IMG/VR virus record: IMGVR_UViG_3300020205_002835
Location: 1-35,338 of that record
Length of the DNA stretch: 35,338 nt
Reading direction: 5' to 3' (one strand)
Source of the DNA: a virus
This document shows positions 1 through 35,338 of this stretch, piece after piece. The number at the start of each line of letters is the position of its first letter. Position 1 is the stretch's first letter. Both the position numbers and the translations under genes were made by a program. The notes beneath the pieces were generated by a model. It was not told the origin of the DNA, made no database searches, and saw only the letters and a list, made by a program, of their open reading frames with translations.

Positions 1-95
1 AGAAAGCAGAGTGGTCGGTCTATCGTCAAGCATTGCGAGATATTACCACACAAGAAAATCCAAGGGAGATTGTATGGGCAACTCCCGTGACATAA
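1..95 (+). CDS. Tail fibre assembly-like protein, C-terminal end (partial)
   Basis: This is the 3' end of a gene that enters from the left edge. Reading from base 3 gives about 30 codons ending in TAA at 93-95. The peptide contains EWSVYRQALRDIT followed by a proline and IVWATPV. This resembles the C-terminal signature of phage tail-fibre-assembly or tail-chaperone proteins, whose usual form is W-x-x-YRQALRDI followed by a W-P motif. Such proteins help fold or trimerise tail fibres and are normally encoded beside fibre genes, so a fibre gene probably lies just outside the window. The next gene starts inside this one at base 74. The assignment rests on one short motif. The other two forward frames give no recognisable peptide here. 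Confidence 0.6.
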   Translation, partial: KAEWSVYRQALRDITTQENPREIVWATPVT

Positions 96-634
96 ATTAC
101 TTCTATCCAACTCCAGAATCTACTGGATACAACGATCAGCAATATAAGAACCGTTTTGGAATCTTATCTCCATTAGAGTTCTCTTCTGTGTTGGATGTTG
201 GATCAGGTCCATGCAATCTGCTTAAGTGGTTAGAGCAGAACAAGCCAGAGGTTGCGTATGAAGCAATGGACATTCGTGAAGATGCACTTGCGCTATGCCC
301 GTGTAAGACTCACACCAAACTTCCCAAGAAGAAATTTGACCTTGTTTGCCTATACGGAACTATAACTTATAATATCGGTGAAGATAAGGCAAAGAATAAA
401 CAACTACTATTTGATTTATTACTAGATTGTAAGAAGATTGCTAAAAAGTTGTTGATTTTTACCGTCATGAAAGAAGAAGGATTGATGGGATTGGCAAAAC
501 TACAATTTGTAGGATATACCCGAGCAGAACTAGACGAACTACTTTCTTCCGTTGGGTTGGTAGCAGATACAGTTCATACTCAAGTAGATCTTGGAGAATA
601 TATTGTTGTTTGCAAGTTAGGCAAATTCCTCTAG
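74..634 (+). CDS. Class I SAM-dependent methyltransferase
   Basis: This encodes 186 residues with a Rossmann-type methyltransferase core. The glycine-rich SAM-binding motif I is VLDVGSGPCNLLKWL at about residues 39-53. An acidic motif II (AMDIRED, about 64-70) follows, and the motif IV-like strand is KFDLVCLYGTI at about 87-97. The substrate cannot be told; the short length and lack of an obvious target-recognition domain argue against a classical DNA restriction-type methylase. The ATG at 74 is chosen because AGGGAG lies just upstream. A GTG at 11 in the same frame would add 21 unconvincing residues that overlap the preceding gene's coding frame. The start lies within the end of the tail-fibre-assembly-like gene, so the two are probably translationally coupled. 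Confidence 0.75.
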   Translation: MGNSRDINYFYPTPESTGYNDQQYKNRFGILSPLEFSSVLDVGSGPCNLLKWLEQNKPEVAYEAMDIREDALALCPCKTHTKLPKKKFDLVCLYGTITYNIGEDKAKNKQLLFDLLLDCKKIAKKLLIFTVMKEEGLMGLAKLQFVGYTRAELDELLSSVGLVADTVHTQVDLGEYIVVCKLGKFL

Positions 635-642
635 ACTAGAGG
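628..642 (+). other. Small inverted repeat at the methyltransferase stop codon
   Basis: CCTCTAG, one base, then CTAGAGG is a perfect 7-base inverted repeat spanning the TAG stop. It could fold into a stem of about 6 bp with a 3-base loop. There is no convincing run of T afterwards, so it is at best a weak terminator or mRNA 3'-end structure. Confidence 0.25.
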
Positions 643-738
643 TTGTGGTTTCGGTGCTTGAGATAACTTGATTGATATTATATTAATAATGGTTTCTGAT
701 ATTTTTTAGGGTATATGCTTTACCTCATTATTCATCAA

Positions 739-757
739 TATATAAGATATTTGGAGG
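739..757 (+). promoter_or_regulatory. Candidate late promoter plus strong ribosome-binding site
   Basis: The 127-base gap 635-761 has no credible gene. Its 3' end holds the AT-rich TATATAAGATA (739-749), loosely resembling the T4 late -10 element TATAAATA, and then GGAGG (753-757), four bases before the ATG at 762. The Shine-Dalgarno match is clear; the promoter reading is inference from position and composition only. Confidence 0.3.
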
Positions 758-761
758 AATA

Positions 762-1052
762 ATGGGGATGATACCTGTAGGAAAATCCGGAGATATGTTT
801 ATCTATAAGAACAGTAACGGACAACGGGTTGTTAAACCGGTTGTTGGTTTGCTTTCGGAAAAACATACTGCCAATGGCTCCCCTATATTAACCTCTGCCA
901 CCACCGTCCGTAGAGTGGACGGAAGCACCTTGATTTTGGGTGCAGATTTGGGTTCAAGATACACCGTTAATGGAAATCAAGTGAAGGGTCTGCATTCCCG
1001 TGCAGGAACACTCAACGGCGATCTTACAGGCAAATATGGAGTATTCCGATGA
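762..1052 (+). CDS. Small protein of unknown function
   Basis: This encodes 96 residues with no family I can name. It is soluble, basic, rich in glycine, valine and threonine, and has no membrane segment or signal peptide. The pattern of short hydrophobic stretches separated by G-N and D-G turns suggests a small beta-rich fold. A strong GGAGG lies at proper distance from the ATG, so it is very likely translated. Its stop overlaps the next start (ATGA at 1049-1052), which ties it to the membrane-anchored gene downstream. T4 has a PAAR spike-tip gene (5.4) near gene 6, and a small beta protein here invites that comparison. I do not see the paired PAAR repeats, so I leave it unassigned. Confidence 0.6.
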   Translation: MGMIPVGKSGDMFIYKNSNGQRVVKPVVGLLSEKHTANGSPILTSATTVRRVDGSTLILGADLGSRYTVNGNQVKGLHSRAGTLNGDLTGKYGVFR

Positions 1053-1723
1053 ATAGTACTGATGATTTGGGATTTATGAGTCATATGATGAGGGATTGGT
1101 TTGAAATTGGAATAATTGCTGTTGGTCTGTTTGCAGGGCTGTTTATTGGGTGGATCAGAATAAAAGATCCTGTGACAAATTGGATCAACAAACTGCTTGG
1201 CAAGGAGAAAAAGGGTAAAAAAGCATCAACCCCTGATATTTCTATTGATAAGAATATTCACGAACACCTAAATCGGCTTCGTTATGAATCGGATGCCTGT
1301 AGGGTGAAATTATTACAATATCATAATGGTGGAAGTTTTTCTAATGGCAAGTCTATGAAGAAACTCTCAATGACCCATGAGTCGTGCCATCCAGGAATGG
1401 TTCCAACATTCAGAGGCAATACAGACATGATATTGTCCCTTTTTGTTGATCTTGTGGAAGCAACACACGAAAACGATCCAAATCTAATAAATACAGGAGT
1501 CATGCGGGATTCGTTTTTTAAGTCCTATTTACAATCAAATCATGTTCTTATGTTTTCTACCCTTCCTATAAGGGATGTTAAGGGAGATCATATAGGCTGC
1601 TTGATTTGCGAATGGTGTGCATGGGAGTTTGCAGATGCGGTTCAATACGATGGATTTGTAGATAAATCTACAGAGACAAGAAATAGTATTGAATATCTTT
1701 TAAGCACTGAGAGGAAAAAGTAA
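1049..1723 (+). CDS. Membrane-anchored protein with possible GAF-like domain
   Basis: This encodes 224 residues. Residues about 17-37 (FEIGIIAVGLFAGLFIGWI) form one clear transmembrane helix. A lysine-rich linker (GKEKKGKK) follows, so the remainder probably faces the cytoplasm. Residues about 80-205 contain VKLLQYHNGG, then a K-K-L-S-M-T-H-E strand, and later a predicted strand pair (MFSTLPIRD and HIGCLICEW). This layout resembles GAF-fold sensor domains and a group of uncharacterised phage proteins with an 'L-x-YHNGG' motif. No function is established. It overlaps its neighbours at both ends (ATGA with the small gene, TAATG with gp25), so it is co-expressed with baseplate genes. A role in lysis timing or membrane sensing is possible but unsupported. 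Confidence 0.55.
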   Translation: MNSTDDLGFMSHMMRDWFEIGIIAVGLFAGLFIGWIRIKDPVTNWINKLLGKEKKGKKASTPDISIDKNIHEHLNRLRYESDACRVKLLQYHNGGSFSNGKSMKKLSMTHESCHPGMVPTFRGNTDMILSLFVDLVEATHENDPNLINTGVMRDSFFKSYLQSNHVLMFSTLPIRDVKGDHIGCLICEWCAWEFADAVQYDGFVDKSTETRNSIEYLLSTERKK

Positions 1724-2115
1724 TGGCAGAACCAACTTACAGAGACTTTGACTTTTCTTTCAAGAGTCATCCGCTTTCTGCGGATATTGTTACTGTTACA
1801 GATGGAAATGCAATAAAGACTTCTCTAAAGAACCTTGTGCGGTTGATTCGCTACGATAAGCCATTTAATCCTGAGATTTCTTCCCCACTATATGATGCTC
1901 TTTTTGAGCCAATGGACCCTGGAACAGCAAGCCTGATGAAAACAGGTCTTACTTTTTATATTGAGGACTATGAACCAAGAATAGAGAATATAAAGATTGT
2001 CGTTACCCCTGTTCCTAAAGAGAATAAATACACCATAGACATGGCTTTCACTGTAAAGAAGACCAACAGCAGGGAAACTCTCCAATTATTCCTGCCGGTA
2101 GAGAGGCTGAAGTAA
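1723..2115 (+). CDS. 25: Baseplate wedge protein gp25 (GPW/gp25 family)
   Basis: This encodes 130 residues, close to T4 gp25 (132). In contractile tails gp25 sits at the inner baseplate, where it contacts the gp6 ring and helps start sheath assembly. Visible family features are the N-terminal Y-R-D-F-D-F-S-F, the central NAIKTSLKNLVRLI helix, and the highly conserved P-F-N-P-E-I-S-S-P-L-Y segment ending in LFEPMD at about residues 45-67. It starts at the ATG overlapping the preceding TAA, behind GAGAGG. Its stop directly abuts the gp6 ATG with no gap, so the two are almost certainly translated together. T4-like phages generally keep gp25 close to gp6 functionally, which supports the call. Confidence 0.93.
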   Translation: MAEPTYRDFDFSFKSHPLSADIVTVTDGNAIKTSLKNLVRLIRYDKPFNPEISSPLYDALFEPMDPGTASLMKTGLTFYIEDYEPRIENIKIVVTPVPKENKYTIDMAFTVKKTNSRETLQLFLPVERLK

Positions 2116-4092
2116 ATGGCGAACGAGAACTTCTTGGATATTACGGAACTTGATTTCGATAAAATCAAACAAAACTTCAAAAAGTATCTGCAATCCAAGC
2201 AGACATTTAATGGTTATGATTTTGAAGGCTCCTCCATGAATATTCTTATGGATATTCTTGCATATAATACTCACTATGCTGCTTTCTATGCCAGCATGGT
2301 GGGAAATGAAATGTTTCTTGATAGTGCAACCAAGCGGGATTCAATCGTATCCCATGCCAAACTGCTGAACTATATTCCACGATCCACAACATCAGCACGG
2401 GCAGTGGTCAATCTGCGCCGTTCCACTTCTGCCACAATCAATCGTGGTGACTATGCATTGGGTTCGTATGTTAATGATAATAATCAAACAATAACCACTG
2501 CCTTTACCTTTCTTGAAGACTATGAGTTTACACAGGTTGGTACGAATGATTGGCGGGTTGATGGAGCACATCTACATGAAGGTGCTCTACAGACCCTGAC
2601 CTATGTCTATGACAGCCGTATTCGGGAAAAGAAGTTCCTGATACCAACAAATGCCGATGTCGCCTCTATTCGTGTAAAGGTTCGTCAAAGTGCCTCTGCT
2701 GCGGACGATGACACCGAAACATGGTATCGTGCCACAGATTTTGCCCAAATAGGAGCCGAAGAGAAAATATTCTTTTTACAGGCAGCATATGATGGGCAGT
2801 ACGAGATATACTTTGGCGACGGCATATTAGGCAAGAGCCTTAATAATGGAAATATCGTCTATGTGGAATATCTACAGTCAATCGGAGATGCAGGAAACTA
2901 TTTCTCTTCCTTTGCATACTCCGGATCAACCACCACAACTGTTTCTGCCGCCATAGGAGGCTCACAGCCCGAGGATGTTACAGATATCCGCAAGAATGCC
3001 CCAAAGGCATTTATGGCTCAGAATAGAAGCGTTACTGCAAAGGATTATGAGAGTGCCATATTAGAAATATATCCACAGGCAGAGAGTGTAAAGGTATGGG
3101 GTGGCGAGGACAATCAACCCCCTCAATTTGGTAAAGTATTTCTCTCTATAAAACCTAATGGTGGACTTGTTATACCTGATTTAGACAAGAAGTTAATAAT
3201 AGAAAGTCTGAAACAAAAGGCTGTTGTCGGCATCATACCAGAAGTAATTGATCCCGAGTATATTCAAGCAATACTCATAGTTACAACAAACTATAATCCT
3301 ACAAAAACCTCGCTTTCCCGAAACGAGATTGCTGCTCTTCAGAGAGCCGCTATCATGCAATACTTTGATATTACCTTGGAGAAGTTTGATGTTTCTCTCT
3401 ATACCTCCAAGTTGAACAAGTTGTTGGATGAGGTTGATTCTTCTATTCTTGGAACACAAATCAAGACCTTGATTGAACAGCGCATACGACCAAGCACCCG
3501 CTATGCATCATTGGTTGATCTGAAGTTCTATAATCCTATATTTCATCCATACGATGGACACAAGGGTGGAGTTCGCTCGTCTTCATTTGAATACAAGAAT
3601 ACTGTTGGTGATGTAAAGTCTTGCTATATTGAAGACGATGGGTACGGAAAACTATCCATTGTTAATACCGATAGTGGAAAGACCATTGTTGTGGACAAAG
3701 CAGGAGAAGTTGATTATAATACAGGAAACATGACTATTTTTCAATTCAAGCCTGTGGGATATGGCGGAAACGACCATATCAAGATTCGTATACAGCCGCA
3801 ATCAAATGATATATTTGCAATGAAGAACAAAATCATAACGATAAGTGGCGAGAATATTCAAATTGATGCCATGACCAAGGATGAATCACAACGCCTCATG
3901 CGTGGAGCATCAAAGGATTTCACCGATTCGCTTGGAATAAGAGGCTTGCTTCCAGAAGGCCCCGTGATTGTTGCAAACGGAAATGCCGTACAGAGTCTGT
4001 CTCCTTTTGTTGTTCCTTTTATTCCTGCACAGCCTCCACTACCAAACAGCATTCCTATCACGCTTCCAACCTTGGGTAGAATCAACGGATAA
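2116..4092 (+). CDS. 6: Baseplate wedge subunit gp6
   Basis: This encodes 658 residues, essentially the length of T4 gp6 (660). Gp6 forms the inner ring that holds the baseplate wedges together and rearranges on contraction. The N-terminus (LDITELDFDKIKQNFKKYL, then EGSSMNILMDILAYNTHYAAFYASM) is the typical start of the family. Around residues 300-350 it has NRSVTAKDYESAIL and VWGGEDNQPPQFGKVFLSI, hallmarks of the gp6/gpJ-like baseplate fold. The ATG follows the gp25 stop directly with GAGAGG upstream. The gene ends in tandem stops, TAA then TAG, before the next ATG at 4096. Nothing looks truncated or odd. Confidence 0.95.
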   Translation: MANENFLDITELDFDKIKQNFKKYLQSKQTFNGYDFEGSSMNILMDILAYNTHYAAFYASMVGNEMFLDSATKRDSIVSHAKLLNYIPRSTTSARAVVNLRRSTSATINRGDYALGSYVNDNNQTITTAFTFLEDYEFTQVGTNDWRVDGAHLHEGALQTLTYVYDSRIREKKFLIPTNADVASIRVKVRQSASAADDDTETWYRATDFAQIGAEEKIFFLQAAYDGQYEIYFGDGILGKSLNNGNIVYVEYLQSIGDAGNYFSSFAYSGSTTTTVSAAIGGSQPEDVTDIRKNAPKAFMAQNRSVTAKDYESAILEIYPQAESVKVWGGEDNQPPQFGKVFLSIKPNGGLVIPDLDKKLIIESLKQKAVVGIIPEVIDPEYIQAILIVTTNYNPTKTSLSRNEIAALQRAAIMQYFDITLEKFDVSLYTSKLNKLLDEVDSSILGTQIKTLIEQRIRPSTRYASLVDLKFYNPIFHPYDGHKGGVRSSSFEYKNTVGDVKSCYIEDDGYGKLSIVNTDSGKTIVVDKAGEVDYNTGNMTIFQFKPVGYGGNDHIKIRIQPQSNDIFAMKNKIITISGENIQIDAMTKDESQRLMRGASKDFTDSLGIRGLLPEGPVIVANGNAVQSLSPFVVPFIPAQPPLPNSIPITLPTLGRING

Positions 4093-4095
4093 TAG

Positions 4096-5718
4096 ATGCC
4101 ATTTATTTCAAATACATCTACTCCTCTTGATCGCCCGATGGATACCACTCGAAGAAGTGGTTATTCAAAGATAATAAGACAAGCCGTTCCAAATTTTATA
4201 TTGGACGAATATCCATTATTTACTGATTTTCTTGAAGCATACTATGAGTGGTTGGATCAATACGGAAATCCTATAGAGTTTCTACAAAATGGTGGCAGAA
4301 ACTTTGATATTGATACCACCGCAGACAAGTTCTTGACTCATTTCAAGTCTACTTATCTTGATGGATTTCCAAAGAATCTTGCTATTCATAACGATAATAC
4401 TCTTGACGAGAGAACTCTTATAAAGAATATAAGGGAGTTCTACAAGATCAAGGGCAATGAGAAGTCCATACAACTCCTATACAAGATTATATCTGATTCA
4501 GACACCACTATTGAGTATCCCAGAGACTATATCTTTGTGTTGTCGTCAGGAAACTATAAAGATTATCACCAAATATATTTGCTGAAGGACTATACAAATA
4601 TTGCCAATGGGTTTGATATAACCACTCTTAAGGGATTACAGGCAAATCAGTATGAAGGGTTGGTTGTACTTGTTGGTTCATCAACCATTGATGACATACA
4701 CGAAATATCATATAATGGTAAAGAATACTATGTTCTTCGTGTTACAAATCCATCTGGAACCTTCACTGAATCTGATTTCAGCCCGATACAAATAGAACAA
4801 AACGGGGTAGTCTATAGTCACTATGCAGTTCCATCGGTATCAGGCTTGTCTATTGTTAATGGTGGATCAGGTTACAATGTTGGCGAGTTCTTCACGATTG
4901 GATCAACAGGAGCCGAGCATATCCGTGGTTTTCTGTCCTCAACCGATGAAAACGGAAAAATCACTAAAGTTCGGATATTCTCTAATCCTGTAAACTACGG
5001 GGGTTCAAGCACTTTGGTTATTGATTCTCCTTTTGGAACAGGAGGATCTTTTTCCGTTGAGCGATCCATACTTTCTGATCCAGTAGAAGAATACGAAAAT
5101 AATAAAAATCTGTTGAGCAGAGTTTCCCGCATACAGGACAGTTTTGAATACCAACAGTTTTCCTATGTGGTGAAATCAAAAAGATCACTGGAGGAATATA
5201 CCGAAGCAATCAAGCAAGTGGTACATCCAGCAGGATTTGTTGTATTTAATGCCCTTTACGATAATATCGGATCAATTCGACCATCCGAGTATATGACAAG
5301 AGTCAAGGCATACGACACAACAAGTTTAGGGGCATATGCTCAGTATAAGATGGAAAGCAGATCCGGGGCAGGATCCACTTTACCTTGGAACACTTCATAT
5401 TCAGGAGAACCCCCTCCTCTTTTCGAGCACAGATGGGGTTATGTGTTTTCTTCTTGGACAGGTAGAACAAGCGTTAATCCTAATGAGGTTGGTGCTGCGG
5501 GAGGAACTGCCACACAATATGGAAAGTTTATACCAAATGGTGTTGTGAATAACGCTGTGCTTCCAAATACTCTACAGGATCAATTCGTTGGAATAACACA
5601 TTGGATGACTTTTCCACATCCTGCTGGCAGGGGAGTAACAGCCATACCTCCAGGTACATCATTTGCTGCAATAAAATTGAATGATTTTCTACAACTTCCC
5701 GTGGTTAAATTAATCTAA
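4096..5718 (+). CDS. 7: gp7-like baseplate wedge protein, short form
   Basis: This encodes 540 residues, against 1032 for T4 gp7. The N-terminal 130 residues (VPNFILDEYPLFTDFLEAYY, then a FYKIKGNEKSIQLLYKII helix) match in order the C-terminal third of T4 gp7, which has DSNFEAFCEAYIQYL and FYSTKGIEASYKFLFKVL. A later stretch with S-Y-V-V-K-S, a helix, and VVHPAGFVVF also matches the gp7 end (VHPVGFGF). The protein thus looks like gp7's C-terminal region without the large N-terminal beta domains. Gp7 links the outer wedge to the core gp6-gp25-gp53 assembly. The glycine-rich NGGSGYNVGEFF near residue 255 is typical of phage beta-repeat modules. It starts three bases after the gp6 stop and has only a weak ribosome-binding site. 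Confidence 0.75.
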   Translation: MPFISNTSTPLDRPMDTTRRSGYSKIIRQAVPNFILDEYPLFTDFLEAYYEWLDQYGNPIEFLQNGGRNFDIDTTADKFLTHFKSTYLDGFPKNLAIHNDNTLDERTLIKNIREFYKIKGNEKSIQLLYKIISDSDTTIEYPRDYIFVLSSGNYKDYHQIYLLKDYTNIANGFDITTLKGLQANQYEGLVVLVGSSTIDDIHEISYNGKEYYVLRVTNPSGTFTESDFSPIQIEQNGVVYSHYAVPSVSGLSIVNGGSGYNVGEFFTIGSTGAEHIRGFLSSTDENGKITKVRIFSNPVNYGGSSTLVIDSPFGTGGSFSVERSILSDPVEEYENNKNLLSRVSRIQDSFEYQQFSYVVKSKRSLEEYTEAIKQVVHPAGFVVFNALYDNIGSIRPSEYMTRVKAYDTTSLGAYAQYKMESRSGAGSTLPWNTSYSGEPPPLFEHRWGYVFSSWTGRTSVNPNEVGAAGGTATQYGKFIPNGVVNNAVLPNTLQDQFVGITHWMTFPHPAGRGVTAIPPGTSFAAIKLNDFLQLPVVKLI

Positions 5719-5730
5719 TAGGAGTTAGTC

Positions 5731-7425
5731 ATGCCGGAATTTAATGGATTTCAAGACACAACCATAGTGGGCAAAAACGATCTGACTCTTGGAAGTTCTG
5801 TAAAGAAAGTTCCACAGAATAATACGGTTATACATGAGTATAATACTCTTCCTATTCCGCCATCATCCAGCCCATTATCTGTAAATATGAAAAACGATCT
5901 GTTTGCGATTAAAAGCAATACAACTTATGAAAAGTTCAATGGTTCAAAGTTTGTTACCAATCAATTGGCAGTTATTCCAATCGACACTCAACAAGCCGTA
6001 ATTCCTCTTTTTCGTTCTTCTACAGAATCAAGCATAATGAATAGAGTATGGGTTGGTTATAACTTTGATGGTGATGATACATCATCGGATCCAGGTTATC
6101 GTGCTTGTGCTTGGGGTGGAGAAGATCCTCTTTTTACTTGGTACGATTTTGTGTCTGGAACTGGTGCTTTTGCCGATGGATATAATCCAAATCCTGGTGG
6201 ACTAAATCCTTGGTCGTTGAAGGCATGGTATCAGTGGGGTATAAGAAATTTTGAAATACATATGCCGTTTGGAAGACCAAATATCGCTACCGTCAGTCCT
6301 GCTTATCAAAATTATGAACACCTTTCATACCAAGCAGATGCATATCTCTGTGCGGCGGAGGGTTGGACTGATATGGATTTATCTAGGGGAAATCCTACCA
6401 ATTGGTTAGTAAATGACTTTATAGAAGTTTGGTATGCTCTGATAAATGGCGATCAAGGAACAATGCTAAAGGAACAATGGGATGAACTTCTCACATGGTT
6501 TGATCCATCCAGTAAGATAAAGGTCATAGTATATAATGGGACTATTAGCAGGTACAACGATATCACCGAAAATCAGTATCCCAGATGGAACAGGCTTTTT
6601 GCAGCAAGTTACGCTAATGCAATTGAAAGATTGAAAACTTCAGTTCAGCCTTTTATAGATTGTGGAATGGAAATAGCATTGGATGCTCTGGCGATTGCTC
6701 CTGGTTCAGAACCAGGAGCATATATTCCCACATCTGTATTGTCACAAGATGCACAAAGAGGATGGTGGGAATTCTATAAATGGTTGAGAACTCAAATACC
6801 AACATCTAAACTTTACTGTGAATCTCATCCTTATAGAAGAACTAATTTGTATAATGGAAGGGAAGAACCTTCGCCCTATCTTGATCTAAATGTCATCTCG
6901 GCAGAAGATTGGTCTTATTTTCCAGAAACAAATAGACACTATCTAAGCGAAATGGGAGAGATAAAATATTTTAGACACACATATTGGGGTAATGGGCTTG
7001 GACCTAAAACCTCCAGAAGAAATCCGAATCTTTCTCCTGCACGATATGCAGATTTGCACATACATGGAGTATGTGCTTCTGATGGAGAAATGAGAATTCC
7101 TCTTGTTGGAGGAGAAACCTATATGGGTGGATTTGAGCATCTTCATGTTTATGCTGCAAGAAATCTGAGAGACAGATTCGATCAAGAATATGATCCAAAT
7201 CCAAACAGAAATGTTACAATTCCTCACTATATTCTTCCAACACAGGCTCTACAGGTATATCCTTCAGAATTTGTTCCTTCTGGTCAATTGAGATTTATTG
7301 ATAGATTTCCAACAGGAGCATCGTTTCAAGCCTATTTGGAATCATATACCACACCGTTTATTCCTCCCGTAATCGAAACAAGAAATACATCAGACACAAT
7401 CATTCCATTGCTTCCAATTGCTTGA
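5731..7425 (+). CDS. Predicted TIM-barrel, glycosidase-like baseplate-cluster protein
   Basis: This encodes 564 residues. Residues 1-95 are a low-complexity leader rich in N, P and S, probably a virion attachment segment. From about 105 the protein is tryptophan-rich and alternates strands with helices: VWVGYNFDG, IRNFEIHMPFG, IKVIVYNG, GMEIALDALAIAPG, SKLYCESHPY, LDLNVISAEDW. That regular spacing of strand ends carrying D and E residues is what a (beta/alpha)8 glycoside-hydrolase barrel looks like. D in ALDAL and E in YCESH are candidate active-site residues. No specific GH family can be named. A good AGGAG precedes the ATG. It sits between gp7-like and gp8, where T4 has nothing, so it may be a virion-borne surface-polysaccharide enzyme or binding module. 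Confidence 0.5.
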   Translation: MPEFNGFQDTTIVGKNDLTLGSSVKKVPQNNTVIHEYNTLPIPPSSSPLSVNMKNDLFAIKSNTTYEKFNGSKFVTNQLAVIPIDTQQAVIPLFRSSTESSIMNRVWVGYNFDGDDTSSDPGYRACAWGGEDPLFTWYDFVSGTGAFADGYNPNPGGLNPWSLKAWYQWGIRNFEIHMPFGRPNIATVSPAYQNYEHLSYQADAYLCAAEGWTDMDLSRGNPTNWLVNDFIEVWYALINGDQGTMLKEQWDELLTWFDPSSKIKVIVYNGTISRYNDITENQYPRWNRLFAASYANAIERLKTSVQPFIDCGMEIALDALAIAPGSEPGAYIPTSVLSQDAQRGWWEFYKWLRTQIPTSKLYCESHPYRRTNLYNGREEPSPYLDLNVISAEDWSYFPETNRHYLSEMGEIKYFRHTYWGNGLGPKTSRRNPNLSPARYADLHIHGVCASDGEMRIPLVGGETYMGGFEHLHVYAARNLRDRFDQEYDPNPNRNVTIPHYILPTQALQVYPSEFVPSGQLRFIDRFPTGASFQAYLESYTTPFIPPVIETRNTSDTIIPLLPIA

Positions 7426-7442
7426 GTAATTTTGATAGATAG

Positions 7443-7450
7443 TATAAACC
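7443..7450 (+). promoter_or_regulatory. Candidate late promoter before gp8
   Basis: TATAAACC matches six of eight positions of the T4 late -10 element TATAAATA. It lies in the 41-base gap between the TIM-barrel gene and gp8, 16 bases before the gp8 ATG. That leaves a very short leader, and no strong Shine-Dalgarno is visible there. Weak evidence. Confidence 0.22.
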
Positions 7451-7466
7451 ACCAAATGAGAAAAAC

Positions 7467-9548
7467 ATGGCAATAGAAACCTCAACCAAAGAAGTCATTC
7501 GCAAAGGAATCGCAAGTTCACTCTATAGGGAATTGCTTGATCCTAATGGCTCGTATTTTGTTGTCTTGGGAAGAAGTTATAAATGGGATAGCCAAAATGG
7601 TGTTGTTCTTACAGCGGGCGGCGAAACCATTCCGTATCCCACCGATGATATGGAAACCTACGGCGATAGCATGAGAGATGGATTTTTTGCCAAACGAGTA
7701 GGGGCAAATGATGTGCGATTAATGTCGCCGCTTGTGCAATGGACAAGAGGAACCCGTTATTCCAAGTATGCTTCAAATGTAAATATATTCGACGAATCTT
7801 ATCTTTTCTATGTGTATACATCTGATGGCAGTGTATACAAGTGCTTGGAAAATGGAAGAAATCGAGAAGAAACCGGTCTTCCATCGCTCTATGAACCAAA
7901 CATCAAGGATACTGCTAATCCTTTCACAACTCCTGATGGATACAAGTGGAAGTTTATGTTTACTGTTCCTGATTATGAAAGACGATTAGTCACCCAATTC
8001 ACAAATGAAACAAACTACTTTCCTGTGTCTATTTCTAATGGAAACTATTCTTTTGGTGAAAGAATACTACAGTACGAAGTACAGGAAAATGCCACTCCAG
8101 GAACTGTGGATAGTGTTATCATTAGTCCGCTCGCAGGATTATCAGGAGGAAACGGTGCAAATGCTTCATTTAATGTGTGTGTGTCAACTGCAAAAAGCCT
8201 TGATTACAAGATCATAACTGGTTTGTCTGGCGCAACAACAATGACTATTGGCAGCGCAAGCCTTGTTTCACAGGCTACAAACATCTACAAGGACTACACC
8301 ATAACCATAACGAATGGACTTGGTGCAGGAATATCACGACAAATTACAGGATACACCTATGCTGCTTCTGGAGGAGTCTTGTCTTTCACCAATCCTCTTC
8401 CAAGAAGTGTTCCCACAGGATCAAACTACCAAATAGCACCAACTCTGAAGATACTTGGAGATGGTATGAGTGCTGAAGGGTATCTGAAACTCACAGAATA
8501 TCCCAAGTCGTTTAATTTAGAAAAATTCGTAGTGACCAATTCTGGTCGCAACTATACTGTTGCATACTTGGCAAATCCTGGCCCTTCTGGTTCTTTGGTA
8601 AATTTTGATGCTCATGCAAATGTGTCTCCTCCGGGTGGTCATGGATACAATGCAATCAATGAACTAAATCCAACCTATGTGCAGATGTGTGTGGATATTA
8701 ATGGTGGTGAAACTGCCTCTACTCTGCAACTTGCTGATGGCGAATTTCGTCAAATCATGATTCTGAAAGATCCATTGTTGTGGAATAGTGGTCAGGTTGC
8801 AGGAACAGAAAACTCCCGCATGGATGAAGTCATAGTTCGTACCCTAACAACAAATGCAGATATCAGCCAATTGAAAGTTGGAAACTATATTTTTGGAGAA
8901 ACTTCCCGCTCGGTGGGAAAGATTGAAAATATAAGAAACACAGGACGAGATTGGATTCTTCTAATAAAGGGACTCAATGGAAAATTGATCCAATCTGCAT
9001 CAGGTGCTAATGGCGAAAGCGTTTCGCTATATTCGCACAGCGTGGCTGGGGCGGAATTCAAGCGTATATCCAAAGATATTGGAGTAGTAGTCTCGTCTAC
9101 ACAATATTTGGGGGCAAATTCAACGAATCAGGTGTATAAATTAACAACCACTATTGGTATTACTGGTGCTTTATTTGAATTGGGTACGGTTCTTACTGAC
9201 TACAAAAAAGGTTATGCTTATGTTTCTGGATTGTGTGCAGATAAATTTAATTCCAGAGTATTCTCTATTCGAAGGGTAAGCGGCGTATCTGCATCTCATT
9301 ATGTTGAAATATCAGGAGTTGTTGGCATTGATAATTTAATTTCATTGGGAACGGGAGGATCATTGAGTATCGACCGAATAAGAACAGATGGAACTGTACA
9401 AAGTAATGCAGCAACAGGTCAAATAGTCTCGGTTGATCCGCCTGCTTTTGAACCGCTTTCTGGGGAAATAGTCTACATAGAAAATACAGAGTCCAAGACC
9501 CGCAGCCGTGTGCAGACCGAACGGGTTTCCATACTCATAAAGATTTGA
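7467..9548 (+). CDS. 8: Baseplate wedge subunit gp8, enlarged
   Basis: This encodes 693 residues, about twice T4 gp8 (334). Landmarks appear in the T4 order: FVVLGRSYKWD (T4 has ITFGRSEPWS), IPYPTDDM, a GTRYSKY segment, VYKCLENG, and PDGYKWKFMFTVPDYERR at about residues 151-168. The last 30 residues (GEIVYIENTE through VSILIKI) match the gp8 C-terminus. Between these ends lies extra material. One piece, at about 225-335, is a beta-rich segment of the G-L-S-G-A type often seen in phage structural proteins. Gp8 forms the outer wedge with gp7 and gp10 and helps carry fibre attachment. The ribosome-binding site is weak (AATGAGAAA). Confidence 0.85.
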   Translation: MAIETSTKEVIRKGIASSLYRELLDPNGSYFVVLGRSYKWDSQNGVVLTAGGETIPYPTDDMETYGDSMRDGFFAKRVGANDVRLMSPLVQWTRGTRYSKYASNVNIFDESYLFYVYTSDGSVYKCLENGRNREETGLPSLYEPNIKDTANPFTTPDGYKWKFMFTVPDYERRLVTQFTNETNYFPVSISNGNYSFGERILQYEVQENATPGTVDSVIISPLAGLSGGNGANASFNVCVSTAKSLDYKIITGLSGATTMTIGSASLVSQATNIYKDYTITITNGLGAGISRQITGYTYAASGGVLSFTNPLPRSVPTGSNYQIAPTLKILGDGMSAEGYLKLTEYPKSFNLEKFVVTNSGRNYTVAYLANPGPSGSLVNFDAHANVSPPGGHGYNAINELNPTYVQMCVDINGGETASTLQLADGEFRQIMILKDPLLWNSGQVAGTENSRMDEVIVRTLTTNADISQLKVGNYIFGETSRSVGKIENIRNTGRDWILLIKGLNGKLIQSASGANGESVSLYSHSVAGAEFKRISKDIGVVVSSTQYLGANSTNQVYKLTTTIGITGALFELGTVLTDYKKGYAYVSGLCADKFNSRVFSIRRVSGVSASHYVEISGVVGIDNLISLGTGGSLSIDRIRTDGTVQSNAATGQIVSVDPPAFEPLSGEIVYIENTESKTRSRVQTERVSILIKI

Positions 9549-9565
9549 AAGATTTGAGGTAACTG

Positions 9566-12500
9566 ATGTCAGATCAACTGGGAATAGTCAACAAACCACC
9601 ATATTTTGATGATTTTGATTCATCAAAGAACTATTCTAAGATTCTGTTTAGACCTGGAAGGGCTATTCAATCACGGGAACTGACGCAAATACAGTCAATC
9701 CTACAGAATCAGATTGCATCTATTGGAGACAAGGTTATTTCTTCTCCCATAGTATCTGGTGGTGATTTTCAAATCGCCAAGGTAAAGTATCTCAAGTTCT
9801 ACTACCCCGAAGATCCTTCTTTTCTTAAGGGCAAGATTGCTGTATTTGGGAGTGGTACACCAAACTCAATAATAAAAATTCTTCATGTTGCGGCAAATAC
9901 AGATTCATATGATAATAACTACACGATATTCTTTGAATATCGTGATGGCTATGAATTGCCTTCAGTTGTTGTATTGAATCCACTACCCGTTGTGGATCAG
10001 GCATTTGATGCCACAATTATTGATGAAGAGAACCTTGAACAAACCACATTCACCTTCTCGCTAAAGGGAGTTCCTGGCTACAACACTCTTTCTGCTGCTG
10101 ATCAAAATGCAGACACAGGATTAGTTGTATATGGAACAGGACTTCTTGCCCGTTTAGGAGCAGGAATATTCTATAAGAAGGGGTATGTTGTTACAACTGC
10201 GGCACAGATGCTTGGACTTTCCACCCAAATTCAAAGTTCTGGATCAGGAAAGTACACAAACTATGCGCCTTTCTTACAGAATAGCAGAATTGGTCTAAAA
10301 CTTCTTTCAAAGTACATAACCACCGAAGCAGACTCAAGTCTATATGATCCGTCTGCTGGCTTCTACAACTTTGCTGCACCCGGAGCAGATCGTCTTCAGT
10401 TGGTTCCTTCACTTGTGCAGATTACAGGCGATTCAAATGATGATATTATTGAATTGGTGGATGTGGTTAATGGTTCTATCCGTATCATTAATCCTGTTTT
10501 AAATGGAAATAATTTTTTACAAGACGGGGATTGTCGTGGTGGAGACAAGATCCTCAAGCCATTTATTCTTGATATAATCGGAAACACTCTCAATGTTAAT
10601 AGTGGTCGTGCCGTAGTAAACTGCACTGATATTGAAGTTGTAGAAAACCAATCAGTGCCATTGGTAAAGACTACAGACAACAAGCGATTGTTTAATCAAG
10701 CATTCAATGATCAATGCCTTTCTGATGCAATAATTGTTCAGAGCAACTTGGATAACCCACTCATGGGTGGTGTTGGTGGAACAGCATCGGCTTTCTATGA
10801 CTATACACAGGTTAACACAAACTACTTTGGTAGTGGAAAGATTCGCAAACTGTTTTCAGACGAGGCTCCTCGTTTGGAGATTGTGAACTGTGATGGAATC
10901 CGAATCGGATGCTTGACCCTATTAGACATAGAGAAAAACGATGAAACATCATATCGCCTTCACTTTAATGAGTTGCAGAGTTATACGGATACCATTGCAA
11001 CCTCTGCACTTTTTGCAGAAGCCTGTACTCTTTCCTTGGATGGAGAGAAGATTTTCACCATTGAGAGTTCGGTTCCTGTAACCTGTGCGGATACTACTCC
11101 TGGCGGGAAAAAGCGTCTTGTTTATCATGTTCCCAGAGGCAGCAATGTGAAGTCTGTGTTTGATGCAGACTATATGATTACCCGTGATTTTGTTGCTGAT
11201 ATTACATCAGCATCTGTTCCAACACCCCTTCCAGATGGTAACAATGGACAAACGCCAGCAACTGTAGCCGAATTTTACATGGATATTCCTGATGGGGTAT
11301 TTAATGACAATAGCACGACTCCGAATGTTGAGATGTTTACTGTTCTTGTAAATGGCAAAACTATACCAATGAAGAGCAATGGAGCAAGAACTCCGCATCT
11401 CATAATAAACGATAGTAGAACAAAGGTCACAGTTGTTCTTACTTCTAACAATTCCCCTGCAACAGCAGAAGATAATAATACACTTTTAACCATGCCTTCG
11501 GCTGGAAAATGTTATCTTATAACCAAAGTTCGTTTTCCAGAGAAATCATCAACGACTCCTTCTGGTTCACCATCTGCAACATCTATTTCCCATAGAAAGA
11601 AGAGACTTCGTGAAGCAAGAGGAGTGTTTCTGCAAAATCTCTCCACGAATAGAACAATAAGCCTTGGTTATTCGGATGTGTACCAACTGATATCCATTTC
11701 GGATACTAACGGGATTGACATCACAAGTCAATTCCTTTTTGATGATGGACAACGAAACGACAGATACGATCATGCATCCATAACTCTGCTTCCAGGGTTA
11801 TTACCCGAAAATGGCGGTAGAAATTTTACCGTTGTGTTTCGCTACTTTGAGCACGAACCTATTGCTCCAGGATTCTACGGCCCAATCACAACAAACTCTT
11901 ATGGTTTTGATGCCAATGGCATAGCAATATCAGGATTTCACGGATTAGATCTTAATGGCAATCAAATGACATTGGGTTATAATGAAATACCTAACTTTCT
12001 TGATCGAATTTCGGGAGAAGTTGTTTCTCTTGCAGACTCCATAGATTTCCGCATGATTCGAACCGAGGAAGGCTTGATTGAAAATGGAGCAAGCAAGTCA
12101 TCTATTCTTCGTGGAAGATGGTTCCCATCTCCAGAATCACAATCGGCAATAGAAGCCAGTTATAAGTTGGATCTTCCCCGCATTGACTTGTTGGTTCTGA
12201 GAGAAGATGGAACATTTGTCCTTATTGAAGGCGAGACTGCTACAAATCCTGTGCCTCCTGAGTATCCAAAGGATGGTTGTGTTGTTGCAGAAATCAATGT
12301 TCCAGGAACAGTGTATTCCTCTGAGGATTTTATTATCAAGAAGCCACCACTAAAAGTGGTAACACTTCCAGAACTCAACGATATGCAGAATCGTATTGCT
12401 GAATTGGAAAAGTCTCTTTCGATACAATCCTTGGAAAACAAGGCACGGGTTCAAAGTGCTGTACTAAAGAATGAGTTCCTCACAGGAATGGTGATTGATG

Positions 12501-14770
12501 ACTTTGGTGGTCACTATGTTGGAGATGTTTCCAACGATGAGTACAACTGTTCTATGGATTTCTCCAAGGGCACACTTCGTGTGCCATTCACGACAAAGTT
12601 TATTGATTTTGTTCCAAACACCACCGGATACCCAAAGACAACTGCTGCCGAAGCAGATTATTTTGTTATGGCTAATCAGAATACATCAGGAGTAACCCTG
12701 ATATCAAACAACCAAGGCACATCCGAGGCTTCTGTGAATCCTTTCGGACTAAACGATTGGCACGGATATCTTTCTCTTGATAGACCTTCTCAAATGTGGG
12801 TGGATCAGACAACCAAGCCTATCGTTCGAAACAACTCCCGTGGACAGAACGATGCATGGGAAGCGGGTGGAGAATCTGTACAGGCTAATGGAAGAAAGAA
12901 TGGTTTTGGAACTCAATGGGGCTTTTGGAAAAGCCTGTGGTTTGGAGACAGACTGTTAGAGAACTCTATCTTTGAGAAGGATAGAGCATCTGCAAAGGGG
13001 TTTCCTGACAATATAAACAATGCAGCACCATCTCGCTTCTCCCGTAGCATCAATACTGATGCCCTGTTTGCTCCGAATAAAAAGACCATTGGAAATGGTG
13101 GATTTGGTCTTACTGACGGCAAGACTAATCGTTATGTTGATTCTTCGTTGAGTTTTTTCTCTCCTAAGAACTATATTATTGTGAGAGGTTCTTCCCTCAA
13201 GCCTTTTACCCGTTTCTTGGTTTATTTTGAGAACATGACTACGCCTGTTCTGACATCAAGAGTGTTGAATATCACTGGAACAACAAATTCCGATCTTAAG
13301 TCAGACAATAATGGTAACATAGAGTTTGTGCTCTATATTCCAAATGGAGCGTATATTACAGGAAACAAGGTTTTGAAGATTGTTGAAAACTCGGATACAA
13401 GCAAGCCATGCACGGCTTCTTGCCTCTATCTCAATAACGGAGCGGGTTGGAAGACCCAAGCCGAAGGCGATGACAATACCGTTGATTTAGAGTTCTTTCC
13501 GATTGGAAGAACTGATGTTTTGTTAAAGAACGAAAAGACACTCTATACTGGCAATCAAACAACAAACGGCATTTATCAAAAGTTTTTTATTGATGGCAGT
13601 GAGTATCCAAAGGGATTGATTTTGGATAAAATCGGTTTGTATTTGTCTTCTATTGATACAAGTATTCCTATCTCCATTGAAATAAGAAAAGTTAATGGAG
13701 GAAAGGTAGATACACATCATATTCTACAGAACTCCAGAATAGACATTCTTCCTCGAAGCACAGGGTATACAAATTTTGTATTCTCAAAGCCTGTATATTT
13801 GGCAGTAGGAGAATATGCTTTGGTTGTTCGTTCAAACTCGGATCAATACAAGACGCATATATCACAAAGAGGACTTGTTCGTGTTGATGAAACCGCAACA
13901 GCATCCACCACATCCGATATATCTGCAATAAGCGTGTTTGGTGCTAATGGATACTTTGGTGGTTCTTCCTTTACCAAGATTGAAGACCCAAGCACAACAT
14001 TACGATTTTATATAATGAGAAAATCATTTAATATTTTTAATTCCAATCAGAAAAAAGCCATTGCTCGTATACCAATAGTCAATGGTTCAGATTCTACAAC
14101 AGGGTTTGATCTTGTTCATATGTGCAATGATAATTGGAGAACAACAACAGGCGATGTTGTATACGCACTGAGCACAGGTGAAGATAGGACAATATCTTCA
14201 AATACCGATATTGAAGGTTCGGATGTGTTTAATACTGCAAATAACTCCTTGCTTGTAACCGTGTCAACTACCAGAGAAGATGTTTCACCAATAGTTGATA
14301 TTAGAAAACTTGGATTATTGATGGTTAAAAATAGTATATCCAAGACCATTGATATTCTTCAGAACGAAAGCGAAACACAGAGTTTTGGTGGGGCGAAGAG
14401 TTCGTCTATGAAGTATATAACCCGCCGAACAGATCTTAAACTTGCAGCAAATGTGCTTCGTGCAACAGTTGAAGCAGTAACCCCATCGGATATTGAACTT
14501 CGTATGTACGCCAAGGTGCTGTATGAAGGAGATTTAAATTTTGATGGTGAAAACTATGTGGAAATGACCAAGATCATGGGGTCAAATTCAGTTTCCAAGA
14601 ATTCATTCAATGAATTTGTATTTGAATTGGATTCAACAAGCAATGCAAAAAACTTTGTATCTTTTGCAACAAAGATAATAATTACTTCAAACTCATCTGA
14701 TACTTCAACAATTAAGATTGATTTTTATCCAGAAATCAGAAATCTCACAATTGTTTCTTCCTTGAGGTGA
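9566..14770 (+). CDS. Giant DUF4815-family virion structural protein
   Basis: This encodes 1734 residues, the largest protein here. Near the N-terminus, YFDDFDSSKNYSKILFRPGR followed by AIQSRELTQIQSILQNQI (about residues 13-50) is the opening signature of DUF4815 proteins of myoviruses. The second signature is a short coiled coil (NRIAELEKSLSIQSLENKA, about 940-960) leading into VIDDFGGHYVGDVSNDEYNC (about 975-995). The C-terminal 600 residues are beta-rich with lectin-like stretches. The family is virion-associated; in T4-like marine phages it sits where T4 has gp9/gp10, so a baseplate-to-fibre connector or side-fibre role is likely but inferred. The start has GAGGT eight bases upstream. It is joined to the next gene by only four bases. 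Confidence 0.8.
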   Translation: MSDQLGIVNKPPYFDDFDSSKNYSKILFRPGRAIQSRELTQIQSILQNQIASIGDKVISSPIVSGGDFQIAKVKYLKFYYPEDPSFLKGKIAVFGSGTPNSIIKILHVAANTDSYDNNYTIFFEYRDGYELPSVVVLNPLPVVDQAFDATIIDEENLEQTTFTFSLKGVPGYNTLSAADQNADTGLVVYGTGLLARLGAGIFYKKGYVVTTAAQMLGLSTQIQSSGSGKYTNYAPFLQNSRIGLKLLSKYITTEADSSLYDPSAGFYNFAAPGADRLQLVPSLVQITGDSNDDIIELVDVVNGSIRIINPVLNGNNFLQDGDCRGGDKILKPFILDIIGNTLNVNSGRAVVNCTDIEVVENQSVPLVKTTDNKRLFNQAFNDQCLSDAIIVQSNLDNPLMGGVGGTASAFYDYTQVNTNYFGSGKIRKLFSDEAPRLEIVNCDGIRIGCLTLLDIEKNDETSYRLHFNELQSYTDTIATSALFAEACTLSLDGEKIFTIESSVPVTCADTTPGGKKRLVYHVPRGSNVKSVFDADYMITRDFVADITSASVPTPLPDGNNGQTPATVAEFYMDIPDGVFNDNSTTPNVEMFTVLVNGKTIPMKSNGARTPHLIINDSRTKVTVVLTSNNSPATAEDNNTLLTMPSAGKCYLITKVRFPEKSSTTPSGSPSATSISHRKKRLREARGVFLQNLSTNRTISLGYSDVYQLISISDTNGIDITSQFLFDDGQRNDRYDHASITLLPGLLPENGGRNFTVVFRYFEHEPIAPGFYGPITTNSYGFDANGIAISGFHGLDLNGNQMTLGYNEIPNFLDRISGEVVSLADSIDFRMIRTEEGLIENGASKSSILRGRWFPSPESQSAIEASYKLDLPRIDLLVLREDGTFVLIEGETATNPVPPEYPKDGCVVAEINVPGTVYSSEDFIIKKPPLKVVTLPELNDMQNRIAELEKSLSIQSLENKARVQSAVLKNEFLTGMVIDDFGGHYVGDVSNDEYNCSMDFSKGTLRVPFTTKFIDFVPNTTGYPKTTAAEADYFVMANQNTSGVTLISNNQGTSEASVNPFGLNDWHGYLSLDRPSQMWVDQTTKPIVRNNSRGQNDAWEAGGESVQANGRKNGFGTQWGFWKSLWFGDRLLENSIFEKDRASAKGFPDNINNAAPSRFSRSINTDALFAPNKKTIGNGGFGLTDGKTNRYVDSSLSFFSPKNYIIVRGSSLKPFTRFLVYFENMTTPVLTSRVLNITGTTNSDLKSDNNGNIEFVLYIPNGAYITGNKVLKIVENSDTSKPCTASCLYLNNGAGWKTQAEGDDNTVDLEFFPIGRTDVLLKNEKTLYTGNQTTNGIYQKFFIDGSEYPKGLILDKIGLYLSSIDTSIPISIEIRKVNGGKVDTHHILQNSRIDILPRSTGYTNFVFSKPVYLAVGEYALVVRSNSDQYKTHISQRGLVRVDETATASTTSDISAISVFGANGYFGGSSFTKIEDPSTTLRFYIMRKSFNIFNSNQKKAIARIPIVNGSDSTTGFDLVHMCNDNWRTTTGDVVYALSTGEDRTISSNTDIEGSDVFNTANNSLLVTVSTTREDVSPIVDIRKLGLLMVKNSISKTIDILQNESETQSFGGAKSSSMKYITRRTDLKLAANVLRATVEAVTPSDIELRMYAKVLYEGDLNFDGENYVEMTKIMGSNSVSKNSFNEFVFELDSTSNAKNFVSFATKIIITSNSSDTSTIKIDFYPEIRNLTIVSSLR

Positions 14771-14774
14771 TCTT

Positions 14775-14960
14775 GTGCCTAATGATTCTAAGATTTTTAT
14801 CAATACAAACACAAACTCATACTTAGATTTTGTAAAACATAGGGATCAAAAAAAGATCGTAGAAACCCGCATAGATAGATTAGAATCGGTAATAAAAGAA
14901 CTACAAATCAGAGTGAATACGATTGAGAACAGCATGAGTAGCAATAGAGGGAAAACATGA
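14775..14960 (+). CDS. Small coiled-coil protein, GTG start
   Basis: This encodes 61 residues. Residues about 15-52 are strongly charged with hydrophobic residues at heptad spacing (KKIVETRIDRLESVIKELQI, then VNTIENSM), predicting one coiled-coil helix. No family is recognised. The start is GTG, supported by GAGGTGATC, an excellent Shine-Dalgarno that lies in the end of the preceding gene. The stop overlaps the next ATG (ATGA, 14957-14960). Tight coupling between two large adhesin genes suggests a small structural linker or fibre-assembly helper, but that is inference. Confidence 0.65.
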   Translation: MPNDSKIFINTNTNSYLDFVKHRDQKKIVETRIDRLESVIKELQIRVNTIENSMSSNRGKT

Positions 14961-17900
14961 GTCAACAACTTCACAGTATAACACCATTAACTCTTAATAA
15001 TAATTTTTTGGAATTTTTTCAAAGAGTTAATGATACTATTTCGGTAGTTAATGCTATTAAAATATATGATGTTCAGGGTACTGGTGGTATTATTCATAAG
15101 AGACAGGTTGTTCCTTCAACTCAGGAAATTGTACAGATTAACTTTGCATCAACTGGTGCTTTTGGCTATGGTCTTGGTTTGATTTCGCTTTTCGACCCCC
15201 AACAGTCTGTTGGATCAGAATGGGAGGGTGGAACATATGCTGTTCGTATAAACTATGACAATCTTCAACTATCTTCTTCGTTTATTGGAGCAAGTGGAAC
15301 AACTGTATCGGTTGCAGACAATGATTATATCTCTGTTGGAGCAACAGGTTCCCGTGGTGACGGTGTATATCGTCCACTAAAGGTACTTGCAAAGGATTCG
15401 TTATCTTATAATATTGATGGCTCTCACCGTTTCCGTGGCAACATATATTTTGATGGATCTCAAGTTGTATTCAACTCGGCACAAGTTCACTTGGATGATC
15501 GGCTTCTTTTCCTTGCATCCGCAGGAAATACAGATGATCCTAATTCTGTGGGTGGTCTTACATCTAATTCTGTTCTTTCTGGGGGAAGTGGAGCAGGATT
15601 TGTTGTAAAGGGAGCAGCAGGAGACAAGTATTTTGTATACCACAGCAGCGATGGTGGAAACGGTTACTATTCATTCCTATCATCAGAAAATATTGAAACA
15701 GCCAAGGCGTTTGTTTCTCCAAGCGGAAGTTTCAAGTTTGTTGGAGTAAGCGGAAGTTCTCCATTTATATCATTGAGAACTGCTGGACAGGATACGGCAA
15801 CTGTTCCCACGGGTTGGAAGATATACCAATCTGTCACAGGTGACAGCGTTGGCTCTCTAAAGATGAAGCGTGAGGGACTTACCGATTATGATGCATTAGA
15901 AATGTTCCCCAATTCTGAAGTAAAGATAGGCAATATTGCGAATGGAACAGGTGGAGATGGAAGTTTCAGAACCGAAGGAACAAAGTTCAGCGTTCCTGGA
16001 ACCCGTGAAAAACCAGTTTTGCACCACAGTTGGCAGAACAGAGATATTGTTGAAATCAAGGCAACAGCCGATGGTGGCTTGTTTTCCGAATCAACATCTG
16101 TCTATAAGCCTGGAACGGTGCTTACCTTCAATTCTTTTGGACAATACAAGAGAGCAAGATGGAATGCAAATCCTTCGGATGGATATAAGGATGCAGAAGT
16201 TGTAGGAATCTTAGAAAAAGTAACAAGCGACGATTTTGTCTTACAAGTTCCTGTAATAAGCGGTGTTGGAAGTGCTTATAGCACATCCTTGTTCTCCCAA
16301 TACGAGAATGTGAGTATTGTTGGTAACGGTAAGACCGTATATGGTTATGTCTACGAAACGCTTCCTGCAAGCGGACTCAGTGGTATAAAGATATTTGTTG
16401 ATAGTTACCCATCAGGTGTAACCAGTGGTTGGTTTACAAGAACCACAGGATCAATATTTGTTGGTGGAGCAACACTTCGTGGAAGTGCCGACAATGATCT
16501 TATTGGAATTAGTTCTGGCATTGGTATAACAGTAACACCTGTAAACTATGGTGTTATTGTTCGCCAAGGTGTGTTTGAGATTCCTGCTACTGGAGTTGGT
16601 GCAACAGGTTATGATGCAATAACAACTTTAGGGCTTTCTGCTGGTTATCTTTTCTATCTTGGTGGAACCTTTGGTGGCAATCAAAGCAACTGTTATGGTG
16701 GAGTAACCTATGCGCCAAATAATCTGTTTGATCCACAGGTATTTTATAACGCTGGAGCAAATGTTGCAAAACCAGTATTCATATATTTGGGTACAATGGA
16801 TGGCAAGAAAATGGGACTCTTTCAAGCATACCAAGGCTTGGGATTAACCTATTCCATTACTTCATCTGATCTACAACCTATTTATTATGATAAAGACACA
16901 AACGAGATTCAAGATTTCAATCTAATAGGACAAGTATCGGGTAGAAACAAGATACTCAATTCTGGATTTGATCTTTGGAGACGATTAGATGCTGCTGGAT
17001 CAGCATACATGGGCTTTGATGGTGGAATGACATATGGTATTACCTTTGGAACAACGGTTCGTTCGTTCTATCCATTCGGAGCCACATATAGTGGATCCGC
17101 AGCAACTCCTTCGACAAATAATCTTGTCTCTGGTTATATTACAGATGGATATTTCCTTGACACACTCAATAGAACCAGAACGCTTTATGTAAAGAGACAA
17201 ACAATAAGCAGCACTCTTCCAAGCATGGCTTCACCGCCGAACTATGAACTAAAGATGACTCAAGTTACTGGTGGTACAAATACAGGAAGAGCAAGACTAT
17301 ATTCCGTCATACCAGATCACAAGACTCTATCTGGAAGCGACTTCAACTTCTCGTTCTATGCAAAGAGTGATTCCGCATCCACAGTTGGTATAACCGTTGG
17401 AACAGCCTTTGTTTGGAATGCAGGATCAACTTATGCGGTAATAGAATCCAAGGGAGCATTTTTGTCAAGTGGAAGCGGAACATCTGGTGGCAAAGCATAT
17501 ACGGCAAATCTTACCTCTGCATATGCAAGATATCAGTTTGCCTTCTCATCAGAATCTCTGACATATTCAGGTGCAGTTGGTGCAAACGGATCATTTATTG
17601 CCCCATTCATAGAGATGGGATTAACATTAGGTGATGGCAGGTCTATTCATATTACTGGATTACAACTATCAAAGGGAATAAGCCCCAAGCCTTACGAGAA
17701 GAGATCACCTTCCGATGAAAAATCAGAGTGTGACCGATTCTTCCAAAATATAGTTATTGGTAATGGTGGATATTATCCAATATCCACAGGTTCTTCTGGG
17801 CCTAAGATTTTTGCTGCGACAACCTTGCCTATTCCACTGGCGGAAATACCGCAAGTGGTAACTGCAACAGATGTGAATATTATTGGAATGATTGGTGCTT

Positions 17901-18064
17901 CTGCATCAGGTGATCCAAAGAGAATACAACGGGATTCTCTCTCGGTTCTTCGTGATACGGATACGATTTCCTCAACATATCATAGATACTTTGAATCGGT
18001 TTATTCATTGGATGCATCAGGATTCTCTGGGTCTGTTTCGGCAAGACTCATGGGAATGACCTGA
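14957..18064 (+). CDS. Long tail fibre / adhesin-like protein
   Basis: This encodes 1035 residues with a typical fibre composition: rich in G, S, T and A, poor in helices, and with many G-A-T-G, G-A-S-G and S-G-G-S turns. After a short N-terminal helical piece (LNNNFLEFFQRVNDTISVVN), the body is beta-repetitive. From about residue 661 a new module starts with GRNKILNSGFDLWRR. This strongly resembles the 'N-x-x-x-N-x-x-F-D-x-W-Q/R-R' carbohydrate-binding-like modules at the ends of phage fibres. Its end is marked near residue 911 by KPYEKRSPSDEKSECDRFFQ, like the common 'P-x-E-x-R-x-x-x-x-E-x-x-x-C-x-R-Y/F' motif. A receptor-binding role is likely. In gene order it lies between the gp8 and gp12 equivalents. 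Confidence 0.7.
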   Translation: MSQQLHSITPLTLNNNFLEFFQRVNDTISVVNAIKIYDVQGTGGIIHKRQVVPSTQEIVQINFASTGAFGYGLGLISLFDPQQSVGSEWEGGTYAVRINYDNLQLSSSFIGASGTTVSVADNDYISVGATGSRGDGVYRPLKVLAKDSLSYNIDGSHRFRGNIYFDGSQVVFNSAQVHLDDRLLFLASAGNTDDPNSVGGLTSNSVLSGGSGAGFVVKGAAGDKYFVYHSSDGGNGYYSFLSSENIETAKAFVSPSGSFKFVGVSGSSPFISLRTAGQDTATVPTGWKIYQSVTGDSVGSLKMKREGLTDYDALEMFPNSEVKIGNIANGTGGDGSFRTEGTKFSVPGTREKPVLHHSWQNRDIVEIKATADGGLFSESTSVYKPGTVLTFNSFGQYKRARWNANPSDGYKDAEVVGILEKVTSDDFVLQVPVISGVGSAYSTSLFSQYENVSIVGNGKTVYGYVYETLPASGLSGIKIFVDSYPSGVTSGWFTRTTGSIFVGGATLRGSADNDLIGISSGIGITVTPVNYGVIVRQGVFEIPATGVGATGYDAITTLGLSAGYLFYLGGTFGGNQSNCYGGVTYAPNNLFDPQVFYNAGANVAKPVFIYLGTMDGKKMGLFQAYQGLGLTYSITSSDLQPIYYDKDTNEIQDFNLIGQVSGRNKILNSGFDLWRRLDAAGSAYMGFDGGMTYGITFGTTVRSFYPFGATYSGSAATPSTNNLVSGYITDGYFLDTLNRTRTLYVKRQTISSTLPSMASPPNYELKMTQVTGGTNTGRARLYSVIPDHKTLSGSDFNFSFYAKSDSASTVGITVGTAFVWNAGSTYAVIESKGAFLSSGSGTSGGKAYTANLTSAYARYQFAFSSESLTYSGAVGANGSFIAPFIEMGLTLGDGRSIHITGLQLSKGISPKPYEKRSPSDEKSECDRFFQNIVIGNGGYYPISTGSSGPKIFAATTLPIPLAEIPQVVTATDVNIIGMIGASASGDPKRIQRDSLSVLRDTDTISSTYHRYFESVYSLDASGFSGSVSARLMGMT

Positions 18065-18076
18065 TAGGAGAAAGAA

Positions 18077-19714
18077 ATGTCAACGACAAGAATATTTGGT
18101 AACAATCCATTCGAAGTATTTCTCAAGCCTACAAACAAGATTGAGATTTCGATTTCTCCAGGAGCATCCACCTTTACAAAAGGCACAGTTGTTGCATACA
18201 ACAAGGATGGAAATATTGTAAAGGCAGATGCCTCGGATCGCTATCTTTCTTCTGTATTAGGAATCGTAACAGATACTGTTAGTGGAAAATATACAGTTGT
18301 CACCCAAGGAATGATACCATCTGGGGATGTAACACCCAATGGTGTGAATTCTCTTCAATCAGGAGAAGTTTGGTTTCTTAGTGCATCCATACCAGGAGCA
18401 TTACAGGCTACTCCTCCTGTTGCTTTAGGAACCACAAGAATAGCAGTGGCACAAAAAGTCGATGGGGGCTATCTTGTATTGGGAACACCAGGAATAGTCA
18501 ACGGCTTGTCTTACCGTGGTTATGTCAACATCTCGGCAATACAACCCATAGGAACAGTCAGCCCATTTATAGGCAACAGCGATTCGGTTCCTAAGAATTG
18601 GTTGTTTTGTGATGGATCTTATATAAGTATTGATGCATATCCTGATCTTTTCCGCTTGGTTGGTTCAATCTATGGAGAAGTATTGGATGGTCGTTTCAAA
18701 CTTCCTGATTTCCGTGGAAGAACTTTGGTTGGTGCAGGAGGAAGCACCAATCTCTCTACACGACTCATAGGAGAGTTTGGTGGAGAAGAACAGCACAAAA
18801 TATCCCTTGCAGAAATGCCCAGCCACAACCACCGCCCAGCGGTTGGAGCAAACGATGGTGTTGACCATTGGTGGGGTAGTGATAACCGAATTGGATCTCC
18901 AAACTTTGATTACGATGGAAATACAACAACAAAGCCTTCGGATGGATTTATTGCACCATCGTACAAGACGGATTCTGTTGGTGGAAACTCTCCGCACAAC
19001 AATATGCCTCCTTATTCGGTTGCGAATTGGATTATTCGTGCAAAGGCTGAATCTGAATTTGCCCTGCTTGATGTTAATGTTGAAAGTCTAACAAATGTCG
19101 AAAAGGACAATGTTGCCACCGATGGTGACATGATCCGTTTTGACGGAGAGACTTGGAGATTTGTCAACAATACTCTTGGTAATATAAAAGATTTAACATT
19201 ATCAACAGATGTTACAACAAATGATATTATTGCAGTTGCATCTGTTGGTTCTGATGGTGTTCCCCTATTCAGGACTATTGCTCCAACTGGAACAAATATA
19301 ACTATTGACACAACGGAAAGAACTCATAAAAATGGTTCTCCCCGACCCGCTGCTGTAACTGTTCTTTTGGGAACAGAAGCCGATGTGCCTGTTGGACGAA
19401 AGGGAATCATCCATTTCAATGGAACAATCGAAATAGAATCAACAAATGGTTCTATGGATGGTATTGTTAATATCAATCTTACAGGATACCAAGGTGCTGG
19501 AGGGTTGACACAATTTGATACCTTGGTGCAGCCACACTATGTGCAAGGTGACATAAAATATATGAAGATTCCTTTTCATGCAACAATTGCTGCCCAAACA
19601 TATGCAGGGGCAAACGGAACATACTACAGATATTCGTATTATCTTTCTACAGAAACAGGTTCACAGTTCAAGGCTAATAGAATAACGATAAATAATGTAA
19701 AGTTTGTCTACTGA
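18077..19714 (+). CDS. Tail-collar-domain fibre protein (gp12-like short tail fibre)
   Basis: This encodes 545 residues. Residues about 157-321 form a clear phage tail collar domain: PIGTVSPFIG, WLFCDGS, then DGRFKLPDFRGRTLVGAG, GGEEQHKISLAEMPSHNH, and finally NMPPYSVANWIIRAKAE. The H-N-H around residue 250 corresponds to the His-x-His that binds metal in the T4 gp12 trimer. Collar domains also occur in T4 gp10 and many other fibres, so gp12 identity is not proved. Unusually, about 220 residues follow the collar domain, ending in a beta-rich stretch (GSQFKANRITINNVKFVY) that may be an extra receptor-binding or trimerisation head. A good AGGAG lies upstream. The start is 12 bases past the preceding gene. 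Confidence 0.78.
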   Translation: MSTTRIFGNNPFEVFLKPTNKIEISISPGASTFTKGTVVAYNKDGNIVKADASDRYLSSVLGIVTDTVSGKYTVVTQGMIPSGDVTPNGVNSLQSGEVWFLSASIPGALQATPPVALGTTRIAVAQKVDGGYLVLGTPGIVNGLSYRGYVNISAIQPIGTVSPFIGNSDSVPKNWLFCDGSYISIDAYPDLFRLVGSIYGEVLDGRFKLPDFRGRTLVGAGGSTNLSTRLIGEFGGEEQHKISLAEMPSHNHRPAVGANDGVDHWWGSDNRIGSPNFDYDGNTTTKPSDGFIAPSYKTDSVGGNSPHNNMPPYSVANWIIRAKAESEFALLDVNVESLTNVEKDNVATDGDMIRFDGETWRFVNNTLGNIKDLTLSTDVTTNDIIAVASVGSDGVPLFRTIAPTGTNITIDTTERTHKNGSPRPAAVTVLLGTEADVPVGRKGIIHFNGTIEIESTNGSMDGIVNINLTGYQGAGGLTQFDTLVQPHYVQGDIKYMKIPFHATIAAQTYAGANGTYYRYSYYLSTETGSQFKANRITINNVKFVY

Positions 19715-19726
19715 TTTGGAGCAAAA

Positions 19727-22700
19727 ATGGGATATACGGCGGGTTACAACTTTGATATTTCAAATCTTGATGGTAATTTCTATAAGAAATTATCTACAGG
19801 AACCCCTATTCCTTTTCCATACAAAACAATAACTATTCCTGCCCTTCTTGCTGCTCCACCTGTTCAATATGGAAATCTACAAATACAAAATGCACTCAAC
19901 GAACTAAACGATCAGTTTATTGATGATGGTGTAAAGGTTGTTTTAAAGTTTACTGCAATTGAAGGATCAACTGGTGATGCACGGGTCACAGCAAGATACC
20001 ATACATTTCCAAATCCTGTACTCATAGATCATCCTGTAGCAGACAGATTGGTAATCGAAGGCGTTGCTCCAAGCGACCACTCTATTCTTGGAGTTTCTTA
20101 TTATGATGCAGTGGATCACCGATTGCTTGGAATCAGTGGAGCATATTACAAGAATACCGAAACTGCTTCTGCCAACGGATACTATGCTCAGTTAGTAATT
20201 TCCAATGGTGGTAGCCTAAAAATAGGTGAATATCTTGGAATATACGATAATAGGTATCAGAAGTATCTTAATCCATCCTTCTACCGATTCCGAGATGAAG
20301 TGAATGGGCGTGTGTTTGCAACACCTTATCCTGTAACGGCAGAAAAACTCCGAGCATCATTGCTTGTTGGAGTCCATCGAATAGTTGATAAGATTGATCT
20401 TGATGATCGAAGAAATAATGATAGCACCGCAACTCTGTTAAAATCCGCCAATCCAGGAAACAAAGTAGACTATGTAACAGTTCATATTAAAAACTATAAT
20501 CCAACATATAGCATAGGATTGAAAGAACATATATTTGCTTTTGCCAGAAGAGCATACATTACTCCACAAGGAGTTGTAGGAAGATACGAACAAGGTTACG
20601 GTTCTTCCTCTGTGCTTGAAGATCCTCTGTTCTTTAGTGGACTTTCATCTGGTGTATCAGGAAGCAGCGATGCTGCTTCTGTTCCTGGATACCGCAATGC
20701 ACATGATTTTAATTTTGGTACGAGAGGTGCTGGTTCTGGTAATGCGGTTTTATACACATATTTCAACGAAACAGATGATTCTACAGCAAGACCACCTGTT
20801 CTTTCTGGAAATTCGGTCATAAACAAGAACGAACAGGGATTGGCATCCATGTATATTAGTGGCAGCAGTACGGTTGCCGTTGGAGAGTCATGGGAGCGAT
20901 ATGATCGTTTAGCACAAACTACAGGTGCAAATCTTTCTATTAGAAACAATCGTGACACGAATGACTTTCGAGCCAAGGGATTCAAGACAATCATCCAATG
21001 CTCTTCGGATGGCTTTATTATTGCAAACAACAACAAGCCTTGCGAGATAAAGAACATCGTCATACTTTCCGAAAGCGGAGCAACAGGTCATGGTATTCGT
21101 GTTGACAACAGTTCGTCTGTCAATCTGCACCAAGTGGCGATTGTGGGCTTCTCCAGGGGTGCAGGAGTCTTTGCAAATAACAAGTCAACAGTTAATGTGC
21201 TTGCAGACAAGTTCTCTGATCCAGAAGTATTCAGAGAGGTTGGCGTGTTCTCCTGCTGCAACTACACAGGATACGAGTCCCGCAACCACTCAAATATTAA
21301 TGCTCCTCGATCAATTGGCTGTGGTAATCTGTTTGCAAACTACTATGCTGCCGAGAACTCCTATATCAATGCATATGCAGCAGTATCCACTTGCTCCAAG
21401 AAGTACGGTGTTGTTGCGGTAGGCAAGAGTTTTATTAATGCCGACTCTGCCTTCTCCTGCTTCAACGGTTCTGATGGATTCTTCTCTTCAAATGGAAGCC
21501 TTTTAACCATTAATTCTGGAAGAGCCTGCTATAACTACGGAAATGGAATCCATGCATTCTCATCAGGAGAAATCCGTGCATTTGATGTTATTGCTTCATC
21601 AAACCGTCGAGATGGAATAGTTGCAAACGATATGTCAACCATCGTCTGTGGTGACTCTTCCAAGGAACCCATTGAATGGGACATCTACTACGGATATACC
21701 GAGCCTTACTATAATTTTGAGAATCCAACAAACATCTCTCAGGCTCGTTTCAACGGCATATCAGGATTGGCTTCATCAACAGATTCATTCATCAATGCCT
21801 CGTTCTTTGAGACTTACAACAACTCCCGAATCGGTGGAGAATGGGGTAGGCTAAAGGATGTTGATTGTGTGTATTCAAATACCACGGGATATTGCTATGG
21901 TGGTGCTTCGGCAGGATCGCTTTGTGATGCAACCTACTATCGTTGTGGTGATGCAAGATATGAAAAGACATTCGATAATACTGGGGTGACAAATGAAATT
22001 TTGAACGAGTTGACTCCCGGAATAAATGTTGGGTCAATCTGTATACCGTATGCTGATTCCACAGGAGTTACTGCTCAAATACCTGTTTCTGCTTTCAGAT
22101 ATTCCCTAATCATAACGGGACTTGAAGCAGAATATGGAGCAGGAGCAGGATTAACAATAGGCAAGATTCTTGCGTGTAAGGGATATTTTCCTGGATGCGG
22201 TGTGGTTGACAATGGTGCAGGTGCAGGCCCAGGTAGCGCAGGAGGATCGTATACTGGAGGGGTTTGTGTTCCAACAAAAGATCCAACAGAAATACTTGCA
22301 GGAGCAACAGGAAGTGCTTCGCAATCTTTCTTCCTACAGAGTGATGTGCTTGCTTGTGCATCCGATACAGATTCTCTTTTGCTTCACACCATCTGTGCAA
22401 CAGAAGGAACCGAATACACAGATCCCAAGCGTCCAATCTCTCTTGTTCTTCCAAACTACGATGTAGAAATACGGGATTCTGCAAAGATAGCATTTGCAGG
22501 AAGAGTTGCAAACTTTGGATATTATGATATTCGTACAGGTGTTCGTATTCAACCACTATATCGTGGATCTTCCACAGGTACGGGACTACTAAAGCCTGCC
22601 ACACTAATCGGCTATGCAGGAAACAAGAATGGTAGTGCTTTGGTAATCACAGATCAAAGCGTTCTTGAGAGTGGAATGTTGGGAAATCAGGGTTCTGGTT

Positions 22701-22975
22701 CTCTTGATCCCCGTGATGCCCGTTATGGTGTTCGTTATTCTTCCGAGGACTTCCTTTCGGCAGCAGAACTATATGATCCAGTTGCACAGGTTGGATTTAT
22801 CAATAATACACCCTATATCCTAAATCTTGGAAATACCGATCCTGATACAGGAGCACTTGTTTCTGCTATTGGAGCAACAGCCGCAGAAATTCTGACGACA
22901 AATACATCATCAACCTCACAACAATCATCAGGAACCAACGATCAGACATCTGGAAACGGTTATCCTACATATTGA
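19727..22975 (+). CDS. Tailspike-like protein with beta-helix (copy 1)
   Basis: This encodes 1082 residues. The N-terminal ~250 residues share a module with the next gene (ILGVSYYD, a GYYAQLVISN strand, IGEYLGIYD, LLVGVHRIVD). From about 412 (FRAKGFKTII) to 640 the sequence turns into short repeating rungs such as GIRVDNSSSVNLHQVAIVGF, GVFANNKSTVNVLAD and GFFSSNGSLLTI. These alternate hydrophobic residues with N, S and G turns every 20-25 residues, the pattern of a right-handed pectate-lyase-like beta-helix. Several rungs carry Cys (FSCCNY, VSTCSKK, FSCFNG, RACYNY). The C-terminal 400 residues contain glycine-rich and Cys-containing beta segments. Such proteins usually bind or cleave surface polysaccharide; no catalytic residues can be named. 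TGGAG precedes the ATG. Confidence 0.7.
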   Translation: MGYTAGYNFDISNLDGNFYKKLSTGTPIPFPYKTITIPALLAAPPVQYGNLQIQNALNELNDQFIDDGVKVVLKFTAIEGSTGDARVTARYHTFPNPVLIDHPVADRLVIEGVAPSDHSILGVSYYDAVDHRLLGISGAYYKNTETASANGYYAQLVISNGGSLKIGEYLGIYDNRYQKYLNPSFYRFRDEVNGRVFATPYPVTAEKLRASLLVGVHRIVDKIDLDDRRNNDSTATLLKSANPGNKVDYVTVHIKNYNPTYSIGLKEHIFAFARRAYITPQGVVGRYEQGYGSSSVLEDPLFFSGLSSGVSGSSDAASVPGYRNAHDFNFGTRGAGSGNAVLYTYFNETDDSTARPPVLSGNSVINKNEQGLASMYISGSSTVAVGESWERYDRLAQTTGANLSIRNNRDTNDFRAKGFKTIIQCSSDGFIIANNNKPCEIKNIVILSESGATGHGIRVDNSSSVNLHQVAIVGFSRGAGVFANNKSTVNVLADKFSDPEVFREVGVFSCCNYTGYESRNHSNINAPRSIGCGNLFANYYAAENSYINAYAAVSTCSKKYGVVAVGKSFINADSAFSCFNGSDGFFSSNGSLLTINSGRACYNYGNGIHAFSSGEIRAFDVIASSNRRDGIVANDMSTIVCGDSSKEPIEWDIYYGYTEPYYNFENPTNISQARFNGISGLASSTDSFINASFFETYNNSRIGGEWGRLKDVDCVYSNTTGYCYGGASAGSLCDATYYRCGDARYEKTFDNTGVTNEILNELTPGINVGSICIPYADSTGVTAQIPVSAFRYSLIITGLEAEYGAGAGLTIGKILACKGYFPGCGVVDNGAGAGPGSAGGSYTGGVCVPTKDPTEILAGATGSASQSFFLQSDVLACASDTDSLLLHTICATEGTEYTDPKRPISLVLPNYDVEIRDSAKIAFAGRVANFGYYDIRTGVRIQPLYRGSSTGTGLLKPATLIGYAGNKNGSALVITDQSVLESGMLGNQGSGSLDPRDARYGVRYSSEDFLSAAELYDPVAQVGFINNTPYILNLGNTDPDTGALVSAIGATAAEILTTNTSSTSQQSSGTNDQTSGNGYPTY

Positions 22976-22991
22976 TACTTGGAGATAGAAT

Positions 22992-25900
22992 ATGCCGAAT
23001 AACCTTCAGTTCTTAGACGATCCAGATGATGTACCATTCATCAATGAAAACATCACGCTTTATGTGGGTGTGGATGGTAGTGATGACGAGAACTCTGGTC
23101 TAACAGGAAATGCATTTAGGTCATTAGGCAAGGCTGTTGATGTTGTCAGAAACAAGATTGTTGGAAAAACCAACATGGTTACCATTCAACTTGGTGCAAT
23201 CCAATCAAATCCTGATGGTACGGGAAAGAAATATTTTGAAGAAGAAGATATCAATATTGATTTTGAATCTGCAAGAAGACTCAAAATCAAGGGTGTCAAG
23301 CCAACCAACCATGAAGTTGTTGGCATAAGTTACTATGATAAGGCTCCTGATAAGGAAGGTTACTACTGCCAAATACTTGTCACGAATCAGGATAAGATAT
23401 CCATTGGTGATTACATCGGCATATACGACCATTTAAAGATAAAGAAGGGCAATCCCTCCTATTATTGGGTAAGAAACAATATTAAGAGTTCTCTTACCAG
23501 AATGGTTACCCCAAACAACTGCTATATTGATGCTATTCGTGGAGACATGATTCTTGGAGTACACGAAGTTGTTGATGTGGGATCAGCCGTGGAGCACGAT
23601 GGAATCTATGCCAGTACATCAACAGAAATATTTAGTCCTGTTGATCTAAAGGTTGGCGTGGTGACTGTGTGTATCAAGAACAACAACTTCACCTACAGAA
23701 GATTAAACGAAGTTCCATTTTGGAACTCGCTTGGAACCAAGGGTGGAGATCCAATCTACACATATGCAGGAGGCCCAGGAAACTCTCCACTACAGGCAGC
23801 AATAAATAACCACAATGTTATGCCACCCATATTCTATGGAGCGGCTGCCATGTCTAATCCACAAACAATAGAATCCCAAGGATTTGAACCTCTTTATTTT
23901 TCAAATCCTGTTCAACAGATTGAGATTGTGGATATTATGATTCGTGGATATCGTCTAAGTATAAAATCACTTGACAACAAGATTACCGATCCCAGATTTG
24001 GAAAATTGGCTAAGAACGCAACTCTACTTTGGGATGACAAGAATCTAACAGGACAGAACAGAATCATTGTTGCATCAACCATTGCCGCATATTTCTACAA
24101 GAAACTTATAGATGATCTTCAGATTTCGGGTGATCTTCCTTACTACTTTGGAAGATCAACAGATCCGTTCATAAAAACAAGTCAAATCGTCAAGGCTGCA
24201 AAGAAGTTGCGTGACTATCTGCTATCTGGTGCTCGGCTTATAAATGGTGTTCCTCCTTGGGATGAAGAAAATCATCCAGGATATGGATATGGGCCCTTTG
24301 AGAGTGGAGTGGCAAGACCTCCTCTTGGGAGTGGTGCAAACATAGACAAAGGTTCGTATCCAACGGAATATTCGGATCCAAACAAGTTATCATTGCTGCT
24401 ACAATACTATAACTTATATCCACCAATCAATGGGCAGTTGTACGGACCAACTTTAGTTAAACGCATTCTTTCTTGGTATAACGACAATGCAACACAAAAT
24501 GGTCTTCAACTTGACCGTTGGGAAAAGAAGGGGAACCAAAGTCCATTCTTCTGTGGCTATATCACTCCGCAAGGTTGGTTCAAGCAGCGGTATGTAACCA
24601 ATATCGGTAATACTCTTGGTTCTGATATACCAAGCCTAAAAGATATAACCGATCCTAATGGATATCATCGTCTTTTTGGTGGAATATATCCAAACTATGT
24701 TGCAAATGATAATACTGCCTTTAATAAAATCATTGCTGGAGCAAAAGGGGTATTCTCAAATGAAAGAGATGCAACCAAGAATCAATATTGGATTGAACCT
24801 ATTTCTTTTCAATATGAAGCATCAGGACTAACTGCATCTGGAGGATATAGTTATGGCAATACTGCTGCCTATACCCCCCGAGGATCAATGGGATCGGTAT
24901 GGTATTCTGGTTCTGTGAACTTTCTTAGATTGGATAACAGTACAGATAGTGGTAGAGGCGTGGGGCAAATGGGAGCCTTTGCATTTGATCGGTACTCATT
25001 GGCATATCAACAAGATTCTGATACCACAACGAATGATGCAATAACATCCAAATCATTCACAGGCACTCCTCAAACTAGTTCAACACTCGAAATAATGTAT
25101 TCAGCAGAAACCACAAATCTAAGAGCCAAGTGCTTCAAGACTGTGCTTCGCTTTGGTGGCAACGGGATCAAGGTGATACAGAAGGCAAAATTGGGTCTTA
25201 TCAAGGATGTTTGCTTGGTAAACTTTGGACAGCAAGTTTCATCAAAAAGAACATATGGTTTGATGGCAGATCAAGAGTCGGTCATTAATGCAAGTAATAT
25301 TGCAGTTTCGAGTTTTTCTTGTGGTATATCGGCAAGAAATCAATCATTAGTTAATCTGTTGGCAGACTTGGGCGACAGCGATAATATCTATCATAAGAAT
25401 ATGTTTGCTCCAATAGATCCTGCTGCAATTGTAACAGGAAACGAAATAGGCATAGAAAGCGCATTAAAATCCCATATCAATGCAAGAAGAACAGTAAGTA
25501 CTGGTTCAAAGAGTGCAAACTATCTTGCTGTGGCATCTTCCTCAATAGACTGTTCAAACTCTATGTCTTCATCTGGATTCAAGCACGGCTATGTTTGTGA
25601 GTTCAACTCATATATGAAGGCATTAAACTCCTTCTCGGAGTTTAATGGTGGTGTGGGATACTGTGCTGCAAACAACAGCATTCTCATCTGTCACAGAAGC
25701 CGATCCATATGGAATGGGTATCATGGCTTGTATGCAACTAATAGTTCTACTGCAAAATGTTATGAGTTTGTTTCCCGTTCCAATGGTGGAGATGGAATGT
25801 TGGCTCAAGGAAAATCAGTGGTATCGGCAGGAGCAAACTCTTCGAAGTCGGCAAACTATCGTAAGGAAATAACATCATCAAGATATATTGATCCCACAGA

Positions 25901-26252
25901 TACATCAAACAATAATTCCACATACGCTTCTCTTCCGCCACATCTTTTTCAAGTAAAGGTAGTTACTCCTGATATTGAACCAACATTATCTCTTCCAAGT
26001 GCATCGGTTTCGATAAACAGTAATCCAACACACGGAACGAATGTTCTGTACCATGAGTGCAACAGCACAATATCAGAGTTTAATGCAGGATCTGGATTTG
26101 CTTCCGAGACAGATTCGCTTATAGTTGCAGACAACACAATCTCACGATATAACAGTAAAAGATATGGTGAGTTCTTTATCTACGGTTGGTCAGGAATAAG
26201 AGGATGTTTTCCAACAGACACATTCTCGCCATATGAAAGAGGCACACTATGA
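22992..26252 (+). CDS. Tailspike-like protein with beta-helix (copy 2)
   Basis: This encodes 1086 residues and is paralogous to the gene before it. The opening ITLYVGVDGSDDENSGLTGN followed by AFRSLGKAVDVV is the classic start of pectate-lyase-like tailspikes. Shared landmarks with copy 1 are VVGISYYD, GYYCQILVTN, IGDYIGIYD, an N-P-S-Y-Y segment, and LGVHEVVD. In the beta-helix (about 710-965) they share RAKCFKTVL, LGLIKDVCLVNF, SLVNLLADLGDS and GDGMLAQGKSVV. Identity is low and clearly domain-wise, so the duplication is old. Copy 2 has a long unique middle section (about 235-700) rich in Y, P and N. The C-terminus after the helix is short, ending soon after a SEFNAGSGFASETDS rung. GGAG lies upstream, and the stop overlaps the next ATG. 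Confidence 0.7.
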   Translation: MPNNLQFLDDPDDVPFINENITLYVGVDGSDDENSGLTGNAFRSLGKAVDVVRNKIVGKTNMVTIQLGAIQSNPDGTGKKYFEEEDINIDFESARRLKIKGVKPTNHEVVGISYYDKAPDKEGYYCQILVTNQDKISIGDYIGIYDHLKIKKGNPSYYWVRNNIKSSLTRMVTPNNCYIDAIRGDMILGVHEVVDVGSAVEHDGIYASTSTEIFSPVDLKVGVVTVCIKNNNFTYRRLNEVPFWNSLGTKGGDPIYTYAGGPGNSPLQAAINNHNVMPPIFYGAAAMSNPQTIESQGFEPLYFSNPVQQIEIVDIMIRGYRLSIKSLDNKITDPRFGKLAKNATLLWDDKNLTGQNRIIVASTIAAYFYKKLIDDLQISGDLPYYFGRSTDPFIKTSQIVKAAKKLRDYLLSGARLINGVPPWDEENHPGYGYGPFESGVARPPLGSGANIDKGSYPTEYSDPNKLSLLLQYYNLYPPINGQLYGPTLVKRILSWYNDNATQNGLQLDRWEKKGNQSPFFCGYITPQGWFKQRYVTNIGNTLGSDIPSLKDITDPNGYHRLFGGIYPNYVANDNTAFNKIIAGAKGVFSNERDATKNQYWIEPISFQYEASGLTASGGYSYGNTAAYTPRGSMGSVWYSGSVNFLRLDNSTDSGRGVGQMGAFAFDRYSLAYQQDSDTTTNDAITSKSFTGTPQTSSTLEIMYSAETTNLRAKCFKTVLRFGGNGIKVIQKAKLGLIKDVCLVNFGQQVSSKRTYGLMADQESVINASNIAVSSFSCGISARNQSLVNLLADLGDSDNIYHKNMFAPIDPAAIVTGNEIGIESALKSHINARRTVSTGSKSANYLAVASSSIDCSNSMSSSGFKHGYVCEFNSYMKALNSFSEFNGGVGYCAANNSILICHRSRSIWNGYHGLYATNSSTAKCYEFVSRSNGGDGMLAQGKSVVSAGANSSKSANYRKEITSSRYIDPTDTSNNNSTYASLPPHLFQVKVVTPDIEPTLSLPSASVSINSNPTHGTNVLYHECNSTISEFNAGSGFASETDSLIVADNTISRYNSKRYGEFFIYGWSGIRGCFPTDTFSPYERGTL

Positions 26253-27913
26253 GCATGGGTGGTGATTCAGATCCGCAACCAATTGATATTCCTGGTATTT
26301 CGTATGCTCCTGGATTTGAATCAGGAACGGTGTGGTCTACTCAATACTCATCCGAGTTGGATGGCTGTCTTGCATTGGCACAAAGTCAATATCTCTTATC
26401 AAATTTTGTCACCCGAGATATTGAAGGAAGAACCGCAGGAATCTGTGTTAATCCGTTTGACTTTAATTTTGCAAAGACAAACAAATTAGATGGTACATGG
26501 GCAAAAAGACCTGATGGTTATACAAAAAACACATATGAACCATGTGATTGCTCTTATTATAAGTGTGATCGTGCTTTCCAAGGCATGGGATATACTTTAG
26601 ATATAGAATTCCTTTGGTATGGTGAAGGAAATCTGAAAGGGCTAATAGACTCTTTTAGGCTTATCGGTAGCCCCCATGATACAGCAGACGAAAACTACCA
26701 ATTAGAATCTATAGGATTTCCTAAAGGGGTATTGGATCCAGGATCATATTATACCGCACAAGAACCTATTGTGGGAACAATAACGGTTGAAGATTTCAAT
26801 GGGTATAAAGCACTAATAGAAGGGTTGGATTCATCAATATCATATGGATCAAAAGAGGCAGGATTATTAACATATGCTCTTATTGATATATGTGGAAGCA
26901 TTACTGCTGGTATTAATTTTAAGAATAATATTATATCATTTCTTGCGCTTTCGGAAGATGTATTAAAAGTAGATGGAGATGTTGGTTTTGGTGGAGGGTA
27001 TCTTGATGGAGGAACTGTTTGGAATGAGATTGCCAAGAATATCTCTTCAAATTATGCAAAGAATGCAAATATTCCTGGGTTTAGTGCAGAGATTTTATAT
27101 GAAGTTATACCAGGATTAGAGAATGTTGAAGAAAAGTGTATGTGCCTTGATGCAGGACTATATGGATATGATGCACACCCTGTTGCAGATTGGCACATTG
27201 TAAAAGAGCAATTGGAGACTTCCGATATACAAGATGGTTTAGCAGGTGGAATTGATGCTTTTATTCAAATGGGATTTGCAGGAACAACATTTGATCTTGC
27301 AAAATATCTCACGCTTGATGGTCAGAAACTAAAAACAGCAGGAGTAACTGGGGTAAAGCCCTATAACTATGGGCCTAATTGGATGTTTGGTTATGGATTC
27401 TCAGATCTTAATGTTATTTGCGTATCTACTCCTGAGTTTAAGAATTGGGAAGTACGAAACTCAGGAAAAATCAGAATGTCAGGATCTCCCAACGGAGAAC
27501 CGTATTCGTTTGGAAACCAATGGCAAGAGTGGGGACAAAGAATAGGTGTTCCTCAGACCCAATATATACCTGTAAGCCCTATAACAATAGGTGGTGGAGA
27601 CTTTGTTGATCCAAACTTTGGTTATAAGGGTTCTCTTGAAGGAAGTCTTATATATCGTGGAAGACTAACAGAAGATGTATCAGCATATGAAGGACAAGAT
27701 TATGAGTTTGCGTTCTTAGGAATAACAAATGGGGATATGCCTACTGGATCAGCAAACAATAATGGAAAGTTCTTCTTTGGATTAACTTCTGTTCCTCATG
27801 TGGATGCCGTAACAAACACCGAAGCCTATGGAGTAAGCGGTTTGGTTGAAGATATTGTATTTTCTCCAAACTTTTCAGAATCACCTCAAGATAAAACCAT
27901 TTATAGATTGTGA
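26249..27913 (+). CDS. Unassigned probable virion protein
   Basis: This encodes 554 residues, not recognised. The start overlaps the tailspike stop (ATGA), so expression is coupled. The N-terminal third has a Cys cluster (EPCDCSYYKCDRAF, about 98-111) and a second pair, KCMCLDAG, lies near 293-300. The remainder is rich in glycine, aromatic residues and acidic residues, with beta-type stretches (YTLDIEFLWYG, GTITVEDFNG, AGLLTYALIDICGSITAGI). No signal peptide or confident membrane segment is seen. Being last in the adhesin block and coupled to the tailspike, it may be a tailspike partner, capping protein or further adhesin. That is inference from position only. Clustered cysteines are uncommon in T4-like tail proteins and might bind metal. 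Confidence 0.6.
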   Translation: MSMGGDSDPQPIDIPGISYAPGFESGTVWSTQYSSELDGCLALAQSQYLLSNFVTRDIEGRTAGICVNPFDFNFAKTNKLDGTWAKRPDGYTKNTYEPCDCSYYKCDRAFQGMGYTLDIEFLWYGEGNLKGLIDSFRLIGSPHDTADENYQLESIGFPKGVLDPGSYYTAQEPIVGTITVEDFNGYKALIEGLDSSISYGSKEAGLLTYALIDICGSITAGINFKNNIISFLALSEDVLKVDGDVGFGGGYLDGGTVWNEIAKNISSNYAKNANIPGFSAEILYEVIPGLENVEEKCMCLDAGLYGYDAHPVADWHIVKEQLETSDIQDGLAGGIDAFIQMGFAGTTFDLAKYLTLDGQKLKTAGVTGVKPYNYGPNWMFGYGFSDLNVICVSTPEFKNWEVRNSGKIRMSGSPNGEPYSFGNQWQEWGQRIGVPQTQYIPVSPITIGGGDFVDPNFGYKGSLEGSLIYRGRLTEDVSAYEGQDYEFAFLGITNGDMPTGSANNNGKFFFGLTSVPHVDAVTNTEAYGVSGLVEDIVFSPNFSESPQDKTIYRL

Positions 27914-27919
27914 GTAAAC

Positions 27920-28291
27920 ATGAAAGTAACCCTTGATACCCTTTTCCAAGCCCACCCTGCATTTGAAATATTAGGAATGCAATTCTTTGCTTTAGATAAG
28001 ATTGCTTCTGCACGACATTTGGTTGATCAGGTTAATGGCTATTATTTGTCTATTGCCGAGAAACAGCGGGAACTCCTTTCCTTCTATGGAACTCAAAATG
28101 AAGAAGGAAAATGGGATGTAACCGATGAAAAGAAGCCTTTCTATGAAAAAGAATTGGCTGAATTCTTATCTTCTGAGGTTGATTTAGAGTGGGAACCTGT
28201 ATCTGCCGATGATTTAGGGGATATTCGTATGCCTATTGGGGCATATCAACTGATAGAGTTTCTTTTCAAGACAGAACAACCTGTTAGTTGA
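27920..28291 (+). CDS. Small acidic protein, possibly DUF1617-like
   Basis: This encodes 123 residues, mostly helical and acidic. The order is an N-terminal FEILGMQFFALDKIASARHL helix and an EKQRELLSFYGTQNEEGKWD segment. A region with P-F-Y-E-K-E-L-A-E-F follows, then the acidic VDLEWEPVSADDLGD, and the end is IGAYQLIEFLFKT. This arrangement (helix, 'Y-G-x-x-x-E-x-G', helix, then 'L-x-x-L/I-x-x-L-F') is reminiscent of small DUF1617-type phage proteins, but I cannot confirm it. It follows the 554-residue gene by six bases, with GAG six bases upstream of the ATG as a weak ribosome-binding site. The 56-base gap afterwards separates it from the neck genes. Confidence 0.55.
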   Translation: MKVTLDTLFQAHPAFEILGMQFFALDKIASARHLVDQVNGYYLSIAEKQRELLSFYGTQNEEGKWDVTDEKKPFYEKELAEFLSSEVDLEWEPVSADDLGDIRMPIGAYQLIEFLFKTEQPVS

Positions 28292-28310
28292 AATCCTACG
28301 ATTAGCCCTT

Positions 28311-28318
28311 TATACATA
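28311..28318 (+). promoter_or_regulatory. Candidate late promoter for the neck/packaging genes
   Basis: TATACATA matches seven of eight bases of the T4 late element TATAAATA. It lies in the 56-base gap between the adhesin block and gp13, about 30 bases before the gp13 ATG and ahead of a strong AGGGGGG ribosome-binding site (28338-28344). Position at a functional boundary makes it the most plausible promoter for genes 13-17. It is inferred, not proven. Confidence 0.4.
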
Positions 28319-28347
28319 ATGATGAAAATCACCAAATAGGGGGGCAA

Positions 28348-29109
28348 ATGGCTCAACCATCTTCCAGACAGACACTAAAAGACTATTGCCTAAGACGACT
28401 TGGGCATCCTGTTATTAAAATTAATGTTGATGATGGTCAAGTTGAGGATCGCTTGGACGATGCCTTGCAGTTTTTTGCTGAATACCATTTTGACGGTGTG
28501 GAAAGAATGTACTTTCCCTATGCTGTGACCTCTCAGGATATTACCAACGGATATCTCAATACCGACAGTCTGAGTCCCAATATTATAACAATAAGCAGGG
28601 TTTTTCCGTTTAGCGAAACAGGAATGGCTGCCACAAACTTCTTCAGTGCAAAGTACCAAATGCACTTGCAAGACTACTTTGGATTGAGAAACGGCAACTT
28701 CAACCTGTCATACTATGATATTGCACAATCTTATATTTCACTCGTACAACAGTTTCTTGAGCCAGAAAAGGCATTCACCTTTAGCCGAGTGACGAACCGT
28801 TTGCGTTTGGAGACAAATTGGAAAGATGTATTACAACCAGGAAACTACCTGATGATTGAAGCCTATGTGGTTCTTAATGCTAATACTTATCCTGAGATTT
28901 ATAATGACCGTCTTCTAAAAGAATATCTATCAAATCTTATCAAGCGTCAATGGGGTCAAAATCTTATCAAGTTTGCCAATGTTGACCTTCCTGGTGGTAT
29001 TCACTTTGATGCCCAAAAAATACACGACGATGCACAGATTCAGATTGACAAGATTGAAGAACAAGTACAGCAGAAATACGAACTTCCACCCGAATTCCTA
29101 ATGGGATAA
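28348..29109 (+). CDS. 13: Neck protein gp13
   Basis: This encodes 253 residues (T4 gp13 is 309). The N-terminal LKDYCLRRLGHPVIKINVDD, followed by VEDRLDDALQFFAEYHFDGVE, closely parallels T4 gp13, which begins with a 'L-R-R-L-G-A-P' helix and ends this region in 'EYHFDG'. The helical C-terminus (QKIHDDAQIQIDKIEEQVQQ) is also typical. Gp13 joins gp14 to form the neck that seals the packaged head and receives the tail. The ATG has a strong G-rich Shine-Dalgarno. It is first in the neck/packaging group, with gp14 three bases downstream. Confidence 0.92.
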   Translation: MAQPSSRQTLKDYCLRRLGHPVIKINVDDGQVEDRLDDALQFFAEYHFDGVERMYFPYAVTSQDITNGYLNTDSLSPNIITISRVFPFSETGMAATNFFSAKYQMHLQDYFGLRNGNFNLSYYDIAQSYISLVQQFLEPEKAFTFSRVTNRLRLETNWKDVLQPGNYLMIEAYVVLNANTYPEIYNDRLLKEYLSNLIKRQWGQNLIKFANVDLPGGIHFDAQKIHDDAQIQIDKIEEQVQQKYELPPEFLMG

Positions 29110-29112
29110 CAC

Positions 29113-29991
29113 ATGGCAAAGAATCCGTACTTCAAGTATCAGGATAGTGAACCCCGCCTTATGGAAGACCTCATTATTGAGTCCATAAAGGTAACAGGGG
29201 AAGACTTTATTTACATTGCCCGAGAAGCATTTGATCGTGACTATCTGTTCGGCGAAGACCGAAACTCTAAATTCAAGGATAGTGCAATACTTGAGATGTA
29301 CTTAAAGGACTACGAGCGTCACAATGGAGCCGAATTATTCTCCAAGTTTGGTTTAGAACTGAAGGATAGAATAACAGTTGTTGTTTCTAAAAGACGATTT
29401 GAGGATGTTATATCTGCTGCATTTCCTGACATTCTGCGCCCACGGGAAGGCGATCTGATCTATTCTCCAATGACCTATGAAATCTACGAAATAGAGTTTG
29501 TTGAAAATGAAACTCCATTCTACCAAGGCAATCGCAATTTCACCTATGAAATAACAGCACAGACTTATCAACACAATCAGGAAGAAATCGAAACAGGCAT
29601 GGACAATATTGATAGTATTGCAACAAACAGCAAAGATTTGCTTACATATATTGGTATTACAGGAAATACTGGTTCGTTCTATGTGGATGAAGTCGTATAT
29701 GTCGGCACTACATTGGATACAGCAACATTCACTGGAACCGTTACAAATTGGAGTGAATTGACACCCAATCTGATGTATCTAAAGAGTGTGGAGGGAAATG
29801 TGGCTTCGATTATCAATGGTATAATCAAGGGCAGCGAATCTGGTGGTCAGGCAAGGGTTGCTTCAAATATTGGAAACACTATGGACTATATTACAGTCAA
29901 TCCATTTGGAACCAATGATGCCATTCGAAAGGAAGCCAGAACTATTATCGACTTCTCGGAAGTTGATCCTTTTAGTGATGGCGCATACTGA
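29113..29991 (+). CDS. 14: Neck protein gp14
   Basis: This encodes 292 residues (T4 gp14 is 256). Family features are DLIIESIKVTGEDFIYIARE near residues 19-38, LFSKFGLELKDRITVVVSKR (about 76-95), and the domain with RPREGDLIYSP and a YEIYEIEFVE strand. This matches the fold that interacts with gp13 in the neck. The C-terminus (about 200-292) adds a beta-rich stretch around FTGTVTNWSEL with an S-G-G-Q segment that makes it longer than T4. The stop shares one base with the gp15 start (TGATG), so the genes are translationally coupled. Confidence 0.92.
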   Translation: MAKNPYFKYQDSEPRLMEDLIIESIKVTGEDFIYIAREAFDRDYLFGEDRNSKFKDSAILEMYLKDYERHNGAELFSKFGLELKDRITVVVSKRRFEDVISAAFPDILRPREGDLIYSPMTYEIYEIEFVENETPFYQGNRNFTYEITAQTYQHNQEEIETGMDNIDSIATNSKDLLTYIGITGNTGSFYVDEVVYVGTTLDTATFTGTVTNWSELTPNLMYLKSVEGNVASIINGIIKGSESGGQARVASNIGNTMDYITVNPFGTNDAIRKEARTIIDFSEVDPFSDGAY

Positions 29992-30797
29992 TGTTTGGCT
30001 ATTTCTACCACGGAACCATAAGAAAATACACAGTTGCTTTTGGTACTCTGTTCAACAACATCTATATTAATAGAAAAAACGAAGATGGAGAAGAAAGCCG
30101 ATATCGTGTTCCGCTTGCCTATTCGGAAAAAGACAAGTACATCAGAAGAATACAGGAGTTTCCAACGCTTCAGCCAGATGAAAACAATTCTGATGTTGCT
30201 TTCTCTTATCTGCCAAGAATGTCGTTTGAGTTGGATACATTGACATACGATTCAACAAGAAAGCGCAACACGCTTTCAAAGTTATATGACTATAACTCTA
30301 CAAATCAATCGTATTCGTACACATATGCAGAAGTTCCATATAACTTGGAGTTTAGTCTGCATATTATGACCCGCAAGATTGAAGACGGCTTGCAGATTGT
30401 TGAGCAGATAATGCCTTATTTTGCTCCAGAGTTTGTTGTTACTTTGGATTTAGGTAATTTTGCAAGGCAGATAGACATCCCTATTGTTGTTACTGGATTC
30501 AATCAAACCGTTGAGTATGAAAGTGCATCGGATGACGGAACCGAACACCGCATCATTGTTTGGGATATCTCTTTCAAGATGCGTGGTTACCTGTACGGCC
30601 CTCAGAAGAATGCATATATTATAAAGAAAGCCATTAGCGAGTTTTTTGATTACGATAAATACCTTACTGGCACGGGTAACAGATCAGAAACAGTGGTTGT
30701 TGGAGCATCTGCTGGAGCATCTGCTGGAGCAACAGGATACGGATACACAGTGAAGATTTTTGGATCAACTGCCTCGGATGGCAGCATCTTTGGATAG
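29991..30797 (+). CDS. 15: Tail terminator / sheath stabiliser gp15
   Basis: This encodes 268 residues, close to T4 gp15 (272). It starts MFGYFYHGTIRKYTVAFGTL (T4 starts MFGYFYNSSFRRYATLMGDL) and continues with a YRVPLAYSEKDK strand, SYLPRMSFELDTLTYD, and EFSLHIMTRKIEDGLQIVEQ followed by IMPYFAPEF, all in T4 order. Gp15 caps the finished sheath and tube and links the tail to the neck. The C-terminal tail contains the low-complexity GASAGASAGATGYGYT, encoded by a 12-base tandem repeat (30701-30730) near the end of the protein, where added length is probably tolerated. Confidence 0.95.
   Translation: MFGYFYHGTIRKYTVAFGTLFNNIYINRKNEDGEESRYRVPLAYSEKDKYIRRIQEFPTLQPDENNSDVAFSYLPRMSFELDTLTYDSTRKRNTLSKLYDYNSTNQSYSYTYAEVPYNLEFSLHIMTRKIEDGLQIVEQIMPYFAPEFVVTLDLGNFARQIDIPIVVTGFNQTVEYESASDDGTEHRIIVWDISFKMRGYLYGPQKNAYIIKKAISEFFDYDKYLTGTGNRSETVVVGASAGASAGATGYGYTVKIFGSTASDGSIFG
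30701..30730 (+). repeat. 12-base tandem repeat inside gene 15
   Basis: The unit TGGAGCATCTGC occurs twice exactly (30701-30712 and 30713-30724), followed by a partial third copy (TGGAGC). It encodes a G-A-S-A repeat in the gp15 C-terminal tail. Each unit is four codons, so slippage here changes length without shifting frame. Confidence 0.9.
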
Positions 30798-30811
30798 TTG
30801 GAGAGTATATT

Positions 30812-31327
30812 ATGACTGAAGACCTACCGCAAGAGGAAAAGATTTCAAACAAGTTGGATATCACATTCACACCCGAGACTTCTATTAAGAGGGTGTCTCC
30901 TGATGTAGCCGCTATTGAAGGCGGAAAGCCTATTGACGATATTGACTTGAAAAAAGACTACATGACGGTTCGAAAGAACCTTCGTGAAATCATTATGACA
31001 GGCGCAGATGCCATAGATTCTGTTCTTACTGTGGCAAAGGAAAGTGATTCGCCCCGAGCCTATGAGGTTGTTGCACAACTCATAAAGGCTGTTGCCGATG
31101 TAAACAAAGATCTTTTGGAAATTCACAAAAAGGTAAAGGAAATCCAAGACGGAGAAGGCTCAACACAAAAAGCCACAAGCATCACAAATAACTCTATATT
31201 TGTTGGCAGTACCCGTGATCTACAGGCAATTGTTCGTGAACGATACAAAGAACTAATGGATGCCAAGATTGTTGATGTAGAAGTAATACAGAATGTAGAG
31301 GCTACCAATGACGGACAAACAGGATAA
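30812..31327 (+). CDS. 16: Small terminase subunit gp16
   Basis: This encodes 171 residues (T4 gp16 is 164). The conserved central helical hairpin runs from about residue 45 to 110: KKDYMTVRKNLREIIMTGAD, then a helix, SDSPRAYEVVAQLIKAVADV, and NKDLLEIHKKVKEI. It matches the T4 pattern of 'VR-x-N-L', 'P-R-A-Y-E-V' and 'L-L-x-x-H/Q-K-K'. In T4-like phages gp16 forms rings that regulate and load the large terminase on DNA. GGAG precedes the ATG. The gene overlaps the start of terL by 20 bases, a common arrangement for 16/17. Confidence 0.93.
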   Translation: MTEDLPQEEKISNKLDITFTPETSIKRVSPDVAAIEGGKPIDDIDLKKDYMTVRKNLREIIMTGADAIDSVLTVAKESDSPRAYEVVAQLIKAVADVNKDLLEIHKKVKEIQDGEGSTQKATSITNNSIFVGSTRDLQAIVRERYKELMDAKIVDVEVIQNVEATNDGQTG

Positions 31328-32192
31328 AGGCGCATACTTAGGCAATCCTAATCTAAAGGGGGCAAATGTTCCTGTTGAATTCAACGAGGAGCAAGTTGCC
31401 GAATATCTTCGCTGTTCCCAAGATCCTGTCTATTTCATCAAGAACTATGTTAAAATCGTCAACTTGAATGATGGTCTTGTGCCTTTTGAACTTTATGATT
31501 TTCAGGAGAAGTTTGTTAATGTAATTCATGCCAACCGTTTTACAATATCAAAGTTTCCCCGTCAGAGTGGAAAATCCACCACAGTTATTGCCTATATTCT
31601 TCATACGGTACTTTTCACCCCTAATCAGAATGTTGCGGTTCTTGCAAATAAGTTGGCTACTGCCCGAGAACTTCTACAACGCCTAAAGTTGGCTTACGAA
31701 TATCTTCCAAAGTGGATTCAGCAGGGTGTTCTGAGTTGGAACAAAGGTTCTATTGAGTTAGAGAACGGCTCAAAAATTCTTGCTGCTGCCACATCATCGT
31801 CTGCTGTGCGTGGTAACTCGTTTAACCTTATCCTGCTTGACGAGTTTGCCTATGTTCCCTTCAACATAGCCGACGAGTTCTTTTCCTCTGTATACCCTAC
31901 GATTTCATCAGGTAAAAACACTAAAGTCGTTATTGTGTCCACCCCCAAGGGCATGAATATGTACTACAAGTTATGGACTGATTCTGTAAACAAACGAAAT
32001 GATTATGTGCCTGTAGAGGTATTTTGGGACGAGGTTCCTGGGCGTGACGAAGCATGGAAGCAACAAACCATCAAGAACACCTCGGAAGAGCAGTTCCGCA
32101 CAGAATTCGAGTCGGTTGCATACCACACTCGTATCCGAATAGACGGAAAAGATACGACTATAGGAGAAATATACAGCAATCTCAAAGAATAG
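31308..32192 (+). CDS. 17: Large terminase gp17, ATPase half fused to N-intein (fractured gene)
   Basis: This encodes 294 residues. Residues 1-268 are the N-terminal ATPase domain of TerL, the motor that packages DNA. Walker A is PRQSGKST (84-91, like T4 SRQLGKTT), Walker B is LILLDE (174-179), and the coupling motif STPKG is at 211-215. The ATPase half ends at SEEQFRTEFE. In T4 that sequence continues directly as C-E-F-L-G, but here residues 269-294 are an N-terminal intein fragment and then TAG. The nuclease half is a separate gene at 32807-33976. Neither half is a working terminase alone. Protein trans-splicing would join residue 268 to Cys121 of the second product, giving a 537-residue TerL (T4 gp17 is 610). 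Confidence 0.93.
   Translation: MTDKQDKGAYLGNPNLKGANVPVEFNEEQVAEYLRCSQDPVYFIKNYVKIVNLNDGLVPFELYDFQEKFVNVIHANRFTISKFPRQSGKSTTVIAYILHTVLFTPNQNVAVLANKLATARELLQRLKLAYEYLPKWIQQGVLSWNKGSIELENGSKILAAATSSSAVRGNSFNLILLDEFAYVPFNIADEFFSSVYPTISSGKNTKVVIVSTPKGMNMYYKLWTDSVNKRNDYVPVEVFWDEVPGRDEAWKQQTIKNTSEEQFRTEFESVAYHTRIRIDGKDTTIGEIYSNLKE
32112..32189 (+). other. N-terminal fragment of an atypically split intein
   Basis: This encodes 26 residues from Ser1 (codon TCG at 32112) to the TAG. SVAYHTRIRI fits intein block A, with Thr at position 6, and TTIGEIYSNL follows, as in phage TerL inteins. The fragment ends after the first strands, well before block B, so the split is far upstream of the usual endonuclease-insertion position. 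The AceL-TerL split intein (25-residue N part) has the same design and the same insertion point in TerL. The nucleophile is Ser1, not the more common Cys1. Confidence 0.85.
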
Positions 32193-32227
32193 TCGAGTGT
32201 GACTTTGGTGGATGTATACATATCTAC
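32187..32227 (+). other. Relic copy of the uninterrupted TerL junction
   Basis: Immediately after the N-intein stop, the frame of the endonuclease gene reads E-C-D-F-G-G-C-I-H-I-Y (32195-32227). The functional C-extein begins C-D-F-V-G-S-V-H-T (from 33167) and is preceded after splicing by E. C, D, F, G and H match at the same spacing, with V/I and S/C similar. All three leading codons differ only at third positions (TGT/TGC, GAC/GAT, TTT/TTC). The bases just before, GAATAGTCGAG, equal the extein GAATTCGAG with two bases (AG) inserted. This is read as a leftover of an intein-less terL allele. Confidence 0.65.
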
Positions 32228-32806
32228 ATGATATACCTCTATTCTCTACAAGTCCAAGACAACATCAAATACATTGGATTGACCAAAAATCCAACAAGAC
32301 GAGAACAAGACCATCGGAGAAGACGAAAAACTACACATATCTTCTCTATCATAGAAACATTCGACGATGTTATGGCGGCATCAGATAGAGAAGCAAAACT
32401 AATAACCAAATACGGCACAGTTGTGGATGGATGGAACATTTCTCCAGGCGGCGATTACGAGGGTGCATCGGGATATTGCAGAAAGGGAATAGGCGGCGTG
32501 AAAAAAGGTTGCACCACATGGAACAAAGGCAAGAAGGGGTGTTTCTCTGAGGAAACTATCCAAAAGTTTTGTGATAAAAGAAAAGGCGTGATCCACAGTT
32601 CAAAATTAGACGAGATCACAGTTAGAGGAATACGACAGAGATTTGCAGAGTACACACCGACTGCCGATGTGGGCAACACCATGTCAAATGGTAAGAAAAT
32701 GACTAAGGAGCGGGAGTTTGCAAATATACTTCACGAAGAATATAACATTACGGACATCAATTTGTACAATATTGTTTGTAGAAAATCATGGAAGAATATA
32801 ACATAA
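32228..32806 (+). CDS. Free-standing GIY-YIG homing endonuclease
   Basis: This encodes 192 residues. The catalytic domain is at the N-terminus: YLY (3-5) and YIG (15-17) form the GIY-YIG pair. R25, H29, E55 and N70 line up with the I-TevI residues R27, H31, E75 and N90. A glycine/lysine-rich NUMOD3-like DNA-binding stretch follows (GGVKKGCTTWNKGKKG then FSEETIQKFCDKRKG, about 88-118). A C-terminal region (NITDINLYNIVCRKSWKNI) resembles the helix-turn-helix of Seg-type enzymes. The frame is open upstream to 32054, but that part overlaps terL out of frame and is not protein-like. ATG 32228 is therefore chosen, although no good Shine-Dalgarno precedes it. It ends directly before the C-intein ATG and probably cleaves terL alleles lacking the intein. 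Confidence 0.9.
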   Translation: MIYLYSLQVQDNIKYIGLTKNPTRREQDHRRRRKTTHIFSIIETFDDVMAASDREAKLITKYGTVVDGWNISPGGDYEGASGYCRKGIGGVKKGCTTWNKGKKGCFSEETIQKFCDKRKGVIHSSKLDEITVRGIRQRFAEYTPTADVGNTMSNGKKMTKEREFANILHEEYNITDINLYNIVCRKSWKNIT

Positions 32807-33166
32807 ATGCCTACAATATTTGAGACAATAGCACCCAATGCGAGAATGAACACAAAGAACTACAAAATCTTGTCTCCAGAAGGCGAGGTGGAGTTTCTCG
32901 GTGTGAATAGAATATCCCGCAATCAATATCTGTCTCTCAAGTTTTCCGATGGCACTACTCTCAAATGCTCCGAAGAACACCCGCTGATGACTATTGATGG
33001 CATCGTAAGGGCAAAGAATCTAACAAAACACGAAGAAGTCCAATCAAAAAGTGGTGGATGTTTTCTCACATCAAAACGATTGGTGAAACGGAAGATATAT
33101 CTCTATGACATAGTAGACTCGGGAGAAAAACACCTCTACTACTCAAATGGATTGGTGTCACACAAC
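32807..33166 (+). other. C-terminal fragment of the split TerL intein
   Basis: This covers residues 1-120 of the second terL product (107 if translation starts at residue 14). It contains intein block B (LKCSEEHPLMT, with the block-B His at 58), block F (IYLYDIVDSG, about 97-106) and block G (YYSNGLVSHN, 111-120), followed by Cys+1. Penultimate His119 and terminal Asn120 are the residues needed for Asn cyclisation. There is no internal endonuclease domain, so the intein is a mini-intein; the endonuclease is the separate gene upstream. Confidence 0.9.
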
Positions 33167-33976
33167 TGCGATTTCGTCGGCTCGGTGCATACCCTGATCT
33201 CCCCCCGTAAACTCAAGACTCTTACCTTTGTTAATCCAATTTATAAGAATGATGATGGATTCAAAGTCTACGAAAAACCTAAGAAAGATCATAATTATAT
33301 TATGATGGTGGACACTTCCCGTGGAACAGGCAATGATTACCATGCTTTCACGGTGATTGATATGACTACTGCCCCATACAAGGTGGTGGCAACTTTTAGA
33401 AATAATATTCTACCACCAGCCATGTTTCCCACAGCCATTATTGCGGCGGGTCGGCAGTTTAATGATGCTATGGTTTTGGTGGAACTAAATGATATTGGCG
33501 GTCAGGTGGCAGATATTATTCATGATGAGTTTGAATATGAAGGCTTACTAAATACTTCGGTCAAGGGACGCAAGGGACAGGTGTTGGACGGTGGTTTTAA
33601 TGCTCAAAACCAGCAGCGGGGTGTAAAAACCACCGAAGTAGTCAAGCGGGTGGGTTGCACCACTCTTAAGGGACTCATAGAACAAGAAAAATTGATAATT
33701 GAAGATTATGATTTAGTCAGAGAACTATTTTCATTCGTATCAAAAAAGAATTCATATGAAGCAGAAACAGGTCACCACGATGATTTGGTTATGACTCTGG
33801 TACTTTTTGCTTGGTTAACCACCCAATTGTACTTCAAGGACATTATTGGATCAAATCCATCTTTCGAGATGTATGCAAACCAAATGAAAACTTTGGAAGA
33901 AGAGATGTTTTTTGGCTTTATTGATGATGGAGTAACCGATCCTTTTGACGAAAATAGTGAATGGAAAATCACATAA
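32807..33976 (+). CDS. 17: C-intein fused to nuclease half of large terminase gp17 (fractured gene)
   Basis: This encodes 389 residues. Residues 1-120 are the C-terminal intein fragment; residues 121-389 are the TerL C-terminal nuclease domain. The extein begins CDFVGSVHTLIS, as T4 gp17 continues after EFE. The RNase H-like nuclease centre is visible: Asp169 in IMMVDTSRG, Glu226 in MVLVELND, and Asp325/326 in GHHDDLVM. After trans-splicing to the 268-residue ATPase half it gives a full headful-packaging terminase. Two starts are possible: ATG 32807 follows the endonuclease stop directly, with GGAAG about 12 bases upstream; ATG 32846 (residue 14, MNTKNYKILSP) would give a C-intein closer in length to AceL-TerL. 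Confidence 0.92.
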   Translation: MPTIFETIAPNARMNTKNYKILSPEGEVEFLGVNRISRNQYLSLKFSDGTTLKCSEEHPLMTIDGIVRAKNLTKHEEVQSKSGGCFLTSKRLVKRKIYLYDIVDSGEKHLYYSNGLVSHNCDFVGSVHTLISPRKLKTLTFVNPIYKNDDGFKVYEKPKKDHNYIMMVDTSRGTGNDYHAFTVIDMTTAPYKVVATFRNNILPPAMFPTAIIAAGRQFNDAMVLVELNDIGGQVADIIHDEFEYEGLLNTSVKGRKGQVLDGGFNAQNQQRGVKTTEVVKRVGCTTLKGLIEQEKLIIEDYDLVRELFSFVSKKNSYEAETGHHDDLVMTLVLFAWLTTQLYFKDIIGSNPSFEMYANQMKTLEEEMFFGFIDDGVTDPFDENSEWKIT

Positions 33977-33977
33977 T

Positions 33978-33994
33978 CAGAACTTTTCTGTTTT
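33978..33994 (+). terminator. Weak hairpin with T run after terL
   Basis: CAGAA, CTT, TTCTG forms a 5-bp stem with a 3-base loop directly followed by TTTT. It lies two bases past the terL stop and just ahead of a candidate promoter for gp18. The stem is short and AT-rich, so termination would be partial at best. Confidence 0.25.
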
Positions 33995-34001
33995 ATATAT
34001 A
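33994..34001 (+). promoter_or_regulatory. Candidate late promoter for tail sheath gene 18
   Basis: TATATATA matches seven of eight bases of the T4 late element TATAAATA. It lies in the 69-base gap between terL and gp18, about 45 bases before the gp18 ATG, which has a strong AAGGAGAG ribosome-binding site (34033-34040). Sheath is needed in many copies per virion, so a dedicated late promoter is reasonable. Alternating TA is also a generic low-complexity motif, which limits confidence. Confidence 0.35.
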
Positions 34002-34045
34002 CCATCAGAACTGAATCTTAGATTTCGCCAAAAAGGAGAGAACAC

Positions 34046-35338
34046 ATGGCATTCCAAATCAGCCCAGGTATTAATATTACGGAAATTGACCGTACAGGTG
34101 TTGTTAATCAGGTTATATCCAACACATCTGCTGCTTATGCAGGAAACTTTAAATGGGGGCCAGTCCTCCAAATCCAAACGATTAGCAGTGAAAATGAATT
34201 TGCTGCAAAGTACGGAACTCCGGATGACACAAACTACACAGACTTCTTTAGTGTAGCCAACTTTATTGGTTACGGTGCTCGTCTACAGGTTATTCGCACA
34301 GCCGATGCTGCAACCTCTAAGGCGGCAACCCGCCAAGGCGGTCTTATTGCTTCCACATTTTGGAACAGTGATCTTGCAGACAAGTTCACCAATTACGGCA
34401 CATCAGCAGGTGCTGGTGCAACAGGTGTTGCAATTGCCCGTTATCCAGGAGTATTAGGCAACTCGCTCAAGATTTCATACTCGGACAATGTTGCCCGTGG
34501 AGTTACTTTTAGTGCGCTTGGCGCCGGGTCAGGTGCAAGTGGAATCACATTCACAGTTGGTACAGGATTAACAAACGCTGGATTTAACATTCTCACCTTT
34601 GGATTCACTGGATCCGATGGTTTATCAAAGATTGCTGTTGGAGACTTCCTTAAGTTTGCTGATACTGCAAAGTCTTACGAAGTTCTTGAAAAGAGATCCG
34701 TTACTGCGCCATTCACGGTTAGTCTTCGTGTTATTGGTTCAACCGGAGATGCACAAAGTGCACTAGTAGGTGCAAGCGCAGCCACAGCAGTATGGGCATA
34801 TGCAAGGTTTCTTAACCAAACGCTTTCAACAGCAACAACAACCAAACTCAAGGGTTACTCTGATGATGAAGTTGCGGTTGCAGTTGTTGATGAAGACGGC
34901 TTCGTCTCTGGAACAAAGGGTGCAATTCTTGAAACATTTGTTGGTTCCAAGGCTCAGAACGCCACAAATCTTGATGGTACAAACTCGTACTATACCCGAC
35001 AGTTAAACAAGTCCCAATATGTTTTTTGGGTTTCCCATCCATCTGGAAACAATACGGCGACCTCCGGATTAGAATTGGAACCACAGACAGCAACAACAGG
35101 CTTGGCATGGGGTTCAAATCTTGGAGTCGTCGGAGGAACCGCCGCATTCCAAAAACTTACAGCAAATGTCTATGGATCTTTTGGAGGTGGAACCGATCCA
35201 GTTCCAACACTCACAGATACCTTTGCAGGATATGATCTTTTCAAGGATGGCGAAAACTCTGAAGCAAACCTCTTGCTCCAGGGCGGTCACAATACTGAAG
35301 TTGCCAAGTACCTTATTGAATTGGCAAACACACGCAAG
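34046..35338 (+). CDS. 18: Tail sheath protein gp18 (partial, runs off the right edge)
   Basis: The first 431 codons are present and open to the window end (T4 gp18 has 659 residues). The N-terminus MAFQISPGINITEIDRTGVV is the standard opening of contractile sheath subunits ('S-P-G-V/I-x-x-x-E-x-D'). It is followed by SAAYAGNFKWGPV and the FSVANFIGYGARLQVIRTAD segment of the conserved domain. The middle is glycine- and alanine-rich beta structure, probably the variable outer domain. The closing part (KLKGYSDDEVAVAVVDEDG and FVSGTKGAILETF) leads back toward the core fold. Gp18 polymerises around the tail tube and contracts on infection. The strong AAGGAGAG and the position after terL match T4 order. 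Confidence 0.95.
   Translation, partial: MAFQISPGINITEIDRTGVVNQVISNTSAAYAGNFKWGPVLQIQTISSENEFAAKYGTPDDTNYTDFFSVANFIGYGARLQVIRTADAATSKAATRQGGLIASTFWNSDLADKFTNYGTSAGAGATGVAIARYPGVLGNSLKISYSDNVARGVTFSALGAGSGASGITFTVGTGLTNAGFNILTFGFTGSDGLSKIAVGDFLKFADTAKSYEVLEKRSVTAPFTVSLRVIGSTGDAQSALVGASAATAVWAYARFLNQTLSTATTTKLKGYSDDEVAVAVVDEDGFVSGTKGAILETFVGSKAQNATNLDGTNSYYTRQLNKSQYVFWVSHPSGNNTATSGLELEPQTATTGLAWGSNLGVVGGTAAFQKLTANVYGSFGGGTDPVPTLTDTFAGYDLFKDGENSEANLLLQGGHNTEVAKYLIELANTRK

What the first reader, a model, noticed from the sequence alone, without database searches (positions are those of the whole stretch)
31308..33976. Large terminase split into two genes joined by an atypically split intein, with a homing endonuclease between them
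The ATPase half ends ...QFRTEFE then Ser1 of a 26-residue N-intein and a TAG. The nuclease half is a separate ORF starting with a C-intein that carries blocks B, F and G, ending in His-Asn before Cys+1 of CDFVG. Extein ends join exactly as in uninterrupted T4-like gp17. The very short N-intein and the TerL insertion site match the AceL-TerL class of natural split inteins. The trans-spliced product would have 268 + 269 residues. What is seen: motifs, stop and start codons and junctions. What is inferred: that splicing occurs in the infected cell and that the endonuclease maintains the arrangement.
Basis: partly seen in the sequence, partly recalled or inferred. Interest (0 to 1): 0.92.

Follow-up and report, generated by a model that had tools for sequence, protein, structure and literature searches.

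The report
Self-regulated nuclease inside split terminase intein
A T4-like phage encodes its DNA-packaging motor in two genes whose products should be joined by a split intein, and the selfish DNA-cutting gene lodged between them appears to be switched off by its own protein through a small DNA copy of its target site, an arrangement known from phage introns that I have not seen described for inteins.

Summary
TerL is encoded as two ORFs (31308-32192 and 32807-33976), split by an atypical Ser1/Cys+1 intein of the AceL/GOS-TerL class (26-residue N-intein), with a GIY-YIG homing endonuclease gene (HEG, 32228-32806) between them. [quoted passage not shown]

Right after the N-intein stop lies a 17-bp mimic of the intein's own insertion site (32195-32211), close to a T4-late-promoter-like box (TATACATA, 32215-32222) in front of the HEG. 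The mimic is present in 30 of 34 related split TerL inteins with a separately encoded HEG of this family (GIY-YIG or HNH), and in 0 of 47 loci without a HEG, with the HEG fused to the intein, or with another HEG type. A late-promoter box lies within 30 nt in 29 of 30 mimics. The mimic is conserved where synonymous sites are near saturation. This matches the I-TevI operator of T4 introns: autorepression through a homing-site mimic.

Mismatches to the empty allele cluster at the junction, suggesting recent homing. Splicing, binding, cleavage and repression are inferred, not shown.

The parts
31308..32111 (+). TerL N-extein (ATPase half, 268 aa)
   Evidence: Pfam Terminase_6N E 2.7e-20; T4 gp17 E 3e-60; 98.5% aa identity to the same part of the uninterrupted terL in L001
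32112..32192 (+). N-intein, 26 aa, Ser1, plus TAG stop at 32190-32192
   Evidence: Absent from empty alleles; 60% identical in L020; length as in AceL-TerL (25 aa) and trimmed GOS-TerL (27 aa)
32195..32211 (+). 17-bp mimic of the terL insertion site (-3..+14), putative operator of the HEG
   Evidence: 12/17 identical to own site, 26/28 of mimic plus promoter identical to L020 and to L102; significant mimics in 30/34 free-HEG loci against 0/47 in other classes
32215..32222 (+). TATACATA, T4-late-promoter-like box of the HEG
   Evidence: TATA[AC]ATA within 30 nt of the mimic in 29/30 loci; in the window the motif occurs otherwise only at 28311, 37 nt before a gene start
32228..32806 (+). GIY-YIG homing endonuclease gene (192 aa), with a C-terminal region shared with HNH relatives, probably DNA-binding
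   Evidence: PF01541 E 1.2e-5, phrog_314 E 3.9e-11; invariant Y5, Y15, G17, R25, H29, E55, N70 in 16 relatives; C-terminal region 42% identical to an HNH HEG in L035
32807..33166 (+). C-intein (120 aa) ending SHN
   Evidence: CatC 6dsl E 3.5e-17 by sequence, 5.6e-43 by profile; Foldseek top hit 6dsl
33167..33976 (+). TerL C-extein (nuclease half, 269 aa) starting Cys+1
   Evidence: Terminase_6C E 5.7e-13; 98.9% aa identity to L001
32102..32111 (+). left part of the putative co-conversion tract
   Evidence: 4 synonymous mismatches to L001 in 10 nt
33167..33187 (+). right part of the putative co-conversion tract
   Evidence: 3 synonymous mismatches to L001 in 21 nt; 7/31 in both parts against 22/1583 elsewhere

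Best explanation
The locus is a mobile split-intein plus homing-endonuclease element inserted in gene 17 (terL) of a T4-like phage. The two TerL halves are made separately and should be ligated by protein trans-splicing (inferred). The GIY-YIG endonuclease is expressed from its own T4-type late promoter, probably as a leaderless mRNA starting at its AUG (inferred from spacing). Its C-terminal domain should recognise about 17 bp at the intein-less terL site (-3..+14), so that the N-terminal nuclease domain can cut empty alleles and the element is copied in (inferred). The same domain should bind the 17-bp mimic of that site placed next to its own late promoter and shut off its own transcription, as I-TevI does in the T4 td intron (inferred). 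Shown here: the anatomy, the empty alleles, the clustered divergence at the junction, and the conserved mimic plus late-promoter module in the free-HEG class.
For: Intein and TerL anatomy and class. Empty alleles and clustered mismatches. Mimic of own site in 30/34 free-HEG loci and 0/47 others; sharp edges -3..+14; mismatches mostly at third codon positions (25/150, 6/150, 59/120); better fit to own site than to permuted sites (p 4e-4), including Thr+1 in L156; TATA[AC]ATA beside the mimic in 29/30 loci; 26/28 nt conserved between window and L020 where HEG pS is 0.60, and between window and L102 where it is 0.79. The mimic occurs with both GIY-YIG and HNH HEGs, which share the C-terminal region, and is absent where the HEG has no promoter of its own (L141; L097-L101, L116, VP-1). 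[quoted passage not shown]
Against: No binding, repression, cleavage or splicing data. The window's own mimic is 12/17 and significant only when the search is restricted to the N-intein end (p 0.01; not the best match in the unrestricted scan). The own-versus-permuted test is not corrected for phylogeny. TATACATA is not the T4 consensus. The HEG has no zinc finger as in I-TevI.
Confidence: 0.72

Rival explanations
1. The mimic is a passive footprint of how the endonuclease gene entered the intein: the HEG came in with a piece of its target site, and the sequence has no present role.
For: Homing-site-like sequence beside the td intron ORF was once discussed in this way (Loizos 1994, cited in PMC2988022). 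The mimic lies at the left edge of the HEG cassette in all loci.
Against: It is nearly unchanged (26/28 nt with the promoter) at near-saturated synonymous divergence, keeps first and second codon positions, sits at a fixed distance from the late box in most loci, and is found with two catalytic families. An entry footprint that later became the operator remains possible.
Confidence: 0.15
2. The mimic acts on DNA but not as an operator: it is a second, weak cleavage or recombination site that helps the element to move or to be lost.
For: It is a direct repeat of the extein start flanking the HEG and C-intein.
Against: Recombination between the repeats would leave N-intein joined to C-extein, out of frame in the window, and dead TerL. 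It does not explain the tie to the late promoter (29/30) or the absence in fused-HEG forms.
Confidence: 0.07
3. The split terL is a decayed or mis-assembled gene and TerL is not reconstituted by splicing.
For: No splicing data for this locus.
Against: Both halves are open, conserved and exact at the splice junctions. The same organisation recurs in L020 and dozens of other contigs from independent samples. HEG and intein are under purifying selection against L020. AceL-TerL and GOS-TerL of the same class splice in vitro (PMC11766414).
Confidence: 0.04

Closest known systems
GOS-TerL and AceL-TerL atypically split inteins, and the Cat consensus (PDB 6dsl)
   Same: TerL host, very short N-intein, long C-intein of the same family; Ser1/Cys+1 as in GOS-TerL
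   Different: Different sequence and N-intein length (26 aa against 37 and 25). The genomic context of those inteins could not be read here; this one has a HEG with its own late promoter and a target-site mimic.
Fractured genes with split inteins and an intervening HEG (Dassa 2009, cited in PMC10448857; paper not held)
   Same: Split intein with an endonuclease gene between the halves
   Different: By the paper's title (and my memory of it) that work describes a new, Vsr-like endonuclease family; here the HEG is GIY-YIG and carries the mimic. DUF559-type HEGs at the same TerL site (L058) have no mimic.
I-TevI of the T4 td intron, with putative cases I-TevII and I-TevIII
   Same: GIY-YIG or HNH HEG with a homing-site-like sequence at its own late or middle promoter (PMC2988022)
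   Different: Element is a split intein, not an intron; no zinc finger; predicted leaderless mRNA; the mimic coincides with the N-intein stop in many loci.
Vibrio phage VP-1 TerL (MH363700)
   Same: Intein at the same TerL site with a GIY-YIG domain between the halves
   Different: There the GIY-YIG domain is fused to the N-intein, there is no mimic, and a second intein sits at Walker A.

Membership tests
AceL/GOS-TerL class of atypically split inteins | Insertion in TerL with separate N- and C-intein ORFs | tested here: met
AceL/GOS-TerL class of atypically split inteins | Very short N-intein (about 25-37 aa) | tested here: met
   26 aa, against 25 and 37 aa
AceL/GOS-TerL class of atypically split inteins | C-intein homologous to the Cat consensus, HINT fold | tested here: met
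   6dsl_B E 3.5e-17, profile E 5.6e-43, Foldseek top hit
AceL/GOS-TerL class of atypically split inteins | Nucleophiles Ser1 or Cys1 with Cys+1, terminal His-Asn | tested here: met
   Ser1, HN, Cys+1; Ser1/Cys+1 is that of GOS-TerL
AceL/GOS-TerL class of atypically split inteins | Trans-splicing activity | not testable with these tools
   Needs co-expression
GIY-YIG homing endonucleases | GIY-YIG catalytic domain with conserved residues | tested here: met
   PF01541 E 1.2e-5; invariant Tyr, Arg, His, Glu, Asn in 16 relatives; fold match to UvrC GIY-YIG is weak (E 0.28, prob 0.89)
GIY-YIG homing endonucleases | Cleavage of the intein-less allele and homing | tested here: inconclusive
   Empty alleles exist and the junction shows clustered mismatches; cleavage not tested
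I-TevI-type autorepressing homing endonucleases | Sequence resembling the homing site in front of the HEG | tested here: met
   30/34 free-HEG loci against 0/47 others
I-TevI-type autorepressing homing endonucleases | Homing-site-like sequence overlaps or abuts the HEG's late promoter | tested here: met
   TATA[AC]ATA within 30 nt in 29/30 mimics; promoter activity itself not tested
I-TevI-type autorepressing homing endonucleases | Endonuclease binds operator and homing site alike and represses transcription, with reduced cutting of the operator | not testable with these tools
   Needs binding, cleavage and reporter assays
I-TevI-type autorepressing homing endonucleases | Zinc finger in the linker (a feature of I-TevI itself) | tested here: not met
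   No conserved Cys pairs in alignment A3; only Cys105 nearly invariant. So it is said to work like I-TevI, not to be an I-TevI orthologue.

The most novel reading that the evidence does not exclude
In this family the endonuclease's operator and late promoter are what split the intein. Placing the module after the first helix ended the N-intein (its stop codon overlaps the mimic in 23 of 30 loci and the late box in 3 more) and freed the HEG from co-translation with TerL. Autoregulated expression of a homing endonuclease would then be a route by which contiguous inteins become naturally split inteins. The co-existing contiguous, fused-HEG, split-without-HEG and split-with-free-HEG forms at one site would be its stages.
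Probability: 0.35. Interest if true: 0.83.

Novelty: new variant of a known kind. Interest (0 to 1): 0.72.

Why it matters
It extends homing-endonuclease autorepression from T4 introns to split inteins and suggests how a selfish nuclease can live inside an essential late gene: it has its own late promoter and turns itself down. The mimic predicts the roughly 17 bp that each of about 30 uncharacterised endonucleases reads, so target specificity can be tested directly. It also offers a testable account of why some natural inteins are split where they are. The locus adds a short-N-intein Ser1/Cys+1 split intein of possible use in protein labelling.

Tried and rejected
A scan with the window's C-intein alone in viral contigs found no relative; an alignment was needed. 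The HEG protein has no tblastn match in the isolate phage collection, and a relative from L022 matches only weakly. Searching the 26-aa N-intein against PDB gave nothing. Read-through of TAG 32190 was considered and rejected: the frame closes again soon after (TGA at 32229) and L020 uses a different stop. Peptide-level function of the mimic was rejected because its frame relative to the N-intein differs among loci. A copy was looked for and not found in the no-HEG, contiguous, fused-HEG and DUF559-HEG classes. An unrestricted shuffle test over the whole intervening region was weak for many single loci, the window included (best match elsewhere, p = 0.30); the window's 17-nt match reaches p = 0.01 only when the search is restricted to the N-intein end, so the case rests on the family. 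Synonymous escape mutations in L001, rather than co-conversion in the window lineage, cannot be excluded. A hairpin around the HEG start was seen in single folds but its conservation was not tested. Bachmann & Mootz 2015 and Dassa 2009 are not held.
Full report
Observation. The two TerL ORFs, the 26-residue N-intein with Ser1, the TAG at 32190, the C-intein ending His-Asn before Cys+1 and the ORF between are all at the stated coordinates. Pfam gives Terminase_6N for the first ORF, Terminase_6C plus a weak intein match for the second, and GIY-YIG for the middle ORF. T4 gp17 structures align on both sides up to the junction.

Empty alleles. Fourteen IMG/VR loci (L001-L007, L009-L015) carry uninterrupted terL at 89-99% amino-acid identity in the N half and 81-99% in the C half, contiguous exactly at E|C. 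L001 is nearest. Its terL differs from the window at 29 of 1614 sites, of which 7 lie within -10..+21 of the insertion, all at third codon positions (Fisher 5e-7; 1e-4 against permuted third-position changes). This is what short co-conversion during recent homing would leave; escape mutations in the empty allele are the alternative.

Class of intein. The C-intein matches the CatC structure, a consensus of the GOS- and AceL-TerL inteins, by sequence, profile and predicted fold. GOS-TerL is Ser1/Cys+1 with a 37-aa N-intein, AceL-TerL is Cys1 with 25 aa (PMC11766414). The window's intein is a new member of this class.

Diversity at the site. An alignment-based scan found 403 viral loci that encode a relative of the C-intein and its junction; 80 were fetched. 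Together with the HEG scans they form a series at one site: contiguous mini-inteins (L104, L112, L113), a contiguous intein with a GIY-YIG HEG nested in another frame (L116), N-intein fused to GIY-YIG (L097-L099, L101, VP-1), split without HEG, split with a DUF559-type HEG (L058), and split with a free GIY-YIG or HNH HEG (window, L020-L036, L102, L106, L110, L118, L120 and others).

The mimic. Just after the window's N-intein stop lies GAGTGTGACTTTGGTGG, which in one frame would encode E C D F G, like the extein E|C D F V. L020, with 60-69% identical intein and HEG, has it almost unchanged. Each locus was then tested against its own extein site, with 400 shuffles. The free-HEG class has a match at p<=0.05 in 30 of 34 loci; contiguous, fused-HEG, split-without-HEG and other-HEG loci have 0 of 47. 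In 30 non-redundant cases identity is high from -3 to +14 and drops outside. For +1..+14, mismatches fall at codon position 1 in 25 of 150, position 2 in 6 of 150 and position 3 in 59 of 120 cells, so the mimic keeps what the protein-coding target keeps. Mimics fit their own site better than shuffled partners (p = 4e-4, not corrected for phylogeny). In L156 the extein has Thr+1 and the mimic reads GAAACT, and in L151/L153 both have Ala at -1.

The promoter. TATA[AC]ATA lies within 30 nt of the mimic in 29 of 30 loci, against about 0.01 expected per such window: 19-21 nt after the mimic's start in 22 loci, 29 nt after it in two, and before the mimic in five HNH loci. In the window the motif occurs twice: here and 37 nt before the gene at 28348. 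T4 late boxes start at -13 (PMC2988020), which puts +1 on the A of the HEG's AUG in 10 loci, the window included. The 17 loci with short spacing have no Shine-Dalgarno-like tetramer, whereas 10 of 11 with long spacing do. Because the short-spacing region is the TATA box itself, that absence is partly a consequence of the layout.

Selection. Between window and L020 the HEG has dN 0.19 and dS 1.2, and the 28 nt of mimic plus promoter differ at 2 positions; against L102 there are also 2 differences, with pS 0.79. A neutral remnant would not look like this.

Mechanism. I-TevI binds a homing-site-like operator at its own late promoter and represses itself; I-TevII and I-TevIII have similar putative sites (PMC2988022). 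The same layout, kept by two catalytic families that share a C-terminal region (42% over 106 aa), and missing where the HEG has no promoter of its own (fused forms; L141, whose HEG start overlaps the N-intein stop), makes autorepression the best reading. It is an inference: no binding, cutting or repression was measured. My searches of the open library found no report of this for inteins, but key papers were not held.

Split origin. In 23 of 30 loci the N-intein's stop codon overlaps the mimic, and in 3 more the late box (offsets). In the window it lies just before the mimic. This suggests that acquiring the module split the intein; the direction and order of events were not tested.

Noticed in passing
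L019 (Vibrio phage VP-1, MH363700.1) 2834-6176: TerL with two inteins: one contiguous in Walker A, and one at the same site as the window whose N-intein is fused to a GIY-YIG domain; the record annotates only 'terminase large subunit' and 'terminase like family protein'.
   Followed up: partly
L116 2069-4717 and 2904-3530: A contiguous 882-aa TerL-intein frame stays open across a region that encodes a 208-aa GIY-YIG endonuclease in another frame, a nested gene reminiscent of the hidden HNH endonuclease of PMC11855218.
   Followed up: partly
L058 2010-6248: TerL with a contiguous intein in Walker A and, at the window's site, a Ser1 split intein with a different HEG (DUF559, nuclease domain at the C-terminus); this HEG type has no site mimic.
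   Followed up: partly
L043, L044, L046, L066, L067, L074-L080, L086-L088, L093, L095: TerL inteins split with little or nothing between the halves (434-718 nt from junction to junction), many Ser1/Cys+1: candidate new short-N-intein split inteins.
   Followed up: no
window 32208-32245: A transcript reading through from terL could form a hairpin around the HEG start codon, as described for translational control of T4 intron HEGs; seen in single-sequence folds only.
   Followed up: no
window 28311-28318: The only other TATACATA in the window lies 37 nt before the gene starting at 28348 and may be a late promoter of this phage.
   Followed up: partly

What the first reader, a model, noticed from the sequence alone, without database searches (positions are those of the whole stretch)
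32228..32806. Free-standing GIY-YIG endonuclease inserted in the split point of an intein
The gene has a full GIY-YIG catalytic set (YLY, YIG, R25, H29, E55, N70), a NUMOD3-like linker and a helix-turn-helix-like tail, the architecture of phage Seg/intron endonucleases. It lies exactly between N- and C-intein halves, which contain no endonuclease domain. This suggests collaborative homing: the free enzyme cuts intein-less terL while the split intein shields the host gene. Many fractured-gene loci reported from metagenomes carry other endonuclease types, so a GIY-YIG enzyme here is informative.
Basis: partly seen in the sequence, partly recalled or inferred. Interest (0 to 1): 0.72.

Follow-up and report, generated by a model that had tools for sequence, protein, structure and literature searches.

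The report
Split-intein terminase carrying its homing nuclease
A phage DNA-packaging gene is cut in two by a self-splicing protein element, and the DNA-cutting gene in the gap is preceded by a near-copy of the site it probably attacks, which may let it switch itself off.

Summary
An intact GIY-YIG gene (32228-32806) lies between the N-half (stop 32190-32192) and C-half (ATG 32807) of a Ser1/Cys+1 split intein in a T4-type terL. The kind is known: 'fractured' split-intein genes, GOS-TerL/AceL-TerL inteins, and a GIY-YIG/C-intein annotation in phage PX29.

Homing is well supported. A sister contig (L171; 97.7%/94.9% identical flanks) lacks exactly the 1,055-base element. Differences from it cluster at the junction: 7 of 33 within 30 nt, all synonymous (p 7e-5).

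New is the gap before the nuclease. It holds an untranslated near-copy of the intein-less terL junction (32195-32212) beside a TATACATA late-promoter-like box. Such a copy is significant in 29 of 34 non-redundant loci with this nuclease tail (GIY-YIG or HNH catalytic domains), 0 of 26 with other nucleases and 1 of 19 with none. It stays conserved where synonymous sites are saturated, varies at wobble positions, and in 26 of 33 loci supplies the N-half's stop codon.

Best reading: a composite homing element whose nuclease also binds this copy as an autorepressor operator, as I-TevI does in T4. Binding, cleavage and splicing are untested. Verdict: new variant of a known kind, interest about 0.6.

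The parts
31308..32111 (+). terL N-extein (ATPase half), ends ...RTEFE
   Evidence: ORF; Terminase_6N E 2.7e-20; end fixed by alignment with the uninterrupted L171
32112..32192 (+). N-terminal half of the split intein, 26 aa, starts with Ser1; stop TAG 32190-32192
   Evidence: relatives with Cys1 or Ser1 in the same place
32195..32212 (+). untranslated near-copy of the intein-less terL junction (reads E-C-D-F-G-G), proposed operator
   Evidence: for this locus alone p about 0.01
32215..32222 (+). TATACATA, late-promoter-like box, 5 nt before the nuclease ATG
   Evidence: same 8-mer only once more on the + strand, at 28311, 29 nt before the gp13 ATG
32228..32806 (+). GIY-YIG homing endonuclease gene: catalytic domain about residues 1-79, NUMOD3-like linker about 83-122, helical tail to 192
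32807..33166 (+). C-terminal half of the split intein (120 aa, own ATG, ends VSHN)
   Evidence: (TIGR01443 16.7 bits, cut-off 15.6)
33167..33976 (+). terL C-extein (nuclease half), starts with Cys+1 (CDFVGS)
   Evidence: Terminase_6C E 5.7e-13

Best explanation
This is a composite homing element at a conserved terL codon: N-intein half, operator-promoter, GIY-YIG homing endonuclease, C-intein half. The two terL halves are made separately and rejoined by protein trans-splicing (inferred from the intact intein motifs and from the experimentally active Ser1/Cys+1 relative GOS-TerL). The endonuclease, aimed by its C-terminal tail, cuts terL alleles that lack the element near the E|C junction, and repair copies the whole element in (inferred; the comparative footprint is shown). 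The gap before the nuclease gene holds a near-copy of the junction beside a late-promoter-like box (shown). The same tail most likely binds this copy and blocks its own promoter without cutting, because the copy lacks the rest of the target, as I-TevI does at its operator in T4 (inferred). Being out of the intein's reading frame, the copy also usually supplies the stop codon that separates the N-half (shown, by position; in the window itself the stop lies just before the copy).
For: Homing: L171 lacks exactly window 32112-33166 with 97.7% and 94.9% identical flanks. 7 of 33 differences in 1,810 nt lie within 30 nt of the site, all at third codon positions (hypergeometric p 7e-5; third positions only p 2.5e-6). 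One tail family carries GIY-YIG (21) or HNH (13) catalytic domains at the same site; the tail tree needs 5 changes of type, although strongly supported branches force only 1. dN/dS is 0.16-0.23 in three pairs. Operator: junction copy significant in 29 of 33 tail-family loci as first counted (29 of 34 with L059), 0 of 26 with other nucleases, 1 of 19 without nuclease, that one probably a recent loss. Mean pairwise identity of the 18-nt copy is 0.72, against 0.37 just upstream and 0.45 at third positions of the nuclease tail; for the 286 most diverged pairs 0.71 against 0.34 and 0.40. It varies by codon position although it is not read as codons in general (identity 0.75, 0.87, 0.55 at positions 1, 2, 3; two of 33 copies hold a stop in that frame). 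A TATAAATA-like box (7 of 8 or better) lies within 50 nt before the nuclease start in 31 of 33. I-TevI precedent: passages of PMC2988022.
Against: No binding, cleavage, promoter or splicing data exist for this protein. The box alone is not specific: 17 of 23 loci with other nucleases have one, and its p in this window is 0.1. The 33 loci are related by descent, so counts are not independent events. Only one close occupied/empty pair was found, and which allele changed near the junction cannot be told, since the outgroup L172 agrees with the window at some sites and with L171 at others. The copy can outlive the nuclease (L028). L060 and L061 carry GAA before Cys in the copy while their terL has Gly there.
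Confidence: 0.62

Rival explanations
1. The junction copy is only an insertion footprint: the nuclease gene once sat about 10 codons downstream of the junction in an uninterrupted terL and carried this stretch with it into the intein; it now has no binding role.
For: In L002 and L047 the resemblance to terL runs on nearly to the nuclease ATG (36-37 nt). L028 keeps the copy without a nuclease.
Against: The copy stays at mean identity 0.71 between loci whose nuclease third positions are at 0.40 and whose adjacent upstream DNA is at 0.34. Window and L002 copies match at 17 of 18 nt while synonymous divergence is about 1.2 per site. L028 is close to L025, so loss there may be recent. No tail-family nuclease was found in an uninterrupted terL.
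Confidence: 0.22
2. The copy is kept because it serves as the N-half's stop codon and/or as part of a late promoter, not as a nuclease operator.
For: In 26 of 33 loci the N-half's stop starts at -1 to +13 of the copy. A late-promoter-like box follows at a fixed 22-23 nt in 23 of 33.
Against: Neither role needs 18 nt of terL-like sequence or wobble-type variation. Split inteins with other nucleases or none have stops and boxes but no copy: 0 of 26 and 1 of 19. In five HNH loci the box lies upstream of the copy instead.
Confidence: 0.2
3. The nuclease no longer homes; it is a passenger or has another role, and the split intein is inherited vertically.
For: Nuclease-free split and contiguous inteins exist at the same site (L023, L028, L159, L160, L163).
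Against: Intact active-site residues, dN/dS 0.155, and a nearly identical relative without the element.
Confidence: 0.12

Closest known systems
Fractured genes with split inteins and free-standing endonucleases (Dassa et al. 2009, doi 10.1093/nar/gkp095; not held, content recalled)
   Same: Conserved phage enzyme gene split by an intein with an endonuclease gene in between.
   Different: Here a GIY-YIG (or HNH) nuclease on a shared tail, with a junction copy in the gap. I could not read whether that paper already notes such copies; as recalled, its abstract mentions gene control elements brought in with the endonuclease.
GOS-TerL and AceL-TerL atypical split inteins (PMC11766414, passages)
   Same: terL host, short N-half (37 and 25 aa) and long C-half; GOS-TerL has the same Ser1/Cys+1 pair.
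   Different: N-half 26 aa and C-half 120 aa here; sequence identity to GOS-TerL not tested.
Aeromonas phage PX29 genes 17A/17B (NC_023688)
   Same: N-intein, then GIY-YIG plus C-intein, in terL of a T4-type phage, as annotated in GenBank.
   Different: Nuclease fused in frame to the C-intein; different nuclease family; no significant junction copy (p 0.40).
I-TevI of the T4 td intron (PMC2988022, passages)
   Same: GIY-YIG fold (Z 9.3); operator resembling the homing site (15 of 20 nt there) overlapping a late promoter before the nuclease gene.
   Different: I-TevI sits in a group I intron; this one sits in a split intein. Operator function is proven there, inferred here.

Membership tests
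GIY-YIG endonuclease superfamily | GIY-YIG fold with conserved Tyr, Tyr-x-Gly, Arg, Glu, Asn | tested here: met
   Pfam above cut-off; residues invariant in 19 of 19; I-TevI fold match Z 9.3
NUMOD3-containing homing endonuclease | NUMOD3 DNA-binding motif | tested here: inconclusive
   No Pfam match in the window protein; 4 of 34 homologues match NUMOD3
Homing endonuclease (function) | Cuts element-less alleles and spreads the element | not testable with these tools
   Indirect only: empty allele and clustered differences at the junction
Naturally split intein | N- and C-halves in separate ORFs with block A start, block B His, penultimate HN and +1 nucleophile | tested here: met
   Ser1, TIGR01443 above cut-off, invariant H58, H119-N120, C121; splicing itself not testable here
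Fractured-gene locus | Conserved enzyme gene broken by a split intein with an endonuclease ORF between | tested here: met
I-TevI-type autorepressing homing endonuclease | Homing-site-like sequence overlapping or adjoining the nuclease promoter | tested here: met
   the homing site is inferred from the insertion site and the promoter is a consensus match only
I-TevI-type autorepressing homing endonuclease | Nuclease binds that sequence and represses | not testable with these tools
   Needs binding and reporter assays

The most novel reading that the evidence does not exclude
A portable cassette, 'copy of the target site + late promoter + nuclease', invades inteins. Put in out of frame, the target copy splits the intein by supplying a stop codon, and it doubles as an operator read by the same targeting tail. 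Because one protein surface must read both the target and the operator, the operator keeps target-like codon wobble although it is not translated, and the tail keeps its address while exchanging GIY-YIG and HNH catalytic domains.
Probability: 0.4. Interest if true: 0.75.

Novelty: new variant of a known kind. Interest (0 to 1): 0.6.

Why it matters
If true, homing nucleases in two unrelated settings (group I introns and split inteins) use the same self-control: a spare, uncuttable copy of their own target over their promoter. It would give a practical rule, namely to read the gap before the nuclease to learn part of its target, and a concrete route by which a nuclease insertion turns a contiguous intein into a split one. 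The natural series (empty, contiguous intein, split with nuclease, split after nuclease loss) makes the homing cycle in terL directly testable.

Tried and rejected
Group I intron instead of intein: no Rfam match in 30000-35338. RNA hairpin before the nuclease start as in T4 intron nucleases: 8 loci folded, 1 with z below -2 (L048, -2.65), window z -0.32; rejected as a family feature. Same nuclease family at other genes: of 14 weak hits outside the main set, 13 are other nuclease genes with no junction-type copy beyond their shuffles except L090 (17 against a shuffle maximum of 15, an A+T-rich stretch), and L082 is a truncated terL member of the family. Close relatives in the phage collection: no tblastn match for the nuclease. 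tRNA search empty. PDB sequence search with the family profile: only UvrC and an unrelated hydrolase, both weak. More close occupied/empty pairs: apart from window/L171, the only pairs above 86% in both flanks are copies of one pair (L025-type/L220), with no excess near the junction on both sides.

Counting choices that lean towards my reading: I left L059 out of the tail family after seeing that it has no copy; its tail belongs, so the fair count is 29 of 34 and other nucleases 0 of 26. L030, L034, L036 and L041 were put by hand in 'other nuclease'. Of 127 loci with both junctions, L040, L044 and L162 (misplaced ends) and L035 and L045 (another insertion site) were dropped, leaving 122, of which 79 non-redundant at 97%. 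One search gave no loci because of a wrong BLAST option and was repeated. The 21 'GIY-YIG' members are those without the HNH motif; Pfam itself names GIY-YIG in 17 and T5orf172 in 3 of the 34. Copy-versus-own-junction matching beat reshuffled pairs (13.61 against 12.50 of 18, 0 of 5000), but relatedness is not controlled.

Full report
What is there. The window is a 35,338-base virus record of IMG/VR with T4-type genes. They run terS (30812-31327), terL N-part (31308-32192), GIY-YIG gene (32228-32806), C-intein plus terL C-part (32807-33976), tail sheath (34046 on). The N-part reads through ...RTEFE into 26 intein residues starting SVAYHT and stops at 32190-32192. The C-part starts at ATG 32807, directly after the nuclease stop, and runs to VSHN|CDFVGS. 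The intein nucleophiles are Ser1 and Cys+1, the rare pair of the characterised GOS-TerL intein (PMC11766414, passages). The nuclease has all GIY-YIG residues, an I-TevI-like fold over residues 1-79 (Z 9.3) and dN/dS 0.155 against L002.

It is a family. Searches with the nuclease and C-intein, then with their alignments (the second kept 80 of 368 hits), and GenBank phage records gave 122 loci with both junctions, 79 non-redundant. The nucleases in the gap are of several kinds. One group of 34 shares a NUMOD3-like linker and tail and carries a GIY-YIG (21) or an HNH (13) catalytic domain. The tail tree needs five changes of catalytic type (bootstrap range 4-6), though well-supported branches force only one. 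Another group of about 370-390 residues matches restriction-type models MTES_1575/DUF559 (11 of the 15 proteins scanned).

Evidence of homing. A search with the joined terL exteins found L171, whose terL is uninterrupted. It matches the window at 97.7% over 2,124 nt left and 94.9% over 2,172 nt right, and lacks exactly 32112-33166. Of 33 differences in the nearest 1,810 coding nt, 7 lie within 30 nt of the site, all synonymous (p 7e-5). This is what co-conversion from a diverged donor would leave, but the outgroup L172 does not settle which of the two changed. Among the L161 relatives, L159 has lost the nuclease but keeps its last codons, and L160 and L163 have a contiguous intein at the same place, so nucleases are also lost here.

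The gap. Between the N-half's stop and the nuclease ATG the window reads TC-GAGTGTGACTTTGGTGGA-TG-TATACATA-TCTAC. The first block spells E-C-D-F-G-G, like the intein-less junction EFE|CDFVGS, out of the intein's frame. To test this I searched bases 46-165 of each element for its own 24-nt junction, with 200 dinucleotide shuffles each. Tail-family loci: 29 of 33 with p at most 0.05 (29 of 34 with L059, which I had wrongly set aside), median 16 of 24 against 11.9 by shuffle. Other nucleases: 0 of 26. No nuclease: 1 of 19, L028, a close relative of nuclease-bearing L025. For the window itself p is 0.01. In a second control, 5 of 429 other 39-nt stretches of the same terL match the window's gap as well as the junction does.

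Constraint on the gap. The 18-nt copy averages 72% identity between family members, the 18 nt before it 37%, the 18 nt after it 43% and third positions of the nuclease tail 45%. Window and L002 copies agree at 17 of 18 nt at a synonymous divergence of about 1.2. The copy is not read as codons in general: it lies in the intein's frame in 3 of 33, in the nuclease's frame in 19 of 33, and meets a stop within 20 codons in 18 of 33. Yet it varies mostly at what would be wobble positions. That is what a binding protein tuned to a coding target and tolerant of wobble would impose. In the four loci whose terL has Thr instead of Cys after the junction, the copy reads Thr (3) or Ile (1), never Cys; in L071 and L083 it follows terL's Ala or Gly before the junction, but in L060 and L061 it does not. 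The Thr loci form one clade, so this is few events.

Promoter. A TATAAATA-like box (7 of 8 or better) lies within 50 nt before the nuclease start in 31 of 33 tail-family loci. It starts 22-23 nt after the start of the 24-nt match in 23 of 33 (two of these 23 with only 6 of 8); five HNH loci have it 6-11 nt before that start. Such boxes are also before 17 of 23 other nucleases, so the box is not special to this family; its nearness to the copy is. In the window TATACATA occurs on the + strand only here and 29 nt before gp13.

Interpretation. T4's I-TevI binds a homing-site-like operator over its own late promoter and represses itself, cutting there about 100-fold less well because the cleavage sequence is missing (PMC2988022, passages). 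The gap here has the same anatomy in an unrelated carrier. I therefore think the tail reads the E-C-D/E-F-x-G stretch both in target and operator and that the missing N-extein side prevents cutting. That last point is inference; which side is cut is not known. The copy also gives the N-half its stop in 26 of 33 loci (in the window the stop lies 5 nt before it), so its insertion out of frame may be what splits the intein.

Novelty. The arrangement is known in kind, and PX29's record already names GIY-YIG and C-intein in terL. In the library I could search (search listings, and passages of the papers read) I found no account of a homing-site copy in a split-intein locus, but the key 2009 paper was not held, so this is not proof of novelty.

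Noticed in passing
32215-32228; 12 of 33 family loci: The late-promoter-like box ends only 4-5 nt before the nuclease ATG; if it is used with usual T4 spacing (recalled), the nuclease mRNA would be leaderless.
   Followed up: partly
L159, L160, L163 (between the terL junctions): L159 keeps the last nuclease codons (KETWPNV) after an internal deletion; L160 and L163 have contiguous inteins at the same site, possibly re-fused split inteins.
   Followed up: partly
L023, L028, L038, L097, L099, L136 and others: Split or short terL inteins without a nuclease ORF at the same site.
   Followed up: no
L094-L144: Mostly Ser1-type terL split inteins with a roughly 380-residue nuclease of restriction-like type and no junction copy.
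   Followed up: partly
L034 (Vibrio phage VP-1) 1334-3547: terL appears to hold two inteins: a contiguous one at the P-loop and a second, split one whose N-half is fused to a GIY-YIG domain.
   Followed up: no
L035, L045 (Krischvirus), L042, L044: Inteins at other terL sites (after ...DEC or at the P-loop), one split with a nuclease fused to the N-half.
   Followed up: no
L032, L033 (about 3210-3250): A short QECDC-like stretch lies before a different nuclease gene, not significant in my test (p 0.34 for L032).
   Followed up: partly
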